A stretch of 64,000 nt of DNA from Bacteroidaceae bacterium (GTDB lineage: Bacteria; Bacteroidota; Bacteroidia; Bacteroidales; Bacteroidaceae), in NCBI GenBank assembly GCA_024401095.1, contig JAKSLR010000008.1, forward strand, positions 1 through 64,000, read 5' to 3'. Under the pieces are notes generated by a model, which had not been told where the DNA came from, ran no database searches, and worked only from the letters and a program-made list of their open reading frames with translations. Shown piece by piece: positions 1 to 64,000 of the stretch. The position numbers and the translations under genes were made by a program. Every line of letters begins with the position of its first letter. Position 1 is the first letter of the stretch.

Positions 1-1057
1 TAAGTTTCTTGAATGGGGCATAGCTGCGGAGGTTGTCCTGCAGGTGCTCCATGTAGGTCATACCGCTCAGAACGGTCAGGATTCTTGGGAAATTACCTAG
101 GAAACGGAAGGCCCAACTTGCTGCACTTCTTTCTGGCTCTTGACCCTTGAGGATACCTATCACATGGTTTGGCAACTTGGAAAGACGGCCACCCAACAGA
201 GGTTCCATGATGACTACAGGAATCTGTCGCTTGTCAAGTTCTGCATAGAGATACTGTGCAGGAACGTTTCTTCCGCTGGCATGCTCCCAGTCGCAATAGT
301 TCATCTGAATCTGAACGAAGTCCCAATGGTACTTGCCTTCGTCATGAAGCTGAAGCATATAGTCGAAGACCTTTACATCACCGTGGAAAGACCAACCTAG
401 GCGGCGGATCTTGCCCTTCTTCTTTTCCTCTACCAGATAATCCAGTACACCACTTTCAAAGTAGCGCTGGTTCAAGGTAGCCATAGGATCATCGCCACCA
501 CCGATGGAGTGCAGCAGATAATAGTCTATATAGTCTATCTGGAGCTTCTTCATGGAGTTCTCGTACATCTCCTTGGAACGCTGGAAGATAACTTCCGGTG
601 TGTTCTCAGGACGAGCCAGACTCTGGTTGGAGTTCTTGGTTGCTACGAAGATCTTCTCACGAGGCAACTGCTTGATAGCTATACCGGTAGCCTCTTCTGA
701 ACGACCCTGGCAGTATACAGGAGCAGTATCGAAATAGTTTACTCCATGGTCATAGGCATATTTTACCAAGTTATTGATGGTTTCCTGATCCAGAATATCT
801 CCTTCACCATCAGGATTTGGGATGGTAGGCCAGCGCATACAACCGTAACCCAGGATGGAAACCTTTTCATTATCCAGGTTCTCAAAGGAACGGTATTCCA
901 TCTTGTCGGTAGGAATCTCACCGGTAGCTGTACCATTCGGATCATATATCTGCTCTTCAGCCTGCTTGCCGCCACAGCTGGAAAGAGATACACCTGTAGC
1001 TGCAGCTCCTGCCAGACCCAGGGTCTTAAGGAACTCTCTTCTGTCAATATGCTTCAT
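1..1057 (-). CDS. Aldo/keto reductase, Tat-exported lipoprotein type (C-terminus cut by window edge)
   Basis: Reading leftward from ATG at 1057, about 352 residues are visible and the frame is still open at base 1. The N-terminus carries a twin-arginine motif (RREFLK, residues 6-11), a hydrophobic stretch and a cysteine after LSS near residue 28, so it looks like a Tat-exported, probably lipid-anchored oxidoreductase. The body shows aldo/keto reductase features: LGYGCMRWP, a GVNYFDTAPVY segment holding the catalytic Asp and Tyr, and DYIDYYLLH with the catalytic His. Relatives often end in a 4Fe-4S ferredoxin domain, which would lie outside the window. It starts 2 nt after the stop of the polyferredoxin gene, so the two are co-transcribed, and electron transfer between them is a reasonable inference. 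The substrate is unknown. Confidence 0.85.
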   Translation of the reverse strand, partial: MKHIDRREFLKTLGLAGAAATGVSLSSCGGKQAEEQIYDPNGTATGEIPTDKMEYRSFENLDNEKVSILGYGCMRWPTIPNPDGEGDILDQETINNLVKYAYDHGVNYFDTAPVYCQGRSEEATGIAIKQLPREKIFVATKNSNQSLARPENTPEVIFQRSKEMYENSMKKLQIDYIDYYLLHSIGGGDDPMATLNQRYFESGVLDYLVEEKKKGKIRRLGWSFHGDVKVFDYMLQLHDEGKYHWDFVQIQMNYCDWEHASGRNVPAQYLYAELDKRQIPVVIMEPLLGGRLSKLPNHVIGILKGQEPERSAASWAFRFLGNFPRILTVLSGMTYMEHLQDNLRSYAPFKKL

Positions 1058-1059
1058 GA

Positions 1060-2583
1060 TCAGATGGTTTTATGTACTTCGTGACCTTCTACGTAAATAG
1101 CTGACAATGGACGACTTGGGCAGAGGTTCTCACATGCACCACAACCGATACAACGTTCCTCATCTACTACAGGAATCTTGACAGCATTACGCTTTCCTTC
1201 ATCCTCCTTGTTCAGCACAACCATCTGGATAGCACCTGTAGGACAATGGCGCTCACAGTTACCGCAAGTAAATTCTTTTGTGGTAGCCAGACAGTTTGCT
1301 ACAACGACTACTGCATGACCAATCTGAGTAGAGCTCTTCTCTTCCTTTGCAATTGGCTTGATAGCGCCAGCAGGACATACCTCAGAACACTTGGTACATT
1401 CTGGACGGCAATAACCGTTCTCATAGCTGGAATATGGCTGAAGGAATGAATCCAAGCTGGTAGATGGGCGAAGCACGTTGTTAGGACAGTTGCTTACGCA
1501 AAGCTGACAGCCAGTACAGTGCTGAGCCAGATTATTGGCAGAAATAGCACCTGGAGGCACAATCTTAGTCTTGCGCTCTGGCATTACCTTGTCCTCAATT
1601 TCTGCATAACCACCGTCAAGCTTCATTTCCTGAGCCTTTACAGCTGCAGATGCTCCCAAAACTACAGCAGTGGTAATCATGTTGCGAAGGTTGGTATCCA
1701 CCTTCTCTGCTGGCTTCTCGTCAGCCTCTGGAGTAGGGTGAGGAATCTGCTTGTAAGGGTGGCAGTATGCAATGGCATCCTTAGGACACTCCTGCAGACA
1801 GTTACCACAGGTTACACAGCGGGTATAGTCGATGGTAAAGTTACCGTTCTTCTTGTCAATCAGAATAGCCGATGCCTTACAGTTCTTGGCACACTTGTTA
1901 CAGCCGATACACTGGTGCTTGTCGATTACAGGCTTCAACCAAGAGAACTTGGCAGCATACCCCAGTACGGTACCTACAGGACAGATGGTGTTACAGTAAG
2001 TACGGCCACCGATGCATGCGCAAACCACGATGACTGCAAAGGACAGGAATGCTACGATGAGCAGAGGAGTCACCATGAGGTGTGGATCTACGGCATAGAC
2101 AGCATAGCTGCCGTTTTCTTCTGCAATGCCTGCAAAGAAGTTGTTTGCAATGATGTACAGAGGCTGGAGCAGACCATTCACGATTCTACCGTATGCGCTA
2201 TATGGAGCCAACAGCAAGGCAATGCCGTTGAAGCCAGCTACCAGCAGAATGATGAAAGCTACCAGTACAGTCAGACGAAGCCAAGTCTTAGGCTTGCTGT
2301 AAGAATATGGGTTCTTTTTCTTGAACAGGCAGGAAATCCAAGCTACGATATCCTGGAATACACCCATAGGACAGATTACAGAGCAGTAGATACGACCCAG
2401 TAAAAGTGTTAAGGCAAGAACAATGACTATTGGGATAATGCTTAATCCCAAGACTGCTGGAAGAAACTGTAATTTCGCCATCCATCCGAAGAGGCTGGTC
2501 ATAGTTCCGGTAAAATCAAGGAACAGACCTGTGATACACAGGAAGAAGATAGCAGCAAGTGCTATTCTGACTTTCTTTAACAT
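1060..2583 (-). CDS. Membrane polyferredoxin (NapH/CcoG-like 4Fe-4S protein)
   Basis: A 507-aa protein. The first 200 or so residues hold about four to five hydrophobic helices, with cysteine motifs CSVICPMG and CNTICPVG typical of the NapH/RdxA membrane ferredoxin family. The soluble part has successive cluster motifs: CIGCNKCAKNC, CVTCGNCLQECP, CTGCQLCVSNCP, a CTKCSEVCP region, CGNCERHCP and CIGCGACENLCP, enough for several 4Fe-4S clusters. It probably carries electrons across or along the inner membrane to a periplasmic partner. The aldo/keto reductase starting 2 nt downstream is the obvious candidate. A leftward promoter with -7 box TATATTTG lies at 2618-2625. The electron donor cannot be told from sequence. 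Confidence 0.85.
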   Translation of the reverse strand: MLKKVRIALAAIFFLCITGLFLDFTGTMTSLFGWMAKLQFLPAVLGLSIIPIVIVLALTLLLGRIYCSVICPMGVFQDIVAWISCLFKKKNPYSYSKPKTWLRLTVLVAFIILLVAGFNGIALLLAPYSAYGRIVNGLLQPLYIIANNFFAGIAEENGSYAVYAVDPHLMVTPLLIVAFLSFAVIVVCACIGGRTYCNTICPVGTVLGYAAKFSWLKPVIDKHQCIGCNKCAKNCKASAILIDKKNGNFTIDYTRCVTCGNCLQECPKDAIAYCHPYKQIPHPTPEADEKPAEKVDTNLRNMITTAVVLGASAAVKAQEMKLDGGYAEIEDKVMPERKTKIVPPGAISANNLAQHCTGCQLCVSNCPNNVLRPSTSLDSFLQPYSSYENGYCRPECTKCSEVCPAGAIKPIAKEEKSSTQIGHAVVVVANCLATTKEFTCGNCERHCPTGAIQMVVLNKEDEGKRNAVKIPVVDEERCIGCGACENLCPSRPLSAIYVEGHEVHKTI

Positions 2584-2617
2584 AAGAATTATTAGTTTGT
2601 TTTATTAATTGATTTTG

Positions 2618-2625
2618 CAAATATA
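2618..2625 (-). promoter_or_regulatory. Promoter -7 box (TATATTTG) for the polyferredoxin operon
   Basis: On the minus strand this reads TATATTTG, an exact TAnnTTTG Bacteroidetes -7 element, 35 nt before the polyferredoxin start codon. No clear -33 TTG is visible at the usual distance. Confidence 0.55.
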
Positions 2626-2722
2626 AAATAAAAAAAGCTATTTTGACTTATCTTTTTTACCTTATTATTTATATAAATCGCTTTTTTTTCTATAGGAAAA
2701 TGAATTATTAATAGAAATCTTT

Positions 2723-2730
2723 TATTTTTG
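2723..2730 (+). promoter_or_regulatory. Promoter -7 box (TATTTTTG) for the hybrid sensor gene
   Basis: TATTTTTG matches TAnnTTTG and lies 56 nt before the preferred ATG at 2786. A TTG start at 2738 would lie almost on the predicted transcription start, which argues for the ATG. The -33 element is not obvious. Confidence 0.5.
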
Positions 2731-2785
2731 CAAACAATTGGTAAAGATTCGTTACATATCTATAATCATTACTATTAAAACACCA

Positions 2786-5587
2786 ATGCGAGCAAGCGGA
2801 TTATTATTTATAATTGGTTTTCTTTTGTTTCTTTGCGGTTGCCAGCAGCATACTCCAGAACCTGTCTATACAGACAGACAGAGACTGATGTTGGATACAA
2901 CGGATAATCACACCACCAATATTGATTCTCTTAAGAGATTTGTAATCAAATATCAAGAGCTTGGCGATAAAGAGCGCGAAATGGCTGCTTTTGCAGAACT
3001 GGGGCATTCTTACATGTCGGCCAGCAGATATAACGAAGCCATTGAAGCTCATAAGGAAGAATTAGCATTGGCAGAAAGTCTTCAGGATACTTTAATGTTA
3101 GCTACCTGTCTCAATGATTTAGGAACAAATTATCGACGAATCAGCCATTATTATGAAGCTTTGGAGAGTCATTTGCGTGCCGTAGAAGTTGCTTCACCTG
3201 CATACGGTAAAGACAGGGATAAATTATTAAAGTGTCAAGCTGTAGGAAATAATGGATTGGGTAATATCTACTTGAAGTTAGGGAATTATTCGTTTGCTAC
3301 CAATTACCTGAACAAAGCGTTAGAGATAGAGAAGCAACTCGGAAGTAATCTGGGTATGAATGTAGATTATTCAAATCTTGGAATGGTCTATGAGAAGAAG
3401 GAGATGTATGATTCTGCCATGATCTGCTTTGAAAAGGCTTTCACGCATGCTAAACTCTGTGATTCCAAGACAGGTATTGCCTATGGACACATGAACTTCG
3501 GCCGTATCTATAAGTATCAGAAAGACAACAAGAAAGCTACAGAAGAGTTTTTGCTTGCCATGGAATATATTAACAAGGATATTGACAAATGGTTATGGCT
3601 TCAACCTTGTATTGCTACAGCAGATATTTTTGTATCTACTGGTGACACCCAAAATGCAGAAAAATATCTAGGAATGGCAGCCGATGTGATTAAGACTCTT
3701 GGTTCTAGCGAATATTATTCCCAGATAGCTAATCTGTATGCTGAACATTATAAGAATTTGGGCCAGACTGAAAAGGCCTTAGAATTTGCACAGATTTCCC
3801 AACAGATTACGGACTCTCTCTTGAGCCGACAGAATTTAATGGAACTTGAAAATCTGAGAGACCAGATAACTACTAGACAGTCTGAACGGAAGATTGCAGC
3901 CACTCAATTACAACTTGCACAAGAAAAGAATAAAAAGTGGTTTTATTTGATTTGCTTCTTTGTGGCTGTTATCATTACTACTTTGTCTGTATTGTATTTC
4001 AGAATGCGTACCCGCACTTATAAGATGCAGAAAGAGCTGAACAGAATGCGCGAACGATTCTTTACGAACATTACCCATGAGTTCCGCACACCGTTGACCA
4101 TTATCATGGGAAAGGGTCAGGAATTGATAGACTCAACGATAGATCCTAACCAAGTCAAGGAAACAGGCAAGATGATCGTTCATCACGGACAGAACATGCT
4201 TTCATTGGTCAATCAACTGATGGACATTGCTAAGGTTACTTCTACTGTAGCTTCTCCGGAATGGAGGCATGGAAATCTGGTTCCCTATCTTCACATGATA
4301 GTTGAGGAATATAGCCATTTGGCACAACAAAAGCATATCAGTCTCTTGTTTGAATCCAAAGACATGAATATTGAAGCAGACGTTGTACCGGACTATATTC
4401 ATAAAATTGTCTCTAATCTGGTAGGCAATGCTTTAAAATTTACACCAGAAAACGGGCAAGTGAAACTATCCTTGTCTACACAAGATAATAGGATTCATCT
4501 TTCTGTTTCTGATACAGGTATCGGTATTGCTCCAGAATCACAACGAAATGTCTTTAATGTCTTTTATCAGGAACGTCGTGATACCCAACATATCGGAACG
4601 GGAGTAGGTCTAGCTCTTGTGCGTGAATTGGTACAAGCCTCTGGAGGTACCATTTCCTTGGAAAGTGAATTGAATAAAGGTGCTACTTTCCATATTGACC
4701 TTCCGCTGACGCATGGAAACAGCCAGTACGAATCTCTTGAGAGTGAACCGTTGTCATTGGTAACTGTTCCTTCAGTTGAAGCTGAACACTCGTTGTCTGA
4801 TTCTACTTTGAGTACATCTAAGCAAAAGGTGCTTATTGTAGAAGATAATGCTGATGTAGCCCGATTCATTGGTGAAACCCTGAAAAAAAGATATAGTTTG
4901 TACTATGCCCAGAATGGGTCAGACGGTCTTCGCAAGGCAGAAGAACTTATTCCGGATATTATTCTTACCGATCTTTTGATGCCTGAGATGGATGGTTTAG
5001 AGATGTGTAAAGCCATTCGCTCTTCTCAAAAGACAAGTACGATTCCTATTATCATTATTACAGCCTTGACCTCACAAGATGAGTTGGAGAAAGGTTTGCG
5101 TGCCGGTGCAAATGCCTATATTTACAAACCTTTCAGTGGTAATGAACTCCGCATTCGTGTAGAATGGATCTTGACAGAACGTCGTATGCTCCAGGAAAAG
5201 TATCAGCTGGCTGCGAATCAGGTAAAGAATATGAAGAATGGCTTGCCAGGTGAGGACCTGCAGCTTATCAGTAAGTTCACTAATCTTGTCTATGACCAGA
5301 TGCGTGATGTAGATATCAATATTGATGTGCTAGCACTAGAGATGTGTATGTCGAAAAGTACTCTTCGCAAGCGTATTTCCGACATTACAGGCGATTCTCT
5401 CAATAATTACATTACAAAGATTAGAGTAGACTATGCACAGCAATTATTAAAGCGTTCCGTAGACCTTTCGGTGGGTGAAATAGCCTTACGATGTGGGTTC
5501 AGTGATCAGGCCTACTTCAGCCGTATATTTAAGCAGTTCACTGGCATTTCACCTCTGCAATACAGAAAAAACATTACCGATTTATAA
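2786..5587 (+). CDS. Hybrid sensor: TPR, histidine kinase, receiver and AraC-type DNA-binding domains
   Basis: A protein of 933 aa from ATG 2786; the frame is open upstream to a TTG at 2738, but only the ATG gives a good signal sequence. Order of parts: hydrophobic signal ending in LFLCGC (possible lipobox), tetratricopeptide repeats about 45-325, coiled coil, one membrane helix about 385-405, HisKA with the phosphoacceptor His about 431 in NITHEFRTP, HATPase with DTGIGI and GTGVGLAL, receiver with Asp about 729 in ILTDLLMP and Lys about 781, and an AraC helix-turn-helix about 834-929. It resembles Bacteroides hybrid two-component systems but uses periplasmic TPRs rather than a beta-propeller sensor. 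No SusCD pair is adjacent, so the target is unknown. Confidence 0.9.
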   Translation: MRASGLLFIIGFLLFLCGCQQHTPEPVYTDRQRLMLDTTDNHTTNIDSLKRFVIKYQELGDKEREMAAFAELGHSYMSASRYNEAIEAHKEELALAESLQDTLMLATCLNDLGTNYRRISHYYEALESHLRAVEVASPAYGKDRDKLLKCQAVGNNGLGNIYLKLGNYSFATNYLNKALEIEKQLGSNLGMNVDYSNLGMVYEKKEMYDSAMICFEKAFTHAKLCDSKTGIAYGHMNFGRIYKYQKDNKKATEEFLLAMEYINKDIDKWLWLQPCIATADIFVSTGDTQNAEKYLGMAADVIKTLGSSEYYSQIANLYAEHYKNLGQTEKALEFAQISQQITDSLLSRQNLMELENLRDQITTRQSERKIAATQLQLAQEKNKKWFYLICFFVAVIITTLSVLYFRMRTRTYKMQKELNRMRERFFTNITHEFRTPLTIIMGKGQELIDSTIDPNQVKETGKMIVHHGQNMLSLVNQLMDIAKVTSTVASPEWRHGNLVPYLHMIVEEYSHLAQQKHISLLFESKDMNIEADVVPDYIHKIVSNLVGNALKFTPENGQVKLSLSTQDNRIHLSVSDTGIGIAPESQRNVFNVFYQERRDTQHIGTGVGLALVRELVQASGGTISLESELNKGATFHIDLPLTHGNSQYESLESEPLSLVTVPSVEAEHSLSDSTLSTSKQKVLIVEDNADVARFIGETLKKRYSLYYAQNGSDGLRKAEELIPDIILTDLLMPEMDGLEMCKAIRSSQKTSTIPIIIITALTSQDELEKGLRAGANAYIYKPFSGNELRIRVEWILTERRMLQEKYQLAANQVKNMKNGLPGEDLQLISKFTNLVYDQMRDVDINIDVLALEMCMSKSTLRKRISDITGDSLNNYITKIRVDYAQQLLKRSVDLSVGEIALRCGFSDQAYFSRIFKQFTGISPLQYRKNITDL

Positions 5588-5604
5588 GCGTTGGAAAGAA
5601 AAAA

Positions 5605-5655
5605 GAAACTGTATCACCAGATTTTGAGATTTGAGAGGCGTGGTGATACAGTTTC
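5605..5655. terminator. Perfect 15-bp inverted repeat downstream of the hybrid sensor
   Basis: GAAACTGTATCACCA (5605-5619) pairs without mismatch with TGGTGATACAGTTTC (5641-5655) around a 21-nt loop. It begins 17 nt after the stop codon. There is no T run after it on the plus strand, whereas on the minus strand it is followed by a T-rich tract. It may be the terminator or 3' stabiliser of the sensor mRNA, or it may stop leftward transcription. Confidence 0.6.
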
Positions 5656-5906
5656 GTCTGTAAAATGTAATAATGAAATGTAAGTGTGATACTTTTTCTT
5701 GTGTAACGTAAAGTATATGTGAGCTTCAGTTTCTTTATTGCAAATATAATCTAATCTTTTTTATTTTCTTTGGATTATTTGTTTTTTGTATTTCTGATTT
5801 TTGGATTATCTAATCTTTTTTTAAATTTAATCTTTTGATTTATAGATTTATAATTAATCAAAAAATAGGTTTGCGAAAAATTTGTGTGTAAATATTTTTC
5901 TATTTG

Positions 5907-5938
5907 TTTGGAAATTATGAAATAATTATGTATATTTG
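5907..5938 (+). promoter_or_regulatory. Consensus promoter with no annotated gene downstream
   Basis: TTTG (5907-5910), a 20-nt spacer, then TATATTTG (5931-5938): a near-perfect Bacteroidetes housekeeping promoter pointing right. The next gene (6080-6691) is on the opposite strand, so this promoter must drive a short transcript. Confidence 0.65.
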
Positions 5939-5944
5939 CAGTAA

Positions 5945-6083
5945 ATTAATGTTTTGATGTAGTGTTATAGAGAATGTAATGTGATTTTTGAATCAGTGTA
6001 ACGTTAGTAATTCTTCATAGTTAATAATGATTTTACAACGATACAAAAAAGAAGCCCCGCTGTGAAGCGAGGCTTCTTTTTAT
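5945..6083 (+). ncRNA. Candidate small RNA of about 140 nt
   Basis: Defined by a consensus promoter (5907-5938) and by the hairpin with T run at 6045-6082. In between, every ATG is followed quickly by a stop; the longest plus-strand frame is 12 codons (from 6027 into the hairpin), so a protein product is unlikely. The hairpin stem has one C-A mismatch when read as plus-strand RNA but a G-U pair as minus-strand RNA. It may therefore have evolved mainly as the terminator of the facing gene and be used in both directions. No known RNA family was recognised. Confidence 0.4.
6045..6082 (-). terminator. Rho-independent terminator, probably bidirectional
   Basis: AAGAAGCCCCGC (6049-6060) faces GCGAGGCTTCTT (6067-6078) across a 6-nt loop, with A and T runs on the two sides. 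As minus-strand RNA the only imperfect pair is U-G, so it best fits termination of the leftward YiiX-like gene, whose stop codon (6080-6082) touches it. Confidence 0.85.
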
Positions 6084-6691
6084 TTTATACAAAGTTTCGT
6101 TATTTTTTCAGATTTGGATAAGTCGTTTGGATTTGTACCAGCAACACCTTCTGGAATCTCCATGTTGTTTTTTTGAAACAGTTCAATCCAGAACTGAGGC
6201 ATATTCCCGTCTTCATCTCTGAAATTCATGGGCTGAGATTTAAAGATTGGTTTTCCTTCCGGATCCAGATAGCATTCATAGACCAGTTCACTACAATACA
6301 TTTTACCGTTGTCTGGCAAGTAGAAATAGTCGTAAGGTTGTCCGATGTATTTTTTAGCCTTAAGAATGATTTCTTCCGGATCAATCTCACCGCTTACAAC
6401 CCGATAATAATCCAGTTGCTTATCATCCGTCTTAAAGCTGTCTAGAGGTGTCATGACCACACCGTTTTCCGAAGATGCTTCTATGACATAGATGTTTCCA
6501 TCGTCCTCACAGTCTATGATTCCCACATGGGTATAGCTTGTCAATGAATCGGCTGTTGATGCAGAGATTGCCTTAGAAAAAGCAGATTCTCCTTTTGAAA
6601 CAAATACTAAGTCACCAGTCTGCAGTCTGTCTTTCATATCATTGCATGCACATAGAAGGCAAGTTGTTAATAGTAAGGCTACTTTTTTCAT
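6080..6691 (-). CDS. YiiX/YebB-like NlpC/P60-superfamily cysteine hydrolase, lipoprotein
   Basis: A 203-aa protein with a lipoprotein signal (MKKVALLLTTCLLCAC, lipid Cys about residue 16). The permuted papain-like fold of the YiiX group is suggested by TGDLVFVSKG near the N-terminus, a THVGIID motif with the conserved His, and YCSELVYECY with the catalytic Cys. It probably hydrolyses an amide or ester bond in the cell envelope; the substrate is unknown for most of the family. It has its own promoter (TATATTTG on the minus strand at 6718-6725) and terminator, so it is a single-gene unit convergent with the hybrid sensor. Confidence 0.8.
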   Translation of the reverse strand: MKKVALLLTTCLLCACNDMKDRLQTGDLVFVSKGESAFSKAISASTADSLTSYTHVGIIDCEDDGNIYVIEASSENGVVMTPLDSFKTDDKQLDYYRVVSGEIDPEEIILKAKKYIGQPYDYFYLPDNGKMYCSELVYECYLDPEGKPIFKSQPMNFRDEDGNMPQFWIELFQKNNMEIPEGVAGTNPNDLSKSEKITKLCIK

Positions 6692-6717
6692 GGATGATCT
6701 GATAAATAATCCTGTTG

Positions 6718-6725
6718 CAAATATA
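6718..6725 (-). promoter_or_regulatory. Promoter -7 box (TATATTTG) for the YiiX-like gene
   Basis: An exact TAnnTTTG match on the minus strand, 26 nt before the start codon at 6691. Confidence 0.55.
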
Positions 6726-6817
6726 CGTCTTTTTACCTAGAATGAGGCTATTTTCGGGAAGAAATAACGGAATTCAGATTTCAATGAATGAGAGAAGAGA
6801 ATAATTGTTTCAAAAAT

Positions 6818-6847
6818 TTTGTAGCTCCTATAATTTCTCTATTTTTG
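6818..6847 (+). promoter_or_regulatory. Promoter for the PAP2 phosphatase gene
   Basis: TTTG (6818-6821), an 18-nt spacer, then TATTTTTG (6840-6847). Both elements match the Bacteroidetes consensus, and the box ends 35 nt before the ATG at 6883. Confidence 0.7.
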
Positions 6848-6882
6848 CATTTAATTTTCTAAAATAGTAGAATCAAAGTAAA

Positions 6883-7440
6883 ATGTATAAAAGAATAGCC
6901 TTTCCACTATCCCTCATGATGATAGCCTTGCTTATCGTCTGCTTTGATTCTTTGTGGGAAATAAACCTGTTTATCAGGCAGTGTGTCATGGAGAATATTC
7001 ATGGGCATTGGGTTATCGATAATTACATGCAATATTTGCCTCTGGTTGTGTTCCTGGTTCTCCCTGGTGAACACAAGTGGTGGCATCGTATTCTTTTGGC
7101 TCTGGTTTGTATCTTGCTTATGCAAGGTATTTCAGAAAGCTTGAAGTCTATCACACACATTCTTCGTCCCGATGGAAGTACCTATAACAGTTTCCCTTCC
7201 GGACATACAGGAACCGCATTTGTCTGTGCCTCCCTGCTAGCTTTTGAATGTAAAAAAAGAAGAGGACTCAAAACGGTAGGCTATATCGTTGCGCTGGCCA
7301 CAGGTATGATGAGAATGATAAACAACAGACATTGGTTGAGTGATGTCTTGTTCGGTGCAGGACTTGGCATTCTCACTGTCATTGTAATCTGTTGGATCTA
7401 TGAAAAATACGTTATGAAACTGTCAAACAATGGAAAGTAA
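6883..7440 (+). CDS. PAP2-family membrane phosphatase
   Basis: A 185-aa integral membrane protein with about five hydrophobic helices. The three phosphatidic acid phosphatase motifs are present: KSITHILRP (residues about 87-95), FPSGHT (about 104-109) and INNRHWLSDV (about 146-155), including the catalytic histidines. It probably removes a phosphate from a lipid such as undecaprenyl pyrophosphate, phosphatidylglycerol phosphate or lipid A on the periplasmic side; the substrate cannot be chosen from sequence. It is followed after 56 nt by a small exported protein and then pncB, all on the same strand. Confidence 0.88.
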   Translation: MYKRIAFPLSLMMIALLIVCFDSLWEINLFIRQCVMENIHGHWVIDNYMQYLPLVVFLVLPGEHKWWHRILLALVCILLMQGISESLKSITHILRPDGSTYNSFPSGHTGTAFVCASLLAFECKKRRGLKTVGYIVALATGMMRMINNRHWLSDVLFGAGLGILTVIVICWIYEKYVMKLSNNGK

Positions 7441-7496
7441 CAGGTGTGGTAGTAGATACTTTCACTCCTGCACGAGAAGATTTTATTCAATGAAAA

Positions 7497-8072
7497 ATGA
7501 GAGCTTATAAAGGTCTTTTGTTGCTATTGGGGTGGATTCTTTCCACACTTACCCTAAGTGCCCAAACTACTCAGGCTGAAGCCCGGAAAGTTTGGGAAGA
7601 ATATGTCCAGAACAAGAAGGAGCTATCTGAGGAAGAACTTGAGATGGACGAACGTAACATTTTGAGAGTCGAAATGTTATCACCTGAAGAATTACTAGTT
7701 ATGACCAGTGAGGAGGAAATAAATCTGACGGCAAAAGAGTTCCGTGAATTTATTCAGTATTTTCTCTATAATCCAGATTTGCTTGAGTCTTATCCCGAGA
7801 AGAAGGACAAGAAATTCCCTCATATCGGCGAACAGGAAGTACTGTCAAGACACGTGATTTATTTCCTGTATGAAAAGCACCTTGACAAGAAGTCTGTGGA
7901 TTTCTGCATCCATGAAATGGTAGCAGCCTATATGGACTTGAGAAATAATATTGCACAAGGCCTTTATGAGAAAGACCTTAAGCTTCTTGATGCAGCCACC
8001 CAGAAAGAAATCATGGAGTGCTATCCGCTTTCTATTGAAGTCAGTGATTACGATGAGACTGAAGAAGGCTAG
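7497..8072 (+). CDS. Exported hypothetical protein, glutamate-rich, helical
   Basis: A 191-aa protein starting MRAYKGLLLLLGWILSTLTLSAQ, a clear signal peptide with likely cleavage after LSA. The mature part is strongly acidic and looks all-helical (runs such as SEEELEMDE and TSEEEIN). No catalytic motif was recognised. An upstream ATG at 7490-7492 leads to an early stop, so 7497 is the start. It lies between the PAP2 gene and pncB (33 nt before pncB), probably in one transcript. Function unknown. Confidence 0.75.
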   Translation: MRAYKGLLLLLGWILSTLTLSAQTTQAEARKVWEEYVQNKKELSEEELEMDERNILRVEMLSPEELLVMTSEEEINLTAKEFREFIQYFLYNPDLLESYPEKKDKKFPHIGEQEVLSRHVIYFLYEKHLDKKSVDFCIHEMVAAYMDLRNNIAQGLYEKDLKLLDAATQKEIMECYPLSIEVSDYDETEEG

Positions 8073-8105
8073 ATGACTGTCGTATAAAATCTAAAAAATA
8101 ATATC

Positions 8106-9296
8106 ATGAAACAGATTATTACACATTTTACTGATAACGACTTGTATACATTCAGTTGCCAGTATTATGTTATGATGAAGTACCCTCGTGCTGAAGTAGA
8201 ATATACTTTCATAGACCGTAACGGGACTTGTTATCCAGAGGGCTTTGCCGACTTGCTTCAAGAGCAGGTAAATGGTATGGTCAATGTCAAGATTACAGAA
8301 GAAGAAATAGAATTCATGGCGAATCATTGCGTCTGGCTTCCTCTCTGGTATTTTAATTTCCTGAAAGGCTATTCCTTTAATCCTGCCGAAGTGACAATCA
8401 GTCAAGATGCCGAAAGTCATCTGAACATCAAGGTTCAGGGAAAATGGTTTTCAACCATTATGTGGGAAATGCCACTTTTGAGTACGATTTCTGAGTTGAC
8501 CCATATCTTGAATGGTGATGTAGAGCGTTATGACAGGGAGGCAGAAAGGAAGAAAGCCTACGACAAGACCGTAAAATTCCTGGAAAACGGTTTGATTCTT
8601 GGAGATATGGGAACCCGCAGACGTTTCTCATTTGCACACCAGGAGATGGTTATTCAAACCATGGCAGAGGTATTCCGCTCTAAGAAATGGTCGGGTGTTT
8701 TCACCGGAACCAGTAATGTATGGCTTGCCAAGGAACTGAATCTGAAGGCTTTAGGTACCATGTCGCATCAGCTCATCTCTTTTGAGGAAATTGTCAGTGG
8801 AGTGTTTGAATGCAATTATAACGTCATGCGTAAATTCTCTGATGTCTTTGAGGGGGATAACGGTACTTATCTGTATGATTGCTTTGGCGACGATGTGTTC
8901 TTCAAGAATCTGTCAAAACGTATGGCCATGATGTATACCGGTCTTCGTGTGGATAGTGGTGTAGAGGAGGAACAGACAGAGAAGATTATTGAAAAATACA
9001 AGCAGTTAGGAATTGATCCTACCAGCAAGCAAGTAGTTTATAGCAATGGATTAGACATTGATCGTGCAATAGCTATCCATAAGTATGTCGATGGTCGTGT
9101 AAAAGATTCCTATGGTGTAGGAACCAACCTGACTTGTGATATCAATAATGCCAAACCTTCTAATATAGTAGTAAAACTGACTAAGGGCAGAATTACAGAA
9201 TGCCGAGAATGGCATGATTGTATCAAATTGTCTTGCGATAAAGGTAAGACGCTGGGTAATGCCGAGAAATGCGCTTATATTCTTTCACAGATTTAA
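8106..9296 (+). CDS. pncB: Nicotinate phosphoribosyltransferase
   Basis: A 396-aa cytoplasmic enzyme of NAD salvage that condenses nicotinate with PRPP in an ATP-assisted reaction to give nicotinate mononucleotide. Recognised by TDNDLYTFSCQYYVM at the N-terminus, GDMGTRRRFSFAHQ, GTSNVWLAKELNLKALGTMSHQ and VYSNGLDIDRAI. The length is usual for the bacterial PncB class. It starts 33 nt after the hypothetical gene, and its stop lies 6 nt before the next start, so the upstream transcript probably reads into the FAD oxidoreductase. Confidence 0.93.
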   Translation: MKQIITHFTDNDLYTFSCQYYVMMKYPRAEVEYTFIDRNGTCYPEGFADLLQEQVNGMVNVKITEEEIEFMANHCVWLPLWYFNFLKGYSFNPAEVTISQDAESHLNIKVQGKWFSTIMWEMPLLSTISELTHILNGDVERYDREAERKKAYDKTVKFLENGLILGDMGTRRRFSFAHQEMVIQTMAEVFRSKKWSGVFTGTSNVWLAKELNLKALGTMSHQLISFEEIVSGVFECNYNVMRKFSDVFEGDNGTYLYDCFGDDVFFKNLSKRMAMMYTGLRVDSGVEEEQTEKIIEKYKQLGIDPTSKQVVYSNGLDIDRAIAIHKYVDGRVKDSYGVGTNLTCDINNAKPSNIVVKLTKGRITECREWHDCIKLSCDKGKTLGNAEKCAYILSQI

Positions 9297-9301
9297 ATAA
9301 T

Positions 9302-11146
9302 ATGAAGAAAAAGGTCCTGATTATCATTGGTGTGCTGTTGTGTGTGTTCAATTTGCGTGCAGCTGAAGTTCTGGTGGAAACAGAGAGTTTCACACAGAAA
9401 GGCGGTTGGGCTGTAGACCAACAGTTCATGGATTTGATGGGCTCTCCTTATCTCATAGCTCACGGAATGGGTGTGCCGGTGGCTGATGCTTCGACTATGA
9501 TTGAAGTGCCAGAGAAAGGTGTCTATACAGTCTATGTGCGAACCTACAACTGGACCTCACCTTGGTATGACGGAGAAGGCCCAGGGCGTTTCCAGTTGCT
9601 TGTCAACGGCCGTAGAATAGGGAATGACCTGGGTACACAAGGTAATTCCTGGCAGTGGCAAAAGGTAGGAAAAGTAAAGCTCAACCAGCAAAAAGTGAAG
9701 CTTTCCCTTCATGATTTGACAGGCTTTGACGGACGTTGTGATGCCATTTACATGACCACCGATGAAACTACTTTACCTCCTGTTCATAATTCTTTGGTAA
9801 AGAATAATGTAATACATAATGGTGGAAGCTATGATTTAGTGGTGGTAGGAGCAGGAATTGCCGGTATGAGTGCTGCTGTTTCTGCCGCTCGTCTGGGGCT
9901 GAAGGTTGCTTTGATAAATGACCGGCCTGTCATTGGCGGGAATAATTCTTCGGAAATTCGCGTCCATTTAGGTGGCAAGATAGAAGAACCGCCTTATCCG
10001 GAATTAGGAGGATTACTGAAAGAGTTTGGCCCAACCAAGATGGGAAATGCCCAACCTGCCGAAAACTATGAAGACGGCAAGAAAATGGACTGGATCAGTA
10101 AGGAGAAGAATGTTTCCCTGTTCCTGAACCAGCGTGCAGTCTTTGTAGAGAAAGAGAATGATCAGATAACTGCTGTGGTCACACAGCATATTGAGCAAGG
10201 CGTCCAAACACGTTTTTCAGCTCCATTATTTGTTGATTGTACGGGCGATGGTACCATCGGATATCTGGCGGGAGCTCATTGGCGTATGGGCAGAGAATCT
10301 GCCGATGAGTTCGGTGAGAGTCGTGCTCCAGAAATTGCCGATAACATGACAATGGGTGCATCTGTTCAATGGTATTCGGTGGAAGAAGAGAAATCTAGTT
10401 CTTTCCCTGAGTTCTCTTATGGCGTTCTATTTAACGAGGATAATGCTGATCGGGTAACCATGGGAGAGTGGACCTGGGAGACAGGCATGAACAGAAACCA
10501 GATTACTGAATTTGAACGAATCAGGGATTACGGTATGCTGGTAGTTTATTCCAATTGGAGTTTCCTGAAGAATCATTCCGCAAACCGGAAAGAATATCAG
10601 AACCGGAAGCTGGGGTGGGTAGCCTATGTGGCTGGAAAACGTGAAAGCAGACGTCTCTTAGGAGATTATATCCTCCATCAGGATGATTTGGAAAAGAACA
10701 TCTATCATGAAGACGGTACTTTCATTACCACATGGAGCATAGATCTTCATCAGCCAGATCCAGAGAACATGAAAAACTTCCCGGGGAATGAGTATAAGGC
10801 CATTACCAAGCATCTGGTCATTTATCCGAATACCGTACCTTACCGTTGCCTTTATTCCCGAAATGTCTCTAATCTTTTCATGGCTGGAAGAAACATCAGC
10901 CAGACACATGTAGCTCTAGGTTCTACCCGTGTGATGCGTACTACGGGAATGATGGGAGAAGTAGTTGGTATGGCTGCTAGTCTATGTGCGAAATACGGTG
11001 TGCTTCCTCGTGAAATCTATTGGAATCACTTGTCAGAGCTAAAACAGCTCATGACTGAAGGCGTTAATGTAAAAGGCTTACTGAATAATCAGGACTACAA
11101 TGAGGGAGGCCGTTTGTTCAAGAAACCCCAAGTTATTTCTGAGTAA
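9302..11146 (+). CDS. Secreted FAD-dependent oxidoreductase with N-terminal carbohydrate-binding-like domain
   Basis: 614 aa from ATG 9302, which gives a good signal peptide (MKKKVLIIIGVLLCVFNLRA); the frame is open upstream inside pncB, but an earlier start would spoil the signal. Residues about 22-160 form a beta-rich module like those fused to Bacteroidetes glycan enzymes. Then follows a dinucleotide-binding motif, VVVGAGIAGMSAA, with GGNNSSEIRVHLGG, typical of the FAD_oxidored family often annotated as xanthan lyase-like. It probably oxidises or isomerises a sugar or glycan in the periplasm or outside the cell. It precedes susC by 217 nt that contain a separate promoter. The exact substrate is unknown. 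Confidence 0.8.
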   Translation: MKKKVLIIIGVLLCVFNLRAAEVLVETESFTQKGGWAVDQQFMDLMGSPYLIAHGMGVPVADASTMIEVPEKGVYTVYVRTYNWTSPWYDGEGPGRFQLLVNGRRIGNDLGTQGNSWQWQKVGKVKLNQQKVKLSLHDLTGFDGRCDAIYMTTDETTLPPVHNSLVKNNVIHNGGSYDLVVVGAGIAGMSAAVSAARLGLKVALINDRPVIGGNNSSEIRVHLGGKIEEPPYPELGGLLKEFGPTKMGNAQPAENYEDGKKMDWISKEKNVSLFLNQRAVFVEKENDQITAVVTQHIEQGVQTRFSAPLFVDCTGDGTIGYLAGAHWRMGRESADEFGESRAPEIADNMTMGASVQWYSVEEEKSSSFPEFSYGVLFNEDNADRVTMGEWTWETGMNRNQITEFERIRDYGMLVVYSNWSFLKNHSANRKEYQNRKLGWVAYVAGKRESRRLLGDYILHQDDLEKNIYHEDGTFITTWSIDLHQPDPENMKNFPGNEYKAITKHLVIYPNTVPYRCLYSRNVSNLFMAGRNISQTHVALGSTRVMRTTGMMGEVVGMAASLCAKYGVLPREIYWNHLSELKQLMTEGVNVKGLLNNQDYNEGGRLFKKPQVISE

Positions 11147-11236
11147 TATATAAATATATTAAACGCTATTTTTGTTCCTTAATTCTATTATCTTGCCCGA
11201 TTTTTCATTTTTTCGGCGTTTTTTTTGCTAATATTT

Positions 11237-11266
11237 TTTGACAATAAAAAGTTTTTTTTACTTTTG
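11237..11266 (+). promoter_or_regulatory. Promoter of the susC-susD operon
   Basis: TTTG (11237-11240), an 18-nt spacer, then TACTTTTG (11259-11266). This leaves a leader of about 90 nt before susC at 11364. The intervening DNA is A/T-rich. Confidence 0.7.
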
Positions 11267-11363
11267 TATTTAGTTTCTTCGGGAGTGAAGAACTATGTAT
11301 GTTGTAATACTATAGAAAACCTATTTATTTTTTTATATTACTAATTTTAAAACCTAAAAATCT

Positions 11364-14300
11364 ATGCAAAAACGACTTTTAAAGGTCAGTATGATGTTGG
11401 CTCTGGCAGCATTCTGCTCAGTTCCTACATTTGCTAGCAACGCTTCCGCAGTTGCTAATGCAGAGATCACTCAGCAGACCAATACTGCAAAGGGTTTCGT
11501 TAAGGATTCTACCGGCGAACCTATTATTGGTGCTTCTGTAATTGTCAAGGGTACTACTAATGGTACAATTACCGATTTCGATGGTAATTTCACTCTTGAT
11601 GGTGTAAAGAAGGGTGATGTGATCGTAATCTCATTCGTAGGTTATGAATCTCAGGAAGTAACATTCCAGGGTCAGCCTATTACAGTTACATTGAAGGATG
11701 ATACCCAGCTTTTGGAAGAAATTGTTGTTACCGCTATGGGTATCGAGCGTAAGGCTAAGTCATTGACTTATGCTACTCAGAAGGTAAACGGTGATGAATT
11801 GACCCGTGCAAAGGAAACCAACCTTGTAAACTCATTGCAGGGTAAGACTGCCGGTGTTGTCATTACTCCTAACACCTCTGGTGCCGGTGGTTCTTCTAAG
11901 ATCGTCATCCGTGGTAACAAGTCAGCTCAGGGTAACAACCAGCCGCTGATCGTTATCGATGGTATGCCAATGTCAAACCCTACTACTTCTCAGTTGGAGT
12001 CAGTATACGGTGGTCGTGATGGTGGTGACGCTCTTTCTAACTTGAACCCAGACGATATTGCAAGCATGAACGTATTGAAGGGTGCATCTGCTGCTGCTCT
12101 TTACGGTTCTATGGCTGCAAACGGTGTGATTGTCATCACTACCAAGAAGGGTTCTATGGGTAATGTACGTGCTGACTTCTCTTCTAACGTAACAGTTGAG
12201 ACTCCACTTGATGTTCCAGCAATCCAGACTCGTTATGGTGCTACCGTAACTGGTGGTTCTTATGACACTCAGTCTTGGGGCGACAAGGTTTCTAATGGCG
12301 TTAACGCTTCTAAGGATTTCTTCCGCACTGGTGCTACTTTCATCAACTCTCTGGCAGTTTCTGGTGGTACTGAGAAGGTACAGAGCTATGCTTCTTACGC
12401 TAATACTTCTTCTCTGGGTATGATGCCAACCAACACTTTCGGTCGTCATAACATGATGGTTAAGCAGACTTACAAGATGTTGGATGACAAGTTGACTATC
12501 ACTGCTTCTATCAACTATATCAACCAGAAGGGTCACAACCGTCCACGTGGTGGTCAGTACAACAACCCTCTGATTGGTGCTTATACTTTCCCAGCAAATG
12601 CAAACTGGAATCAGTACAAGAACGAGTTCGAGAAGTATGATGATGTTAAGCAGTACAACGTACAGCAGTGGTATTGCGACCTGAACAATGACTACACTCA
12701 GAACCCATACTGGATCCTGAACCGTGTAGCTTCTGACGAGGCTCGTAACCGTACCATGGTATCAGGTACTGTAAACTACAAGATCCTTCCTGAGTTGAGC
12801 CTGCAGGGTCGTCTGAGCTACGACCGTACTTCTGATGAGTGGGAGCGCAAGACTTACGCATCTACATCTCAGGTATTGGCTAACCCTCAGGGTCAGTATG
12901 AGCGTGATATGACCAACTTCCGTCAGTTCTACGGTGATTTGCTGATGACTTACAACAAGGAGTTCGGTGATTACTCAGTTAACGCATCTTTGGGTACCAG
13001 CTTCTCTGACTACAAGTCTTTGAGCTACAGCATCAACACTGGTGGTGACCGCTACTTGCCTAACTTCTTCGTTCCAACTAACTCTACCAAGAATGGTACC
13101 AGCATGGGTATCAGCCGCAAGCGTCTGAATGCAGTATTCGCTACTGCTCAGTTCGGTTGGAAGGATATGTTGTTCTTGGATGTAACTGGCCGTAACGACT
13201 GGTCATCTACTCTGGCATTTACTCCTAACGGTTCTTACTTCTACCCATCTGTAGGTTTGACTGCAGTGGTTTCTGATATGGTTAAGTTGCCAGAACTTAT
13301 CAATGTATTGAAGGCTCGTGCTACTTACTCTGTAGTAGGTAACGAAATGCCAGCATTCATTACCAATAACCTGAATGGTTTCTCTAACGGTTCTATCACT
13401 TTCAAGACTACCATGCCATTTACCGACATGAAGCCTGAAAAGTTGCACTCTATGGAGTTCGGTATTGACGCAAGCATGTTCGACAACCGTTTGGACTTCG
13501 ATGTAACTGTATATCGTACCAACAACAAGAACCAGTACTTCTCAATGTCTGTTCCATCTGCAACTGGTTATAGCAGCTACTATTTCAATGCAGGTAACAT
13601 CCAGAACACTGGTGTTGAGTTCACTGCATCTTGGAACCAGAAGTTCAGCAACAAGTTCTCTTGGAAGACTAGCTTCAACATGTCTTACAATGACAACTTG
13701 ATCAAGGAACTTGATAACCGTGAAGGTGTAGCTGATGCTGACCGTCTGAAGTATGTATGGCAGGGTGGTATGTACGGTAATGAAATGCGCCTTGTAGAAG
13801 GTGGTGAGTATGGTGACGTTTATGCTCAGAACTTCATCCGTGACGCTAAGACCGGTCTGATCTGTGTAGACGGTAACGGTAAGATTCAGTATGCAGCAGA
13901 TAAGGAGAAGGTTGGTAACGTAAACTCTAAGTGGAACTTGGGTTGGGGTAATACCTTCTATTATAAGGATTTCAACTTCTACTTCCTGATTGACGGTCGT
14001 GTAGGTGGTAACTTCTTCGATTATACTCAGGCTTCTTTGGATAGCCACGGTGTATCTGAGAACTCTGCTGTATCTCGTGACAACGGTGGTGTAGAGGTTT
14101 GGAATACTGCAACAAACTCTGTTCAGAAGATGGATGCTAAGACATTCTACAACTCTATCGGTTCTATCAACGGTGGTGGTGGTGACTACTATGCATATAG
14201 CCAGACTAACTTCCGCCTGCGTGAGGTATCTCTGGGTTATACTTGGAGAGGTCTCTTCGGTAACGGTCGTGACCTGTCTTTGAGCGCAGTTGCACGTAAC

Positions 14301-14435
14301 CTGTTCTTCCTGTACAAGGATTGTCCAACCGATCCTGATGTATCTATGTCTACTTCTAACGGTTACGGTGGTTCTTCTTACTTCTCAATGCCATCTAGCC
14401 GTAGCTTCGGTGTTAACTTGAAACTTCAATTCTAA
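11364..14435 (+). CDS. SusC/RagA-family TonB-dependent outer-membrane transporter
   Basis: A 1023-aa beta-barrel importer. A signal peptide (residues 1 to about 25) is followed by a carboxypeptidase-regulatory-like domain (about 43-110), a TonB-box region EEIVVTAMG (about 118), a plug with LQGKTAGVVI, IVIRGNKS and PLIVIDGMPM, and then the barrel, ending in phenylalanine (LKLQF) as outer-membrane proteins do. It should take up an oligosaccharide with the SusD partner starting 14 nt downstream. Codon use is very biased (almost all GGT, CGT, AAC, TTC, TAC), unlike neighbouring genes, which points to very high expression. The linked GH20 enzyme suggests an amino-sugar glycan, but this is inference. 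Confidence 0.95.
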   Translation: MQKRLLKVSMMLALAAFCSVPTFASNASAVANAEITQQTNTAKGFVKDSTGEPIIGASVIVKGTTNGTITDFDGNFTLDGVKKGDVIVISFVGYESQEVTFQGQPITVTLKDDTQLLEEIVVTAMGIERKAKSLTYATQKVNGDELTRAKETNLVNSLQGKTAGVVITPNTSGAGGSSKIVIRGNKSAQGNNQPLIVIDGMPMSNPTTSQLESVYGGRDGGDALSNLNPDDIASMNVLKGASAAALYGSMAANGVIVITTKKGSMGNVRADFSSNVTVETPLDVPAIQTRYGATVTGGSYDTQSWGDKVSNGVNASKDFFRTGATFINSLAVSGGTEKVQSYASYANTSSLGMMPTNTFGRHNMMVKQTYKMLDDKLTITASINYINQKGHNRPRGGQYNNPLIGAYTFPANANWNQYKNEFEKYDDVKQYNVQQWYCDLNNDYTQNPYWILNRVASDEARNRTMVSGTVNYKILPELSLQGRLSYDRTSDEWERKTYASTSQVLANPQGQYERDMTNFRQFYGDLLMTYNKEFGDYSVNASLGTSFSDYKSLSYSINTGGDRYLPNFFVPTNSTKNGTSMGISRKRLNAVFATAQFGWKDMLFLDVTGRNDWSSTLAFTPNGSYFYPSVGLTAVVSDMVKLPELINVLKARATYSVVGNEMPAFITNNLNGFSNGSITFKTTMPFTDMKPEKLHSMEFGIDASMFDNRLDFDVTVYRTNNKNQYFSMSVPSATGYSSYYFNAGNIQNTGVEFTASWNQKFSNKFSWKTSFNMSYNDNLIKELDNREGVADADRLKYVWQGGMYGNEMRLVEGGEYGDVYAQNFIRDAKTGLICVDGNGKIQYAADKEKVGNVNSKWNLGWGNTFYYKDFNFYFLIDGRVGGNFFDYTQASLDSHGVSENSAVSRDNGGVEVWNTATNSVQKMDAKTFYNSIGSINGGGGDYYAYSQTNFRLREVSLGYTWRGLFGNGRDLSLSAVARNLFFLYKDCPTDPDVSMSTSNGYGGSSYFSMPSSRSFGVNLKLQF

Positions 14436-14449
14436 AAACCTCTGCAATT

Positions 14450-16159
14450 ATGAAAAAGAATTTATTATATAACGCTCTTCTCGTAAGTGCAGCCCTGGTT
14501 ATTGGTACTAGCTGTACTGATCAATTCGAGGAAATCAATACCAACCCATTTGAATTGAGCGATAGCCAGGTAGCTATGGGTGACCTGTTCAATGAAGCTC
14601 AGCTGTCTATCTTCTACAACCAGTCAAACGGTAACTGGGAGTATCAGCTGATCCAGAACCTGAATGCTGACTTGTATTCTGGTTACTGTGCAATCCCTAC
14701 TGCATTCAACGGTGGTCCTAACAACGATAATTATTTCATGATGAACGGTTGGAACAGCTGTACTTTGAACTACATGCTGTTGCACGTTATCAAGCCAATG
14801 GCTACTCTTCACAAGATTGAGAATCTGGCTGACGACTTCCACGGTATCGGTACTATCATGAAGATAGCTGGTGCTCACAAGATGGTTGATACTTATGGTC
14901 CATCACCTTATACTGAGGCAATGCAGGGTGGTCTTTCTGTAAACTATGACTCAGAGCAGACTTGTTATACTGCATTCTTGACAGAATTGGCTGATGCAAC
15001 TGCAAAGTTGACCAGCTGGTTGGATGCTAATGGTGGTAAGGACGATGCAACTCGTCTGTCATGGGATAAGACTGGTGGCAAGAGCCAGATTACCTGGTTG
15101 CAGTTCGGTAACACTCTTCGTTTGCGTCTGGCTATGCGTATCGCTATGGCTGATCCTGCATTGGCTAAGCAGCACGCAGAAGCAGCTTGTGCTAACAAGT
15201 ACGGTTTGCTGAAGACTGTTGATATCGAAGTTATGGACGGTAACATCCGTAACCCTCAGGCTTTGATTTGCCGTGACTACAATGACTGTGCAATTTCTGC
15301 TAACTATGAGACTATCCTGAAGGGTTACAATGACCCTCGTTTGGCAGCTACTTGCGTTCCTGTAGGATGGTATGGCCGCAAATCTGACATTGTTGACATG
15401 GCAGGTACAGCAATGGGTATGGTTGGTGAAATCAAGGGTATCCGTAACGGTTTGAAGGTTGATGGTGCTAACTACAAGATGTACTCTATCCCTTATACTC
15501 CAATGGATGGTGGTCCTTACTCAACTGACGTTCCATTGCCAATCATGAACCGTGCAGAAGCTTCATTCCTTCAGGCTGAAGGTGTTCTCCGTGGTTGGAA
15601 CATGGGTGGTGGCACTGCTCAGAGCTACTACGAGGAAGGTATCCGTAACTCATTTGCTTCAGTTGCTGAGCGTGTAAATGCTCACGGCTGGTTGTCAGCA
15701 GATGCTATGAAGGGTGCTGATGTAGAGGCTTACATTCAGGGTACTACTACTCAGATTGACTACGTTGACCCACATAACCCAGCAAACAACATTAAGGCTG
15801 TAAACAAGGTTCCTGTTAAGTTCTTGGCTGCAGGTTCTAAGGAGGAGCAGTTGGAGCAGATCATCACTCAGAAGTGGATTGCTGGCTTCCCAGAAGGTTT
15901 GAACGCATGGGCTGAGTTCCGTCGTACAGGCTATCCTCACTTGTTCCCAATCCCAGCTGACAACAACAATGTTCAGGCTGAGTACCTGGGTGGTTCACAG
16001 GATGCTTTGACAGCTATGGGTATCCGTCGTCTTCCATTCGCTTATGACGAGCGTTCTTCTAACCCTAAGGGTCTGGCTGTAGGTCAGGAGATCCTCGCTG
16101 GTCGTGGTGGTGATAAGATTGACACTCGCCTGTGGTGGGATACTGGTAAGAACTTCTAA
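14450..16159 (+). CDS. SusD/RagB-family surface glycan-binding lipoprotein
   Basis: A 569-aa partner of the preceding SusC. The lipoprotein signal ends IGTSC with lipid Cys 22; the mature protein starts TDQFEEINTNP, the usual SusD start. SusD-like TPR features include GAHKMVDTYGPSPYTEA and the C-terminal WIAGFPEGLNAWAEFRRTGYP. The sequence fits the SusD-like subgroup 2 rather than classical SusD. It shares the strong codon bias of susC, so both are probably abundant. The operon ends in a strong terminator at 16189-16221, separating it from the GH20 gene. Confidence 0.93.
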   Translation: MKKNLLYNALLVSAALVIGTSCTDQFEEINTNPFELSDSQVAMGDLFNEAQLSIFYNQSNGNWEYQLIQNLNADLYSGYCAIPTAFNGGPNNDNYFMMNGWNSCTLNYMLLHVIKPMATLHKIENLADDFHGIGTIMKIAGAHKMVDTYGPSPYTEAMQGGLSVNYDSEQTCYTAFLTELADATAKLTSWLDANGGKDDATRLSWDKTGGKSQITWLQFGNTLRLRLAMRIAMADPALAKQHAEAACANKYGLLKTVDIEVMDGNIRNPQALICRDYNDCAISANYETILKGYNDPRLAATCVPVGWYGRKSDIVDMAGTAMGMVGEIKGIRNGLKVDGANYKMYSIPYTPMDGGPYSTDVPLPIMNRAEASFLQAEGVLRGWNMGGGTAQSYYEEGIRNSFASVAERVNAHGWLSADAMKGADVEAYIQGTTTQIDYVDPHNPANNIKAVNKVPVKFLAAGSKEEQLEQIITQKWIAGFPEGLNAWAEFRRTGYPHLFPIPADNNNVQAEYLGGSQDALTAMGIRRLPFAYDERSSNPKGLAVGQEILAGRGGDKIDTRLWWDTGKNF

Positions 16160-16188
16160 TCTGATTTAGATTCTTATATTATAAAAGG

Positions 16189-16221
16189 AAAGGTCCAAGG
16201 TTTTACCTTGGGCCTTTTTCT
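16189..16221 (+). terminator. Rho-independent terminator after susD
   Basis: AGGTCCAAGG (16191-16200), a 5-nt loop TTTTA, then CCTTGGGCCT (16206-16215) followed by TTTTC. The single imperfect pair is U-G when read as plus-strand RNA, fitting rightward use. Confidence 0.9.
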
Positions 16222-16253
16222 TGTTATTAATAGGTCATGAAGAATATATTCTT

Positions 16254-16261
16254 TATATTTG
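16254..16261 (+). promoter_or_regulatory. Promoter -7 box (TATATTTG) for the GH20 gene
   Basis: An exact TAnnTTTG match 22 nt before the ATG at 16284 and after the susD terminator. No convincing -33 element. Confidence 0.5.
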
Positions 16262-16283
16262 CAAATGATTACCTATTAATATT

Positions 16284-18182
16284 ATGAAAAGATTCCTGTT
16301 ACTTCTTTTGATAAATCTGCTCACTGTTTATTCGCAGGCTCAGCAGCTTCCTCTTATTCCACAAGCCAGCCAATGTACCATTTATGAGGGAACCTATAAC
16401 CTTCCTGCTGTCCTGACTGTATCCTTCCCGGAAGAATGGCAAGCCACACTGGAAATGTTTAAGCAGGATTTGAAGAATAGGATGGATATTTCTGTCGTTT
16501 TCTCTTCAAAAAACAATGCTCTTAAAATACAAAAGGATGCTTCTTTGGCTAGTGAAGCCTATGAATTAGATATTCATAAAAAAGGAATTATTCTCAAGGC
16601 ATCCCATGTCTGTGGTTTGAATTATGCTTTAGCTTCACTTCAGCAACTGCTTCTGAACAGCAAGTCACTACCTTTGCTCACCTTAAAAGACAGTCCTAGA
16701 TTCTCCTATAGAGGGGTTATGGTGGATTGCAGTCGCCATTTCTGGAGTATATCAGAATTAAAACAGACTATCGATGAGATGAGCCTTTTCAAGTTAAATC
16801 GTTTACATCTTCATCTCACCGATAATCAGGGGTGGAGATTTGAGGTGAAGAAGTATCCGGAAATTGCTAAGAAAGGCTCTTATTATTGGGATTTTCCAGC
16901 TCTTTCCGGTAAGTATTATACCCAGAAGCAGTTAAAGGAGCTTGTGGCTTATGCCCAGAACCGAGGCATTGAAATTATCCCGGAAATTGACATGCCTGGG
17001 CATATGCTCTCGTTGTTTGCAGCTTTTCCTGAAATCACCTGTCTGGGAGGAGAATATGAGGCATTTCCCCAGGAGAGAGACGGCAAATTACGTAAGCGTA
17101 CTTGGCAGAATATGGTCTGTCTGGGTAACCCTAAGACTTACGAGGTTCTGGGTGATATCATTGCTGAATTATGTGATGTATTCCCTTCCAGGTATATCCA
17201 CTTGGGTGGTGACGAAGTGGCAACCATGATCTGGAAAGACTGTCCGCATTGCCAGGAACTTTTTGAAAGAGAACACATGCATGATTTGGGTGAGTTACAG
17301 GATTATTTTACGCGTTGGGCTCATGCAGAACTCGCTAAGCATGGAAGAATCATGATAGGTTGGGATGAGATCAATGAGCGTAAGGCAGCCCAAGACCAAG
17401 ATGTAGTCATGATTTGGCACAGTGATGAAGAGACTTATCAGAAAGCTCTGGACAGGAATCTGAACATCATCCTTTCTCCTGGAGATCCTTGTTATTTTGA
17501 TTACAGTTATGCCAAGAATCCTACCCGCAAGGTCTATGAATGGAATCCAGTCAATCAGGCCATGGGAGCACAGGCAAACCTTTGGACGGAGTATGTGTGT
17601 ACCCAAAGTGATGTGGAAAAGATGCTGTATCCTCGCCTTTGTGCCCTTGCCGAGGTCTTATGGAACAGTCCGGAACAGAAGCATTGGCCAGACTTCTACC
17701 AGCGTCTTCATGCGTTTCCTTTCCAGCAATTGGGCATGAATGCCTGGATGGAAGAAAAGGAATCCGATGAATGGTTTGACCTGTCAAAGGCTGTTAAACC
17801 TGTTCTTCCTGCCGGAGTACATGTGGAGACCAACATCTACAATGTCAAAGGTTATGAACCCGAATATGCACTAGATGGAAATCCCGCAACCTTCTTCCAG
17901 AACGGATGGGATACCAATCCTGATGAGTACTTTAAGGTCTGGTACGATGTTCCCCAGCGACTGAGTAAGATTAAAGTTATCTGTGATCTCTCCAAGGACT
18001 ATTTCCAGCGTGCAAAGCTTCTTATTAGTGAAGATGATAGCCTTTATACTGAAGTAGGCACGAGCGATGACTTCGGTCACTTTGAGGTTCAGCTTGACGG
18101 TCGACAGGTTAAGGCGTTCAAGATTGTTCCTACCTTTGTCCGCCTTTCGCGTCTTGTCATCCGTGAGATTGAAATAGAATAG
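16284..18182 (+). CDS. Beta-N-acetylhexosaminidase (GH20) with C-terminal F5/8-type domain
   Basis: A 632-aa secreted enzyme. Signal peptide MKRFLLLLLINLLTVYSQAQ; an N-terminal GH20b-like alpha/beta domain (about 21-135) is followed by the TIM barrel, with RGVMVDCSRHF, LHLHLTDNQGWR, EIDMPGHM and the catalytic Asp-Glu pair D310-E311 in HLGGDEV. The last 110 residues (from VKGYEPEYALDGNPATFF) resemble a discoidin/CBM32 sugar-binding module. It should release terminal GlcNAc or GalNAc from host glycans or glycoconjugates. It has its own promoter, downstream of the SusCD terminator, so it may be regulated separately from the transporter. Confidence 0.93.
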   Translation: MKRFLLLLLINLLTVYSQAQQLPLIPQASQCTIYEGTYNLPAVLTVSFPEEWQATLEMFKQDLKNRMDISVVFSSKNNALKIQKDASLASEAYELDIHKKGIILKASHVCGLNYALASLQQLLLNSKSLPLLTLKDSPRFSYRGVMVDCSRHFWSISELKQTIDEMSLFKLNRLHLHLTDNQGWRFEVKKYPEIAKKGSYYWDFPALSGKYYTQKQLKELVAYAQNRGIEIIPEIDMPGHMLSLFAAFPEITCLGGEYEAFPQERDGKLRKRTWQNMVCLGNPKTYEVLGDIIAELCDVFPSRYIHLGGDEVATMIWKDCPHCQELFEREHMHDLGELQDYFTRWAHAELAKHGRIMIGWDEINERKAAQDQDVVMIWHSDEETYQKALDRNLNIILSPGDPCYFDYSYAKNPTRKVYEWNPVNQAMGAQANLWTEYVCTQSDVEKMLYPRLCALAEVLWNSPEQKHWPDFYQRLHAFPFQQLGMNAWMEEKESDEWFDLSKAVKPVLPAGVHVETNIYNVKGYEPEYALDGNPATFFQNGWDTNPDEYFKVWYDVPQRLSKIKVICDLSKDYFQRAKLLISEDDSLYTEVGTSDDFGHFEVQLDGRQVKAFKIVPTFVRLSRLVIREIEIE

Positions 18183-18481
18183 TTTGTCATAGGTAATTTC
18201 CTTTCTTTCGTTACATGCTTTTTTTCTTGTCCTAAATTTGGTTATTACTCTTGATCCGTACCGATCGTCATTTATGAGTGGCGCCTGTCATAAATAGAGT
18301 TCCGGTGAGATGCCCAGCTGAAGCATTTTCGAATCACAATGCAAAGATACGGCCTTTTTACACTGGTTGGGAGGTTTTCCCTGAATTCGTATTCCATTTT
18401 CCCTGAATTTGTGAATTTGCCTTTTTTTATTATGCCTCAAAGAGAAAACTATATTGGACATAGATTGAAATACAAAATTTT

Positions 18482-18508
18482 TGCAAGTTACGCGTTAACA
18501 GTTAACAC
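18482..18508 (+). repeat. GTTAAC-rich direct repeat, copy 1
   Basis: A 27-bp unit ending GCGTTAACAGTTAACAC. It is identical to copy 2 at 18697-18723 except for one base (TGCA versus TGCG at the start). Its last 13 bases also pair with an inverted arm at 18526-18538. Confidence 0.85.
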
Positions 18509-18538
18509 TTGTACCAGAGAGGGGGGTGTTAACTGTTA
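18496..18538. repeat. 13-bp inverted repeat around a G-rich loop
   Basis: TAACAGTTAACAC (18496-18508) is the exact reverse complement of GTGTTAACTGTTA (18526-18538). The 17-nt loop ends in a G run. It can form a hairpin in DNA or RNA. Confidence 0.75.
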
Positions 18539-18696
18539 CCTCGAAACTCACGAAAAAAATGCTTTTTCACTTCTGTCAGTCTCACGTACCTTATATATAT
18601 AGTAATTAATTATAATATTAATATAATATTTATATAATACTTACTATTCTCTTAGAGGTAAATTAGAGGAAAGGGGGGTAGAAAACCGATTTTTAA

Positions 18697-18723
18697 TGCG
18701 AGTTACGCGTTAACAGTTAACAC
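18697..18723 (+). repeat. GTTAAC-rich direct repeat, copy 2
   Basis: Second copy of the 27-bp unit, 215 bp from the first and without the inverted arm. Confidence 0.85.
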
Positions 18724-18734
18724 CTACTTGTCCT

Positions 18735-18773
18735 CAAAAAAATAGGGTTACCTCTGCTGAAGTAACCCTATTT
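18735..18773 (-). terminator. Rho-independent terminator of the CocE-type hydrolase gene
   Basis: AAATAGGGTTAC (18740-18751) pairs perfectly with GTAACCCTATTT (18762-18773). On the minus strand it is followed by a T run (complement of 18736-18742). It lies just after the stop at 18796. Confidence 0.88.
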
Positions 18774-18795
18774 GCTTATAGTCTAGTTATTTAAC

Positions 18796-20760
18796 TTATT
18801 TTACTACTGGCAACTTGATGATAGATGGAGCATTCTTCTCACAGTGTACGTTAATGGTAGACTTAACGTATGCACTTTCGTCACAAGTATAGATGTCACA
18901 GAAAGTCTGAGGGTTACGGTCTACCAATGGGAACCAGGTTGACTGAATGCTGATCATCAGCTTATGACCTTTCTTGAAGGTATGAGATACATCAGGAGCA
19001 GTAAACTTGACCAGTGTAGTCTTTCCAGGTTCAAATGGCTTAGGATCTGAGAAGCTTTCACGGAACTTTCCGCGCATTACTTCACCACGAACCATCAGCT
19101 GATAGCCTGGCATTGTATAATTTGGTACACGGAACTTTGGCTGCTCAGCATTAGCTCCACGTCCTGGCATAGGGATATTCAGCTCCTTGTACCAAGAGAA
19201 ATCCTCTGGATATACATCAATTACCTTAACAATGAAGTCTGCATCGGTAGAGCTGAGGTCAACCTGCAGGTCGAATTCCAGCTCGCCCTTCAATGTCAGG
19301 TCCTTATCCAGTGCATCAGTGGTAAAGGTAATTACGTCAGGACGATTAGAGATATAACGCTGATCGTCAATCATGTAGTTACGGCTGGTGCTGGTTTCAA
19401 TTTCGTTATGATAAGGTACTGGATTTGCAGGATCGCTGATGTAGGTTACTACACCATCGTTAACAGGAGCCTGAGTTGATACCTTTCCGTTTGCATGAAG
19501 ATAGAATGGGGTGGTATCGGCAGTCTTGACCTCTGGCCAGCTGGTGTAATATGACCATTCACGCTTACCGGTATCGTAGATACGAGCTTCAGCAGATGGC
19601 TTTTCACCCTTTCCTTCCAGGTAATATGCAAAGAATGGGTATTCAATGTTCTTGATGTAGTACTCTGAAGTAGCCTGTTCACCAATAGCAATGTTGTTCC
19701 AGAACATGCCTTGACCACGAGCCCATCCGCCATGGAACCAAGGACCTTCTACCAGATAGAGCTCTGTAGCAGGACTCTGCTCCTTGATAGCCTTATATAC
19801 GTCGAATGCACCATAGCAGTCTTCCTTGTCGAAGAGACCACCTACTACCATAACTGCAGGCTTTACATCGTGCATGTGACCTTTGGTTACAGTGTGTGAC
19901 TCCCAGTATTCATCCCAGTTAGGATGCTCACGAACGATACGCAGGTATTCCAGACTATCGCCATAGGCATCTGTAATATTCTTGTAGGTACCGATTTTCA
20001 GGTAATCAGTGTAGAAATCATTGTGGAACAGGCTAGGGAACTTGAAGTTCATGTTAGGACGCTGTCCGTTTTTCTGAGCTTCGGCAGCAGCACGTACGTA
20101 CTTGTTGTTCATCATGTACTCGAACATTGGCTGGAAAGAAATCATTTCTGCCATCATGAAAGCACCATTGTGATGAACGTCATCTCCGTGATACCAGTCG
20201 GTTACAGGAGCCTGAGGAGAAACAGCCTTAATGGCTGGGTGACCAGAAAGTGCTGCCATAGTAGTGTAGAAACCTGGATATGAAATACCATACTGGCCAA
20301 TGCAGCCATTGTTGTTGGTGTTCTTAACCAGCCACTCAGCAGTGTCATAGGTATCGCTAGCTTCGTCGGTCTGGCCTACGTTCTTTGCAGGCTTCTTGTT
20401 CAGTTTCTTACCTTCAATGAAAGGGCGGATATCTTCAAACTCACCCTCAGACATGTTCTTACCACGAACATCCTGATAAACAAAGATATAACCTGCCTCT
20501 ACATAAGGCTCATAGCTGGTAGAGGTAATGGTAGAACGAGAAACACTGTAGCATGTACGTTGCATGATGATAGGGTGCTTTACAGTCTTATCCTTTGGCT
20601 CAAAGATGACAGTAAACAGCTTCACTCCGTCACGCATTGGGATCATTACTTCGGAGCGGTCGTAATGATTTTTCACATACTCGCTGTCGTACTTTGGTTT
20701 TTGCGCAAATACGGCAAAACTCATGCTGATGCAAATCAGCATCAATAAATACTTTTTCAT
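18796..20760 (-). CDS. Secreted CocE/NonD-family (X-Pro dipeptidyl-peptidase-like) hydrolase
   Basis: 654 aa from ATG 20760; this start gives a signal peptide, MKKYLLMLICISMSFAVFAQ, while the longer open frame to 20799 would run through the predicted promoter. The alpha/beta-hydrolase part has IPMRDGVKLFTVIFEP, the oxyanion-region Tyr in YEPYVEAGYIFVYQDVRG, and the nucleophile Ser in GQYGISYPGFY. The second half is the jelly-roll C-terminal domain of the S15/CocE group. It probably cleaves peptides or acyl esters in the periplasm; family annotation cannot separate acylase from peptidase. It is a single-gene unit divergent from a HAD phosphatase. Confidence 0.87.
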   Translation of the reverse strand: MKKYLLMLICISMSFAVFAQKPKYDSEYVKNHYDRSEVMIPMRDGVKLFTVIFEPKDKTVKHPIIMQRTCYSVSRSTITSTSYEPYVEAGYIFVYQDVRGKNMSEGEFEDIRPFIEGKKLNKKPAKNVGQTDEASDTYDTAEWLVKNTNNNGCIGQYGISYPGFYTTMAALSGHPAIKAVSPQAPVTDWYHGDDVHHNGAFMMAEMISFQPMFEYMMNNKYVRAAAEAQKNGQRPNMNFKFPSLFHNDFYTDYLKIGTYKNITDAYGDSLEYLRIVREHPNWDEYWESHTVTKGHMHDVKPAVMVVGGLFDKEDCYGAFDVYKAIKEQSPATELYLVEGPWFHGGWARGQGMFWNNIAIGEQATSEYYIKNIEYPFFAYYLEGKGEKPSAEARIYDTGKREWSYYTSWPEVKTADTTPFYLHANGKVSTQAPVNDGVVTYISDPANPVPYHNEIETSTSRNYMIDDQRYISNRPDVITFTTDALDKDLTLKGELEFDLQVDLSSTDADFIVKVIDVYPEDFSWYKELNIPMPGRGANAEQPKFRVPNYTMPGYQLMVRGEVMRGKFRESFSDPKPFEPGKTTLVKFTAPDVSHTFKKGHKLMISIQSTWFPLVDRNPQTFCDIYTCDESAYVKSTINVHCEKNAPSIIKLPVVK

Positions 20761-20796
20761 ACTCTCTTTTTGTTTGTGTATTTCCAAAATTTTGCG

Positions 20797-20804
20797 CAAA
20801 GTTA
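20797..20804 (-). promoter_or_regulatory. Promoter -7 box (TAACTTTG) for the CocE-type hydrolase
   Basis: On the minus strand this reads TAACTTTG, 36 nt before the ATG at 20760. It lies back to back with the HAD promoter, so the two genes share a control region of about 100 nt. Confidence 0.5.
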
Positions 20805-20812
20805 ATCAAAAA

Positions 20813-20843
20813 TTGATTAAGTTGTTCTTTTTTATTATATTTG
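20813..20843 (+). promoter_or_regulatory. Promoter for the HAD phosphatase gene
   Basis: TTG (20813-20815), a 20-nt spacer, then TATATTTG (20836-20843), 23 nt before the ATG at 20867. This supports the short start. Confidence 0.6.
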
Positions 20844-20866
20844 TCAGTCAAAATCGACCTCAGGAT

Positions 20867-21535
20867 ATGAAAAAGATAAAAACTATCGTATTTGATTTAG
20901 GCGGTGTGCTGGTAGATCTTCACATCGACAGATTCAAGCAATCCTTCCTGGAATTAGGAATTTCGGATGTGAAGGATCATTTTCTGGATGGAAAGATGAA
21001 GGAATTATTCCGTGACTATGAGATGGGAATGATTTCTACCGATTCTTTTCTTTCCATTATCTTGCAGCTGTCAAAACCTGGAGTATCCCTGGAACACATC
21101 CGGTTTACCTGGAGTTCCATGTTAGACAATTTTACGGACGATAAGGTTGAGCTCTTGAAGAAGTTGCGCCAGGATTATCAGTTGTTCCTGTTGAGTAATA
21201 CCAATGAAATGCATTGGGAATATGTCGTTCAATCTATCTTCCGGGAGAAAGGTTGTGAGGTGTCTGATCTGTTTGATAAGGTCTATCTCTCTTACGAAAT
21301 GCACGATTATAAGCCAAATGTTTCTATTTTTAAGCAGATGATAGAGGATTCTAATGTCAATCCTGCCGAAACTTTATTCATAGATGACCGTCAGGAAAAC
21401 GTAGAAGGAGCCCGTGAGGCGGGTCTTCAGTCCATTTGTGTGGAAACATCGGTCCTGAAAAGCGATGGAATCTTTGAAAAACCGGCTCATTATTGGGTAG
21501 ATTACCTGCCTGAATGGCTAAAATCGTCCTGTTAA
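20867..21535 (+). CDS. HAD-superfamily phosphatase (YihX-like, subfamily IA)
   Basis: 222 aa from ATG 20867 (MKKIKTIVFDLGGVLVD); the frame is open further upstream, but that part precedes the promoter. HAD motif I is FDLGGVLVD, motif II LLSNTNEMHW, the motif III Lys is in YKPNVSIF, and motif IV is FIDDRQENVEGA. The GGV variant of motif I is typical of YihX-type sugar-phosphate or nucleotide phosphatases. The substrate is not predictable. It is a single gene, cytoplasmic, with no strong terminator visible after the stop. Confidence 0.88.
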   Translation: MKKIKTIVFDLGGVLVDLHIDRFKQSFLELGISDVKDHFLDGKMKELFRDYEMGMISTDSFLSIILQLSKPGVSLEHIRFTWSSMLDNFTDDKVELLKKLRQDYQLFLLSNTNEMHWEYVVQSIFREKGCEVSDLFDKVYLSYEMHDYKPNVSIFKQMIEDSNVNPAETLFIDDRQENVEGAREAGLQSICVETSVLKSDGIFEKPAHYWVDYLPEWLKSSC

Positions 21536-21598
21536 ATCAACAATTGATGTTTTGCTGCTAAGTTCTGTCGTTTTATAATCTCCAATTTGTAGTTTTGC

Positions 21599-21630
21599 TT
21601 TGCCTTCTTCTTTCTCTTTCCTTACTTTTG
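21599..21630 (+). promoter_or_regulatory. Consensus promoter of a short transcription unit
   Basis: TTTG (21599-21602), a 20-nt spacer, then TACTTTTG (21623-21630). Predicted start of RNA is about 21637. No annotated-size gene follows before the terminator at 21832-21878. Confidence 0.65.
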
Positions 21631-21674
21631 CAATGCGGAAAAAAGAAATTAATCAACTTAACTATAAATGCTTT

Positions 21675-21794
21675 ATGAAACGAGTAGTCAACTGGGTCCG
21701 CGTTCGTTGTGGATATGAGGAACTTAGTGACAGTAAATTAGCAAAGGCATTGCTGTCATTCATTTTCAGCTTCACATCAGATTATATTCATTAA
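21675..21794 (+). CDS. Candidate small protein (39 aa) in a self-contained transcription unit
   Basis: The first ATG (21675) that opens a reading frame after the promoter at 21599-21630, aside from an ATG at 21668 that overlaps the small unit. It encodes 39 residues, starting MKRVVNWVRVRCGYEELSD and ending in a hydrophobic and aromatic stretch (KALLSFIFSFTSDYIH). The N-terminal half is basic. The unit ends in a strong terminator at 21832-21878. It was not recognised as any known family, and the transcript could instead be a noncoding RNA of about 240 nt. The coding call is tentative. Confidence 0.45.
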   Translation: MKRVVNWVRVRCGYEELSDSKLAKALLSFIFSFTSDYIH

Positions 21795-21831
21795 TGAAGG
21801 CTGTAGAAACCGAGAAAAACTAAAAAGAAAT

Positions 21832-21878
21832 GGAATCCTCTGGCAAAGTGATTTGCTGGAGGATTTACTGTTTTTTTC
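21832..21878 (+). terminator. Strong rho-independent terminator of the small transcription unit
   Basis: AATCCTC (21834-21840) pairs with GAGGATT (21859-21865), with an inner GCAAA/TTTGC stem, followed by seven T (21871-21877). Confidence 0.85.
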
Positions 21879-21912
21879 AGGGAATAATGGTGATGGATTC
21901 AATTTTTTTTGT

Positions 21913-21920
21913 TAACTTTG
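21913..21920 (+). promoter_or_regulatory. Promoter -7 box (TAACTTTG) for the NfeD-SPFH-RavA-ViaA operon
   Basis: A TAnnTTTG match 31 nt before the NfeD start and downstream of the preceding terminator. The -33 element is unclear. Confidence 0.55.
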
Positions 21921-21951
21921 TAACTGAATACAAAACTAAACTCTTTCTCCA

Positions 21952-22401
21952 ATGATAGACTATATTTTATCAAACGCTTGGCAGTTATGGGCAGTTATCT
22001 GTGTATTGTGCCTCATTCTGGAATTAGGTAGTGGGGACCTCTTTCTGTTGAGTTTTGCCATTGCGGCAGCTGTAACCGCATTTATGCCCCTCATAGGTCT
22101 GGACATCTATGTACAGCTGTTAGTTTTTGCCATAACATCAGTGCTTACATTGCTATTGGTAAGACCGTCGTTGCTCAAGAAACTCCATAAGGGAGAAGAC
22201 AAGCGTGAAAGTAATGTAGATGCCCTGTGTGGAAAAACAGGCGTCGTGACCGAGGCTATAGTAAAGGGTGGCTATGGTCGTGTTTCCTTAGGTGGCGATG
22301 ACTGGAAGGCTTGTACTCCTGATGGTACTGCCTTGGAAAAGGGTACAAAAGTAAAATTTGTAAACCGTGAGAGTATTATTCTGACAGTAGAGAAAATTTA
22401 A
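21952..22401 (+). CDS. NfeD-like membrane protein
   Basis: 149 aa: about three membrane helices (residues 10-75) and then a soluble OB-fold domain of about 65 residues (CGKTGVVTEAIVKGGYGRVSLGGDDWKA, with GTKVKFV). This is the short NfeD form that lacks the ClpP-like protease half. Such proteins pair with SPFH/flotillin proteins in membrane microdomains. The next gene, 12 nt downstream, is exactly such an SPFH protein, so they should act together in the inner membrane. Confidence 0.88.
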   Translation: MIDYILSNAWQLWAVICVLCLILELGSGDLFLLSFAIAAAVTAFMPLIGLDIYVQLLVFAITSVLTLLLVRPSLLKKLHKGEDKRESNVDALCGKTGVVTEAIVKGGYGRVSLGGDDWKACTPDGTALEKGTKVKFVNRESIILTVEKI

Positions 22402-22413
22402 TTCTAACTTTAT

Positions 22414-23367
22414 ATGGAACCTATCTTTATCTTTTTAATTGTTCTTGTTGTCTTGGCACTTGTCATCATCAAGAATAGTCTTGTGATCATCTCTCAGTCT
22501 GAAACAAAGATTATTGAGCGATTGGGTAAGTATTATGCTACCTTGAAACCAGGTATCAATATCATTATTCCATTCATTGATCAGGCTAAGAATGTGGTTG
22601 TTCTTCAGAGAGGACGTTACATGTATTCCAGCACCATTGATTTGCGTGAGCAGGTTTACGATTTCGATAAGCAGAATGTGATTACCAAGGATAATGTACA
22701 GACAGAGATCAATGCCCTGTTGTATTTCCAGATTGTAGATCCTTTTAAGTCTGTCTATGAGATCAATAACCTTCCAAACGCTATCGAGAAGCTGACTCAG
22801 ACTACACTTCGTAACATCATCGGTGAGCTTGAGCTGGACCAGACATTGACTTCACGTGATACCATCAATACCAAACTTCGTGCCGTTTTGGACGAAGCAA
22901 CCGACAAATGGGGTGTAAAGGTAAACCGTGTCGAGCTTCAGGACATTACTCCTCCAGCTAGCGTTCTTCAGGCCATGGAGAAACAGATGCAGGCAGAACG
23001 TAACAAACGTGCCACCATTCTTACCAGTGAAGGCCAGAAAGCTGCCGTCATCCTGAAGTCTGAGGGTGATAAGGCTGCCATTATCAACAAGGCAGAGGCT
23101 GATAAGCAGATGGCTATCCTGAATGCAGAAGGTGAGGCTCAGGCCAGAATCCGTAAGGCAGAGGCAGAAGCTATTGCCATCCAGAAGATTACAGAAGCAG
23201 TGGGTCAGTCTACCAATCCTGCCAACTACCTCTTGGCGCAGAAGTACATCAGCATGATGCAGGAACTGGCAGAAGGTGAAAAGACAAAGACTGTTTATTT
23301 GCCATACGAAGCTACCAACCTGCTCGGAAGCATTGGCGGTATCAAAGATTTGTTCAAGGCAGATTAA
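22414..23367 (+). CDS. SPFH/Band 7 (paraslipin/QmcA-like) membrane protein
   Basis: 317 aa. One N-terminal membrane helix (residues 4-20) is followed by the SPFH domain (SQSETKIIERLGKYYATLKPG through PPASVLQAMEKQM) and a long Ala/Glu/Lys-rich coiled coil (RATILTSEGQKAAVILKSEG and on), typical of stomatin-like QmcA proteins that form ring oligomers. It is probably inner-membrane and scaffolds the NfeD partner. Its stop codon shares one base with the ATG of the following MoxR-type ATPase (TAATG), implying translational coupling between a microdomain scaffold and an AAA+ ATPase. Confidence 0.92.
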   Translation: MEPIFIFLIVLVVLALVIIKNSLVIISQSETKIIERLGKYYATLKPGINIIIPFIDQAKNVVVLQRGRYMYSSTIDLREQVYDFDKQNVITKDNVQTEINALLYFQIVDPFKSVYEINNLPNAIEKLTQTTLRNIIGELELDQTLTSRDTINTKLRAVLDEATDKWGVKVNRVELQDITPPASVLQAMEKQMQAERNKRATILTSEGQKAAVILKSEGDKAAIINKAEADKQMAILNAEGEAQARIRKAEAEAIAIQKITEAVGQSTNPANYLLAQKYISMMQELAEGEKTKTVYLPYEATNLLGSIGGIKDLFKAD

Positions 23368-24911
23368 TGGAAATCAGAGAGAGATTTGTCAAGCTCCTTG
23401 AAGAGCTGAACCAAGGTTTATACGAGAAAGAGACAGAGCTTAGCCTGTCTCTTCTTGCTGCATTGGCAGGGGAGAGCATCCTTCTCCTGGGCCCTCCGGG
23501 AGTAGCGAAGAGCATGATTGCCCGCAGGTTGAAGCAGGCCTTTCAGAATGCCCAGGCTTTTGAATACCTCATGTCCCGATTCTCTACTCCCGATGAGATC
23601 TTCGGTCCTGTAAGCATCTCGCTTCTGAAAGAGGCAGACAAGTATGAACGTTTGGTAAAGGGCTATCTGCCCGATGCCGATGTAGTCTTCCTGGATGAAA
23701 TATGGAAGGCTGGTCCTGCCATTCAGAACTCCCTTCTGACGGTCATGAATGAAAAGCTGTACCGTAATGGAGATCATGAAATCCGCTTGCCTCTGAAGCT
23801 GTTTATCGGTGCCAGCAATGAGTTGCCTACTGAAGGAGAAGGTCTGGAAGCCCTTTGGGACCGTTTCCTGATTCGATTGGTATCCACTTGCATTACCGAT
23901 GAGAAACTGTTCCATGAGATGCTTCTGGATGAGAATTCCCAGTCGGCCTGTGAGGTGTCTGCTCCTCTCACACCGGAAGAATACATCCAGATCAAGGAGG
24001 ATATCCAGAAGATAAGTGTCGACCAGAGTGTATTGACCTGCATTTCTCAAATCAGAAAAGGACTGAAGCACATTGTCATTCCAGATTCAAACCTGGAACA
24101 TGATGTCTATGTTTCCGACCGAAGGTGGAAGAAGATTATCCACCTGCTGAAGACATCGGCCTACCTTCATGGTAGAAAGGCAGTAGAACCTGTTGATCTC
24201 TTCCCAATCTGGCACTGTCTGTGGAATGAGCCGTTAGAGCGTGATGAAATAAGAAATCTGGTGATTAAATGCATCTTTGCCAATTTCATCAGCCGTCAGG
24301 AGGAGTTAAGGTTTGCCATTACGGAAGATTTAAAGCGCTATAGCGTGAGAGCCTGTCTGGAACGTAGCCGTTACATGGGCGATCACAGAGATGACGATCT
24401 TCTGCTCTTCCATGACTATTATTATCATGTCCAGAATCATGGTGTAGGAGATACCTATATCTTCATGGTAGATTTCCATGAAATGAAGGAATACAAGCGA
24501 CAGGAGCCTCAGATTAAAGGTATTCTGTACAAGGATCCACAGAACAGGAAAAGAACGCTTATCCGTGTAGATAAGGGACAGGATACTTCACATATAGAAG
24601 TAGTAGACCGTGTGAACCTGTACAGAATCAACAAGAACCTTTACATAAACGGTGTGCCTTATCCTATGGAAGAGCGCAAGTTCAATGAACCTGCTCCAAA
24701 TTATCTGGCTGACCAATTCCATAAACCATCTACCCGTGACTATGAGCAGGAGATTGAACAGTTTATCTCTGCATTGTCACGTTTCACTTTCTCCCTGAAG
24801 GATAATCTCTTCCTTAGCCCATCCGACCAGAAAGACATGGAAAAGATAGGTGCTGATTTAAGAAAGCAGATTGCTTTTTTACGTGTGGATGTAGAGAAAT
24901 TACGTAATTAA
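23367..24911 (+). CDS. ravA: RavA-like MoxR-family AAA+ ATPase
   Basis: 514 aa. Walker A GPPGVAKS (about 42-49), Walker B VVFLDEIWK, sensor region GASNELP and arginine-finger area WDRFLIRL identify a MoxR-type ATPase. The long C-terminal part after the lid fits RavA. RavA ATPases act with a VWA partner as a chaperone for membrane respiratory complexes in Escherichia coli; here the VWA partner follows with a 1-nt overlap. The start overlaps the SPFH stop by one base. The E. coli operon has no NfeD or SPFH genes, so this arrangement adds a membrane anchor. The symbol is by similarity of arrangement and domains only. Confidence 0.85.
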   Translation: MEIRERFVKLLEELNQGLYEKETELSLSLLAALAGESILLLGPPGVAKSMIARRLKQAFQNAQAFEYLMSRFSTPDEIFGPVSISLLKEADKYERLVKGYLPDADVVFLDEIWKAGPAIQNSLLTVMNEKLYRNGDHEIRLPLKLFIGASNELPTEGEGLEALWDRFLIRLVSTCITDEKLFHEMLLDENSQSACEVSAPLTPEEYIQIKEDIQKISVDQSVLTCISQIRKGLKHIVIPDSNLEHDVYVSDRRWKKIIHLLKTSAYLHGRKAVEPVDLFPIWHCLWNEPLERDEIRNLVIKCIFANFISRQEELRFAITEDLKRYSVRACLERSRYMGDHRDDDLLLFHDYYYHVQNHGVGDTYIFMVDFHEMKEYKRQEPQIKGILYKDPQNRKRTLIRVDKGQDTSHIEVVDRVNLYRINKNLYINGVPYPMEERKFNEPAPNYLADQFHKPSTRDYEQEIEQFISALSRFTFSLKDNLFLSPSDQKDMEKIGADLRKQIAFLRVDVEKLRN

Positions 24912-26212
24912 TGACAGTAGAAGAGGTCATAGAGCTGAACATTCGCGCTCAGTTTGAAATAGCTGTAGGACAGAAACAACTGTTTTACCAGAGCAGGAAT
25001 CAGGTTATCCTGGGAAAGATAGCCGAAGCTCAAGACTGGACTTTTCAGAAACGCCTGAGCCATTGGGCAAGTCTGCTGGAATCCTTGAGAGAGGAGTTTG
25101 AAGCCTATGGATTAGATGTTAACTTTTACTCCAATAAATTTTCATCAAATCCTGATAATCTGAAAGATATATACTGGGATAAGTTTTTGATAGATTGGGA
25201 AAAGGCCAATGCAGAAAAACTACAGGATGACCTCTCCAGAGATATCCAGACACAAGAAGAAGGCATAGAAGCATTGATAGCCAGAACCCAGGTTTCTGTT
25301 CCCAAATATCTGGAAGAGCATAAGGTCAGTGAAAATGAGTTTGTCCAGATCTGGGGAACCATGTGTGGCAGGTGGAATGCCGTAGATTTTGAGCGAATCC
25401 GTTCGGTGGTCAGAATACAGGAAAAATATCCTATTCTGCTGGAAGTGGCCAAGAAAATGGGTAGAATAGCCGATGAGGAAAGCATCTTGCGTTTTTCTGT
25501 AGCCAGTGGAAATACCCAACAAGTGGAGCATTCTACCAAATCCGACATCAAGGGAATTACCGTTGGAGATAATCTGAACCAACTCCTGCCCTTGGAACTT
25601 ACGCAGGCATCCGATGAAGAGATGGAGGATCTTTTCCTCTATAAATACGCTACCAAGAACCTTCAGAACTTTTCACACAGAAGCGAAGTCTTGAAACCAA
25701 CCCGTTCTCTCCATATCAAACCGGCACGCCAGAAAGGTCCCATGATTCTTTGTCTGGATACTTCCGGCAGTATGGTTGGCCAACCCGAACTTATAGGGCA
25801 TAGCATGATGGTCAAGTTGCTAGAGATAGCCGATGCCCAGAATCGCCCCCTTTATATGATTGCATTCTCCGTGAGTGTGAATCCTATTGACCTGCGAAAG
25901 GAAAGGGCACGCATGCAGCAGTTCTTCCTGAAGACATCGGTTGGTGATACAGATGCCACAAAGATGATGGAGAAAACCTTTTCTTTACTTGATGGCAACC
26001 CAGAGTACAGGAGTGCCGATGTCTTATGGATTACAGACTTTAAAATGCCTCTGGTACGAAAAGATTTGCTGGATAACATGCTGAATCACCGTTATGATGG
26101 TACCTGTTTCTATGGGCTTCGTACAGGCTTGGCTGCAGAACCCGTCTGGGAACCTTATTTTGATAAAATTTACGATGTAGCCATTCCTCATTTTAGAAAA
26201 TACGGTAAATAG
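24911..26212 (+). CDS. viaA: ViaA-like von Willebrand factor A domain protein
   Basis: 433 aa. The helical N-terminal half has no known motif; the C-terminal VWA domain starts around residue 278 with the metal-binding MIDAS motif DTSGS in ILCLDTSGSMVGQPE, followed by a conserved Thr in TDATKMM and Asp in VLWITDFKMP. It is the usual partner of RavA and probably adapts the ATPase to its substrates. It starts with a 1-nt overlap with ravA. No terminator is evident before the next promoter at 26236. Confidence 0.85.
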   Translation: MTVEEVIELNIRAQFEIAVGQKQLFYQSRNQVILGKIAEAQDWTFQKRLSHWASLLESLREEFEAYGLDVNFYSNKFSSNPDNLKDIYWDKFLIDWEKANAEKLQDDLSRDIQTQEEGIEALIARTQVSVPKYLEEHKVSENEFVQIWGTMCGRWNAVDFERIRSVVRIQEKYPILLEVAKKMGRIADEESILRFSVASGNTQQVEHSTKSDIKGITVGDNLNQLLPLELTQASDEEMEDLFLYKYATKNLQNFSHRSEVLKPTRSLHIKPARQKGPMILCLDTSGSMVGQPELIGHSMMVKLLEIADAQNRPLYMIAFSVSVNPIDLRKERARMQQFFLKTSVGDTDATKMMEKTFSLLDGNPEYRSADVLWITDFKMPLVRKDLLDNMLNHRYDGTCFYGLRTGLAAEPVWEPYFDKIYDVAIPHFRKYGK

Positions 26213-26235
26213 TTTCGTGTTATTAGAAAAATAGC

Positions 26236-26243
26236 TAACTTTG
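26236..26243 (+). promoter_or_regulatory. Promoter -7 box (TAACTTTG) for the GH2-GH43 gene
   Basis: A TAnnTTTG match 38 nt before the ATG at 26282, soon after viaA. No TTG at the -33 position, which may mean dependence on an activator. Confidence 0.5.
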
Positions 26244-26281
26244 GCGATGTTAAACCGATATAGCCTTTTTAATACACGACT

Positions 26282-29059
26282 ATGAAAAAAACTTTGTTTG
26301 TATTGGCACTTGCTTTCGTGTCATCTTTGTCTATTTATGCACAATGGAAACCTGCAGGTGAACGTATCAAGACCACTTGGGGTGAAAACCTGAAACCAGA
26401 GAATGTTCTTCCCGAATATCCACGTCCTATCATGGAACGCAAGGACTGGAGTAATCTGAATGGACTCTGGAAGTATGCCATCATTCACAAGGGCTCTCCA
26501 CTTCCAACCAAATTTGAGGGAGATATCTTAGTTCCTTTTGCCATAGAGTCTTCTTTATCTGGCGTAGGTAAGACTGTAGGAATCAATAATGAGCTGGTAT
26601 ACCAGCGTAACTTCACCATCAATCCTTCATGGACGGGCAAGAACGTACTTCTTCATTTTGGTGCTGTAGACTGGAAAGCAGAAGTTTATGTAAATGACGT
26701 AAAGGTTGGCTCACATACCGGTGGTTATACACCTTTCTCTTTTGACATTACCCCTGTTCTTCAAAAAGGGAACAATAAGCTGGTGGTTCGTGTTTGGGAT
26801 GGTACAGATTCTGGTTATCAACCAAGAGGTAAGCAAGTCTCTAATCCAAATGGCATTTGGTACACTTCTGTAACAGGTATCTGGCAGACTGTATGGTTGG
26901 AGCCTGTTACTCCTAAACACATTGAAAACCTGCGTATTACTCCTGATATTGACAACAGAATGCTTAAAGTGGAGCCTGTTGTAGCCAATGCCCAACTGGC
27001 TGATATGGTGGCTGTCAATGTCTATGATGGAGACAAACTGGTGGCTTCTGGCAAGAGCATCAACGGTCAGCCGGTAGAGGTAACCATGCCGGAAGACTTC
27101 AAGCTCTGGAGTCCAGACAGTCCGTTCCTTTATAAGCTCAAGGTTTCTCTCCTGAACCAGGGAAAGAACCAGATAGATCAGGTAAGTAGCTATACAGCTA
27201 TGCGCAAATTCTCCCTTGGACGAGATTCAAATGGCGTGATGCGCATGCAGCTTAATAACAAGCCAATCTTCCAGCTGGGACCTTTGGATCAGGGATGGTG
27301 GCCTGATGGACTTTATACAGCTCCTACTGATGAAGCTCTCCGTTATGATGTAGAGAAGACCAAAGACTGGGGATTCAATATGATCCGTAAGCACGTGAAG
27401 GTAGAACCAGCGCGCTGGTACAAGCATTGTGATGAACTGGGTATCATTGTATGGCAGGATATGCCAAGTGGTGACAAGTCTCCAGAGTGGCAGATGCATC
27501 AGTACTATACCGGTTCAGAATTAAAACGTACTGCAGAGTCAGAAGCCAACTACCGCAAGGAATGGCAGGAAATCATGGATTACCTGTATTCTTATCCATG
27601 TATCGGCACTTGGGTACCATTCAATGAAGCTTGGGGTCAGTTCAAGACTCAGGAGATAGCAGAATGGACCAAGAAGCATGACCCATCTCGTCTGGTAAAT
27701 CCAGCCAGTGGCGGTAATTTCTATACTACTGGTGATATCCTTGACTTGCATAATTATCCACATCCAGATATGTATCTCTATGATGCTCAGCGTGCTACAG
27801 TACTTGGTGAGTATGGTGGCATTGGTATGCCTGTAAAGGATCATACCTGGAAGAATGACCAGAACTGGGGTTATATCTCCTTCGAAGATTCTAAGGCAGT
27901 TACAGACCAGTACGTGAAGTATGCTCAGCAGCTGTATGATTTCATTGGCAAGGGATTCTCTGCAGGTGTCTATACCCAGACTACCGATGTAGAAGTAGAG
28001 GTCAACGGTTTGATGACCTATGACCGCAAGATTATCAAGATGGATGAGAAGCGAATTCGTGACATTAACTATAAGCTTACCCATGCATTGGAAACCAGTG
28101 GAAATCCTGTTTTCCCAGGATGGTATGCCGATCCAGAAGGAGCAGTTTTCGAAAACCAGTATTGGATTTATCCTACACTCTCATGGCTTTGGGGTGAAGA
28201 TGCAGAGAAATATGCTGCCGATGTGAACAGAGAGACTATTGCTACCATGAAGGATTATAACCTCCAGACCCATTTGGATGCATTCTCTTCTCCTGACCTT
28301 GTTCATTGGACCAAGCATCCAGAGATTCTTCACAAGCGTGATGTGAAGTGGCTTGATTTTGCTTGTTGGGCTCCTGCCATCATTCATGCCAATGACCAGT
28401 ATTACCTCTTCTTCGGTGGAAATGATGTTCACGAAGGTGAAGTAGGAGGTATAGGTGTAGCTACCTCTAAATCTCCAGCCGGTCCATTCAAGGATGCTCT
28501 GGGTAAACCGCTTATTCCTAACATCGTAAATGGTGCACAGCCTATCGACCAGTTCGTATTTGAGGATAACGGTAACTATTATATGTATTATGGCGGTTGG
28601 CAGCACTGTAACATGGTAAAGCTGGCTCCCGATCTGTTGAGTCTTGTTCCATTCGAGGATGGAGACATGTATAAGGAAGTCACTCCAGAGAATTATGTGG
28701 AAGGTCCATTCATGCTTAAGCGAAACGGAAAGTACTATTTCATGTGGAGTGAAGGAGGCTGGACAGGTCCTAATTACTGTGTAGCCTATGCTATTGCCGA
28801 TACACCTTTCGGTCCGTTCAAGCGTGTCGGAAAGATTTTAGAGCAAGATTCCAATGTGGCTGTAGGTGCAGGTCATCATTCTGTTATTCAGGTTCCAGGA
28901 AAGGATGAGTACTACATTGTTTACCATCGTCGTCCGCTAGACCGTACCGGTGCCAGCGAACGTCAGGTATGCATTGATAAGCTGGAGTTCGATGAGCAAG
29001 GTTTCATCAAGCCAGTGAAGATGACCTTCACAGGTGTGGCTCCAAGACCTATTGAATAA
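26282..29059 (+). CDS. Two-enzyme fusion: GH2 glycosidase joined to GH43 glycosidase
   Basis: 925 aa with a signal peptide (MKKTLFVLALAFVSSLSIYA). Residues about 25-600 are a complete GH2 enzyme: sugar-binding jelly roll, Ig-like domain, and TIM barrel with acid/base E449 in PFNEAW and nucleophile E510 in VLGEYGG. Residues about 605-925 are a complete GH43 five-blade propeller with the three acidic residues: base D617 in WYADPEG, D756 in PIDQFVF and acid E807 in YVEGPF. All catalytic residues are intact in both halves, so it is probably a bifunctional enzyme removing two different sugars from one glycan, perhaps galactose or glucuronate and arabinose or xylose. Aldose epimerase and GH16 genes follow in the same direction. 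Confidence 0.9.
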   Translation: MKKTLFVLALAFVSSLSIYAQWKPAGERIKTTWGENLKPENVLPEYPRPIMERKDWSNLNGLWKYAIIHKGSPLPTKFEGDILVPFAIESSLSGVGKTVGINNELVYQRNFTINPSWTGKNVLLHFGAVDWKAEVYVNDVKVGSHTGGYTPFSFDITPVLQKGNNKLVVRVWDGTDSGYQPRGKQVSNPNGIWYTSVTGIWQTVWLEPVTPKHIENLRITPDIDNRMLKVEPVVANAQLADMVAVNVYDGDKLVASGKSINGQPVEVTMPEDFKLWSPDSPFLYKLKVSLLNQGKNQIDQVSSYTAMRKFSLGRDSNGVMRMQLNNKPIFQLGPLDQGWWPDGLYTAPTDEALRYDVEKTKDWGFNMIRKHVKVEPARWYKHCDELGIIVWQDMPSGDKSPEWQMHQYYTGSELKRTAESEANYRKEWQEIMDYLYSYPCIGTWVPFNEAWGQFKTQEIAEWTKKHDPSRLVNPASGGNFYTTGDILDLHNYPHPDMYLYDAQRATVLGEYGGIGMPVKDHTWKNDQNWGYISFEDSKAVTDQYVKYAQQLYDFIGKGFSAGVYTQTTDVEVEVNGLMTYDRKIIKMDEKRIRDINYKLTHALETSGNPVFPGWYADPEGAVFENQYWIYPTLSWLWGEDAEKYAADVNRETIATMKDYNLQTHLDAFSSPDLVHWTKHPEILHKRDVKWLDFACWAPAIIHANDQYYLFFGGNDVHEGEVGGIGVATSKSPAGPFKDALGKPLIPNIVNGAQPIDQFVFEDNGNYYMYYGGWQHCNMVKLAPDLLSLVPFEDGDMYKEVTPENYVEGPFMLKRNGKYYFMWSEGGWTGPNYCVAYAIADTPFGPFKRVGKILEQDSNVAVGAGHHSVIQVPGKDEYYIVYHRRPLDRTGASERQVCIDKLEFDEQGFIKPVKMTFTGVAPRPIE

Positions 29060-29075
29060 TCAAAAAACAAAAGAT

Positions 29076-30230
29076 ATGAAATTAAAGCATTTATTCTTTG
29101 CTGGTGCTGCTATGCTTGCACTTGTATCATGTGGAGGTGAGCAGAAGGCTCCTGAAAGCCAGCACACAAAGTCAGGATTGGACCCAGAGGCATTTGTGGC
29201 TGAGTACAACGGCAAACAAACTCAATTGGTCACTTTGACCAATGCTTCCGGTATGGAGGTATGCGTGACCAACTTTGGCGGTCGTATCGTTTCTGTCATG
29301 GTAGCCGACAAGAATGGGGTAGACCAAGATGTGGTATTGGGTTTTGATAACGTAAAGGCTTATTTCCCAGAGAATAACCAGACAGACTTTGGAGCTGCTA
29401 TCGGTCGTTATGCCAACCGTATCAACCAGGGTAAGTTTGAGCTCGATGGAGAGACAATCCAGTTGCCACAGAACAATTTCGGACATTGTCTTCACGGAGG
29501 TCCAACCGGCTGGCAGTATCAGGTATATGAAGTGGTAGACCAGACAGAAAACAGTGTGAAGCTTCTCATGGATTCTCCAGACTTGGATAACAATTTCCCT
29601 GGAAACATGAAAGCTTATGTCACTTATACCTTGACCGATGACAATAAGATTGATATCCAGTATGAGGCAACCTGCGACAAGCCATCTATCATTAACATGA
29701 CCAACCATTCTTATTTCAACCTGAATGGTGATCCAGAAAACAACATTGAAGATGTGCTGCTTACCATTCATGCAGAACAGTTTACCCCAACAGATACTAC
29801 CTACATGACTACCGGTGAGATTCTGCCTGTAGAGGGTACTCCAATGGATTTCCGTACAGCAAAACCTATTGGTCAGGACATCAATGCAGATTATGCACAA
29901 ACCATTGGTGCAAACGGTTATGATCACAACTGGGTATTGGATACTAAGGGTGATATCACCAAGCCTTGTACTGTAGCAGAGAGCCAGAAGACAGGTATCG
30001 TTCTGTCAGTCTATACTGATGAACCTGGAATTCAGATTTATAGCGGTAACTTCCTTGACGGAACCTGTGTAGGTAAGAAGGGCATTACTTACAACAAGCG
30101 TGCTGCAGTCTGTCTGGAAACCCAACATTATCCAGATAGCCCAAACAAACCAGAATGGCCAAGTGTTGTCCTGAGACCTGGAGAGACCTATAAGTCTCAT
30201 ACCATTTTCGCTTTCTCTGTAAAGAAATAG
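29076..30230 (+). CDS. Aldose 1-epimerase (mutarotase), lipoprotein
   Basis: 384 aa from ATG 29076. The signal MKLKHLFFAGAAMLALVSC has a lipobox with Cys 19, so it is exported and lipid-anchored, unlike cytoplasmic GalM. Mutarotase motifs: FGGRIVSVMV, IGRYANRINQGKF, HCLHGGPTGW (catalytic His), MTNHSYFNL (second His), and the C-terminal ETQHYPDSPN with the catalytic Glu. It interconverts alpha and beta anomers of the sugar released by the upstream enzymes. It starts 16 nt after the fusion gene and ends 4 nt before the GH16 gene, so the three form one operon. Confidence 0.92.
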   Translation: MKLKHLFFAGAAMLALVSCGGEQKAPESQHTKSGLDPEAFVAEYNGKQTQLVTLTNASGMEVCVTNFGGRIVSVMVADKNGVDQDVVLGFDNVKAYFPENNQTDFGAAIGRYANRINQGKFELDGETIQLPQNNFGHCLHGGPTGWQYQVYEVVDQTENSVKLLMDSPDLDNNFPGNMKAYVTYTLTDDNKIDIQYEATCDKPSIINMTNHSYFNLNGDPENNIEDVLLTIHAEQFTPTDTTYMTTGEILPVEGTPMDFRTAKPIGQDINADYAQTIGANGYDHNWVLDTKGDITKPCTVAESQKTGIVLSVYTDEPGIQIYSGNFLDGTCVGKKGITYNKRAAVCLETQHYPDSPNKPEWPSVVLRPGETYKSHTIFAFSVKK

Positions 30231-30234
30231 TGAG

Positions 30235-31137
30235 ATGAACACAAAATTAATGACTCTTGGAGTCCTGATGACTTTCTCGTCATTGGGACTAAATGCACAA
30301 GACAAATTTCACAAGGCTTTTGTAGAGAATTTCGACAAACCCACATCCAAGTTCTTTAACCTCAGCCATGAAAGACGTGATCCTACAACAGATTTCCGTT
30401 ATTTCCCGGGAACAGTTTCCTTATCAGAAAAGGGAACCAACATTATGCTCTACCGCATAGATCCAAATGATCCAGTAGGAGCAGGTAAGGGACCCGAAAT
30501 CATTTCTAAGGATTATACACACTTCGGTACCTATTCTGCACGCATAAGAATACCTGCAGCTGCAAAAGTACAGCCAAATGTAGGTGCTGTGGTGGGTTAT
30601 TTCACCTATAACATGGAGAAGGAGGCAGGACTCAGTGAGATAGACTGGGAATGGCTTCTGGCAGATCCTGAACTGGTGTATATCGGTACTTGGACAGGAA
30701 CCAGCAATAACCTTCAACGAGTGGGAAGAACCATTAACCTGAAGACCGGAACTATTCTGAATACTGTTTATCGTTCTGCTGCCGATGGCAATGAAAACCA
30801 TCCTCTTACAGGTGCTCAAAGTCAGCCAGAGACTGTTCCTGCCATTCCGGGTTACAATGCTGCAGAACATTTCTATACCTATGGCTTTGACTGGTATCCA
30901 GACCGTCTGGTATGGTGGATTCTTCATCCAGAAACCCAGGAGAAGATTGTCCTGTGGGATTACAGAGGAACTACTCCACTCTTCACAGGAATTCCAACAA
31001 ACCGTACCCGTTACCGTTTGAACTTCTGGCATACAAACAATTGGGCAGTGGATACAAATCCTGAATCCCTTGAAAAGCCAAAGTATCCTTATGAGGTAGA
31101 AATAGACTGGATGTCATATACTCCATTCAAGAAATAA
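30235..31137 (+). CDS. GH16-family endo-glycanase
   Basis: 300 aa with a signal peptide (MNTKLMTLGVLMTFSSLGLNAQ). The beta-jelly-roll signature EIDWE is at 135-139, giving nucleophile E135, D137 and acid/base E139, as in GH16 enzymes cutting beta-1,3 or beta-1,4 galactans, glucans or related polymers. Neighbouring residues (HFYTYGFDWYPDRLVWWI) fit the fold. As the last gene of the operon it would cut the backbone while the GH2-GH43 fusion trims the ends. The operon ends at the hairpin 31139-31170. Substrate not determined. Confidence 0.87.
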   Translation: MNTKLMTLGVLMTFSSLGLNAQDKFHKAFVENFDKPTSKFFNLSHERRDPTTDFRYFPGTVSLSEKGTNIMLYRIDPNDPVGAGKGPEIISKDYTHFGTYSARIRIPAAAKVQPNVGAVVGYFTYNMEKEAGLSEIDWEWLLADPELVYIGTWTGTSNNLQRVGRTINLKTGTILNTVYRSAADGNENHPLTGAQSQPETVPAIPGYNAAEHFYTYGFDWYPDRLVWWILHPETQEKIVLWDYRGTTPLFTGIPTNRTRYRLNFWHTNNWAVDTNPESLEKPKYPYEVEIDWMSYTPFKK

Positions 31138-31138
31138 A

Positions 31139-31170
31139 GAATAAAAGCCGCAGAAATGCGGCTTTTATTC
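31139..31170. terminator. Bidirectional terminator between convergent GH16 and ABC permease genes
   Basis: GAATAAAAGCCGCA (31139-31152), loop GAAA, then TGCGGCTTTTATTC (31157-31170): a perfect 14-bp stem with a GNRA-type loop and T-rich sides, between two convergent stop codons. Confidence 0.9.
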
Positions 31171-32391
31171 TTACTCATATCTGATGGCTTCAATCGGATC
31201 CATTCTTGCTGCTTTACGTGCAGGAAAATATCCGAATCCAACACCTATAATGACACAAACAATGAAGCTGACCACAACACTCCATAGTGGAACTTCAGCA
31301 GGGAAATTCAGAAGAGTGTTTGCCGCAAAGCTCACCAGCCATCCGAAACCAACACCTATGGCTCCACCCGTAACACTGATCATGATGGATTCCAAAAGGA
31401 ATTGATTACAGATATCCAGACCACTGGCTCCTACAGACATTCGCAGACCTATCTCCTTTGTTCGTTCGGTAACACTTACCAACATGATATTCATGATACC
31501 GATACCTGCAACCAGCAATGAGAAACCTGCAGCTACCACCAGAATAAGAGTCACCATGTTCATGGTAGAATCCATGGTTTCCATGATTTCCTGCTGAGAA
31601 TGAATGGAGAAGTTGTCTTCTGCACCTTCTTTAATCTTATGGGTCTCACGAAGAATTCCGGTTAACTCTGTTATAGCCTGATCTGTATATTCTTCACTCA
31701 GTGCAGAACAGTTTATACTGCCAAAATAAGTCTGAGCCTGCAGACGTTTCATTACAGTAGAATAAGGAGCCAATATCAAGTCATCCTGATCCATACCCAT
31801 TCCGTTGTAACCTTTCGCCTTGAGAACGCCAATGATTCGGAAAGGAATACTCTTGAAACGAATGGTCTTACCTATAGGATCTCCACCGTTAGGGAAGAGG
31901 TTGTCCACAATAGTCTGTCCTACAACGCAAACCTTGGAGCTCTTCTTAATATCATCATCAGAAAACATTTCTCCTTCTGCCACTACACGAGAATTAATAT
32001 CCAGATATTCTGCACTTTCTCCATACATAGTAGTAGATGCATTGTTTGCTCCATAGATTACCTGACCGGAAGTTGTCACTTCGGGACTGACGTAATTTAC
32101 ATAGTATTTATTCTTGACTATAGCTTCATAGTCTTCTACCTTAAGTGTCTGCATGTCACTAGGATCCATACGCACACCACCAAACATGTTTCCTCCCGGG
32201 CGAATCATGATCATGTTTGAACCCATGGATGAAATCTGGTCTTTGATGCTGTTCTTAGACCCTTGTCCTATAGCCATCATGATAATGACCGCACCTACAC
32301 CTATAATGATTCCAAGCATGGAAAGAAAAGAGCGGAATGCGTTATTTGCAATGGCTTTGAGGGCTATTTTCAATAAATTGATAAAATTCAT
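31171..32391 (-). CDS. MacB-type ABC transporter permease (FtsX family)
   Basis: 406 aa. One membrane helix near the N-terminus (SFLSMLGIIIGVGAVIIMM), a periplasmic domain of about 220 residues, then three C-terminal helices, with the FtsX motif TERTKEIGLRMSVGAS. It corresponds to the membrane half of MacB, which in Bacteroidetes is often split from the ATPase. It is the last gene of the leftward operon TolC, MacA, ATPase, permease. Such pumps export macrolides, peptides or lipids by mechanotransmission. Confidence 0.9.
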   Translation of the reverse strand: MNFINLLKIALKAIANNAFRSFLSMLGIIIGVGAVIIMMAIGQGSKNSIKDQISSMGSNMIMIRPGGNMFGGVRMDPSDMQTLKVEDYEAIVKNKYYVNYVSPEVTTSGQVIYGANNASTTMYGESAEYLDINSRVVAEGEMFSDDDIKKSSKVCVVGQTIVDNLFPNGGDPIGKTIRFKSIPFRIIGVLKAKGYNGMGMDQDDLILAPYSTVMKRLQAQTYFGSINCSALSEEYTDQAITELTGILRETHKIKEGAEDNFSIHSQQEIMETMDSTMNMVTLILVVAAGFSLLVAGIGIMNIMLVSVTERTKEIGLRMSVGASGLDICNQFLLESIMISVTGGAIGVGFGWLVSFAANTLLNFPAEVPLWSVVVSFIVCVIIGVGFGYFPARKAARMDPIEAIRYE

Positions 32392-32415
32392 AGCTTACAT
32401 TCTATGGGTTAAACA

Positions 32416-33174
32416 CTAATCATCCTGTGGTGCTGGTAAGTTGGCCAACGCTTCAGCTGCAGAAAGTATATTCTTGTTTTCTACATCCTCACGAATCTTA
32501 CCGTCTCGTAACACGATGTTTCGGCTACTGTATTGGGCAATTTCCGGATTATGAGTAACAAAGATGATGGTCCTGCCTTCTGCATGAAGCTTCTGAAACA
32601 GTACCAGTACCTCAAAGCTGGTACGTGTATCCAGGTTTCCGGTAGCTTCATCGGCCAGAATAATGACCGGATTGTTCACCAGAGCACGGGCTATAGCCAC
32701 ACGTTGCATCTGACCACCAGACATCTGGTTGCTCTTATGTTCCATTCTATCGGCCAGACCTACTGCAGTCAATGCCTTTTCTGCTGCCTCACGTCTCATC
32801 TTGGCTGTATATTCTGAGTTGTACATCAGAGGCAACTCTACATTTTCTACAGCTGTAGTCTTGGCTAGCAGGTTATAGTTCTGGAAAACAAAGCCTATCT
32901 TTCGGTTTCGTAATCTGGCACGTTGACGTCTTTGCATGGTTCTTACACTGATGCCATCCAGATAATATTCACCCGAAGTAGGTGTATCCAGACATCCCAA
33001 CTGATTCAGTAGGGTAGATTTACCAGAACCGGAAGTACCCATGATGGTGACAAACTCACCTTCATAGATCTTAAAACTGACACCTCTCAGGGCATGAACT
33101 ACCTCAGATCCCACCTGAAAGTCTCGTTTTACATTATCCAGTTCAATGATTACTTTTCTTGTATCTTCAGCCAT
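32416..33174 (-). CDS. MacB/LolD-type ABC transporter ATPase
   Basis: 252 aa: Walker [10 protein letters not shown] (about 46-54), Q-loop region FVFQNYNLL, signature [13 protein letters not shown], Walker [14 protein letters not shown] and H-loop FVTHNPEIA. It powers the permease encoded 24 nt downstream, with the periplasmic adaptor gene 8 nt upstream. The C-terminal tail of about 25 residues is acidic. Confidence 0.93.
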
Positions 33175-33182
33175 AATCTGTC

Positions 33183-34370
33183 TTATTCGTTTTCAGTCTT
33201 GTTGTTTCTTCTTGATCCTGGAGGGCCAGGGAAGAAAGAATTTTCTGGCGCTTCTTTCAGAATATCGTCTTCTCCTTCTGTCTTTATTTCTGTAACTACT
33301 TCTGTTCCAGCACTTACACCTTCTAGAATCTGTGTCATTGAGCCATTGGTAACACCTACTTTTACTGCATGTGCGGTAAAGGTATTGCCTTCTTTTGTCC
33401 AGACTTTCTTGGCTGCTTTCACATCGTTGATCTTTCCGTCAGATCCTATCATGGCTTTGTTAGGGGTAAATTTCAATGCCTTAGATGGGACAACCAGTAC
33501 ATCTTTCAGTTCCTGGGTATAGATTGTGACATTGGCAGTGAGTCCTGGTTTCAGTTTAAGATCCTGGTTTGGTGCGCCAATGACCACCTCATAAGTCACA
33601 ACGTTACTTTCTGTGGTAGGCTGCTGTCTTACCTGTGTTACTAGACCCTCGAATGTATCATCTGGATATGCATCTACAGAGAAAGTCACGCGTTGTCCTT
33701 CCTTTACACCACCTATGTCAGCTTCATCAATGTCGGCAATCACGCGCATGTCTGTCAAGTCTTGGGCAATGGTGAACAGGGTTGGAGTACTGAAACCTGC
33801 AGCTACAGTCTGACCTTCTTCCACGGCTTTATCCAGGATGACACCATCTATAGGACTTGTAATGGTGGCATACGACAAGTTCTGTTGTGCCGTTTTCACA
33901 CTCTCCTGACGTGAGCGGTAAGTCTCTTTAGCCTGATAGTACTGGCTTCGTGCATTTTCAAAATCATTAGCACTGATTAATCCTTTATCGTAGAGGGTCT
34001 TATATCGGTTGTAATATCCTTCCTGATAATCCAGTGAACTCTTTGCACTGGCCAGATTACTCTGTGCGGTAATCAGGTCACTCATCAGGTTCTTGCGATC
34101 CATCTCGGCTATTATTTGTCCTTTCTTTACCAGACTGTTATAATCTACATAAATATGATCAATGATACCGGAAACCTGTGTACCGACATCCACCTTAGTA
34201 ACAGGTTCTATGGTACCTGTAGCGGTAATGGTTGAACTGATTTCACCTAAAGATGCCTTTGCAGTGGAAAAGGTGGTCTTTGATTCTTTCTTACCTCCTG
34301 AGCAAAAGTTGACAAGGCCGATTACAGCAACAGCTGCAATGGCAATATAAATGTACTTTTTCTTTATCAT
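33183..34370 (-). CDS. MacA-like periplasmic adaptor of a tripartite efflux pump
   Basis: 395 aa. The N-terminal hydrophobic anchor (YIAIAAVAVIGLVNFCSGG) is followed by a lipoyl/barrel-sandwich half (VDVGTQVSGIIDHIYVDYNSLVKKGQIIAEMD), an alpha-hairpin with heptads (about 95-170), the second lipoyl half (ITSPIDGVILDKAVEEGQTVAAG) and beta-barrel domains. It links the MacB-type ABC pump in the inner membrane to the TolC-like channel encoded 12 nt upstream. Confidence 0.92.
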   Translation of the reverse strand: MIKKKYIYIAIAAVAVIGLVNFCSGGKKESKTTFSTAKASLGEISSTITATGTIEPVTKVDVGTQVSGIIDHIYVDYNSLVKKGQIIAEMDRKNLMSDLITAQSNLASAKSSLDYQEGYYNRYKTLYDKGLISANDFENARSQYYQAKETYRSRQESVKTAQQNLSYATITSPIDGVILDKAVEEGQTVAAGFSTPTLFTIAQDLTDMRVIADIDEADIGGVKEGQRVTFSVDAYPDDTFEGLVTQVRQQPTTESNVVTYEVVIGAPNQDLKLKPGLTANVTIYTQELKDVLVVPSKALKFTPNKAMIGSDGKINDVKAAKKVWTKEGNTFTAHAVKVGVTNGSMTQILEGVSAGTEVVTEIKTEGEDDILKEAPENSFFPGPPGSRRNNKTENE

Positions 34371-34382
34371 AGTTTTATTGAT

Positions 34383-35714
34383 TTAAAGATTAATAGGTTC
34401 GCCAGCATAGAACTTCAGCAGTTGCTGATCCATGATAGCAGTATACTTGGATTGTAGTTTGTTTTGTGCAGCCTGAAGCACATTGTTTTTACCATCCAGC
34501 AGTTCGGCAATGTTCTTCAGTCCTACATTGAACTGTTCATTTAACAGGTCGTAACTTACCTGACTGCTTTCCAGACTGGCACATGCAGATTTGAACTCTG
34601 CCTGGGCATTTGTAGCATCAAGCCAGTATCCTTCTATGGTATTATAGAGGTTTTTCTGCTGATCCTGCAAATTCAACTGAGAGACTTGATATTGGTATTT
34701 TGCCTTTTCTACGGCACTTTTATTCTGTCTCTGGCTTAAGATAGGTACACTTATGCTAAGACCTACCATGTTGTTCCAATTGTTTTTCAGCTGTTTTCCC
34801 CATGCTGCAGCATTTGCACTGTTGGAACTGGTACCCACACTGGCATTCATACTCAAGGTAGGGAGCTTGCCAGCCTTGGCAATGTCAATGTTCAGATTGG
34901 CAGCATCAATATTCAACTGGCTGTTCCTGATTTCTGGTCGATTATCCAAGGCACTCTCATAAACACTTGCCAAAACAGGAAGAGCTTCCAATGCCCGTGC
35001 ATCTTCTACTTCTATAGTGGCAATATCAAAGTCTGTAGAACCTGTAAGTTCCAGCAACTGCTTAAGCTGCATCTTATAACGTTCTACGGCAGTCTTACTG
35101 CTTGTCACGCTATATTCATTCTGGGCAACCTGAGCCTCAAATTGTGCCAGATCGGCCTTGCTTAAATCGCCTACTTCTACACGTTCTTTGGCTCTATTTC
35201 GCTGAGCAATAGCAGTTTCCAAAACTTGCTCATTTACCTTTACTGCTTCTTTTGCATAGAGTATCTGGACATAATACTGCAGAATCTGCTCCTGAATACT
35301 GTTGGCACTTTGTTCTGCCTGAAGTCCGGCTTGTTCTACAGATATTTCGCTGGCTTCTATATTCATTTTTCTTCTTCCACCGTTCCATACCGTCCAGTTG
35401 GCATTCAGTCCATAACTGCCGTTGTAAGTTGTGCTACTGGATTTCATGGTTCCGGTGCCATCTGTGTAGGAAAAACTTTCCACCCATGGAGAATTGCTCA
35501 TGTTCTGGCTGCTGCTGAAAGAAAGACTTGGGAACAGCTGTGCCTTGGAACTGAGTAAATCTACTTCCGATTGTTTTTGCTGAATTTTACTCTGTTGCAG
35601 ACTGATATTGTTTTCCAGTGCATAGTCAATGCATTGACGTAGGTTCCACGTCTGTGCATGAACCAAGCCACTTGAACAGCAAGTCAGCAAGAGTAACAAT
35701 TGTTTTAGTTTCAT
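34383..35714 (-). CDS. TolC-family outer-membrane channel
   Basis: 443 aa from ATG 35714 (MKLKQLLLLLTCCSSGLVHAQ is a good signal peptide); the open frame to 35810 runs through the promoter and is not used. Two OEP repeats with long helices are seen, each starting with motifs such as LRQCIDYALENNISLQQSKIQ and PEIRNSQLNIDAANLNIDIAK. It is the first gene of the TolC-MacA-MacB operon and forms its exit duct. Upstream lie a -7 box (35759-35766) and three TCGAC elements at 20-21 bp intervals, the same arrangement as in front of the LytTR operon, implying control by that system. Confidence 0.9.
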   Translation of the reverse strand: MKLKQLLLLLTCCSSGLVHAQTWNLRQCIDYALENNISLQQSKIQQKQSEVDLLSSKAQLFPSLSFSSSQNMSNSPWVESFSYTDGTGTMKSSSTTYNGSYGLNANWTVWNGGRRKMNIEASEISVEQAGLQAEQSANSIQEQILQYYVQILYAKEAVKVNEQVLETAIAQRNRAKERVEVGDLSKADLAQFEAQVAQNEYSVTSSKTAVERYKMQLKQLLELTGSTDFDIATIEVEDARALEALPVLASVYESALDNRPEIRNSQLNIDAANLNIDIAKAGKLPTLSMNASVGTSSNSANAAAWGKQLKNNWNNMVGLSISVPILSQRQNKSAVEKAKYQYQVSQLNLQDQQKNLYNTIEGYWLDATNAQAEFKSACASLESSQVSYDLLNEQFNVGLKNIAELLDGKNNVLQAAQNKLQSKYTAIMDQQLLKFYAGEPINL

Positions 35715-35758
35715 ACTTTTATTTATTAATTTTACACTTTTCTTCAATGTTTCTGTTA

Positions 35759-35766
35759 CAAAGATA
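35759..35766 (-). promoter_or_regulatory. Promoter -7 box (TATCTTTG) of the TolC-MacAB operon
   Basis: On the minus strand TATCTTTG, 44 nt before the ATG at 35714. A TTG (complement of 35788-35790) lies 21 nt upstream. Confidence 0.65.
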
Positions 35767-35795
35767 AAGTATACTTTTGCAAATTTCCAAGTTTC

Positions 35796-35846
35796 GTTCG
35801 ACGAGTTCAAATCCTAATCGACAAAAAGCATGATTTAATCGACAAA
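35796..35846 (-). promoter_or_regulatory. Candidate LytTR operator: three repeats, 20-21 bp apart
   Basis: On the plus strand the repeats read GTTCGACGAG (35796), AATCGACAAA (35816) and AATCGACAAA (35837). In the direction of transcription the last two are TTTGTCGATT. The two nearest elements end 32 and 52 bp from the T of the -7 box. The 21-bp period with same-orientation repeats is the pattern bound by LytTR dimers. The same repeats occur at 37175-37206 and 39205-39236. Confidence 0.7.
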
Positions 35847-35850
35847 TAAA

Positions 35851-35883
35851 AAAGCTTCGATTCAAATTAATGATCGAAGCTTT
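35851..35883 (-). terminator. Terminator of the acyltransferase gene
   Basis: AAAGCTTCGAT (35851-35861) pairs perfectly with ATCGAAGCTTT (35873-35883). On the minus strand the stem is followed by a T-rich run. It sits 18 nt after the stop at 35902. Confidence 0.88.
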
Positions 35884-35901
35884 AATAAATGGTTGTTATG
35901 A

Positions 35902-37107
35902 TTATGATTTTTTCATCAGGATCTTTCTCTTCAGCCACTCCCTTACAGGCATATCATATAATTTCATACATGCATAAGCCATCAGAATGGAAAGAATCAG
36001 AACAGCTACAAAGACAAATGCATTCTGTGCCCAGGTAGCGTCTTTATGGGTAGCCACCCAACTTTGCTGGACATAGACCAGAGAGAAATGGGTTAGATAA
36101 AGCGGATAAGAGATGTCTCCCAAGAACTTACAGATAGCAGAACTATGCTTGCCTTTAATCTTGCTGCCGGCACCCATGGCTACTATCAATGGGAACATGA
36201 GCAGAATGACAAAACTCTCATAAAGACCATTTATCCAAAGTGTATCGTTTGGACCAACCACCATGCTAAATGTCTCACGGTCAAAATGGGCGTCATTTAC
36301 GCCAAGTATTGGCATGCCAAGCAGGACAATGATAATGAGTGAGCACCACCAGAAACCGCCCTTGACTGGAATCAGCTTTCCCATTCTGCTGACTAATAAA
36401 CCTCCAAAGAAAGGATACATTAAGCGGGTTAAGGCTACACTTACTTCGCTCACTGTCAAGCTAAATCCACTGTTCACGGAATAGCGTGCCCATCGGTGTC
36501 CCCATAGACCTATGATATCAATGTTATTGGCCAAACAAAAACTGAAGACAGCACAAATCAGCACAAAGATGCTGAGGGCTACCTTATTAAACCTACGCAC
36601 GAAGAGTGCATAGATGAAATTGGCAAAATACTCGTAATGAAGGGTCCAGAATGTTCCACCCAGTGAGCTCACCTCGGCATAACCACGAATATCCCAAGCC
36701 TGAGGCAGTGGAATCATCAGACATTGCCAGAGGAATACACCGAAGAGTACCCATGGAGCTGTTTCGCGAACAATGGCAAATGCTGGCACTCCATCTGTGA
36801 AATAATAGAACAGCATTGCTAGAAAAGCTGCCAGAATCACCATAGGGTGGAGTCGTACCAGACGTCGTTTAATAAAACCCCATGTCGTCATTCTATCCCA
36901 TCGGTCATCATAGGCATAACCGATTACAAAACCAGACAGTGCAAAGAAAAAGTCAACAGCCAAATAGCCATGACCGATGACATTGGTTCGTCCACCATAA
37001 CTTTCAAAAAGATGGAAGCAGACTACTATGAAAGCTGCAACTCCACGTAAACCATCAAGGATTTCATAGTGTGGTTTAGATTCTAAGTAAATTTCTTGTT
37101 GTTTCAT
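35902..37107 (-). CDS. Membrane acyltransferase (OafA/YrhL, acyltransferase 3 family)
   Basis: 401 aa from ATG 37107. A longer frame starts at 37122, but that ATG lies at the predicted transcription start, so the shorter form is preferred. About ten membrane helices are visible. The family motif HYEILDGLRGVAAFIVVCFHLFE has the catalytic-type His, and a conserved Arg follows in FIKRRLVRLHPM. Members transfer acetyl or other acyl groups to cell-surface sugars. It lies between the efflux operon and the LytTR operon and has its own promoter and terminator; its promoter does not show the LytTR geometry. Confidence 0.88.
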   Translation of the reverse strand: MKQQEIYLESKPHYEILDGLRGVAAFIVVCFHLFESYGGRTNVIGHGYLAVDFFFALSGFVIGYAYDDRWDRMTTWGFIKRRLVRLHPMVILAAFLAMLFYYFTDGVPAFAIVRETAPWVLFGVFLWQCLMIPLPQAWDIRGYAEVSSLGGTFWTLHYEYFANFIYALFVRRFNKVALSIFVLICAVFSFCLANNIDIIGLWGHRWARYSVNSGFSLTVSEVSVALTRLMYPFFGGLLVSRMGKLIPVKGGFWWCSLIIIVLLGMPILGVNDAHFDRETFSMVVGPNDTLWINGLYESFVILLMFPLIVAMGAGSKIKGKHSSAICKFLGDISYPLYLTHFSLVYVQQSWVATHKDATWAQNAFVFVAVLILSILMAYACMKLYDMPVREWLKRKILMKKS

Positions 37108-37130
37108 TTGTATTATATTCAATTACGGAA

Positions 37131-37161
37131 CAAAAATAAATTTATTTTGGGATTTAATCAA
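37131..37161 (-). promoter_or_regulatory. Promoter of the acyltransferase gene
   Basis: On the minus strand: TTG (complement of 37159-37161), a 20-nt spacer, then TATTTTTG (complement of 37131-37138). RNA would start near 37125, which rules against the ATG at 37122 as the start codon. Confidence 0.65.
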
Positions 37162-37174
37162 GTATCTTGGTTGT

Positions 37175-37206
37175 TTTTGTCGAATAAAAACCTTATTTTG
37201 TCGAAG
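37175..37206 (+). promoter_or_regulatory. Candidate LytTR operator of the sensor-regulator operon
   Basis: Two direct repeats TTTTGTCGAA at 37175-37184 and 37196-37205, exactly 21 bp apart. Their GTCGA cores end 52 and 31 bp before the TA of the -7 box at 37235. This is the same geometry as at the TolC operon (52 and 32) and at 39205-39236 (52 and 31), suggesting autoregulation. Confidence 0.72.
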
Positions 37207-37212
37207 GTTTTA

Positions 37213-37242
37213 TTGCAGATAATATTTAAAGTTCTATTTTTG
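37213..37242 (+). promoter_or_regulatory. Promoter of the LytS/LytTR operon
   Basis: TTG (37213-37215), a 19-nt spacer, then TATTTTTG (37235-37242). The leader of about 60 nt holds a small hairpin (AGCCTA/TAGGCT, 37258-37273) followed by a T-rich run, and a second -7-like box TATCTTTG at 37293-37300. Confidence 0.7.
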
Positions 37243-37307
37243 TAGAGTGAAAAAAGATAGCCTATTGATAGGCTCTTGTTTTCAAGATTTCTTATCTTTG
37301 CAAAACC

Positions 37308-38372
37308 ATGAAAAATAAAAAACTTATTATTGAGCTATCAGATATTATTACATTAGTGGTGATTTTATTATTGATAATCATGATTCCTATGTTAATCATG
37401 GTTGCAATAGGTAATAGTTGGTCTAATGCATTTTTTCATTTGAAATATGCAATTCCACCACTATTTGTCTTAATTTCATTTTTTCTAATCAGTTATTATT
37501 TCCTGATTCCATCCTACTTAATCAAGAAACGTTCCACAAAAAAATATATTATATCTACTATTTTATGTTATTTTGTTTTAACTCTAGGAAGTAACCAACT
37601 CGGTACTTTTATATATTCCGAAATATATAATTTTGGTTTTCCCCAATTACCAACTGAAATTTTTATTGCTTTTCAATTATCCTTCGTATTGACTAATTTG
37701 CTGCTCATAGGAACGGCTATGTCTCTTCGTTTTAATCAGCGTAATCGTATGTTGGAACTGGAACAGGCACTGCAGTCAAAAGAGCAGGCTCAGAATGAGC
37801 TCATCCGTTTGAAAGGGCAGCTTAATCCACATTTTCTGTTCAATACCTTAAATAATATCTCATCGCTTTCTGCTTTCGATCCCGATGCTACTCAGGAAAG
37901 TATCAGTCGGTTGAGCGAAATGCTTCGTTATGTTCTCTATGATTCATCAGATGAAAAAGTGCCATTAAAAAAGGATGTAGAGTTCATGCAGAACTACATG
38001 AACCTTATGCAGATCAGGTATGAAGATACGCTGAAGCCAGAAGTAAGCATGAAGGTAAATCATCCAGATTTACAGATTTCACCTATGCTTTTCATATCTT
38101 TGCTGGAGAATGCCTATAAATATGGAGCCAGCAGCCTTCATCCTTGTACATTATCTGTGAAGTTGGAAGATGACGAAAAAGGTGTTGTACATTTCTGTAT
38201 TACCAACACTTTGCTTACAGAACAGGAAATGGCTAGCAAGAAAAAAGGAGGTTTGGGTTTAGTAAATCTTAAGAAGCGTTTGGATTTGCTATATCCAGAT
38301 AAGTACACCTTTACTTATGGAGAGAAAGAAGACAATTATTACCAAGCAGAAGTTTTCATATCATGCAACTGA
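37308..38372 (+). CDS. LytS-type sensor histidine kinase
   Basis: 354 aa. Four membrane helices in the first 135 residues and no separate extracellular sensor domain, then a short coiled coil and the His_kinase domain with phosphoacceptor H175 in LNPHFLFNTLNNISS. The ATPase part has SLLENAYKYG and GGLGLVNLKKRLDLLYP. Inner-membrane kinases of this class phosphorylate LytTR regulators; the partner gene overlaps its end by 10 nt. The few extracellular loops suggest sensing within the membrane, for example an envelope or amphiphile signal, which would fit control of an efflux pump. Confidence 0.93.
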   Translation: MKNKKLIIELSDIITLVVILLLIIMIPMLIMVAIGNSWSNAFFHLKYAIPPLFVLISFFLISYYFLIPSYLIKKRSTKKYIISTILCYFVLTLGSNQLGTFIYSEIYNFGFPQLPTEIFIAFQLSFVLTNLLLIGTAMSLRFNQRNRMLELEQALQSKEQAQNELIRLKGQLNPHFLFNTLNNISSLSAFDPDATQESISRLSEMLRYVLYDSSDEKVPLKKDVEFMQNYMNLMQIRYEDTLKPEVSMKVNHPDLQISPMLFISLLENAYKYGASSLHPCTLSVKLEDDEKGVVHFCITNTLLTEQEMASKKKGGLGLVNLKKRLDLLYPDKYTFTYGEKEDNYYQAEVFISCN

Positions 38373-39085
38373 ATTGTATTATAGTAGATGATGAGCCATT
38401 GGCTATCAAGCTGTTAAAGAATTTTGTGGAACGGACACCTTTCCTGGAATTGAAGGGTTCTTATCTGGATCCTATGGATGCTCTTACGCATCTTACCGAT
38501 GAGATACATCTTGTTTTCCTGGATATTAATATGCCAGGAATTACAGGCTTGGAACTTGGTAAACTTATTCCTAAGCCTACCAGAATCATCTATACTACAG
38601 CTTATAAGGAATATGCCTTTGAAAGCTATGAGGTAGAAGCTCTGGATTACTTGCTTAAGCCTATCAGTTATTCTAAATTCCTGAATGCTGTAACCAGAGC
38701 CAAGGTTTATTTTGAACAGCAGCTTGCGGCTTCAAAAGTGGATTCTTCTATACCGTCAGTACCTGTGGAGGACAAGGATTATATTTTCGTGAAATGTGAG
38801 TTCAAGCAGGTACGCATCGACTTGGATAAGATCTTGTTTGTAAGTGGTATGCGTGATTATGTGCGAATTCATTTAAAGGGAGAGAAGATTCCGGTTACAG
38901 CACTTTCTACCATGAAAGCTATAGAAGAAAAACTAAAGGAACCGCGTTTCATGCGTGTACATCGCTCCTACATTGTGGCAATGGACAAGATAGAAAGTGT
39001 GGAGCGCAATTGTATCTCTATTGCGGGTGAGGTTATTCCAATCTCTTTAGCTAATCAAGATCATTTCTTTGAACTCATGAAATAA
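38363..39085 (+). CDS. LytTR-family response regulator
   Basis: 240 aa. Receiver domain with the acidic pocket at IIVDDEP, phosphoacceptor D54 in VFLDINMPG, T79 and K99, then a linker and a LytTR DNA-binding domain (about 138-238) with VRIHLKGEKIPV and RFMRVHRSYIVAMDKI. It overlaps the kinase gene by 10 nt and is surely its partner. LytTR proteins bind direct repeats one helical double-turn apart; such repeats with a TTTGTCGA core lie before this operon, before the TolC operon and at 39205-39236. Confidence 0.95.
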   Translation: MQLNCIIVDDEPLAIKLLKNFVERTPFLELKGSYLDPMDALTHLTDEIHLVFLDINMPGITGLELGKLIPKPTRIIYTTAYKEYAFESYEVEALDYLLKPISYSKFLNAVTRAKVYFEQQLAASKVDSSIPSVPVEDKDYIFVKCEFKQVRIDLDKILFVSGMRDYVRIHLKGEKIPVTALSTMKAIEEKLKEPRFMRVHRSYIVAMDKIESVERNCISIAGEVIPISLANQDHFFELMK

Positions 39086-39162
39086 AATAAAAGAGAAGCA
39101 CTTCGCTGTGCCTCTCTTTTTTTACCTTAAATCTAATAACTATACAAAATACCTTAATTTTC
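39083..39162 (-). ncRNA. Candidate LytTR-controlled small RNA of about 80 nt
   Basis: A leftward unit made of a candidate operator (39205-39236), -7 box TATATTTG (39169-39176 on the minus strand) and a hairpin with T-rich tail (39089-39120). The 40-nt body between promoter and hairpin has no reading frame. The hairpin stem contains one G-U pair as minus-strand RNA, but an A-C mismatch as plus-strand RNA, so selection seems to have preserved the minus-strand form. The 5' part is A/U-rich and unpaired, as in many base-pairing RNAs. Not recognised as a known family. Confidence 0.42.
39089..39121. terminator. Hairpin terminator after the LytTR gene, also fitting a leftward small RNA
   Basis: AGAGAAGCAC (39092-39101), loop TTCGCT, then GTGCCTCTCT (39108-39117), with A and T runs on both sides. 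It begins 4 nt after the regulator stop codon. The stem is fully paired only when read as minus-strand RNA. Confidence 0.85.
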
Positions 39163-39168
39163 TAATTG

Positions 39169-39176
39169 CAAATATA
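39169..39176 (-). promoter_or_regulatory. Leftward -7 box (TATATTTG) with no gene downstream
   Basis: An exact TAnnTTTG on the minus strand. It has the same spacing to upstream TCGAC repeats as the LytTR and TolC operon promoters. No TTG at -33, consistent with activation. Confidence 0.5.
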
Positions 39177-39204
39177 AGAAAGTGTTTTCTTTTTTTAAAT
39201 AGTT

Positions 39205-39236
39205 ATTCGACAAACGGGGATTTTTAATCGACGAAA
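39205..39236 (-). promoter_or_regulatory. Third candidate LytTR operator
   Basis: ATTCGACAAA (39205-39214) and AATCGACGAA (39226-39235), 21 bp apart. Cores start 31 and 52 bp from the -7 box at 39176. It lies between two 3' ends (regulator and DASS transporter), where an operator is unexpected unless the leftward transcript exists. Confidence 0.6.
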
Positions 39237-39250
39237 TCTGTTCATTTTAA

Positions 39251-39282
39251 AAATCCTCCCCTGTAAAAGGTGGGGAGGATTT
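39251..39282 (-). terminator. Terminator of the DASS transporter gene
   Basis: AAATCCTCCCC (39251-39261) pairs perfectly with GGGGAGGATTT (39272-39282). Followed on the minus strand by TTTTTAAAA. It lies 22 nt after the stop at 39304. Confidence 0.9.
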
Positions 39283-39303
39283 CTCTATTGTTTTCATTCT
39301 GAA

Positions 39304-40821
39304 TTACATCAGTCCACTGGTTCCGGCTAGAATAAGCATTGCATATCCTAATACCAGACCGCAGATACCCATAATCAGACCCACCTTAATCATGTATTTC
39401 TGTTCAATCAAGCCTGTAGCGTGTGCCAAGGCATTTGGTGGGGTAGAAATAGGCAGTACCATAGCCAATGATGAACCCAATGCTACACCGATGAGCAGTG
39501 TGGATACACCACCTAATGGTGCCAGATTTTCTGCAGCCGACATACCTGCCATGGCCAGAATAGGTACCAGAAGATTGGCAGTTGCTGTGTGAGAGATGAA
39601 GTTGGCCATAGCATAGCAGAGTACACCAGAGCCGATGATCATCAATATAGGTGACCAAGTATTGAATGGAATAGTCTCAATCAAATGAGTTGCCAAACCT
39701 GTATCTTGCAAAGCTACTCCTAATGCAAAACCACCAGCTACCATCCACAGAACGGACCAGTTGATTTCTTCCAAGTCTGTACGTGTAATGATTCCTCCCA
39801 GACAGAAAGCACCTACAGGTAACATGGCTACCACATTGGAGTTTACACCCGATACCTTATCGGTCATCCACAATAATATTGTGATAATGAATACAACGTA
39901 AACCAACTTATCTTGCCATGGTTTCAGTGTACGTTCCATGCTGTCTTCAATCTTCAACTCAATGGTTTTCTGGGTGAATGGGAAAAGGAACAGCAAGACT
40001 CTCCATGCGATGAACAGCAATAAGATAGCCAGTGGGAACATGAACATCATCCACTGACCGAAACCAATGTTCATATTCATTCCTTCAGGGTCATTCAGGA
40101 ATTTCAGTGCAATGGCATTTGGAGGTGTACCGATAGGGGTTCCAATACCACCAATATTGGCACCAATAGGAATAGCCATGGCCAGACAAATCTTTCCTTT
40201 TCCGCTAGCTGGAAGTGATTTCAATACTGGAGCCAAAAAGGTCAGCATCATGGCTGCTGTTGCAGTATTTGAAAGGAACATGGAGAAGATACCGGTTACA
40301 AGCAAGAAACCCAGTACCACATTCTCAGACTTAGTTCCAAATGGCTTTAGCAGTATTCTTGCCAGCTTTACATCCAATCCACTTTTGGTAGCTGCAATGG
40401 CCAGAATGAATCCACCAATAAACAGCATGATAATAGGATCAGAGAAACAAGCCATAATCTTTTTATAAGAAAGGAGTGTTCCAAGTGCTTCTGGTTCATA
40501 GCCTTGGCTCATGCACCAGAGACTAGAATCACTGGCACAGAAAAGAAGCAGTACAATGATGGTTACAGAAGTGTTCCATGCAGGAACGGCCTCCATGATC
40601 CACATCAAGGTAGCAAAACAGAATAGTGCAATAGTGCGTTGTTCTACTACAGTAAGGTTAGGAATTCCAAAAAAGGTAGCTGGAAGATTCCACAGGACAA
40701 TTAACAGTAAAGTTGCAATGATCAGTTTGATCAGTCGCTTGTTTCTGGTAGCTTCACGTATTGTCTGTTTTGCAGAGCGACGTTGCTGTTCCAGATTGTA
40801 GCCAATGAAGTTTTTAAACAT
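39304..40821 (-). CDS. DASS/SLC13-family dicarboxylate or anion transporter
   Basis: 505 aa, 11-13 hydrophobic helices. DASS signatures include SNTATAAMMLTFLAPV and ANIGGIGTPIGTPPNAIAL in the first half and SHTATANLLVPILA plus LPISTPPNALAHATG in the second, the paired SNT-type substrate and sodium sites. It probably imports succinate or related dicarboxylates with sodium, or sulfate; exchange is possible. A LysR-type regulator is divergent and a 45-aa membrane protein is encoded just upstream on the same strand, with a terminator hairpin between them (40847-40886). Confidence 0.9.
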   Translation of the reverse strand: MFKNFIGYNLEQQRRSAKQTIREATRNKRLIKLIIATLLLIVLWNLPATFFGIPNLTVVEQRTIALFCFATLMWIMEAVPAWNTSVTIIVLLLFCASDSSLWCMSQGYEPEALGTLLSYKKIMACFSDPIIMLFIGGFILAIAATKSGLDVKLARILLKPFGTKSENVVLGFLLVTGIFSMFLSNTATAAMMLTFLAPVLKSLPASGKGKICLAMAIPIGANIGGIGTPIGTPPNAIALKFLNDPEGMNMNIGFGQWMMFMFPLAILLLFIAWRVLLFLFPFTQKTIELKIEDSMERTLKPWQDKLVYVVFIITILLWMTDKVSGVNSNVVAMLPVGAFCLGGIITRTDLEEINWSVLWMVAGGFALGVALQDTGLATHLIETIPFNTWSPILMIIGSGVLCYAMANFISHTATANLLVPILAMAGMSAAENLAPLGGVSTLLIGVALGSSLAMVLPISTPPNALAHATGLIEQKYMIKVGLIMGICGLVLGYAMLILAGTSGLM

Positions 40822-40846
40822 AGTTTTATATTGTTTGGTTTTTCTC

Positions 40847-40886
40847 CAAAAAAAGAGAAAGCAAGCGGCTCACGCAGCCTGCTTTC
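40847..40886 (-). terminator. Terminator or attenuator between the small membrane protein and the DASS transporter
   Basis: On the minus strand GAAAGCAGGC, a 7-nt loop, then GCC, a 3-nt bulge and TGCTTTC, followed by TCTTTTTTT. It would end transcripts of the 45-aa gene; read-through would be needed to reach the transporter, unless that gene has its own promoter. Confidence 0.7.
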
Positions 40887-40933
40887 CAATATAAATTAAT
40901 CTAACACACTCCCAATGATAAGGAGTTTTATCT

Positions 40934-41071
40934 TTAAATCATAACAGTGTCTTGGTCTTCACCAATGTAAAGCTTTTCAGCTGTTTTGCTGGCCTTGACC
41001 TTAACGTAAAAATGTGTACTGACAGTAATTATCATCACGAATGGTACAATGTATAAAATGGATGTAATCAT
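40934..41071 (-). CDS. Small single-pass membrane protein (45 aa)
   Basis: Reading leftward from ATG 41071: one hydrophobic helix (residues about 5-18, ILYIVPFVMIITVS) preceded by almost no polar residues, then a basic stretch (YVKVKASKTAEKL) and an acidic tail (IGEDQDTVMI). This charge pattern suits a small inner-membrane protein with its C-terminus in the cytoplasm. It has a -7 box TACTTTTG at 41104-41111 and its own hairpin terminator downstream. It lies upstream of the DASS transporter on the same strand and facing the LysR gene, so an accessory or regulatory subunit of the transporter is a plausible guess. No family was recognised. Confidence 0.6.
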   Translation of the reverse strand: MITSILYIVPFVMIITVSTHFYVKVKASKTAEKLYIGEDQDTVMI

Positions 41072-41103
41072 TTTTAATATAGTTTTATTTGTTTTTCCGA
41101 TTG

Positions 41104-41111
41104 CAAAAGTA
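41104..41111 (-). promoter_or_regulatory. Promoter -7 box (TACTTTTG) for the small membrane protein and transporter
   Basis: An exact TAnnTTTG on the minus strand, 32 nt before the ATG at 41071. No TTG at -33; the inverted repeats at 41156-41245 lie just upstream. Confidence 0.6.
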
Positions 41112-41155
41112 GAGACCTTTTATTATGTGTTCTATCGTTCAAAATGTTTTGTTTA

Positions 41156-41245
41156 GATAGCTGCTATCGTCAGAACACTATCTCAATAACCGATAACAAC
41201 TATCCGGTTTCGCAATCGGTATAACAGATAGCCGTTATCTGTTAT
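41156..41245. promoter_or_regulatory. Cluster of three inverted repeats, candidate LysR operators
   Basis: Three imperfect palindromes lie between the divergent promoters: GATAGCTGCTATC (41156-41168), a weaker ACCGATA/TATCCGGT pair (41190-41209), and ATAACAGATA with TATCTGTTAT separated by 5 nt (41221-41245). They share GATA/TATC cores. Position and form fit recognition and activation sites of the adjacent LysR-type regulator. Confidence 0.6.
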
Positions 41246-41282
41246 TAATGGATTTTATAAAAACAGATTAAAAAAAAATGTT

Positions 41283-41290
41283 TACTTTTG
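41283..41290 (+). promoter_or_regulatory. Promoter -7 box (TACTTTTG) for the LysR gene
   Basis: An exact TAnnTTTG 19 nt before the ATG at 41310. Confidence 0.55.
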
Positions 41291-41309
41291 CACCAAAATT
41301 TCAAGATAT

Positions 41310-42212
41310 ATGGAACTACGTCAACTAAGATATTTTGTAAAAGTTGCTGAGTTAGCTTCATTTTCAGAGGCCTCCCGTCAGCTGCATATTTCACAGAGTA
41401 CTATTTCTCAGCAGATTAAGCAGCTGGAAGATGAACTGAATGTCTCTCTCTTGGTGCGCGATTCACATAGCGTACGGTTAAGTGATATTGGTCTGGCTTT
41501 TTTACCCCAAGCTCAGAAGACGTTACGTGAGGCTTCTACCTGTCTGGATAAGATTCATGATGTACAACAGCTCGGAATAGGTGAACTGAATGTGGGTACC
41601 ACTATTACCTTTACACCACTATTGCGTGAAACTGTTCAGGAATTCATGAAATTATATCCGCGTGTAAAATTGAATATATGTAGTTATCCCATGGAGACCT
41701 TAATGCGAATGTTGGATCGTGAGCAGATAGATTTGGCATTGAGCTATAAGTCGACAGAGATTTATCCTGAAATTGAATCGCATATTCTTTTCGATAACCG
41801 TCTGGTGCTTGTAGTGGATAAGAATCATCCTTTGGCACATTCTAGAAGTGTCCGTTTCAGTGATCTTGAAAAGTATTCACTTATCCTTCCAGCCAAAGGA
41901 TTACAGGCGCGTAGTGCATTCGACCGATTGATTGAAGACCGTGACTATCGTTTTGATGTTCGTGCTGAAATTAACGATGTGAACTTGCTGATGGAAATTT
42001 TGCGTGGAACTTGTTATTGTTCCGTTCTTTCCGAAGCTACCGCCAAGAGAATGAATGATATTGTAAGTGTTCCGCTGGATCAGGTAGGTACTTCAATGGA
42101 AGGTTCTTTTCATGTAAAGAAGGGTTGTTATACAAAGACTGCCACTAAAGAATTCCTTCGTCTCCTGTGTGAAACTCGTCCGTATGGACTGGCAATGATG
42201 GATTTGCTTTGA
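41310..42212 (+). CDS. LysR-family transcriptional regulator
   Basis: 300 aa. The N-terminal winged helix-turn-helix (residues 1-60) has MELRQLRYFVKVAELASFSEASRQLHIS-type sequence and SQQIKQLEDEL. The effector-binding domain (about 90-300) begins GELNVGTTITFTPLL and includes LVVDKNHPLA. It is of the CynR/CysB-like group. It is divergent from the small membrane protein and DASS transporter and probably controls them in response to a dicarboxylate or related anion through the inverted repeats at 41156-41245. Confidence 0.92.
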   Translation: MELRQLRYFVKVAELASFSEASRQLHISQSTISQQIKQLEDELNVSLLVRDSHSVRLSDIGLAFLPQAQKTLREASTCLDKIHDVQQLGIGELNVGTTITFTPLLRETVQEFMKLYPRVKLNICSYPMETLMRMLDREQIDLALSYKSTEIYPEIESHILFDNRLVLVVDKNHPLAHSRSVRFSDLEKYSLILPAKGLQARSAFDRLIEDRDYRFDVRAEINDVNLLMEILRGTCYCSVLSEATAKRMNDIVSVPLDQVGTSMEGSFHVKKGCYTKTATKEFLRLLCETRPYGLAMMDLL

Positions 42213-42219
42213 TTTTTTA

Positions 42220-42362
42220 CGTATCACTCTCGTATCATTCTCGTATCATTCCCGTATAGTTTCCGTATCGATCCCGTATCGGTTGCCGTTCGGTTGCCGT
42301 TCGGTTCCGTATCAAACCCGTATCGTCCTTCGTTACAACTTCGTTCAATCACGTATAATTTA
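42220..42362 (+). repeat. Imperfect tandem array with 11-bp period (13 units)
   Basis: Starting 7 bp after the LysR stop codon, units of 11 bp each begin CGTAT or CCGTT: for example CGTATCACTCT, CGTATCATTCT, CGTATCATTCC, CGTATCGATCC, CCGTTCGGTTG. Of 13 units, eleven are exactly 11 bp, one is 10 and one is 12. The sequence changes between units while the period and first bases are kept. No reading frame follows the period. Confidence 0.85.
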
Positions 42363-42409
42363 CGCTTCCAGAAGCGAAAACGAACGGAGAGCGAACGGAA
42401 AATGAACGG
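42363..42409 (-). repeat. Palindromic centre and inverted arm of the 11-bp array
   Basis: CGCTTC CA GAAGCG (42363-42376) forms a palindrome. It is followed by three contiguous 11-bp units in the opposite direction (42377-42387, 42388-42398, 42399-42409), each reading CCGTTC plus five variable bases on the minus strand. The whole can fold back on the end of the forward array. Confidence 0.8.
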
Positions 42410-42468
42410 AGAAAGAGCAACCTAATAAGGAATTTATAACGAAGTTTTATCGGTTTTATATAAATAAT

Positions 42469-42507
42469 AAAGCCTCGGTTCACCATAAAGACAGTGGCCG
42501 AGGCTTT
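42469..42507 (-). terminator. Terminator of the GH106 gene
   Basis: AAAGCCTCGG (42469-42478) pairs with CCGAGGCTTT (42498-42507); a short CAC/GTG pair extends the stem. Followed on the minus strand by a T-rich run. It lies 22 nt after the GH106 stop. Confidence 0.85.
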
Positions 42508-42529
42508 GTTTAATGTTAAGGATTTAACA

Positions 42530-45500
42530 TTATTTCTGCATAATTCTTACAGGACCCAGTAGACCTGATGGCTGCAATTGGCTGTTGGCAGAATAAAATG
42601 GCATAGTGGTATATGAAATCTTATTCTCCACGTCTGGTTGCTGGTCACCAATGAGTCGGTTTACCCAGAGGTTTGTAACGATAATCTTCAATTCGTTCTT
42701 TCCTGGCTTTAGTGCTGAGGTGACATCAAGCTTAAATGGCGACTTCCAGACTACACCTAGGTTCTCACCGTTGACTATTACCTCTGCCATGACGGCTACT
42801 TTACCTAAATCGAGTGTCAGGTTACCGGCATTAGACAGATCTTTCTTTGTAAGTTCTATGGTTTTGGTGTATGTTGCCTTACCAGAGAAGTACTTTATGC
42901 CCTTATCCGCATGGTCCTTTAAATCGGTTAAGCTATTGAAAGTAGCTTGAGCAGGTGCACCTCTGCCTTCTTCAAATGCTACATGCCATGGGCCATCGAT
43001 AGTAAGCCATGTTTTTTCTTCAGCATTCGGTAATACGACTTTGGTCTGTTCTGTAGGTTCTTCAAAGACGACAAACAGGGCATCCTCTTCCACCATAGGT
43101 AAAGTGACTGTTGTGAAACCGCGTTCCATTACATAAGAACATTCTTCCACATCTCCTGTTTCTGGATGATAAATGTATGGCTTCTTGCCGTTTACTCTGA
43201 AGGTAGCTTTCAAGGAAATTTGCTGATCCAGTGGATTCTTTACCCAATAGATGTCCTTATCGGCTGTCTTGCGGTGTACATATTGTACATCAAGGCCCTT
43301 AGTGGCAGTCTTGAAGTCTGGTTGTACTCCCTTCATGAGTAATACGTTTTCTAAAGAGTTGTAAGTAGCTGGAGTAGTTACGTTCTGAAGGCTCCAGGTG
43401 GCGTCTACAAGGCTTTTCCACTCGGCAATATCATCTGTGAGGCTGGCGCTTATTTCTGGCTTCTGGCCATAAATAGTTACTCCTTGTTTAGCCAGCTGAG
43501 CAATCTTGCGAAGTACTGGGAGTGACATTCGGCGGCAGTTCTTGTCTAATACCAGAACGCGATAGGTCATACCGCTACGAGTTACCAGATTGCTGTTCTG
43601 TGCACTTACTTCATCCAGAAGAGCTGTTGGGTTACAGAAATCATACTGATATCCGGCAGGTATTGGGGCTGCATTCCAGCCAAAAAGACCAGTGATATTA
43701 TTGTCTTCACCGTAATAATATAATACATCGGCTACAAACTTACCCTGCTGCAGCATGTATGATGAGCGTGAAATATAGTCTGTCCATACCTTTGCATAAT
43801 CTGCCCAAGTTTCATGACGGTCAAACCATTGACCAAAGATCATTAAGCCTAAACCAGGTTTATGTACGTCATCTGGCTGATGAGGAGAGGTGTGTACCAC
43901 TACACGATTCAAACCATTGGCAAATTCCTGATCGACCAGCCATTTCAGCTTTCCTGGATAGAAACTCCATGCGTTTTCATTTCCCATACCTTGAGTGGTG
44001 AAAGATTCTGCAGCTACGATATTCTGACCGAAGACGTGAGCTACAGATGCTGATTCACGAATATCTGCAAGTGCCATTGGAAGTGTGGAGCCTCCTCCTG
44101 GTGTTGGCCACCAGATGGCCGACATAGGAATCTCGGATTTGCGCTTAACGTCCATACCGTCTACCAAGTATAGACGGCCGTTTTCATGACTTTCTGTATA
44201 GCGACCCTTCATTCCGTATTCTTTCTGTGCAATTTCAGAGACCTTGTCGTAACCTTCTGCAATCAGTTCACTGCAGGTCTTACGCCAATCCCAAAGGAAG
44301 GCTTCACTTTCCTCTACACTTCCTACAATTTGTCCAAGTAAGACAGGCATCCAAGGAGTCAATGAGTAACCGCGTCTTTTTTGGAATTCCTCTGCCATGC
44401 GAGGAGTCCAAGTCATGGAACCTGCTTCGTAAGAGTCCAGCATAAGGTATTGAATTCCCTTATTGCCCATCATACCTCCCGATGCTTCCTTGTACATATC
44501 CAGATAAGTCTTGAAATAACGGTACCATGCATCAGGGTCCATCTTGTCAACCTCTAATCCGGTAGCTTCTGGAGAGGCTGGATGATTCTGCTTGCCGGTG
44601 AGAGAATATCCTATACGATAAATCTTCCAATCACCCGCGGAGAATTGATAAGTGAAGTTGCCTTGCGCATCTACCAGTGACGTCAGGTCAATGACATCGT
44701 TTTTGGCAATGATTTCAGAAACTTCTGTTTGAGGAGTTGGGAAATGCTCTACGTCCCAGGTAGCTGCCCAACCTGTCTTTTCTTCAAAGTGATTGATTCG
44801 GTTGACACCGTACAATACGAATTCTGAAAGATCGATGTGATCAGGATCTGGCACCACCACACCCGTAAAGGCAGCATAGCTGTTGTTTGCTACAGGGTTT
44901 GGCATACGCAACTGGAAATATTTGGCTGTAGTGACAGGTATGTCAATGGTTTGCTGTGCTACAGATCCATCAGGAATTCTACAAATCTGGTAGAAGTTCT
45001 TGCCATCGTTGCTGGCCCATATTGAAGTTTTCTCTTCAGGGTTCTGAGCCTCCCATTCTCCACGTGTACGACCTGTGACTACACTTACCGCCTTGATGGT
45101 TTGGGGGGTAGGGAATTCGTACTGTATCCAGCAGTAGCCGTTCTTGTCATCACGTGAAACAGGTACAGAGTTTGCCAAGTTGCCATCGGTAAGTGTCTCT
45201 ACGCTCACCTCTCCATTGGCAGTTATAGCCTTGGCTCCCATTTGCTGCATGCTTTTGTCGGCAGTAGGCATCTTCACGGCCAGTATGGCAATGTCCTTAT
45301 AGTATTCTACAGGTTTTACTTCCACACCACTAAGTGAAGAAGCTAATCCTTGTCCGCCCGAAGCCTGGAACAATCCGGTCTGGGTAGTTGCCTCTGGAAT
45401 GGAATAGCTCTGTGCCTTCTTTCCACCTCCTTGGATGCGTTTTTCACTCCATGCCAACTTTTTCATCGCATCTTCTGGCTTCACCCAAGGACCACCTGTA

Positions 45501-45853
45501 GCACTCCATCCAGGGGCAGATGCAATAGTCATTTCCAGTCCCAGTGAATCTGCTAATTCGGCTGTTCTCTTGAATGCATGCTTCCATTCAGGGGTCATAT
45601 ACTCTAATCTTTTCTCTACAATCTGTGGTGTCATAAGGCCGGCATCAAAATTATGGAAACCGGCTATGCCAGATTTTTTCATCCACAAAAGATCTTTATA
45701 GATACCATCTTCTGTGATGTTTCCATTCATCCAATGCCACCAGACTCTTGGCTGAGCTTCTTTTGGTGGATTTAAGAAATCCTGCTTGAGATTCTGGGCC
45801 ATAGAAGGTGCTATGAGGCCTGTAAGCAGGGCACTTACTAGTAATTTTTTCAT
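42530..45853 (-). CDS. GH106 alpha-L-rhamnosidase
   Basis: 1107 aa from ATG 45853 (MKKLLVSALLTGLIAPSMAQ is a clear signal peptide); the frame extends to 45901 but that part includes the promoter. GH106 hallmarks: PRVWWHWMNGNITEDGIYKDL at the start of the barrel, IASAPGWSATGGPWV, the long ESHENGRLYLVDG segment, and C-terminal beta-sandwich domains ending with ELKIIVTNLWVNRLIGDQ. It should release L-rhamnose from pectin (rhamnogalacturonan) or similar glycans. The promoter carries the same 18-19 bp element found before rhaB, tying it to the rhamnose regulon 7 kb away. Single-gene unit with its own terminator. Confidence 0.88.
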   Translation of the reverse strand: MKKLLVSALLTGLIAPSMAQNLKQDFLNPPKEAQPRVWWHWMNGNITEDGIYKDLLWMKKSGIAGFHNFDAGLMTPQIVEKRLEYMTPEWKHAFKRTAELADSLGLEMTIASAPGWSATGGPWVKPEDAMKKLAWSEKRIQGGGKKAQSYSIPEATTQTGLFQASGGQGLASSLSGVEVKPVEYYKDIAILAVKMPTADKSMQQMGAKAITANGEVSVETLTDGNLANSVPVSRDDKNGYCWIQYEFPTPQTIKAVSVVTGRTRGEWEAQNPEEKTSIWASNDGKNFYQICRIPDGSVAQQTIDIPVTTAKYFQLRMPNPVANNSYAAFTGVVVPDPDHIDLSEFVLYGVNRINHFEEKTGWAATWDVEHFPTPQTEVSEIIAKNDVIDLTSLVDAQGNFTYQFSAGDWKIYRIGYSLTGKQNHPASPEATGLEVDKMDPDAWYRYFKTYLDMYKEASGGMMGNKGIQYLMLDSYEAGSMTWTPRMAEEFQKRRGYSLTPWMPVLLGQIVGSVEESEAFLWDWRKTCSELIAEGYDKVSEIAQKEYGMKGRYTESHENGRLYLVDGMDVKRKSEIPMSAIWWPTPGGGSTLPMALADIRESASVAHVFGQNIVAAESFTTQGMGNENAWSFYPGKLKWLVDQEFANGLNRVVVHTSPHQPDDVHKPGLGLMIFGQWFDRHETWADYAKVWTDYISRSSYMLQQGKFVADVLYYYGEDNNITGLFGWNAAPIPAGYQYDFCNPTALLDEVSAQNSNLVTRSGMTYRVLVLDKNCRRMSLPVLRKIAQLAKQGVTIYGQKPEISASLTDDIAEWKSLVDATWSLQNVTTPATYNSLENVLLMKGVQPDFKTATKGLDVQYVHRKTADKDIYWVKNPLDQQISLKATFRVNGKKPYIYHPETGDVEECSYVMERGFTTVTLPMVEEDALFVVFEEPTEQTKVVLPNAEEKTWLTIDGPWHVAFEEGRGAPAQATFNSLTDLKDHADKGIKYFSGKATYTKTIELTKKDLSNAGNLTLDLGKVAVMAEVIVNGENLGVVWKSPFKLDVTSALKPGKNELKIIVTNLWVNRLIGDQQPDVENKISYTTMPFYSANSQLQPSGLLGPVRIMQK

Positions 45854-45880
45854 GGTTTTTGTAGTTTTGGGGTTTTCCGA

Positions 45881-45888
45881 TACAAATA
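45881..45888 (-). promoter_or_regulatory. Promoter -7 box (TATATTTG) of the GH106 gene
   Basis: An exact TAnnTTTG on the minus strand, 27 nt before the start codon; no TTG at -33, where the candidate RhaR site ends instead. Confidence 0.6.
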
Positions 45889-45910
45889 TAAAGAGAAACA
45901 TCTTATGGAT

Positions 45911-45948
45911 ACTTATGTTTTTTGCCCATTCATTTGTACTTTTTGTTC
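45911..45948 (-). promoter_or_regulatory. Candidate RhaR operator in front of the GH106 rhamnosidase
   Basis: The minus strand reads TGGGCAAAAAACATAAGT (45928 down to 45911), matching 17 of 18 bases of the repeats before rhaB. A second half-site, GAACAAAAA, begins 21 bp upstream (45948). The near half-site ends 23 bp from the -7 box (21 bp at rhaB). Confidence 0.72.
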
Positions 45949-45954
45949 ATAATG

Positions 45955-45986
45955 AAAAAAGGCTACCGTCTCTGGTAGCCTTTTTT
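45955..45986 (-). terminator. Terminator of the GH3 operon
   Basis: AAAAAAGGCTACC, loop GTCTCT, then GGTAGCCTTTTTT: a perfect stem, 19 nt after the GH3 stop and upstream of the GH106 promoter. Confidence 0.92.
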
Positions 45987-46005
45987 ATTATGTAAGTATT
46001 CTTTA

Positions 46006-48390
46006 TCAATTCAGCTCAATGACTTGCTTGAGTTTGATGTCTTCACTGCTTGCACCAATACGAATTTCAAATTCTCCCGGTTCAACGGTCCATTTTTCGT
46101 TGATGTCGTAAATCTGAAGATCTTCTGGTTTTAAGGTGAAGTTGACGGTCTTTGTCTCTCCTGGCTGGAGACTTACGCGCTCAAAGCCGCGAAGTACACT
46201 TTCATAGTAAGCTACCGAGGTAAGCAAATCGGATACATAAAGCTGTACCACTTCATTGCCCGCACGCTTTCCGGTATTGGTAATCTCTACGCTTACCTTC
46301 ACTTCGCCGTTAACTGATCCTGAGTGTGTAATGTTCAGGTTATTGTATTCAAACTTAGTGTAGGTAAGTCCAAATCCAAATGGATAGAGGGAATTGACCA
46401 CACGTGTTGCCTTGGTGTTAGCCCAGCTTGGACCACCGTGGCTACCACGTTTATATGGGAAGTTCCACTCAATCTGACCAATGGATTTAGGGAAGGTGAT
46501 AGGAAGCTTTCCGCTTGGACTCAGCTCGCCAAACAACATCTGAGCCACTAATTCTCCGCCCTTGTAAGATGGGAACCAGGTTTCCAGAATGGCTGGAATA
46601 TACTTGTTTTCCCAGTTGATGGTGAGTGGCTGTCCGTTTACCAAGACCAGTACAATAGGCTTTCCGGTCTTGTGAAGTGCCATGAGCAGGTCTCGCTGAC
46701 GACCAGGAAGTTCCAATGAAGTACGGCTACGTCCTTCGCCGGTCTGCTTGTCGCCTTCGCCAAGATAGCAGATAATCACATCCACATTCTTTGCTGCATT
46801 AACTGCACTGGCAATGTCCATCTGTTCCTGAGCAGAAAGTGGTTCTGGAATGATCTCACTCTCAGGCCAGTTCTTGTCCACTATGTCACAACCTTTTTCA
46901 TAAACCACTTTATCTGAACCCAGATAGTTTTTCATGGCATCCAGCATGTTTACACAATCCAATCCGTTAGGACCATAGCGTGAGATCATGAAGTTGGTTT
47001 CTGTTGCCAAAGGACCGGTTACAAGCACCTTATTGACCTTATTTTTGTCCAAAGGAAGGAGGTCGTTCTCATTTTTCAGCAATACCATAGCCTCTGCACC
47101 AATCTGATGAATGAAATCCTGCTGGAATTCTGCACCTGCTGCTTTATCTGCAAGGGCTCCGTCGCCTGTATAAGGATTATCGAAGAGACCCATGCGGAAC
47201 TTGACATTCAGCACTTCACGTACACGTTGATCCAATACATCCATGCTGAGCAGGCCCTGTGCCACAGCATCGCGAACTGCAGTAGTAAAGGTCTTTGGCT
47301 TAGAGAAATTGGTTCTAACGTTCAATCCGGCATTCAGTGCCATGGCTGCACTCTGCGCATAGCTACCAGAAACCTTGTGCTTGGAATGCAGGTATTCTAC
47401 TGCTTCGGAATCACTTACTACATATCCGTTAAATCCATAGGTGTCACGTAAGAGTTCGGTCAGGAACCAGTGTGAGCCTGATACAGGGATTCCGTTCCAG
47501 TCGTTGTAGCTTGACATAACTTCCCAAGGCTTTGCATTCTGAAATACCTTCTTGAATGGATACAGGAAGATTTCGTGCAGCTCGCGAGGTGTAATGTGTG
47601 GATCGGTACGTGCGTTTCCGTCTCGACCTCCCTTTGGAACACTATAGGCTGCATAGTGTTTCAAGCAGGAAGCAATTCCCTGTTCCTGAATACCCAGTGA
47701 CATTTGTGTTCCTAATTCTGCAATAAGATATGGATCTTCTGAATAGCACTCCAATGTTCTTCCCCAACGAGGATCACGTGCCATATCGAGGATTGGTGCA
47801 TAGACACTGTGATAGCCTACCATTTTTGCTTCCTTACCGGCAATAACACCAGCCTGATGGATTAGGTCTCTGTCCCAAGTGGTTCCAAGGGCAATAGGAG
47901 CAGGCAATGGGGTAGCCTTGGTATGGTTCAAGCCGTGGATACCTTCTGTTGAGAACTCCACAGGAATACCCAGACGAGTTTCTTCTACAAAGAATTTCTG
48001 TACTTCATGTAGGGCATTTACGTGAACTGACATAGGATAGGAGAGCTTTACGAATTTTGAAGCACCTTCCACACCGTTGAGCATCTCATCGATATTCGCT
48101 ATTCCGTCTTTCCAGACTTCATTTTTCCATCGTGGAGTAGGTAGGGAGTCACGTAATACACGACCTGCACCATAGAGTGTTGTTACTTGGCAGGATTTCT
48201 CTTCTACTGTCATCTGGCTCAACAAATCCTCCACTCGTTTTTCGATAGGTTGTTTCGGATCTTCATACACATCCATCTTACCGTTCTTGTTGAAGTCAAT
48301 CCAACCGTTACGGTACATCTTGTTCTTCTGTGCAGAGCCTGGAATGCTGATGCAAGCAGCCAAAAGGATAAGACCTAAGTGTGTTTTCAT
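46006..48390 (-). CDS. GH3 family beta-glucosidase-like enzyme
   Basis: 794 aa, signal peptide MKTHLGLILLAACISIPGSA. Just after it comes an EF-hand-like stretch, DFNKNGKMDVYED, as is common in Bacteroidetes GH3. The barrel begins VEDLLSQMTVEEK; the catalytic nucleophile region is GYVVSDSEAVEYLH (Asp). The (alpha/beta)6 domain has VLVTGPLA and GEGDKQTGEGRSR, and a fibronectin-like C-terminal domain ends the protein (GNEVVQLYVSD and GFERVSLQPGETK). It cleaves terminal beta-glucosides, xylosides or related sugars. It lies 33 nt after the ABC exporter gene and looks like the last gene of that leftward operon. Confidence 0.92.
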   Translation of the reverse strand: MKTHLGLILLAACISIPGSAQKNKMYRNGWIDFNKNGKMDVYEDPKQPIEKRVEDLLSQMTVEEKSCQVTTLYGAGRVLRDSLPTPRWKNEVWKDGIANIDEMLNGVEGASKFVKLSYPMSVHVNALHEVQKFFVEETRLGIPVEFSTEGIHGLNHTKATPLPAPIALGTTWDRDLIHQAGVIAGKEAKMVGYHSVYAPILDMARDPRWGRTLECYSEDPYLIAELGTQMSLGIQEQGIASCLKHYAAYSVPKGGRDGNARTDPHITPRELHEIFLYPFKKVFQNAKPWEVMSSYNDWNGIPVSGSHWFLTELLRDTYGFNGYVVSDSEAVEYLHSKHKVSGSYAQSAAMALNAGLNVRTNFSKPKTFTTAVRDAVAQGLLSMDVLDQRVREVLNVKFRMGLFDNPYTGDGALADKAAGAEFQQDFIHQIGAEAMVLLKNENDLLPLDKNKVNKVLVTGPLATETNFMISRYGPNGLDCVNMLDAMKNYLGSDKVVYEKGCDIVDKNWPESEIIPEPLSAQEQMDIASAVNAAKNVDVIICYLGEGDKQTGEGRSRTSLELPGRQRDLLMALHKTGKPIVLVLVNGQPLTINWENKYIPAILETWFPSYKGGELVAQMLFGELSPSGKLPITFPKSIGQIEWNFPYKRGSHGGPSWANTKATRVVNSLYPFGFGLTYTKFEYNNLNITHSGSVNGEVKVSVEITNTGKRAGNEVVQLYVSDLLTSVAYYESVLRGFERVSLQPGETKTVNFTLKPEDLQIYDINEKWTVEPGEFEIRIGASSEDIKLKQVIELN

Positions 48391-48423
48391 AATTTTTACT
48401 GTTATTTTGTGTTTTTTCTGGTT

Positions 48424-50238
48424 CTAGTCAAAAAGTACGCCATCACCGTCAGGATCTAGTGTCTTGGTCAGTTTTTCTATATTCAGACTTCGTGCAGAGG
48501 CATCGATGATGTCTTTGTACACGCCACCTTTCCGGTAAACCTCATCAGGATTTCCTCCTTGTTCTACACGTCCGTTCTGTAAGGCATAGACCAAATCACT
48601 GTCTATGATTTGAGAGATATTGTGAGAAATCATGATTACGGTACGTCCTTTCTTGATGTCATCAATACTCTGCTTGATTTGCTCTGTGGCAATGGCATCC
48701 AGACTGGCTGTAGGCTCATCCAAGAAAACAATTGGCGGGTTCTTGAGGAACATACGTGCAATGGCAATTCGTTGTTGCTGTCCGCCGGAAAGTTGCTGTG
48801 CCTGACTTTTAAAACCATTAGGAAGCTTGCAGATCTGGTCGTAGATATAGGCTTTCTTTGCTGCTTCCTCTATTTCCTGAAGTGTAGCATCAGGCTTTCC
48901 GTATCGGATGTTGTCTTCTATGGTTCCGTCAAAAATGTGATTCTTCTGGAGTACCAGTCCGATATTTTCGCGGAGGTATTTTGTATCCCATTCACGCAAG
49001 TCAACACCATCCAGAGTAATGGTTCCACAATCTGGGGTATAGAATTTATCCAAAAGATTAACGATTGTAGACTTTCCTGCACCACTTAATCCTACAAAAG
49101 CGGTTATCATGCCCGGTTGAATGGTCATGTTGATATTGTGCAGCGCTTTATTTCCGTTAGGGTAGGTGAAATCTACCCCTTTGATTTCAAAGTTTCCTGT
49201 TACTTTTTCGGGCTTGTAATGTCCTGTTGGTTCCACTTCTGGTTCTGCGTCCAGTATATCGAAATAGCCAGATGCGTAAATGAGGGCATCGTTCAGCTGA
49301 TCGAAGATACGCTGGAGCTGAGTAATAGGTGCAGTAACATTGCTGAAGAGCATGACATGGTACATGATTTTACCGATGCTCATTCCAGGATATCCGCTAA
49401 GTACCAGATAGGCTGTCAGGATAATGATCAGTACAGTACCCACCTGACGGACAAAACTTTTCAGTCCGTCGTAATAAAACGAAGTCTTGCGGACCAGCAT
49501 CTGGTTGTCTGTGAACTTTGTCTGAATGTCCCACTGTTTCTGGCTTTCAATCTTTTCACGGTTGAACGACTTTATGACATTCATGCTTTCAATAATTCCC
49601 ATGATACCGTGGCTCTTCATTTCACGGAAACCACGCATGTTTTGTCGCCAGCCTTGTAATTTATGTGCCTGTGCAATGGTAATCCATATATAAACAGGCA
49701 CGATGAAAAGTGCTGTGAGACCTACATAAAAATTGGCAGCGAACATGAGAATAAGTGCCAGAAATGCACTGGTGAACAAAGGGAGCAGATCGATGAATAT
49801 ATTCTGTACTGTGCTGCTCAGTGAGCTGACGCCCATGTCAATTCTGGTTTGCAGCTTACCGGTATCATTTTCTTTCTTGGAAAAGAAAGCCATTCTGTAG
49901 GTAAGAATACGGTTCACCACAGCTTGGCTCATATCCTTGCTCACCAGGATACGCATCTTCTCACCAAAATAATGTTGCGCATAGGTTATAAGAGCAGAGA
50001 GAACCTCTTTACCTAGCAAAATGATACTGATGTATGTAAGAATGTTAGTTGCTCTACTCCATTCAAAACCCTCTGGTTTGATGAGGGCATTGATAGAATC
50101 AACAGTCCAGTCGAGCACCAGTGCATTTACCTGTGCTATCAGTGAACCTATGAGTGTGAGAATCAAGGTAGCCAGTACCAGCCACTTGTAAGGCTTTACA
50201 TAAGGGTAGATCTTCCTGAGCAGGTCTATGAGGTTCAT
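48424..50238 (-). CDS. ABC exporter (MsbA-like, fused membrane and ATPase domains)
   Basis: 604 aa. Six membrane helices in residues about 15-310, then the ATPase with Walker A GLSGAGKST, Q-loop LVLQKNHIF, signature LSGGQQQRIAIAR, Walker B IVFLDEPTASLD and H-loop MISHNISQI. A homodimeric exporter of lipids, peptides or drugs. The last residues, TLDPDGDGVLFD, resemble a calcium-binding loop, unusual for the cytoplasmic end of an ABC protein. Its start overlaps the stop of the preceding small gene by 4 nt (ATGA), so the two are translationally coupled. Confidence 0.92.
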   Translation of the reverse strand: MNLIDLLRKIYPYVKPYKWLVLATLILTLIGSLIAQVNALVLDWTVDSINALIKPEGFEWSRATNILTYISIILLGKEVLSALITYAQHYFGEKMRILVSKDMSQAVVNRILTYRMAFFSKKENDTGKLQTRIDMGVSSLSSTVQNIFIDLLPLFTSAFLALILMFAANFYVGLTALFIVPVYIWITIAQAHKLQGWRQNMRGFREMKSHGIMGIIESMNVIKSFNREKIESQKQWDIQTKFTDNQMLVRKTSFYYDGLKSFVRQVGTVLIIILTAYLVLSGYPGMSIGKIMYHVMLFSNVTAPITQLQRIFDQLNDALIYASGYFDILDAEPEVEPTGHYKPEKVTGNFEIKGVDFTYPNGNKALHNINMTIQPGMITAFVGLSGAGKSTIVNLLDKFYTPDCGTITLDGVDLREWDTKYLRENIGLVLQKNHIFDGTIEDNIRYGKPDATLQEIEEAAKKAYIYDQICKLPNGFKSQAQQLSGGQQQRIAIARMFLKNPPIVFLDEPTASLDAIATEQIKQSIDDIKKGRTVIMISHNISQIIDSDLVYALQNGRVEQGGNPDEVYRKGGVYKDIIDASARSLNIEKLTKTLDPDGDGVLFD

Positions 50239-50651
50239 TCTTCTTTCTTGTTGTCTTTCTTAAACAGTCCTTTAATAAAGCCAGATGCCTTGCTGGCACC
50301 TCTGCGTACAGCTTCGCCTACTACGACAGATGTGCTGTCGATGACTGCACCAGCTTCTTTCAAGTTCTCACGGCCTAGCTTCTTTCTATACTGACCTTGA
50401 TACGTGTAGTAGGTTTCCAACTGTGGGTTGGTCATCACATCCTTGTACTTATAAGTATAGTCATGCTTGATTTCTGCATATTTGGTTTTCCATTCTGCAA
50501 TCTGAGCCTCTGTAGGCTTTTCAACGGCGTTCATCACAGTGACAAAATCCCTGAAATTATCCAGGAATTTCTTAACCTCGGCAGTGTCTTGTGCCATGCA
50601 GGAAATGCTCTGAATCATGAAGAGCATAAGGGTAAATACAATCTTTTTCAT
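50235..50651 (-). CDS. Small exported hypothetical protein coupled to the ABC exporter
   Basis: 138 aa. Signal peptide MKKIVFTLMLFMIQSISCMAQ; the mature part is helical and charged, with a Tyr-rich middle (HDYTYKYKDVMTNPQLETYYTYQ) and a Lys-rich end (GLFKKDNKKEE). No catalytic motif. It overlaps the ABC exporter by 4 nt and follows the nucleotidase gene by 45 nt without a promoter or terminator. It may be a periplasmic partner of the exporter. Family not recognised. Confidence 0.75.
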   Translation of the reverse strand: MKKIVFTLMLFMIQSISCMAQDTAEVKKFLDNFRDFVTVMNAVEKPTEAQIAEWKTKYAEIKHDYTYKYKDVMTNPQLETYYTYQGQYRKKLGRENLKEAGAVIDSTSVVVGEAVRRGASKASGFIKGLFKKDNKKEE

Positions 50652-50696
50652 ACGTAGTTCCTTTTAAGTTAGTCTTGAATTATTGGTTTATTTACA

Positions 50697-51443
50697 TTAT
50701 AGTATATCTTTAATTTCCAGAAGATTATTAACTTCATAGTTTACTGGTTCAGGTGCAGTGAAAGCATCGGGATGTGCATTGAAGAAAAGTACATCTAGAC
50801 CAGCACGTTGCGCACCTTGAATATCTGTTACGAAATTATCTCCTATCATCAAGGTGTTTTCTGGCTTGGCTCCACTCATTTTGAAAGCATACTCAAAATA
50901 CTCTGGTGAAGGCTTGTTGGCCCCAGCATCTTCGCTCAAGATGATGGTGTCAAAGAATTCCATGAGTTTTGAGGCATTCAGTTTCTTGTATTGTACTTCG
51001 TGGAAACCATTGCTGCAGAGGTGAGTCCGGTATCCTTTTCCTTTCAGGTATCTCATGAGCTCATGGGCACCAGAAATGACGCCCGGTTTTACAGAGCAGT
51101 ACTCCAGAAACTTATCGCTTACTTCCAGACAAAATTCTTTGGTTGGTTCAAATGGTGTTTCCGTAATAGTTCCGTCAGAATTGACAGTTTTTACTTTACC
51201 ACGGGATAGCGGGCGTCGGAAACGTTCTACGATGAGATAAGGACGGTCTATTTCACCGGCACTGTATTGACTCCATAGAATGACATTGGCCTCCCAGTAA
51301 GGTTCTGTAAAATCACTTTCTTTCTCAAAATACTGATTCAGGTGGAAAGTTTCATAGAGTTCGCCCAAGGCAATGATGGCATTACCATGAGTATCGTAAA
51401 GCGTGTCATCAAAATCGATGAACAAGTCTGTATATTTTTTCAT
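50697..51443 (-). CDS. YjjG-type HAD nucleotidase
   Basis: 248 aa from ATG 51443; a longer frame to 51476 would begin inside the promoter. HAD motif [14 protein letters not shown], motif [16 protein letters not shown], motif III Lys in NKPSPEYF, and motif [21 protein letters not shown]. The layout fits YjjG, a pyrimidine 5'-nucleotidase that removes non-canonical nucleotides such as dUMP. First gene of the leftward operon continuing with the small exported protein, ABC exporter and GH3. Confidence 0.87.
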
Positions 51444-51465
51444 TTTGGTTCTATCTATATTTTGG

Positions 51466-51495
51466 CAAATATACATCTTTTAGAAGATGTAGCAA
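51466..51495 (-). promoter_or_regulatory. Promoter of the nucleotidase-exporter-GH3 operon, with an inverted repeat in the spacer
   Basis: Minus strand: TTG (complement of 51493-51495), a 19-nt spacer, then TATATTTG (complement of 51466-51473). The spacer is nearly filled by the palindrome ACATCTT TTAG AAGATGT (51473-51490), a place where a repressor could block the promoter; it could also be the 3' hairpin of the AraC gene. Confidence 0.65.
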
Positions 51496-51539
51496 AATTT
51501 ATGGTCTTCTGTTATCATTTATTAATTATATTTATACCC

Positions 51540-52415
51540 TTAATTGTTTAGGTCTCTGAAGTCCGATGGATTCATTTTTGTGGCTTTTTTAAACAAGGCA
51601 GAAAAGTATTCCGGATTCTTGAAATTCAGCATGTAGCTGATTTCCTTTATTGGAATATCCGTACTTCGGAGAAGCTCTTTTGCCCTATATAGTTTCAGGG
51701 AGCTGTAATATTGTATAGGTGACAATCCCACATATTTCTTAAAAATTCTTCTGAAAGTGGTGTAACTTAGATTTAAGTGTTTTGCCACATCTGGCATATC
51801 CAGTTCTCCTTCAATGTGTTCTTGCATGTATGCACGGGCCATTCGAATAATTTCGGGTGTTTCTCGCTCACCACTCATGGAGTAATTCTGGCTGATCATG
51901 AAGAGCAAACCTAGTAAATGGTTGACTATACCTGCCAAGAGTTGCTGGAAGAATGCATCTTGTTTGGTAGCTACGGCTATGGCTTGCTTGTACAGGTCTA
52001 TGATGGTGTTACTTTTACCTATTTTATATACCGGACTGTCTGGTGAAAAGAAACCTGCTTTGACACGGGAGTCAATGTTTATGCCGTGGAATCCGATCCA
52101 GTATTCATCCCAACCTTCTTCTTTCTTAGGGTAATAGGTATGCCAATGTCCAGGGAAAATGAGAAACATGTGTCCAGCTTTTATTTCAAATTCTTGCCCT
52201 TGGTCATTTTTCAACAATCCCTCTCCTTTGGTAATGTATAAAAGCTGGTATTCCTGCAGCACACGTCCTCTGGTTGGATTGAACATATGCTCTTGGTTAT
52301 GATACCTAGGTGGATAATCTTCACCAGGTTTTATGCTTTGAAATCCCACGGAGCACACTACCAGTCCCCAGAGTATGTCACGTTCGTTTTCTGTAATGTA
52401 TTTAATAGGTTCCAT
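51540..52415 (-). CDS. rhaR: AraC-family regulator, probable rhamnose regulator
   Basis: 291 aa from ATG 52415 (MEPIKYITENERD); the frame is open to 52481 but that would include the predicted promoter region. The N-terminal cupin-like sensor (GHMFLIFPGHWHTYYP) binds the inducer; the C-terminal AraC helix-turn-helix pair (about 190-290) has MPDVAKHLNLSYTTFRRIFKKYVGLSP and IPIKEISYMLNFKNPEYFSALFKKATKM. It is divergent from the rhamnulokinase gene, as in known Bacteroides rhamnose loci, and paired direct repeats lie between them. The symbol follows that context. Confidence 0.85.
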   Translation of the reverse strand: MEPIKYITENERDILWGLVVCSVGFQSIKPGEDYPPRYHNQEHMFNPTRGRVLQEYQLLYITKGEGLLKNDQGQEFEIKAGHMFLIFPGHWHTYYPKKEEGWDEYWIGFHGINIDSRVKAGFFSPDSPVYKIGKSNTIIDLYKQAIAVATKQDAFFQQLLAGIVNHLLGLLFMISQNYSMSGERETPEIIRMARAYMQEHIEGELDMPDVAKHLNLSYTTFRRIFKKYVGLSPIQYYSSLKLYRAKELLRSTDIPIKEISYMLNFKNPEYFSALFKKATKMNPSDFRDLNN

Positions 52416-52466
52416 ATCTGAAGTACATCTTCTTTCTGCAAGTTTAAAGGATTTCCTGCAATCTAC

Positions 52467-52474
52467 CAAAAATA
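52467..52474 (-). promoter_or_regulatory. Promoter -7 box (TATTTTTG) of the AraC-type regulator
   Basis: TAnnTTTG on the minus strand, 51 nt before the ATG at 52415. It is next to the distal GGTCA half-site (52476), so the regulator may control its own gene. Confidence 0.5.
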
Positions 52475-52475
52475 T

Positions 52476-52574
52476 GGTCAATAAAATATGCCATATTGGT
52501 CAAAAAACATAAGTCTATTGTGAAAAATTGCATTTTGGACAAATCTTTCTAGTATTTGGTCAAAAAACATAAGT
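52476..52574 (+). promoter_or_regulatory. Candidate RhaR operators: two pairs of direct repeats
   Basis: TTGGTCAAAAAACATAAGT occurs twice without mismatch (52496-52514 and 52556-52574), exactly 60 bp apart. Each copy has a weaker partner about two helical turns upstream: GGTCAATAAAA at 52476 (22 bp before) and GGACAAATC at 52537 (21 bp before). Same-direction half-sites 21 bp apart are the usual AraC-family pattern. The nearest copy ends 21 bp before the -7 box of rhaB, overlapping the -33 position, where no TTG exists. Confidence 0.78.
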
Positions 52575-52594
52575 ATAGTCTTTTCATTTTGTGC

Positions 52595-52602
52595 TATATT
52601 TG
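52595..52602 (+). promoter_or_regulatory. Promoter -7 box (TATATTTG) of the rhamnose operon
   Basis: Exact TAnnTTTG 28 nt before the rhaB ATG. A -33 TTG is absent, so an activator is probably required. Confidence 0.68.
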
Positions 52603-52629
52603 CACATGTAAAACTTAAAACCAGATACT

Positions 52630-54093
52630 ATGAATTTTTTCGCAGTCGATTTAGGTGCTACCAGTGGTAGAACACTTTTAGGCATTCTGACAGAAAATGG
52701 CCTGGAGCAGCGTGAGATTACTCGTTTCCCAAATAACTTGATTCAGTGTAACGGACATTTCTTCTGGGACATCTATGCTTTGTATAATGAAGTAATAAAA
52801 GGTTTGCAGAAAGTTGCAGAAGAAGGCATTGAGATTCAGTCTATCGGTATAGACACTTGGGGTGTGGATTTCGTATGTGTTGGAAAAGATGGCCAGTTGT
52901 TGGGTAATCCATACGCTTACCGTGATCCTCATACTTTTGGAATGATGGAAGAATACTTCAAGTTGGTTCCTAAACAGACAGTATACGATAAGACAGGCAT
53001 TCAGTTCATGAATTTTAATTCCTTGTTCCAGCTGACGGCTTTGCGTAAAGAAAACAGTGTGGCTTTAAATAATGCAGAAAAGATCCTGTTTACGCCAGAT
53101 GCACTCAGCTATATGTTGACTGGTAAGATGGTATGTGAATACACCATTGCTTCAACCAGCCAGATTCTGAATCCTGCTACACAAGACCTGGATGAAGATC
53201 TTTTATCTGCCATAGGAGTTAAACGTACTCAATTCCCAGAGATAGTTTTCCCTGGTCATCAGGTAGGGGTATTGACTGATGAGGTTCAAAAAATGACCGG
53301 TTTAGGTGCTATCCCTGTCATTGCAGTGGCTGGTCATGATACAGCGTCTGCAGTAGCTTCTGTTCCAGCCAAGAATGAGAATTTTGCATACCTCAGCAGC
53401 GGTACCTGGAGCTTGATGGGTATAGAATCCAAGCATGCTATTATTGATGAAAAGAGTTATGAGGCCAACTTCACCAATGAAGGTGGTGTTGAGGGTACAA
53501 CCCGATTCCTGAAGAACATCTGCGGCATGTGGTTGCTGGAGCGTTGCCGTAAGGAATGGAAAGAGAACTATGATTACAATACTTTGATTGATGCTGCTAT
53601 GCAGGTGCCTGCATTCCAGAGCCTTATTTCACCAGATAGTCCATGTTTTGCAAATCCTGCCAATATGATTCGGGCTATCCAGCATTATTGTGAGGTGACT
53701 GGTCAGTATGTTCCTCAGACCTATGGAGAAATTACCCGTTGCATTTTCGATTCTCTGGCATTGCGTTATCGTCAGGTCATGATCATGCTGAAGGAAATGG
53801 CTGATTTCCCAATTGAACGTCTGCACATCATTGGTGGTGGTTCACGCAACAAACAGCTCAGTCAGTTTACGGCCAATGCGGTAAATCTTCCTGTTACTAC
53901 AGGTCCTGTTGAGGGAACTGCCATTGGAAACATCATGTTGCAGGCTAAGGCAGCTGGACTGGTAAATACCATTGGAGAGATGCGTGAATTGATATCAAAG
54001 AGTATTCAGACCGCAGAGTATTTCCCTGCAGATGCTTCACTTTGGGATGAAGGCTATGAAAAATACCTTAGCATCTATCACGAAGACATTTAA
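52630..54093 (+). CDS. rhaB: Rhamnulokinase
   Basis: 487 aa of the FGGY sugar-kinase family; phosphorylates L-rhamnulose with ATP. N-terminal FAVDLGATSGRTLLG (phosphate-binding), SIGIDTWGVDFV, second-domain AGHDTASAVASVP, and the nucleotide-binding part LSSGTWSLMGIE and IGGGSRNKQLSQFTANA. First gene of the operon rhaB-rhaI-rhaT-rhaD, behind the candidate RhaR sites. The next gene starts 34 nt downstream. Confidence 0.95.
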   Translation: MNFFAVDLGATSGRTLLGILTENGLEQREITRFPNNLIQCNGHFFWDIYALYNEVIKGLQKVAEEGIEIQSIGIDTWGVDFVCVGKDGQLLGNPYAYRDPHTFGMMEEYFKLVPKQTVYDKTGIQFMNFNSLFQLTALRKENSVALNNAEKILFTPDALSYMLTGKMVCEYTIASTSQILNPATQDLDEDLLSAIGVKRTQFPEIVFPGHQVGVLTDEVQKMTGLGAIPVIAVAGHDTASAVASVPAKNENFAYLSSGTWSLMGIESKHAIIDEKSYEANFTNEGGVEGTTRFLKNICGMWLLERCRKEWKENYDYNTLIDAAMQVPAFQSLISPDSPCFANPANMIRAIQHYCEVTGQYVPQTYGEITRCIFDSLALRYRQVMIMLKEMADFPIERLHIIGGGSRNKQLSQFTANAVNLPVTTGPVEGTAIGNIMLQAKAAGLVNTIGEMRELISKSIQTAEYFPADASLWDEGYEKYLSIYHEDI

Positions 54094-54127
54094 AATGATA
54101 ATTAATCAAATATAAAAATACAATATC

Positions 54128-55384
54128 ATGAAAGAAGAATTGGTAAAGAAAGCGTATGAAGTAGCTAAGGAGCGTTACGCTGAATTGGGTGTTGATACTG
54201 AAAAGGTACTGCAGCAGATGCAGGATTTCCACTTGTCACTTCACTGCTGGCAGGCAGATGATGTTCACGGTTTCGAGGTAAAGGAAGAAACAGAGCTTGG
54301 TTCTGGTCTGGCTGTTACTGGAGATTTCCCTGGTGCTGCACGCAATATGGAAGAGTTGCAGATGGATATTCTCAAGGCAAAGTCTTTGATTCCTGGTACT
54401 CACCGTTTGAATCTGCACGAAATCTATGGTGATTTTAAAGGTAAGCCAGTAGATCGTGATGAGGTAACCGTAGAGCATTTCCAGAGTTGGATTGATTGGG
54501 CTAAGGAAAATAATACCTTGCTTGACTTCAACTCTTCTTCATTCGGCCATGCTAAGAGTGGTAACTTGACTTTGGCTAACCCTGATAAGGGCATCCGCGA
54601 GTTCTGGATTGAGCATACCAAGCGCTGCCGTGAGATTTCTAATGCCATTGGTGAAGCACAAGGTGATCCTTGTATCATGAACTTGTGGGTACACGATGGC
54701 TGCAAGGATGTTTCAGTAAACCATATGATGTATCGTAACATCTTGAAGAACTCACTGGATGAGATTTTCGCAAAGGAGCAGCCTATGATGAAGGATTGTA
54801 TCGAAGGAAAGGTATTCGGTATGGGTCTGGAATCTTTTACTGTAGGTTCACATGATTTTTATACTGCATATGCTGCTAAATACAACAAGATTCTTACTAT
54901 TGATACAGGTCACTATCACCCAACAGAAGTACCAGGTGATAAGGTAAGTGCTGTACTTCCATTCATCAAGGAGCTCATGCTGCATGTTAGTCGCCCTGTA
55001 CGTTGGGATTCAGACCACGTAACCATTATGGATGATACTACTCAGGATCTGTTCTCAGAAATTGTACGTGCGGGTGCTTTGGACCGTGTACACTATGGTT
55101 TGGACTTCTTCGACGGTTCAATCAATCGTATTGCAGCTTACGTTATCGGTTCACGTTCAGCACAGAAGTGTATGCTGAAGGCACTGTTGGAGCCACAGCA
55201 GCGTATTGCAGAACTGGAATTGGCAGGCGAAGGTTACAAGGTTCTTGGTCTTCTGGAGGAACTTAAGGCTATGCCATGGCAGGCTGTTTATGATGAGTTC
55301 TGTGTACGTAACAACGTTCCAGTAGGCGAGTCTTGGATGCAGGATGTAGATGCTTATGTTGCAGCAGTAACTTCTAAGCGTTGA
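54128..55384 (+). CDS. rhaI: L-rhamnose isomerase
   Basis: 418 aa. Converts L-rhamnose to L-rhamnulose using metal ions. Recognised from LSLHCWQADDVHGFE, LNLHEIYGDF, WVHDGCKD, ESFTVGSHDFYTAY, DTGHYHPTEVP and VRWDSDHVTIMDD, which contain the metal-binding and catalytic His, Asp and Glu residues of RhaA-type isomerases. Position between kinase and symporter matches Bacteroides rhamnose operons, where the gene is called rhaI. Codon use is more biased than in neighbours, suggesting strong expression when induced. Confidence 0.96.
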   Translation: MKEELVKKAYEVAKERYAELGVDTEKVLQQMQDFHLSLHCWQADDVHGFEVKEETELGSGLAVTGDFPGAARNMEELQMDILKAKSLIPGTHRLNLHEIYGDFKGKPVDRDEVTVEHFQSWIDWAKENNTLLDFNSSSFGHAKSGNLTLANPDKGIREFWIEHTKRCREISNAIGEAQGDPCIMNLWVHDGCKDVSVNHMMYRNILKNSLDEIFAKEQPMMKDCIEGKVFGMGLESFTVGSHDFYTAYAAKYNKILTIDTGHYHPTEVPGDKVSAVLPFIKELMLHVSRPVRWDSDHVTIMDDTTQDLFSEIVRAGALDRVHYGLDFFDGSINRIAAYVIGSRSAQKCMLKALLEPQQRIAELELAGEGYKVLGLLEELKAMPWQAVYDEFCVRNNVPVGESWMQDVDAYVAAVTSKR

Positions 55385-55386
55385 TT

Positions 55387-56421
55387 ATGGAGATTTTAAT
55401 AGGTTTGTTTATTATAGCGATAGGCGCATTCTGCCAGAGCAGCAGCTATGTGCCTATCAACAAGATTAAGTCATGGAGTTGGGAGAGCTACTGGATTATC
55501 CAGGGGCTCTTCGCCTGGCTTATCTTGCCATTCTTAGGTGCATTATTAGCCGTTCCCGAAGGTCATGGTTTTATGGAAATGTTCAGCCAAGCTGATTCTT
55601 TCAGCGTGGGAATGACTATTTTCTTTGGTGTACTCTGGGGTGTAGGTGGCTTGACCTTTGGTCTTTCCATGCGTTATCTGGGTGTTGCACTTGGTCAGTC
55701 TATCGCACTGGGAACCTGTGCAGGTCTAGGTACTGTCATGGGGCCAATTCTTTTGAATGTATTCTTCCCTGAGCAGAATGCATTGGAGAAACTGACTGCT
55801 GCAGTCATTATTGGTGTTGTAGTAACTCTTATTGGTATAGCTATCATCGGTGTTGCAGGAAGTATGAAATCTGCTGCCCTTTCAGAAGAAGAGAAGAAGG
55901 CTGCTGTGAAAGATTTCAATTTCCCTAAAGGATTGACCATTGCACTCCTGGCTGGTTTCATGAGTGGCTGTTTCAATGTAGGTCTTGCTTTTGGTGCCGA
56001 CATTAATTTCCCTGAAACAGGAGCAATGTTCAAGTCGCTTCCAGCTACCTTCTTGGTAACAATTGGCGGATTTGTAACCAATGCTATCTATTGTTTCTAT
56101 CAGAATCAGAAGAACGGTACCTGGTGCGACTACAAGAAAGCTGAAGTCTGGGGAAACAATCTTCTGTTCTGTGCTTTGGCTGGTGCATTGTGGTATAGTC
56201 AGTTCTTCGGTTTGTCTTTGGGACAAGGATTCCTTACTGAGTCACCTGACCTCATGACATTCTCTTTCTGTATATTAATGGCACTGAATGTTACCTTCAG
56301 TAATGTCTGGGGTATTATCTTGAAAGAATGGAAGGGCTGCAGTCAGAAAACCATTCTGGTATTAGTTCTGGGCTTGGTAGTTCTGATATTCTCATCATTC
56401 TTGCCACAACTTATCGGCTAA
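55387..56421 (+). CDS. rhaT: L-rhamnose symporter
   Basis: 344 aa from ATG 55387 (MEILIGLFIIAIGAFCQSSSYVP); an overlapping TTG at 55381 is less likely because it sits on the rhaI stop codon. Ten hydrophobic helices and RhaT motifs IQGLFAWLILPFLGAL, GVGGLTFGLSMRYLGVALGQ and GLSLGQGF. Imports rhamnose with a proton or sodium ion across the inner membrane. It begins 2 nt after the isomerase stop. Confidence 0.94.
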   Translation: MEILIGLFIIAIGAFCQSSSYVPINKIKSWSWESYWIIQGLFAWLILPFLGALLAVPEGHGFMEMFSQADSFSVGMTIFFGVLWGVGGLTFGLSMRYLGVALGQSIALGTCAGLGTVMGPILLNVFFPEQNALEKLTAAVIIGVVVTLIGIAIIGVAGSMKSAALSEEEKKAAVKDFNFPKGLTIALLAGFMSGCFNVGLAFGADINFPETGAMFKSLPATFLVTIGGFVTNAIYCFYQNQKNGTWCDYKKAEVWGNNLLFCALAGALWYSQFFGLSLGQGFLTESPDLMTFSFCILMALNVTFSNVWGIILKEWKGCSQKTILVLVLGLVVLIFSSFLPQLIG

Positions 56422-56436
56422 TTTTAAAATTATTTG

Positions 56437-56444
56437 TAACTTTG
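56437..56444 (+). promoter_or_regulatory. Possible internal promoter (TAACTTTG) before rhaD
   Basis: A TAnnTTTG match 25 nt before the rhaD start, with no TTG at -33. rhaD may also be read from the rhaB promoter, since no terminator lies between. Confidence 0.4.
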
Positions 56445-56469
56445 CATAGTTAAACCTAAAAATTAAATT

Positions 56470-57300
56470 ATGAAAAGTATCTTGGAAAACCGTCCAGCAC
56501 TGGAGCGCGAAATAGATCAAATAGCCGAAGTAGCTGGTTATCTTTGGCAAAAGGGATGGGCAGAACGTAATGGTGGAAATATTACCGTAAACATTACAGA
56601 ATTTGTAGACGATGAAATAAAGGCTCTTCCAGCCATTTCTGAGGTTAAGCAGATTGGCTGTACACTTCCTAATCTGAAGAATTGTTATTTCTATTGCAAG
56701 GGAACAGGCAAGCGTATGCGTGACTTGGCTCGTTGGCCTATGGAGAACGGCTCTATTATCCGTATCCTAGACGACTGTGCTTCTTATGTTATCATTGCCG
56801 ATAATCCTGTAAATCCTACATCTGAACTCCCTGCTCACCTTTCTTTACACGATTATCTTATTGCAACTGGCACAGATTATAAAGCTGCAATTCATACACA
56901 TCCTATCGAACTTGTAGCCATGAGCCACAATCCACGTTTTCTGGATTCTAAGGAGATTACACGTGTCCTGTGGTCCATGATTCCAGAGACATTGGCCTTT
57001 GCTCCTTTGGCACTTGGTGTTGTTCCTTATGAAATGCCATCTTCTATTGCACTGGCAGATGCGACATTGGAGCAGGTTAAGAATAATTACGACGCAGTAC
57101 TCTGGGAGAAGCATGGTGTAACCTGTGTAGGTCCTGATGTGATGCAAGCATTTGATGTGATAGACGTACTCAACAAGAGTGCCAACATCTATATGTGCGC
57201 CAAGAACATGGGTTTTGAACCAGATGGTATGACCGATGCAGCCATGACTGAAATCCAGGAAGTATTCAACCTTCCTAAGGTTCGTCCTACAAAGAAGTAA
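56470..57300 (+). CDS. rhaD: Rhamnulose-1-phosphate aldolase
   Basis: 276 aa class II aldolase. Splits L-rhamnulose 1-phosphate into dihydroxyacetone phosphate and L-lactaldehyde. Zinc-site residues are seen in SELPAHLSLHDYL (Glu) and AAIHTHPIELVAM (two His), with a third His in WEKHGVTCVGPD. WAERNGGNITVNI is the N-terminal substrate loop. Last gene of the rhamnose operon, closed by a terminator at 57317-57366. No lactaldehyde reductase gene is present in this window; it would be encoded elsewhere. Confidence 0.94.
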   Translation: MKSILENRPALEREIDQIAEVAGYLWQKGWAERNGGNITVNITEFVDDEIKALPAISEVKQIGCTLPNLKNCYFYCKGTGKRMRDLARWPMENGSIIRILDDCASYVIIADNPVNPTSELPAHLSLHDYLIATGTDYKAAIHTHPIELVAMSHNPRFLDSKEITRVLWSMIPETLAFAPLALGVVPYEMPSSIALADATLEQVKNNYDAVLWEKHGVTCVGPDVMQAFDVIDVLNKSANIYMCAKNMGFEPDGMTDAAMTEIQEVFNLPKVRPTKK

Positions 57301-57316
57301 AACATTCAGATAGATT

Positions 57317-57366
57317 AAAATAGCTCCATCATATTAAATGGTGGGGCTATTTCTATTTTTTTTGAT
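57317..57366 (+). terminator. Terminator of the rhamnose operon
   Basis: AAATAGCTCCATCAT and ATGGTGGGGCTATTT form an imperfect stem with a 4-6 nt loop, followed by CTATTTTTTTT. Confidence 0.85.
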
Positions 57367-57427
57367 GATGAGTAATTTATTTTACATTGGCCTTTAATTT
57401 ATAACCATGAAAATACAATATAGTGAT

Positions 57428-59560
57428 ATGAAAAGAGTGCTTTTTTCTGCGGCTGTGGGCCTGATGGCTGCAGCTTGTTCCAGTCCTGAGGCTGGCGTAA
57501 ATCTGGAAACCTTGAACCAGACATCCACACAGTATGTTCATATGGAACCGGGAAACCCTTATCTTCCGCTTTGGGAACATACGCCAGACGGTGAGCCAAG
57601 AATCTTTGAGGATCCTGAAAACCCGGGACAGATGCGCGTGTATGTATATTACTCACACGATACCAAGGGAAATTCTTTCTGCGGTATAGATACCCGATGC
57701 TGGTCGGCACCAGTGGATGACCTAACTCAATGGCGCGATGAAGGTGCTATTTTCTATTGGCCAGCCGATGGTCAGTTTGATACTCAGTTTGCACCGGATA
57801 TTACGGAACTGGTTCGTAAGGATGGTACCAAGGAGTATTACCTCTATCCGAATACCCAGAACCAGGGACGTTCCGGATTGGTAGCCAAGAGCAACAGTCC
57901 GGTGGGTCCGTTCGTGCCTATTAACTTGGGTGAAGACGGCAAGCAGCTTCCTGGAAGTGAGCTGGCTTTCGACCCAGGTGTCTTTGTGGAATATGTAACC
58001 GACAAGAACGATCCTGATTTCGAGACCGGTTTCCGTGCCTATGCCTTCTGGGGCATTATCCGTTCTGCAGGAGCACAGTTAGACCCTAACACCATGTGGT
58101 CTATCCGCCCAGGGTATGAGGTGGCGAATAATTTCAACCCATCGTGCCTGCTCAATGTGAATGTCAATGACAAGTCGCAGAACAGCAGTCCAGACTTCCT
58201 GAGCATGATGGCTAAACGATTGGGAATGGACGGCAGCAAGGCGAAAGCTTCAGATTATCCGTTGATCTATCCAGACCAGAATCCACGCGACTTCAGTTTC
58301 TTTGAGGCATCATCCATCCGTCAGGTGGGCAACAAATACGTGCTGATCTGGAGCGGTTATTCCGGTCCTGACTATGGTCTGCCATTGTACAACTCCACCC
58401 TTCGCTATGCCTATGGTGACACCCCATTCGGCCCATGGAAATCCGGTGGCATTCTGGTAGATGCCCGAGGACCTCAGCCTACCGAAGACGGAAGCACACT
58501 ACAGGCTGCTTACTTTGGCGACAATACCCACGGAAGTATCCAGAAGATGGGCGACCAGTGGTATGTATTCTACCATCGTGCCCCAGGATACGGACACCAG
58601 AACGGTCGTCAGGCTATGGTAGCTCCAGTCAATGTGGAATGGGATGAAGCTCCTGTAGCAGAGGGCGGTAAGGTAGTGATTACCGGTTACGACCCGAATG
58701 CTGCCGATGGCAAGTGGTGTGTAGAAGGAAAAGACGGTAAAAAATACATGGGTGCAGAGCTCACTTCCGAAGGATTTTATATGTATGGATTGCCACCTTA
58801 TCGCTATTATTCAGCCGGTTATGCCTGCATGATGACCAATGACAATTCACACCAGATAGCTTACGACATCTGGAACAATGCCATGCCTACCACCTGTGTA
58901 GGAAATGGCGATATCCTGGGATTCAAGTACTTCGGTTTCCAGGGAATGGACAAGGACCAGAAGGGTCTGAAAGCCTTTGCCGGAACTGCCAAGGGTGATG
59001 GTACAATGTTCAACATCTGGCTTACTCCAACTACCGATAAGGCCTTCAGTATCAAGGTCATGATAGACGGACCATGGGCCAATGACGTATGGAAAGGTAA
59101 AGAGATAGCCCGTATTCAGGTTCCTGCCGGTTCGGCTAAGGAAGTGACTCACCTCACTGCCGATGTGGCAGCAGCTGTAGAAGGTCTGGACCGCAAACAC
59201 GCCATCTATCTGGTGGCAGAAGGTGCCGGTGAGAACCTTTGCGACATTGAGGGCATCGGTTTCAGCTGCAGCAAGCATCCGATAACCCGTCCTGAGGCAC
59301 CAGTAGTAACCATTACTTCCGATGGTAAGGCGCTGGATATTCCTGCTTTGCCTACACTCTGTACCAACGAGAACGGAATTGTAGATTTCAACATCTATGA
59401 CCTTACTGCTCCTAAAGGCGAGAAGGCTCCAAAGATCAAAGCAACTTGTACCGACAAGAACGCTAAGATCAGCATTGACCAGCCATCGGCTCCTGGAGAA
59501 ACCGCAGTGGTTAAAGTGGAGCTGAAGGGTGCAGCCAAATACTTCAGAATCAGCTTCTGA
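57428..59560 (+). CDS. GH43-like glycosidase lipoprotein with C-terminal beta-sandwich
   Basis: 710 aa from ATG 57428, giving a lipoprotein signal (MKRVLFSAAVGLMAAAC, Cys 17); an in-frame ATG at 57407 adds seven residues that do not fit. Five-bladed GH43 propeller (about 40-405): likely base D54 in HTPDGEP, D182 in FDPGVF, acid E293 in FFEASS, and H368 in THGSI. Residues about 440-620 look like a CBM6-type module; the final 80 residues form a further beta domain. It presumably removes arabinose, xylose or galactose side chains, perhaps from rhamnose-containing pectin, given its place right after rhaD. No RhaR element or clear promoter was found before it. Confidence 0.82.
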   Translation: MKRVLFSAAVGLMAAACSSPEAGVNLETLNQTSTQYVHMEPGNPYLPLWEHTPDGEPRIFEDPENPGQMRVYVYYSHDTKGNSFCGIDTRCWSAPVDDLTQWRDEGAIFYWPADGQFDTQFAPDITELVRKDGTKEYYLYPNTQNQGRSGLVAKSNSPVGPFVPINLGEDGKQLPGSELAFDPGVFVEYVTDKNDPDFETGFRAYAFWGIIRSAGAQLDPNTMWSIRPGYEVANNFNPSCLLNVNVNDKSQNSSPDFLSMMAKRLGMDGSKAKASDYPLIYPDQNPRDFSFFEASSIRQVGNKYVLIWSGYSGPDYGLPLYNSTLRYAYGDTPFGPWKSGGILVDARGPQPTEDGSTLQAAYFGDNTHGSIQKMGDQWYVFYHRAPGYGHQNGRQAMVAPVNVEWDEAPVAEGGKVVITGYDPNAADGKWCVEGKDGKKYMGAELTSEGFYMYGLPPYRYYSAGYACMMTNDNSHQIAYDIWNNAMPTTCVGNGDILGFKYFGFQGMDKDQKGLKAFAGTAKGDGTMFNIWLTPTTDKAFSIKVMIDGPWANDVWKGKEIARIQVPAGSAKEVTHLTADVAAAVEGLDRKHAIYLVAEGAGENLCDIEGIGFSCSKHPITRPEAPVVTITSDGKALDIPALPTLCTNENGIVDFNIYDLTAPKGEKAPKIKATCTDKNAKISIDQPSAPGETAVVKVELKGAAKYFRISF

Positions 59561-59606
59561 TAAGATAATGTTACTTTTTCTTTAAAGAAAAACAACTAAA
59601 GAGGTG

Positions 59607-59633
59607 ATATTTGGGGAAAAAGAAGTACTTTTG
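59607..59633 (+). promoter_or_regulatory. Promoter with ATATTTGGGGAAAAAGA upstream element, copy 1
   Basis: ATATTTGGGGAAAAAGA followed by TACTTTTG (59626-59633). The same element with the same 16-bp TTTG-to-TA distance recurs at 60262-60288 before the next gene. Confidence 0.6.
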
Positions 59634-59683
59634 CAGCCACATAAGTAAGCATAAACAATAAAGTTTTAAAATCAATTCAGATT

Positions 59684-60223
59684 ATGAAAAAATTCATTAC
59701 ATTCTTCTGTTTTATTGCATTGGCTGTAATTGCAGTATCCTTTACTTCTTGTAGTAAGGACGAGAATGAACCAGATGATCCAAAACCAGAATATGTAAAA
59801 TCTGGCAGTTTTAAAGTGGCTATAGCCGATTCTATTTTTGATTATTGTGATATTGAGGTGGTAGTTAAATATGATAATGAGACTAAAACCTATAAATTGG
59901 ACGAAAATACGAAAGTAGCTGATACCGGTCTTGCAGAAATAATGGTAACCACCGGACCGATTCCAGGACGTATGAAAGAGGATTCTTTCACCTATAAAAA
60001 TGGTAGAATTAACCTGGATCTGGTATATACCATTCATGAAGAGGGAAAGAAGAAGATTGAAGCAGCTGGCGATAATGATTCTATCATTTATGCAGTAGGC
60101 ATGTCTTTGAAATCAGGCAATGATGGTAAAATCCATCAAGCAGGACAAAGCCCATTCGTGAAAAAACTGGAGGATTACATAAAGACAGCATCTACTAACA
60201 AGGATTTCCATATAGATCTCTAA
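59684..60223 (+). CDS. Hypothetical lipoprotein
   Basis: 179 aa. The signal MKKFITFFCFIALAVIAVSFTSC has a lipobox with Cys 23, followed by an acidic linker (SKDENEPDDPKPE) that often directs Bacteroidetes lipoproteins to the surface. The rest looks like one beta-rich domain (FKVAIADSIFDYCDIEVVVKYD and on) with no catalytic motif. Its promoter shares an unusual upstream element with the following TlpA-like gene, so the two are probably expressed under the same conditions. Function unknown. Confidence 0.8.
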   Translation: MKKFITFFCFIALAVIAVSFTSCSKDENEPDDPKPEYVKSGSFKVAIADSIFDYCDIEVVVKYDNETKTYKLDENTKVADTGLAEIMVTTGPIPGRMKEDSFTYKNGRINLDLVYTIHEEGKKKIEAAGDNDSIIYAVGMSLKSGNDGKIHQAGQSPFVKKLEDYIKTASTNKDFHIDL

Positions 60224-60261
60224 ATCTTCCTTTTCTGTCAAGAAAATAGCGTATAAATCAA

Positions 60262-60288
60262 ATATTTGGGGAAAAAGAGTTATCTTTG
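60262..60288 (+). promoter_or_regulatory. Promoter with ATATTTGGGGAAAAAGA upstream element, copy 2
   Basis: ATATTTGGGGAAAAAGA then TATCTTTG (60281-60288). TTTGGGG is mirrored by CCCCAAA at 60290-60296, giving an inverted repeat over the RNA start region, which copy 1 lacks. Confidence 0.6.
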
Positions 60289-60311
60289 ACCCCAAATTTT
60301 TTAATATAAAG

Positions 60312-61430
60312 ATGAAAAAGAGTGTTTTATTAACTTTGGCTTTGGGTGTTTCTACCCTTAGCTTTGCTCAAGCCCACTTGAGCGGAAAGATTGATGGCCT
60401 GACAAACGACAAGCTTGTGGTAAGTGTCATCAATGAACAAAATACAGATTATGAGCGTATTGATACAGTAGCTGCCCCTGGAGGTCAGTTCTCTTACACC
60501 TTCCCAGGATTGACAGGTTATCGTACTGCCATTCTCTTTGCGCTCCCAAAAGACGAGAACGACAAGCCTGCACGTTTCTTTACCTTTGTCTGCAAGGGAC
60601 AGAGTGGTGTGGTAAGCGGTAATATGGCCGACAAGACAGTGATAGTAAAGGGTTCTTCTCTCTATGAGGCCAGCAATAAGGCCGATGAGATCCAGAAGCC
60701 TTTTGACGAGAAGCTGGCTGCCATAGCAGATGAATACGATGCTGCCGAAGAGTCAAAGAAGGATGCCATTGAGGCACGTTACAATGAAGCAGGAAACGAA
60801 ATGGACAAGCAGCTTCTGGAATACATCCAGAGCCATCCTGCCGATGAAGTTTCCTTCTTCTTGGCAACTGCTTGCAAGGATCGTCTGAAAGCTTACGGTC
60901 TTCTTTCAAACTCTTTGCGCGAGGGTGAGATGAAGGGTTATATTGCTGCTATGGAAGCTAACATTAAGGCTGCTGCAGAACGTGAAGCAAAGCGCAATGA
61001 GGCTATGAAGAACCTTCAGCCAGGAATGCCTGCTCCAGAAATTACACTGAATGATCTGGACGGCAAGCCACTGAGCCTTTCACAGTTGCAAGGTAAGTAT
61101 GTCATCATCGACTGGTGGGGTTCTTGGTGCATCTGGTGTATCCGTGGTATTCCAAAGATGAAGGAGTACTATGAGAAGTACAACAGCAAGATGGAAATCC
61201 TGGGTGTGGACTGCAACGATACCGATGCCAAGTGGAGAGCTGCTGTCAAGGAATATGAGCTTCCATGGAAGCACGTGTATATGCCAAGAGGCAGCAAGTT
61301 GACCGAAACTTGGGCTATTCAGGGTTATCCAACCAAGTGCATCATCAATCCTGATGGTACAATCAATAAAATTATTGTAGGAGAGGATCCTAAGTTCTAC
61401 GATTATCTGGATGAACTTCTGAAAGATTAA
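60312..61430 (+). CDS. Exported TlpA/ResA-like thioredoxin-fold protein with N-terminal DUF4369-like domain
   Basis: 372 aa, signal peptide MKKSVLLTLALGVSTLSFAQ. Residues about 20-115 are a beta-rich DUF4369-like domain (HLSGKIDGLTNDKLVVSVINEQN), followed by a helical linker and a C-terminal redox domain from about 236 with IIDWWGSWCIWCIRGIP; the CxxC pair is CIWC, not the common CGPC or CPPC. The cis-Pro lies in AIQGYPTKCIINPDG. It probably reduces or isomerises disulfides in the periplasm. Single-gene unit with promoter (60262) and terminator (61441). Confidence 0.88.
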   Translation: MKKSVLLTLALGVSTLSFAQAHLSGKIDGLTNDKLVVSVINEQNTDYERIDTVAAPGGQFSYTFPGLTGYRTAILFALPKDENDKPARFFTFVCKGQSGVVSGNMADKTVIVKGSSLYEASNKADEIQKPFDEKLAAIADEYDAAEESKKDAIEARYNEAGNEMDKQLLEYIQSHPADEVSFFLATACKDRLKAYGLLSNSLREGEMKGYIAAMEANIKAAAEREAKRNEAMKNLQPGMPAPEITLNDLDGKPLSLSQLQGKYVIIDWWGSWCIWCIRGIPKMKEYYEKYNSKMEILGVDCNDTDAKWRAAVKEYELPWKHVYMPRGSKLTETWAIQGYPTKCIINPDGTINKIIVGEDPKFYDYLDELLKD

Positions 61431-61440
61431 TTATAAAAAG

Positions 61441-61470
61441 AAAGAGTGTTTGACGGCACTCTTTTTTTAT
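61441..61470. terminator. Terminator between convergent TlpA-like and small hypothetical genes
   Basis: AAAGAGTG (61441-61448) pairs with CACTCTTT (61457-61464), followed by a T run on the plus strand and preceded by an A run, so it can work in both directions. Confidence 0.85.
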
Positions 61471-61471
61471 T

Positions 61472-61807
61472 TCAATCAAACAATCCGGGTAAATAAACGT
61501 TTTGTGTATTTTTCCTTTCTTTTACTTCTTCTTCTTCTGTTTCGGCAGAGAAATCCAAGGTGAGCTGTGTGGCTCTGTTCGGATTAAAGACGATCCGCTT
61601 GTCTTCCGTGAGCATGATCTCGCTCGGGTTGTCTTTCACAAGGTCTCTCACTATCTTTTTCCATTCCTTCAAGGGCTTGGGCGCATCGAAGAATGTGGTG
61701 AAGGTGTTCTGCATGTGGACAGCAGCCAGAGCCACCGGCATGCTGTTGTCTGCATGCCTTTCCAACAAGCTGATGAGTTCTTTCAGATGCGCTGAGGTTC
61801 TGTCCAT
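61472..61807 (-). CDS. Small cytoplasmic hypothetical protein
   Basis: 111 aa, MDRTSAHLKELISLLERHADN at the start, no signal or membrane segment. The N-terminal half is helical, then FFDAPKPLKEWKKIVRDLVKDNPSEI and a charged end (ETEEEEVKERKN, then YLPGLFD). AGGGAG just upstream of the ATG is one of the few Shine-Dalgarno-like sites in the window. A -7 box TATCTTTG is at 61831-61838. An overlapping 78-aa frame is His/Arg-rich and unlikely. No family recognised; the short charged form could suit a regulator or nucleic-acid-binding protein. Confidence 0.65.
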   Translation of the reverse strand: MDRTSAHLKELISLLERHADNSMPVALAAVHMQNTFTTFFDAPKPLKEWKKIVRDLVKDNPSEIMLTEDKRIVFNPNRATQLTLDFSAETEEEEVKERKNTQNVYLPGLFD

Positions 61808-61830
61808 TCTCCCTTTTCATTTATTTTTTG

Positions 61831-61838
61831 CAAAGATA
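61831..61838 (-). promoter_or_regulatory. Promoter -7 box (TATCTTTG) of the small hypothetical gene
   Basis: Exact TAnnTTTG on the minus strand, 23 nt before the ATG at 61807. Confidence 0.5.
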
Positions 61839-61953
61839 GGGTATTTCATCCTAAATCCGGTTTTTTAGAATAAATAAAATTTCAGCTATTTTTCAGAAAA
61901 CGGGAAACAGAGGGAAATTCTCAGGTTCTTATTCCTCTAGAATCCGACCTATA

Positions 61954-62029
61954 GGACAATTTTACCCCCTAAAAAAGGACATATATTTTACCATTTATTA
62001 TTTTGATAGGTGTAAATGCACTATTTTTG
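61954..62029 (+). promoter_or_regulatory. Promoter and candidate AraC-type operator of the TolC-HlyD operon
   Basis: The -7 box TATTTTTG is at 62022-62029. Upstream are two direct repeats, GGACAATTTTACC (61954) and GGACATATATTTTACC (61977), 23 bp apart, which resemble the paired sites of AraC-type regulators. No regulator gene is in the window on this side. Confidence 0.5.
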
Positions 62030-62053
62030 CAGAGTGAATTGAAAGTTATTTTT

Positions 62054-63553
62054 ATGCATATGATCAAAAGATTTGTTTGTATTCTTTCTACATTGTTCCT
62101 GGGGCTTATTCCCTTGGCTGCCCAACAGACCTTATCGCTGGACAGCTGTAGGGCTATGGCATTAAGGAACAACAAGCAGTTGAATGTCTCCAAACTCAAG
62201 CAGGAAGCTGCCTATAACGTGCGGAAATCGGCCCGCACGCATTATCTTCCCAAGGTAGATGCATTGGGGGGATATGAATATTTCAGCAAGGAAGTTTCTA
62301 TCCTGAACAACGACCAGCAGATGGCTTTATCAGGATTAGGAACCAATCTGGCTACCAAGATTGGAACCAATGCCAGTCAGGTTCTCACCGGATTGGCTCA
62401 GAAAGGCATCATTTCCCCACAGACAGCCAAGGACTTAGGTGCCATACTGAACACCGTGGGCGAACCGTTGGCAATGTTAGGCAATCAGTTGGGTGAAAAC
62501 ATAAACGATGCCTTCAAGACCGATACGCACAACATATGGGCAGGTACCATTATGGTTCGCCAGCCGCTTTACATGGGTGGAGGCATCAAGGCAGCCAACC
62601 GGATTGCAGACATTACCGAAGATATGGCGGCTATAGAATACGATGGAGCCGTACAGGGAACGCTCTTCAGCATAGATGAAGCCTACTGGCTGGTGGTTTC
62701 CTTAAAAGAGAAGCAGAAGTTGGCCCAAAGTTTCAGGGACTTGGTGAAGAAGCTGGACGATGATGTACAGAAGATGATCCGTGAAGGAATAGCCACCCGT
62801 GCCGATGGCTTGAAAGTGAATGTGAAGGTGAATGAAGCTGATATGGCCCTCACACTGGTGGATGACGGATATGTACTGGCTAAGATGCTTCTCTGTAACC
62901 TGATAGGTCTGCCGCTGGATGCTGAATTCACGCTGGCCGATGAGAACAGTGAATCACTGCTGTTGAGTGAGAATACCGAAGCCTATGAGCAAGTAGAACC
63001 CCAGGAAAACAGAAGTGAGCTGAAGCTGCTCCAGCAGGCTGTCGAATTAAGCAAGCAGGGAACCAAGCTGGTGCAGGCAGCCTATATGCCACACGTGTTC
63101 CTGACCGGAGGCTATATGATTTCTAATCCAAACGTATTCAACGGTTTCCAGAACCGGTTCTCAGGAGTATGGAATGTGGGAGTCACCCTTCAGGTACCCC
63201 TCTGGAACTGGGGAGAAGGTATATATAAGGTAAAGGCCGGAAAGGTAGCTACCAAGATAGCACAACTGGAAATGGCCGATGCATCGGAAAAGATCAATCT
63301 TCAGGTCACCCAATGTAAGTTCAAGGTGAATGAAGCCAGCAAACGTTTGGATATGAGCCTGAAAAACCTTGCCAATGCCGAAGAGAACCTCCGTTGCGCC
63401 AATGTAGGATTCCGAGAAGGAGTGATGGAAAGTACCGAAGTAATGGCAGCTCAGACGGCTTGGCAAGCTGCACAGGCTGCAAAGATAGATGCAGAAATAG
63501 AAGTCAAACTATCCCATGTCAATCTGAAGAAAGCATTGGGTATATTACAATAA
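62054..63553 (+). CDS. TolC-family outer-membrane efflux protein
   Basis: 499 aa from ATG 62054 (an ATG at 62060 is equally possible; the open frame to 62003 crosses the promoter). Signal peptide IKRFVCILSTLFLGLIPLAAQ. Two OEP repeats: LSLDSCRAMALRNNKQLNVSKLKQE at the start and ENRSELKLLQQAVELSKQGTKLVQAAYMP in the second half, with long helical hairpins between. It forms the outer-membrane duct for the pump whose HlyD-type adaptor gene begins 18 nt downstream. This is a second tripartite system, distinct from the TolC-MacAB operon at 31-36 kb. Confidence 0.9.
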   Translation: MHMIKRFVCILSTLFLGLIPLAAQQTLSLDSCRAMALRNNKQLNVSKLKQEAAYNVRKSARTHYLPKVDALGGYEYFSKEVSILNNDQQMALSGLGTNLATKIGTNASQVLTGLAQKGIISPQTAKDLGAILNTVGEPLAMLGNQLGENINDAFKTDTHNIWAGTIMVRQPLYMGGGIKAANRIADITEDMAAIEYDGAVQGTLFSIDEAYWLVVSLKEKQKLAQSFRDLVKKLDDDVQKMIREGIATRADGLKVNVKVNEADMALTLVDDGYVLAKMLLCNLIGLPLDAEFTLADENSESLLLSENTEAYEQVEPQENRSELKLLQQAVELSKQGTKLVQAAYMPHVFLTGGYMISNPNVFNGFQNRFSGVWNVGVTLQVPLWNWGEGIYKVKAGKVATKIAQLEMADASEKINLQVTQCKFKVNEASKRLDMSLKNLANAEENLRCANVGFREGVMESTEVMAAQTAWQAAQAAKIDAEIEVKLSHVNLKKALGILQ

Positions 63554-63571
63554 AATAGAGGAGGAGCGTAT

Positions 63572-64000
63572 ATGTCAGAAAAATCACAACATAATAATAT
63601 CTTGCTGGCCGTAGTAGGTCTTATTACAGTAATCGTTCTTGTGGGCTTGATCGGCTTCTTTACTTTAAGCAAGAATGAAGAGATTATCCAAGGTGAGGTA
63701 GAAGTATCTGAGTTCCGTGTCAGCTGTAAATTGCCTGGCCGTATCAGTAAGATACTGGTAGAAGAAGGCCAGTTTGTTCATGTAGGTGACACTTTGGCTA
63801 TTCTAGAGATTCCAGAAGCTACTGCTCAGCAGAAGGTGGCCGAAGCTACTGAAGGGGCTGTTAGTGCATTAAGTAGTTTGGCAGATAGTGGAACCCGCAA
63901 GGAAATCATAGAAAGTGCCGAAAAGGTATTAGACGCTGCCCTGGCAGCAAACGAAATAGCCGAAAAGACTTTCAACCGTATCAACAACCTGTTCAACGAA
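63572..64000 (+). CDS. HlyD/EmrA-type membrane fusion protein (C-terminus cut by window edge)
   Basis: 143 residues visible from ATG 63572, with a strong GGAGGAG site 5-10 nt upstream, rare in this genome. One membrane helix (residues about 10-29, LLAVVGLITVIVLVGLIGFF), then the barrel-sandwich half FRVSCKLPGRISKILVEEGQFVHVGDTLAILE and the start of an alpha-hairpin. It links the TolC-type duct to an inner-membrane transporter that probably follows beyond base 64000. Confidence 0.88.
   Translation, partial: MSEKSQHNNILLAVVGLITVIVLVGLIGFFTLSKNEEIIQGEVEVSEFRVSCKLPGRISKILVEEGQFVHVGDTLAILEIPEATAQQKVAEATEGAVSALSSLADSGTRKEIIESAEKVLDAALAANEIAEKTFNRINNLFNE

Follow-up and report, generated by a model that had tools for sequence, protein, structure and literature searches.

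Direct repeats before LytS-LytTR and efflux operons as candidate LytTR operators in Bacteroidaceae

Three promoters in the 64,000-nucleotide stretch of DNA analysed here (the window), which belongs to a gut-type Bacteroidaceae genome of 2.86 Mb, are preceded by same-direction repeats of an 8-bp core. One stands before a TolC-MacAB efflux operon, one before the two-component operon lytS1-lytTR1 and one before a promoter that faces the end of lytTR1. From the motif and its geometry, its conservation and helical phasing and the genes around it, all of which are read directly from the DNA, we consider it likely that the repeats are LytTR operators, that LytTR1 activates its own operon, that the TolC site derives from an array of the paralogous regulator LytTR2, and that an RND pump has been recruited to the same control.

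Repeat pairs and promoters in the window

The efflux operon encodes, by Pfam domains, a tripartite MacAB-TolC system (OEP, MacA-type adaptor and MacB-type ATPase/permease); the NCBIfam MacA and MacB equivalogs remain below cut-off, and MacB is here split into two genes (Table 1). The lytS1 and lytTR1 genes overlap by 10 bp and combine, in one operon, a PF06580 sensor with a Response_reg/LytTR regulator, the composition of a LytS/LytTR two-component system. Beyond the third site lies a carrier of the CitMHS/Na-sulphate symporter type (Pfam). Between the LytS1 and TolC operons lies an acyltransferase-3 gene with its own -7 box (TATTTTTG, 37138-37131) on the far side of the LytS1 operator; that operator is upstream of this gene too, in reversed orientation, and co-regulation could occur. 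No acyltransferase-3 homolog was found by tblastn among the congener loci fetched.

Table 1. Genes, putative operators and promoters in the window, and RND operators in the genus
Feature	Position	Strand	Evidence or distance to -7 box
MacB-type permease (MacB_PCD/FtsX)	31171..32391	-	PF12704 + PF02687
MacB-type ATPase subunit (ABC_tran)	32416..33174	-	PF00005; best NCBIfam MacB, below cut-off
MacA-like periplasmic adaptor	33183..34370	-	PF16576 (HlyD_D23); TIGR01730 above cut-off
TolC-family outer membrane efflux protein (OEP)	34383..35711	-	Pfam PF02321
TolC operon promoter -7 box, TATCTTTG	35766-35759	-	
TolC-MacAB operator, three tandem elements	35798..35846	-	72/51/31 bases
TolC operator, outer and middle cores, TTTGTCGA and TTTGTCGA	35846-35839, 35825-35818	-	period 21
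TolC operator, degenerate third core, CTCGTCGA	35805-35798	-	period 20
Acyltransferase-3 gene, divergent from LytS1	35902..37107	-	PF01757
LytS1 operator, TTTGTCGA-N13-TTTGTCGA	37176..37204 (cores 37176-37183, 37197-37204)	+	51/30 bases
LytS1-LytTR1 promoter -7 box, TATTTTTG	37235-37242	+	
LytS1 histidine kinase	37308..38372	+	PF06580
LytTR1 response regulator (receiver + LytTR DNA-binding domain)	38363..39085	+	PF00072 + PF04397; tree
Predicted ~75-nt transcript of third promoter	39086..39162	-	terminator scan; fold z = -3.3
Orphan third promoter -7 box, TATATTTG	39176-39169	-	
Third operator, TTCGTCGA-N13-TTTGTCGA	39207..39235 (cores 39235-39228, 39214-39207)	-	51/30 bases
RND operator, G000, contig C11			30 bp
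RND operator, G002, contig C5			31 bp
RND operator, G003, contig C78 (no TetR)			30 bp
RND operator, G005, contig C7			31 bp

All three promoters carry a -7 box of the TAnnTTTG form, the Bacteroidota consensus (PMC7366714) for promoters of the primary sigma factor, and the bases between core and TA number 51/30 at LytS1, 51/31 at TolC and 51/30 at the third site. The first-pass annotation had reported direct repeats of 21-bp period at these places, with distances of 52/31, 52/32 and 52/31 and a single geometry for the three promoters. The repeats are present as claimed and the arithmetic is exact, but its TolC figures leave out the outermost element, a perfect core at 72 bases, and belong to the middle one, also perfect, and to the degenerate one; this promoter has three elements rather than two.

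The same annotation had proposed a genome-wide search for paired cores. In that search (all genome-wide statements here are pattern searches) TTTGTCGA-N13-TTTGTCGA with at most one mismatch was confined to the three sites of the window, and 6.4 Mb generated from a dinucleotide Markov model contained no perfect 21-bp pair. Single cores are no commoner in the window than in shuffles, so the signal lies in the repeat pairs and not in the cores as such. A pair of the shorter core GTCGA combined with a -7 box gave four matches in this genome vs none for the reversed control.

Known LytTR sites consist of two repeats of 9-11 nt each with spacers of 11-13 nt (PMC4847170), and the pairs studied here have the form of LytTR direct repeats, namely two same-direction elements of ~8-11 bp with 11-13 bp between them and a period of 21-22 bp. 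They also lie where a LytTR operator would, just upstream of the core promoter: 29-31 bp separate the proximal core from the TA of the -7 box, or that distance plus whole turns. Over all sites, the distances from inner core to TA cluster at 29-31, 41, 50-52 and 61 bp, in steps of about one DNA turn (Rayleigh R = 0.92 at 10.5 bp; p ~4e-4 with related sites collapsed, the sites still being partly dependent and the -7 boxes having been picked by consensus). Helical phasing, the known repeat format and the Bacteroidota -7 consensus thus agree in pointing to LytTR operators. Association with LytTR genes and co-conservation with them were found as well, with exceptions in two congeners, G003 for LytTR1 and G004 for LytTR2. 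The proposal of the first-pass annotation that these are operators of LytTR type is therefore borne out, so far as sequence can speak, by the 8-bp direct repeat, the N13 spacer, the two-turn period, the promoter-adjacent position and the conservation.

The operator in related genomes

The genome of the window (G000) was compared with five congeners (G001-G005), all of which have a LytTR1 ortholog (66-80% identity). Outside the genus, orthologs of 62% identity occur in two genomes that belong to a second genus, g23. The neighbourhoods of LytTR1 vary, yet the pair precedes LytS1 in G004 (where it is perfect), G002 and G005. In g23 (G027, G052) it precedes an operon of OMP_b-brl_3, LytS1 and LytTR1. 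A third genus, g5, has OMP-LytS-LytTR operons with TTCGTCGA-N14-NTCGTCGA or variants of it, the distance to the -7 box being 30 bp; the pair of period 22 is seen in three g5 loci (L132, L133, L135), and L134 retains the CGTCGA part only. G001 has an array that faces a divergent OMP gene, and a pair there that seemed to read towards LytS1 was rejected as the reverse strand of this array. Loss of the repeats in relatives that keep the regulator had been named in the first-pass annotation as what would speak against it; most relatives retain the sites, the losses being the LytTR1 site of G003, where LytS1 is lost too and the TolC and RND operators persist, and the RND sites of G001 and G004.

Conserved operons of OMP_b-brl_3-type protein, LytS and LytTR with GTCGA operators were thus seen in two other genera (L131:4329-8329 and L132-L135), and the outer membrane protein may be an ancestral target or co-sensor of LytTR1-type systems. 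In Duncaniella (Muribaculaceae), ACTGTCGG-N13-AATGTCTA lies upstream of a LytS gene (L010, at 7853), 29 bp from the -7 box, so the geometry may reach beyond Bacteroidaceae.

TolC-MacAB occurs in five genomes of the genus. Each of them has the pair before TolC, with 50-51 bp between it and the -7 box, and in four the operon is on a contig other than that of LytTR1. In G002, G003 and G005 the operon runs on into a second pair, LytS2-LytTR2, whose regulator is cleanly separated from LytTR1 in the tree, the two being paralogs; in G000 and G004 LytS2-LytTR2 lies outside the TolC operon (in G000 on contig C45, locus L138). Elsewhere in the Bacteroidaceae, the genera examined mostly have the order TolC-MacAB-LytS2-LytTR2, or at least its MacB-LytS2-LytTR2 end where only that part was fetched. 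In at least seven of these genera TolC is preceded by three tandem elements, whose distances to the -7 box are 71, 50 and 29 bp, for example TTTATCGG-N13-TTTATCGA-N13-AAAATCTA; no LytTR1 ortholog was found in the seven. When the core TTTGTCGA, taken from the window and not derived from these promoters, was scored on the TolC promoters and averaged over the seven genera, the peaks fell at 50, then 29, and also at 71 bp, and none of 200 dinucleotide shuffles matched the maximum. The three-element TolC site of the window is therefore best read as a descendant of the array. Three Bacteroidales loci with the same gene order (L013, L019, L038) were set aside for want of a recognisable array.

The same operator was found by a genus-wide search before a TetR-TolC-MFP-RND efflux operon in four of the six genus genomes. 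Seven genomes farther off also have a comparable gene. The operator is missing in six of them, and in the seventh, G173, one element alone stands at roughly the expected distance; the RND pump therefore appears to have been recruited in this genus specifically.

Regulators, mode of action and known systems

We propose that phosphorylated LytTR response regulators would occupy the repeats as operators. A dimer would contact a pair of 8-bp elements that are spaced by two turns of the helix and adjoin the core promoter on its upstream side, the proximal one ending ~30 bp short of the TA in TAnnTTTG. Since the core-to-TA distances step by about one turn, a face-of-helix activator is the best fit, and the bound regulator would recruit RNA polymerase. 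Binding, activation over repression and the identity of the reader at TolC are what we infer here. That LytTR binding instead represses these promoters is unlikely: negative autoregulation is conceivable, but the position upstream of the core promoter and the whole-turn shifts to 41, 51 and 61 bp fit a polymerase-touching activator, and repressor sites presumably overlap the core promoter as a rule. Even less credit is due to a regulator unrelated to LytTR, such as the TetR protein of the RND operon, or to a structural role of the sites in the promoter. The tetR gene does open the RND operon in G000 and G002; TetR proteins, however, bind inverted and not direct repeats, the RND operon of G003 has the site without TetR, the sites precede LytS-LytTR operons in several genera, and their genome-wide rarity means that they are no general promoter part.

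If the repeats are activating LytTR operators, as we prefer, LytTR1 would very probably activate its own lytS1-lytTR1 operon through 37176-37204. The tolC-macAB site would be a worn descendant of the three-element operator by which LytTR2 would control MacAB-TolC family-wide, and its reader in this species is probably LytTR1, LytTR2 or both; by descent TolC would belong to LytTR2, and both regulators may read it. Recruitment of the operator to the TetR-TolC-MFP-RND operon would then have given a small envelope/efflux regulon.

The motifs of LytTR1 and LytTR2 overlap too much for the reader to be assigned by sequence. Adjacency and the identity of the perfect elements favour LytTR1 at TolC, and descent favours LytTR2. 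In G003 the TolC and RND operators persist despite the loss of LytS1 and of the LytTR1 operator, which favours LytTR2 in that genome. It is a real possibility, although we lean against it, that LytTR2 alone reads the TolC operator, that LytTR1 is limited to its own operon and that their proximity in this genome is accidental. The commonness of TolC-MacAB-LytS2-LytTR2 in many of the Bacteroidaceae loci examined and the same-geometry operator of seven genera argue for this, together with the TolC operator kept in G003 beside an orphaned LytTR1 and the site that the LytS2 promoter of G000 has of its own (TTCGTCGG-N14-TTCGTCTA, 29 bp from the -7 box). That LytS2 site is poorer, however, with a period of 22, and in G000 and G004, where LytS2-LytTR2 is gone from the operon, the TolC elements match those of LytS1 (TTTGTCGA twice in G000). 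The first-pass annotation had taken the adjacent LytTR protein as the natural reader and had joined the three promoters into one circuit. Its reader is likely for the LytTR1 operon but is not supported as simply the one reader of TolC, given the ancestral array of the LytTR2 operon and the retention of LytTR2; the circuit is also incomplete, since the third promoter is geneless and the RND operon outside the window shares the operator.

AgrA and other Gram-positive LytTR regulators have the LytTR domain, same-direction repeats about two turns apart and autoregulation; they differ in core sequence, kinase type and quorum-sensing context, and LytTR1 scores far below the cut-off of the AgrA model. 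BtsR of the E. coli BtsS/BtsR system, whose operator consists of direct repeats with an N13 spacer, is the best NCBIfam match of LytTR1. Its target is a pyruvate transporter, however, and LytTR1 reaches 103.6 bits where the cut-off of the BtsR equivalog NF008677 is 246, so LytTR1 is not BtsR. YpdA/YpdB of E. coli likewise pairs a LytS kinase with a LytTR regulator that targets a transporter gene, and its PyhjX site has direct repeats, GGCATTTCAT occurring twice with a 21-bp period in the printed probe (PMC4847170, PMC5552118). That system has another core sequence, an E. coli-type promoter, a single-pair operator and a pyruvate-linked signal, whereas the system of the window has an efflux operon, the Bacteroidota -7 box and three elements at TolC. 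MacAB-TolC efflux operons share the gene content TolC, MacA and MacB, but ATPase and permease are here separate genes, and the operon of the relatives has its own LytS2-LytTR2 pair.

LytTR operators of the direct-repeat kind are thus already known. A literature search of limited range gave no earlier description of such an operator in Bacteroidota; neither its sequence in Bacteroidaceae nor the three-element array nor a link to MacAB/RND efflux was found described there, and all three may be new. The comparison supplies a searchable operator for Bacteroidaceae LytS/LytTR systems, TTNGTCGA-N13-TTNGTCGA at 29-31 bp or whole turns farther from TAnnTTTG, connects these systems with efflux pumps of the MacAB-TolC and RND types, and shows that in many Bacteroidaceae the MacAB-TolC operon has a regulator gene of its own and a conserved three-element operator. 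Two-component control of intrinsic efflux can now be tested directly in tractable relatives with a defined DNA motif.

The third promoter and other matches

A terminator scan places a 13-bp hairpin ~75 nt downstream of the third promoter, and the predicted transcript ends at this hairpin, which is common to the 3' end of lytTR1; on this reading of the sequence the third operator-promoter has no gene to express. A connection with an OMP gene like that of the g23 operon was rejected, the OMP ortholog being present only in G001 within the genus. A more speculative scheme, which we think rather unlikely as a whole, is that the third operator drives a LytTR-induced small RNA of ~75 nt which, overlapping lytTR1 in antisense at its 3' untranslated end, would provide negative feedback, and that LytTR1 and LytTR2 compete or cooperate on a shared efflux regulon based on a helically phased array of three elements.

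Several other matches in the genus were discarded, one on G002 contig C18 because its repeats form a terminator-like hairpin, and those on G002 C7, G005 C9, G005 C7 and G001 C57 because the -7 box is not full. In G000, the gene of a CarboxypepD_reg/OMP_b-brl_3 outer membrane protein is preceded, on contig C6 (L159:4656, minus strand), by TTTATCGA-N13-TTTATCGA with a -7 box 32 bp away; weak remnants occur in G002 and G005 and none in G003, G004 or G001, and this gene is a doubtful regulon target. A second orphan site is found in G003 between an LruC-like gene and purL (C78:31084; L160:5085, minus strand), where TTTGTCGT-N13-TTTGTCGA has a -7 box at 30 bp and a terminator hairpin within ~80 nt.
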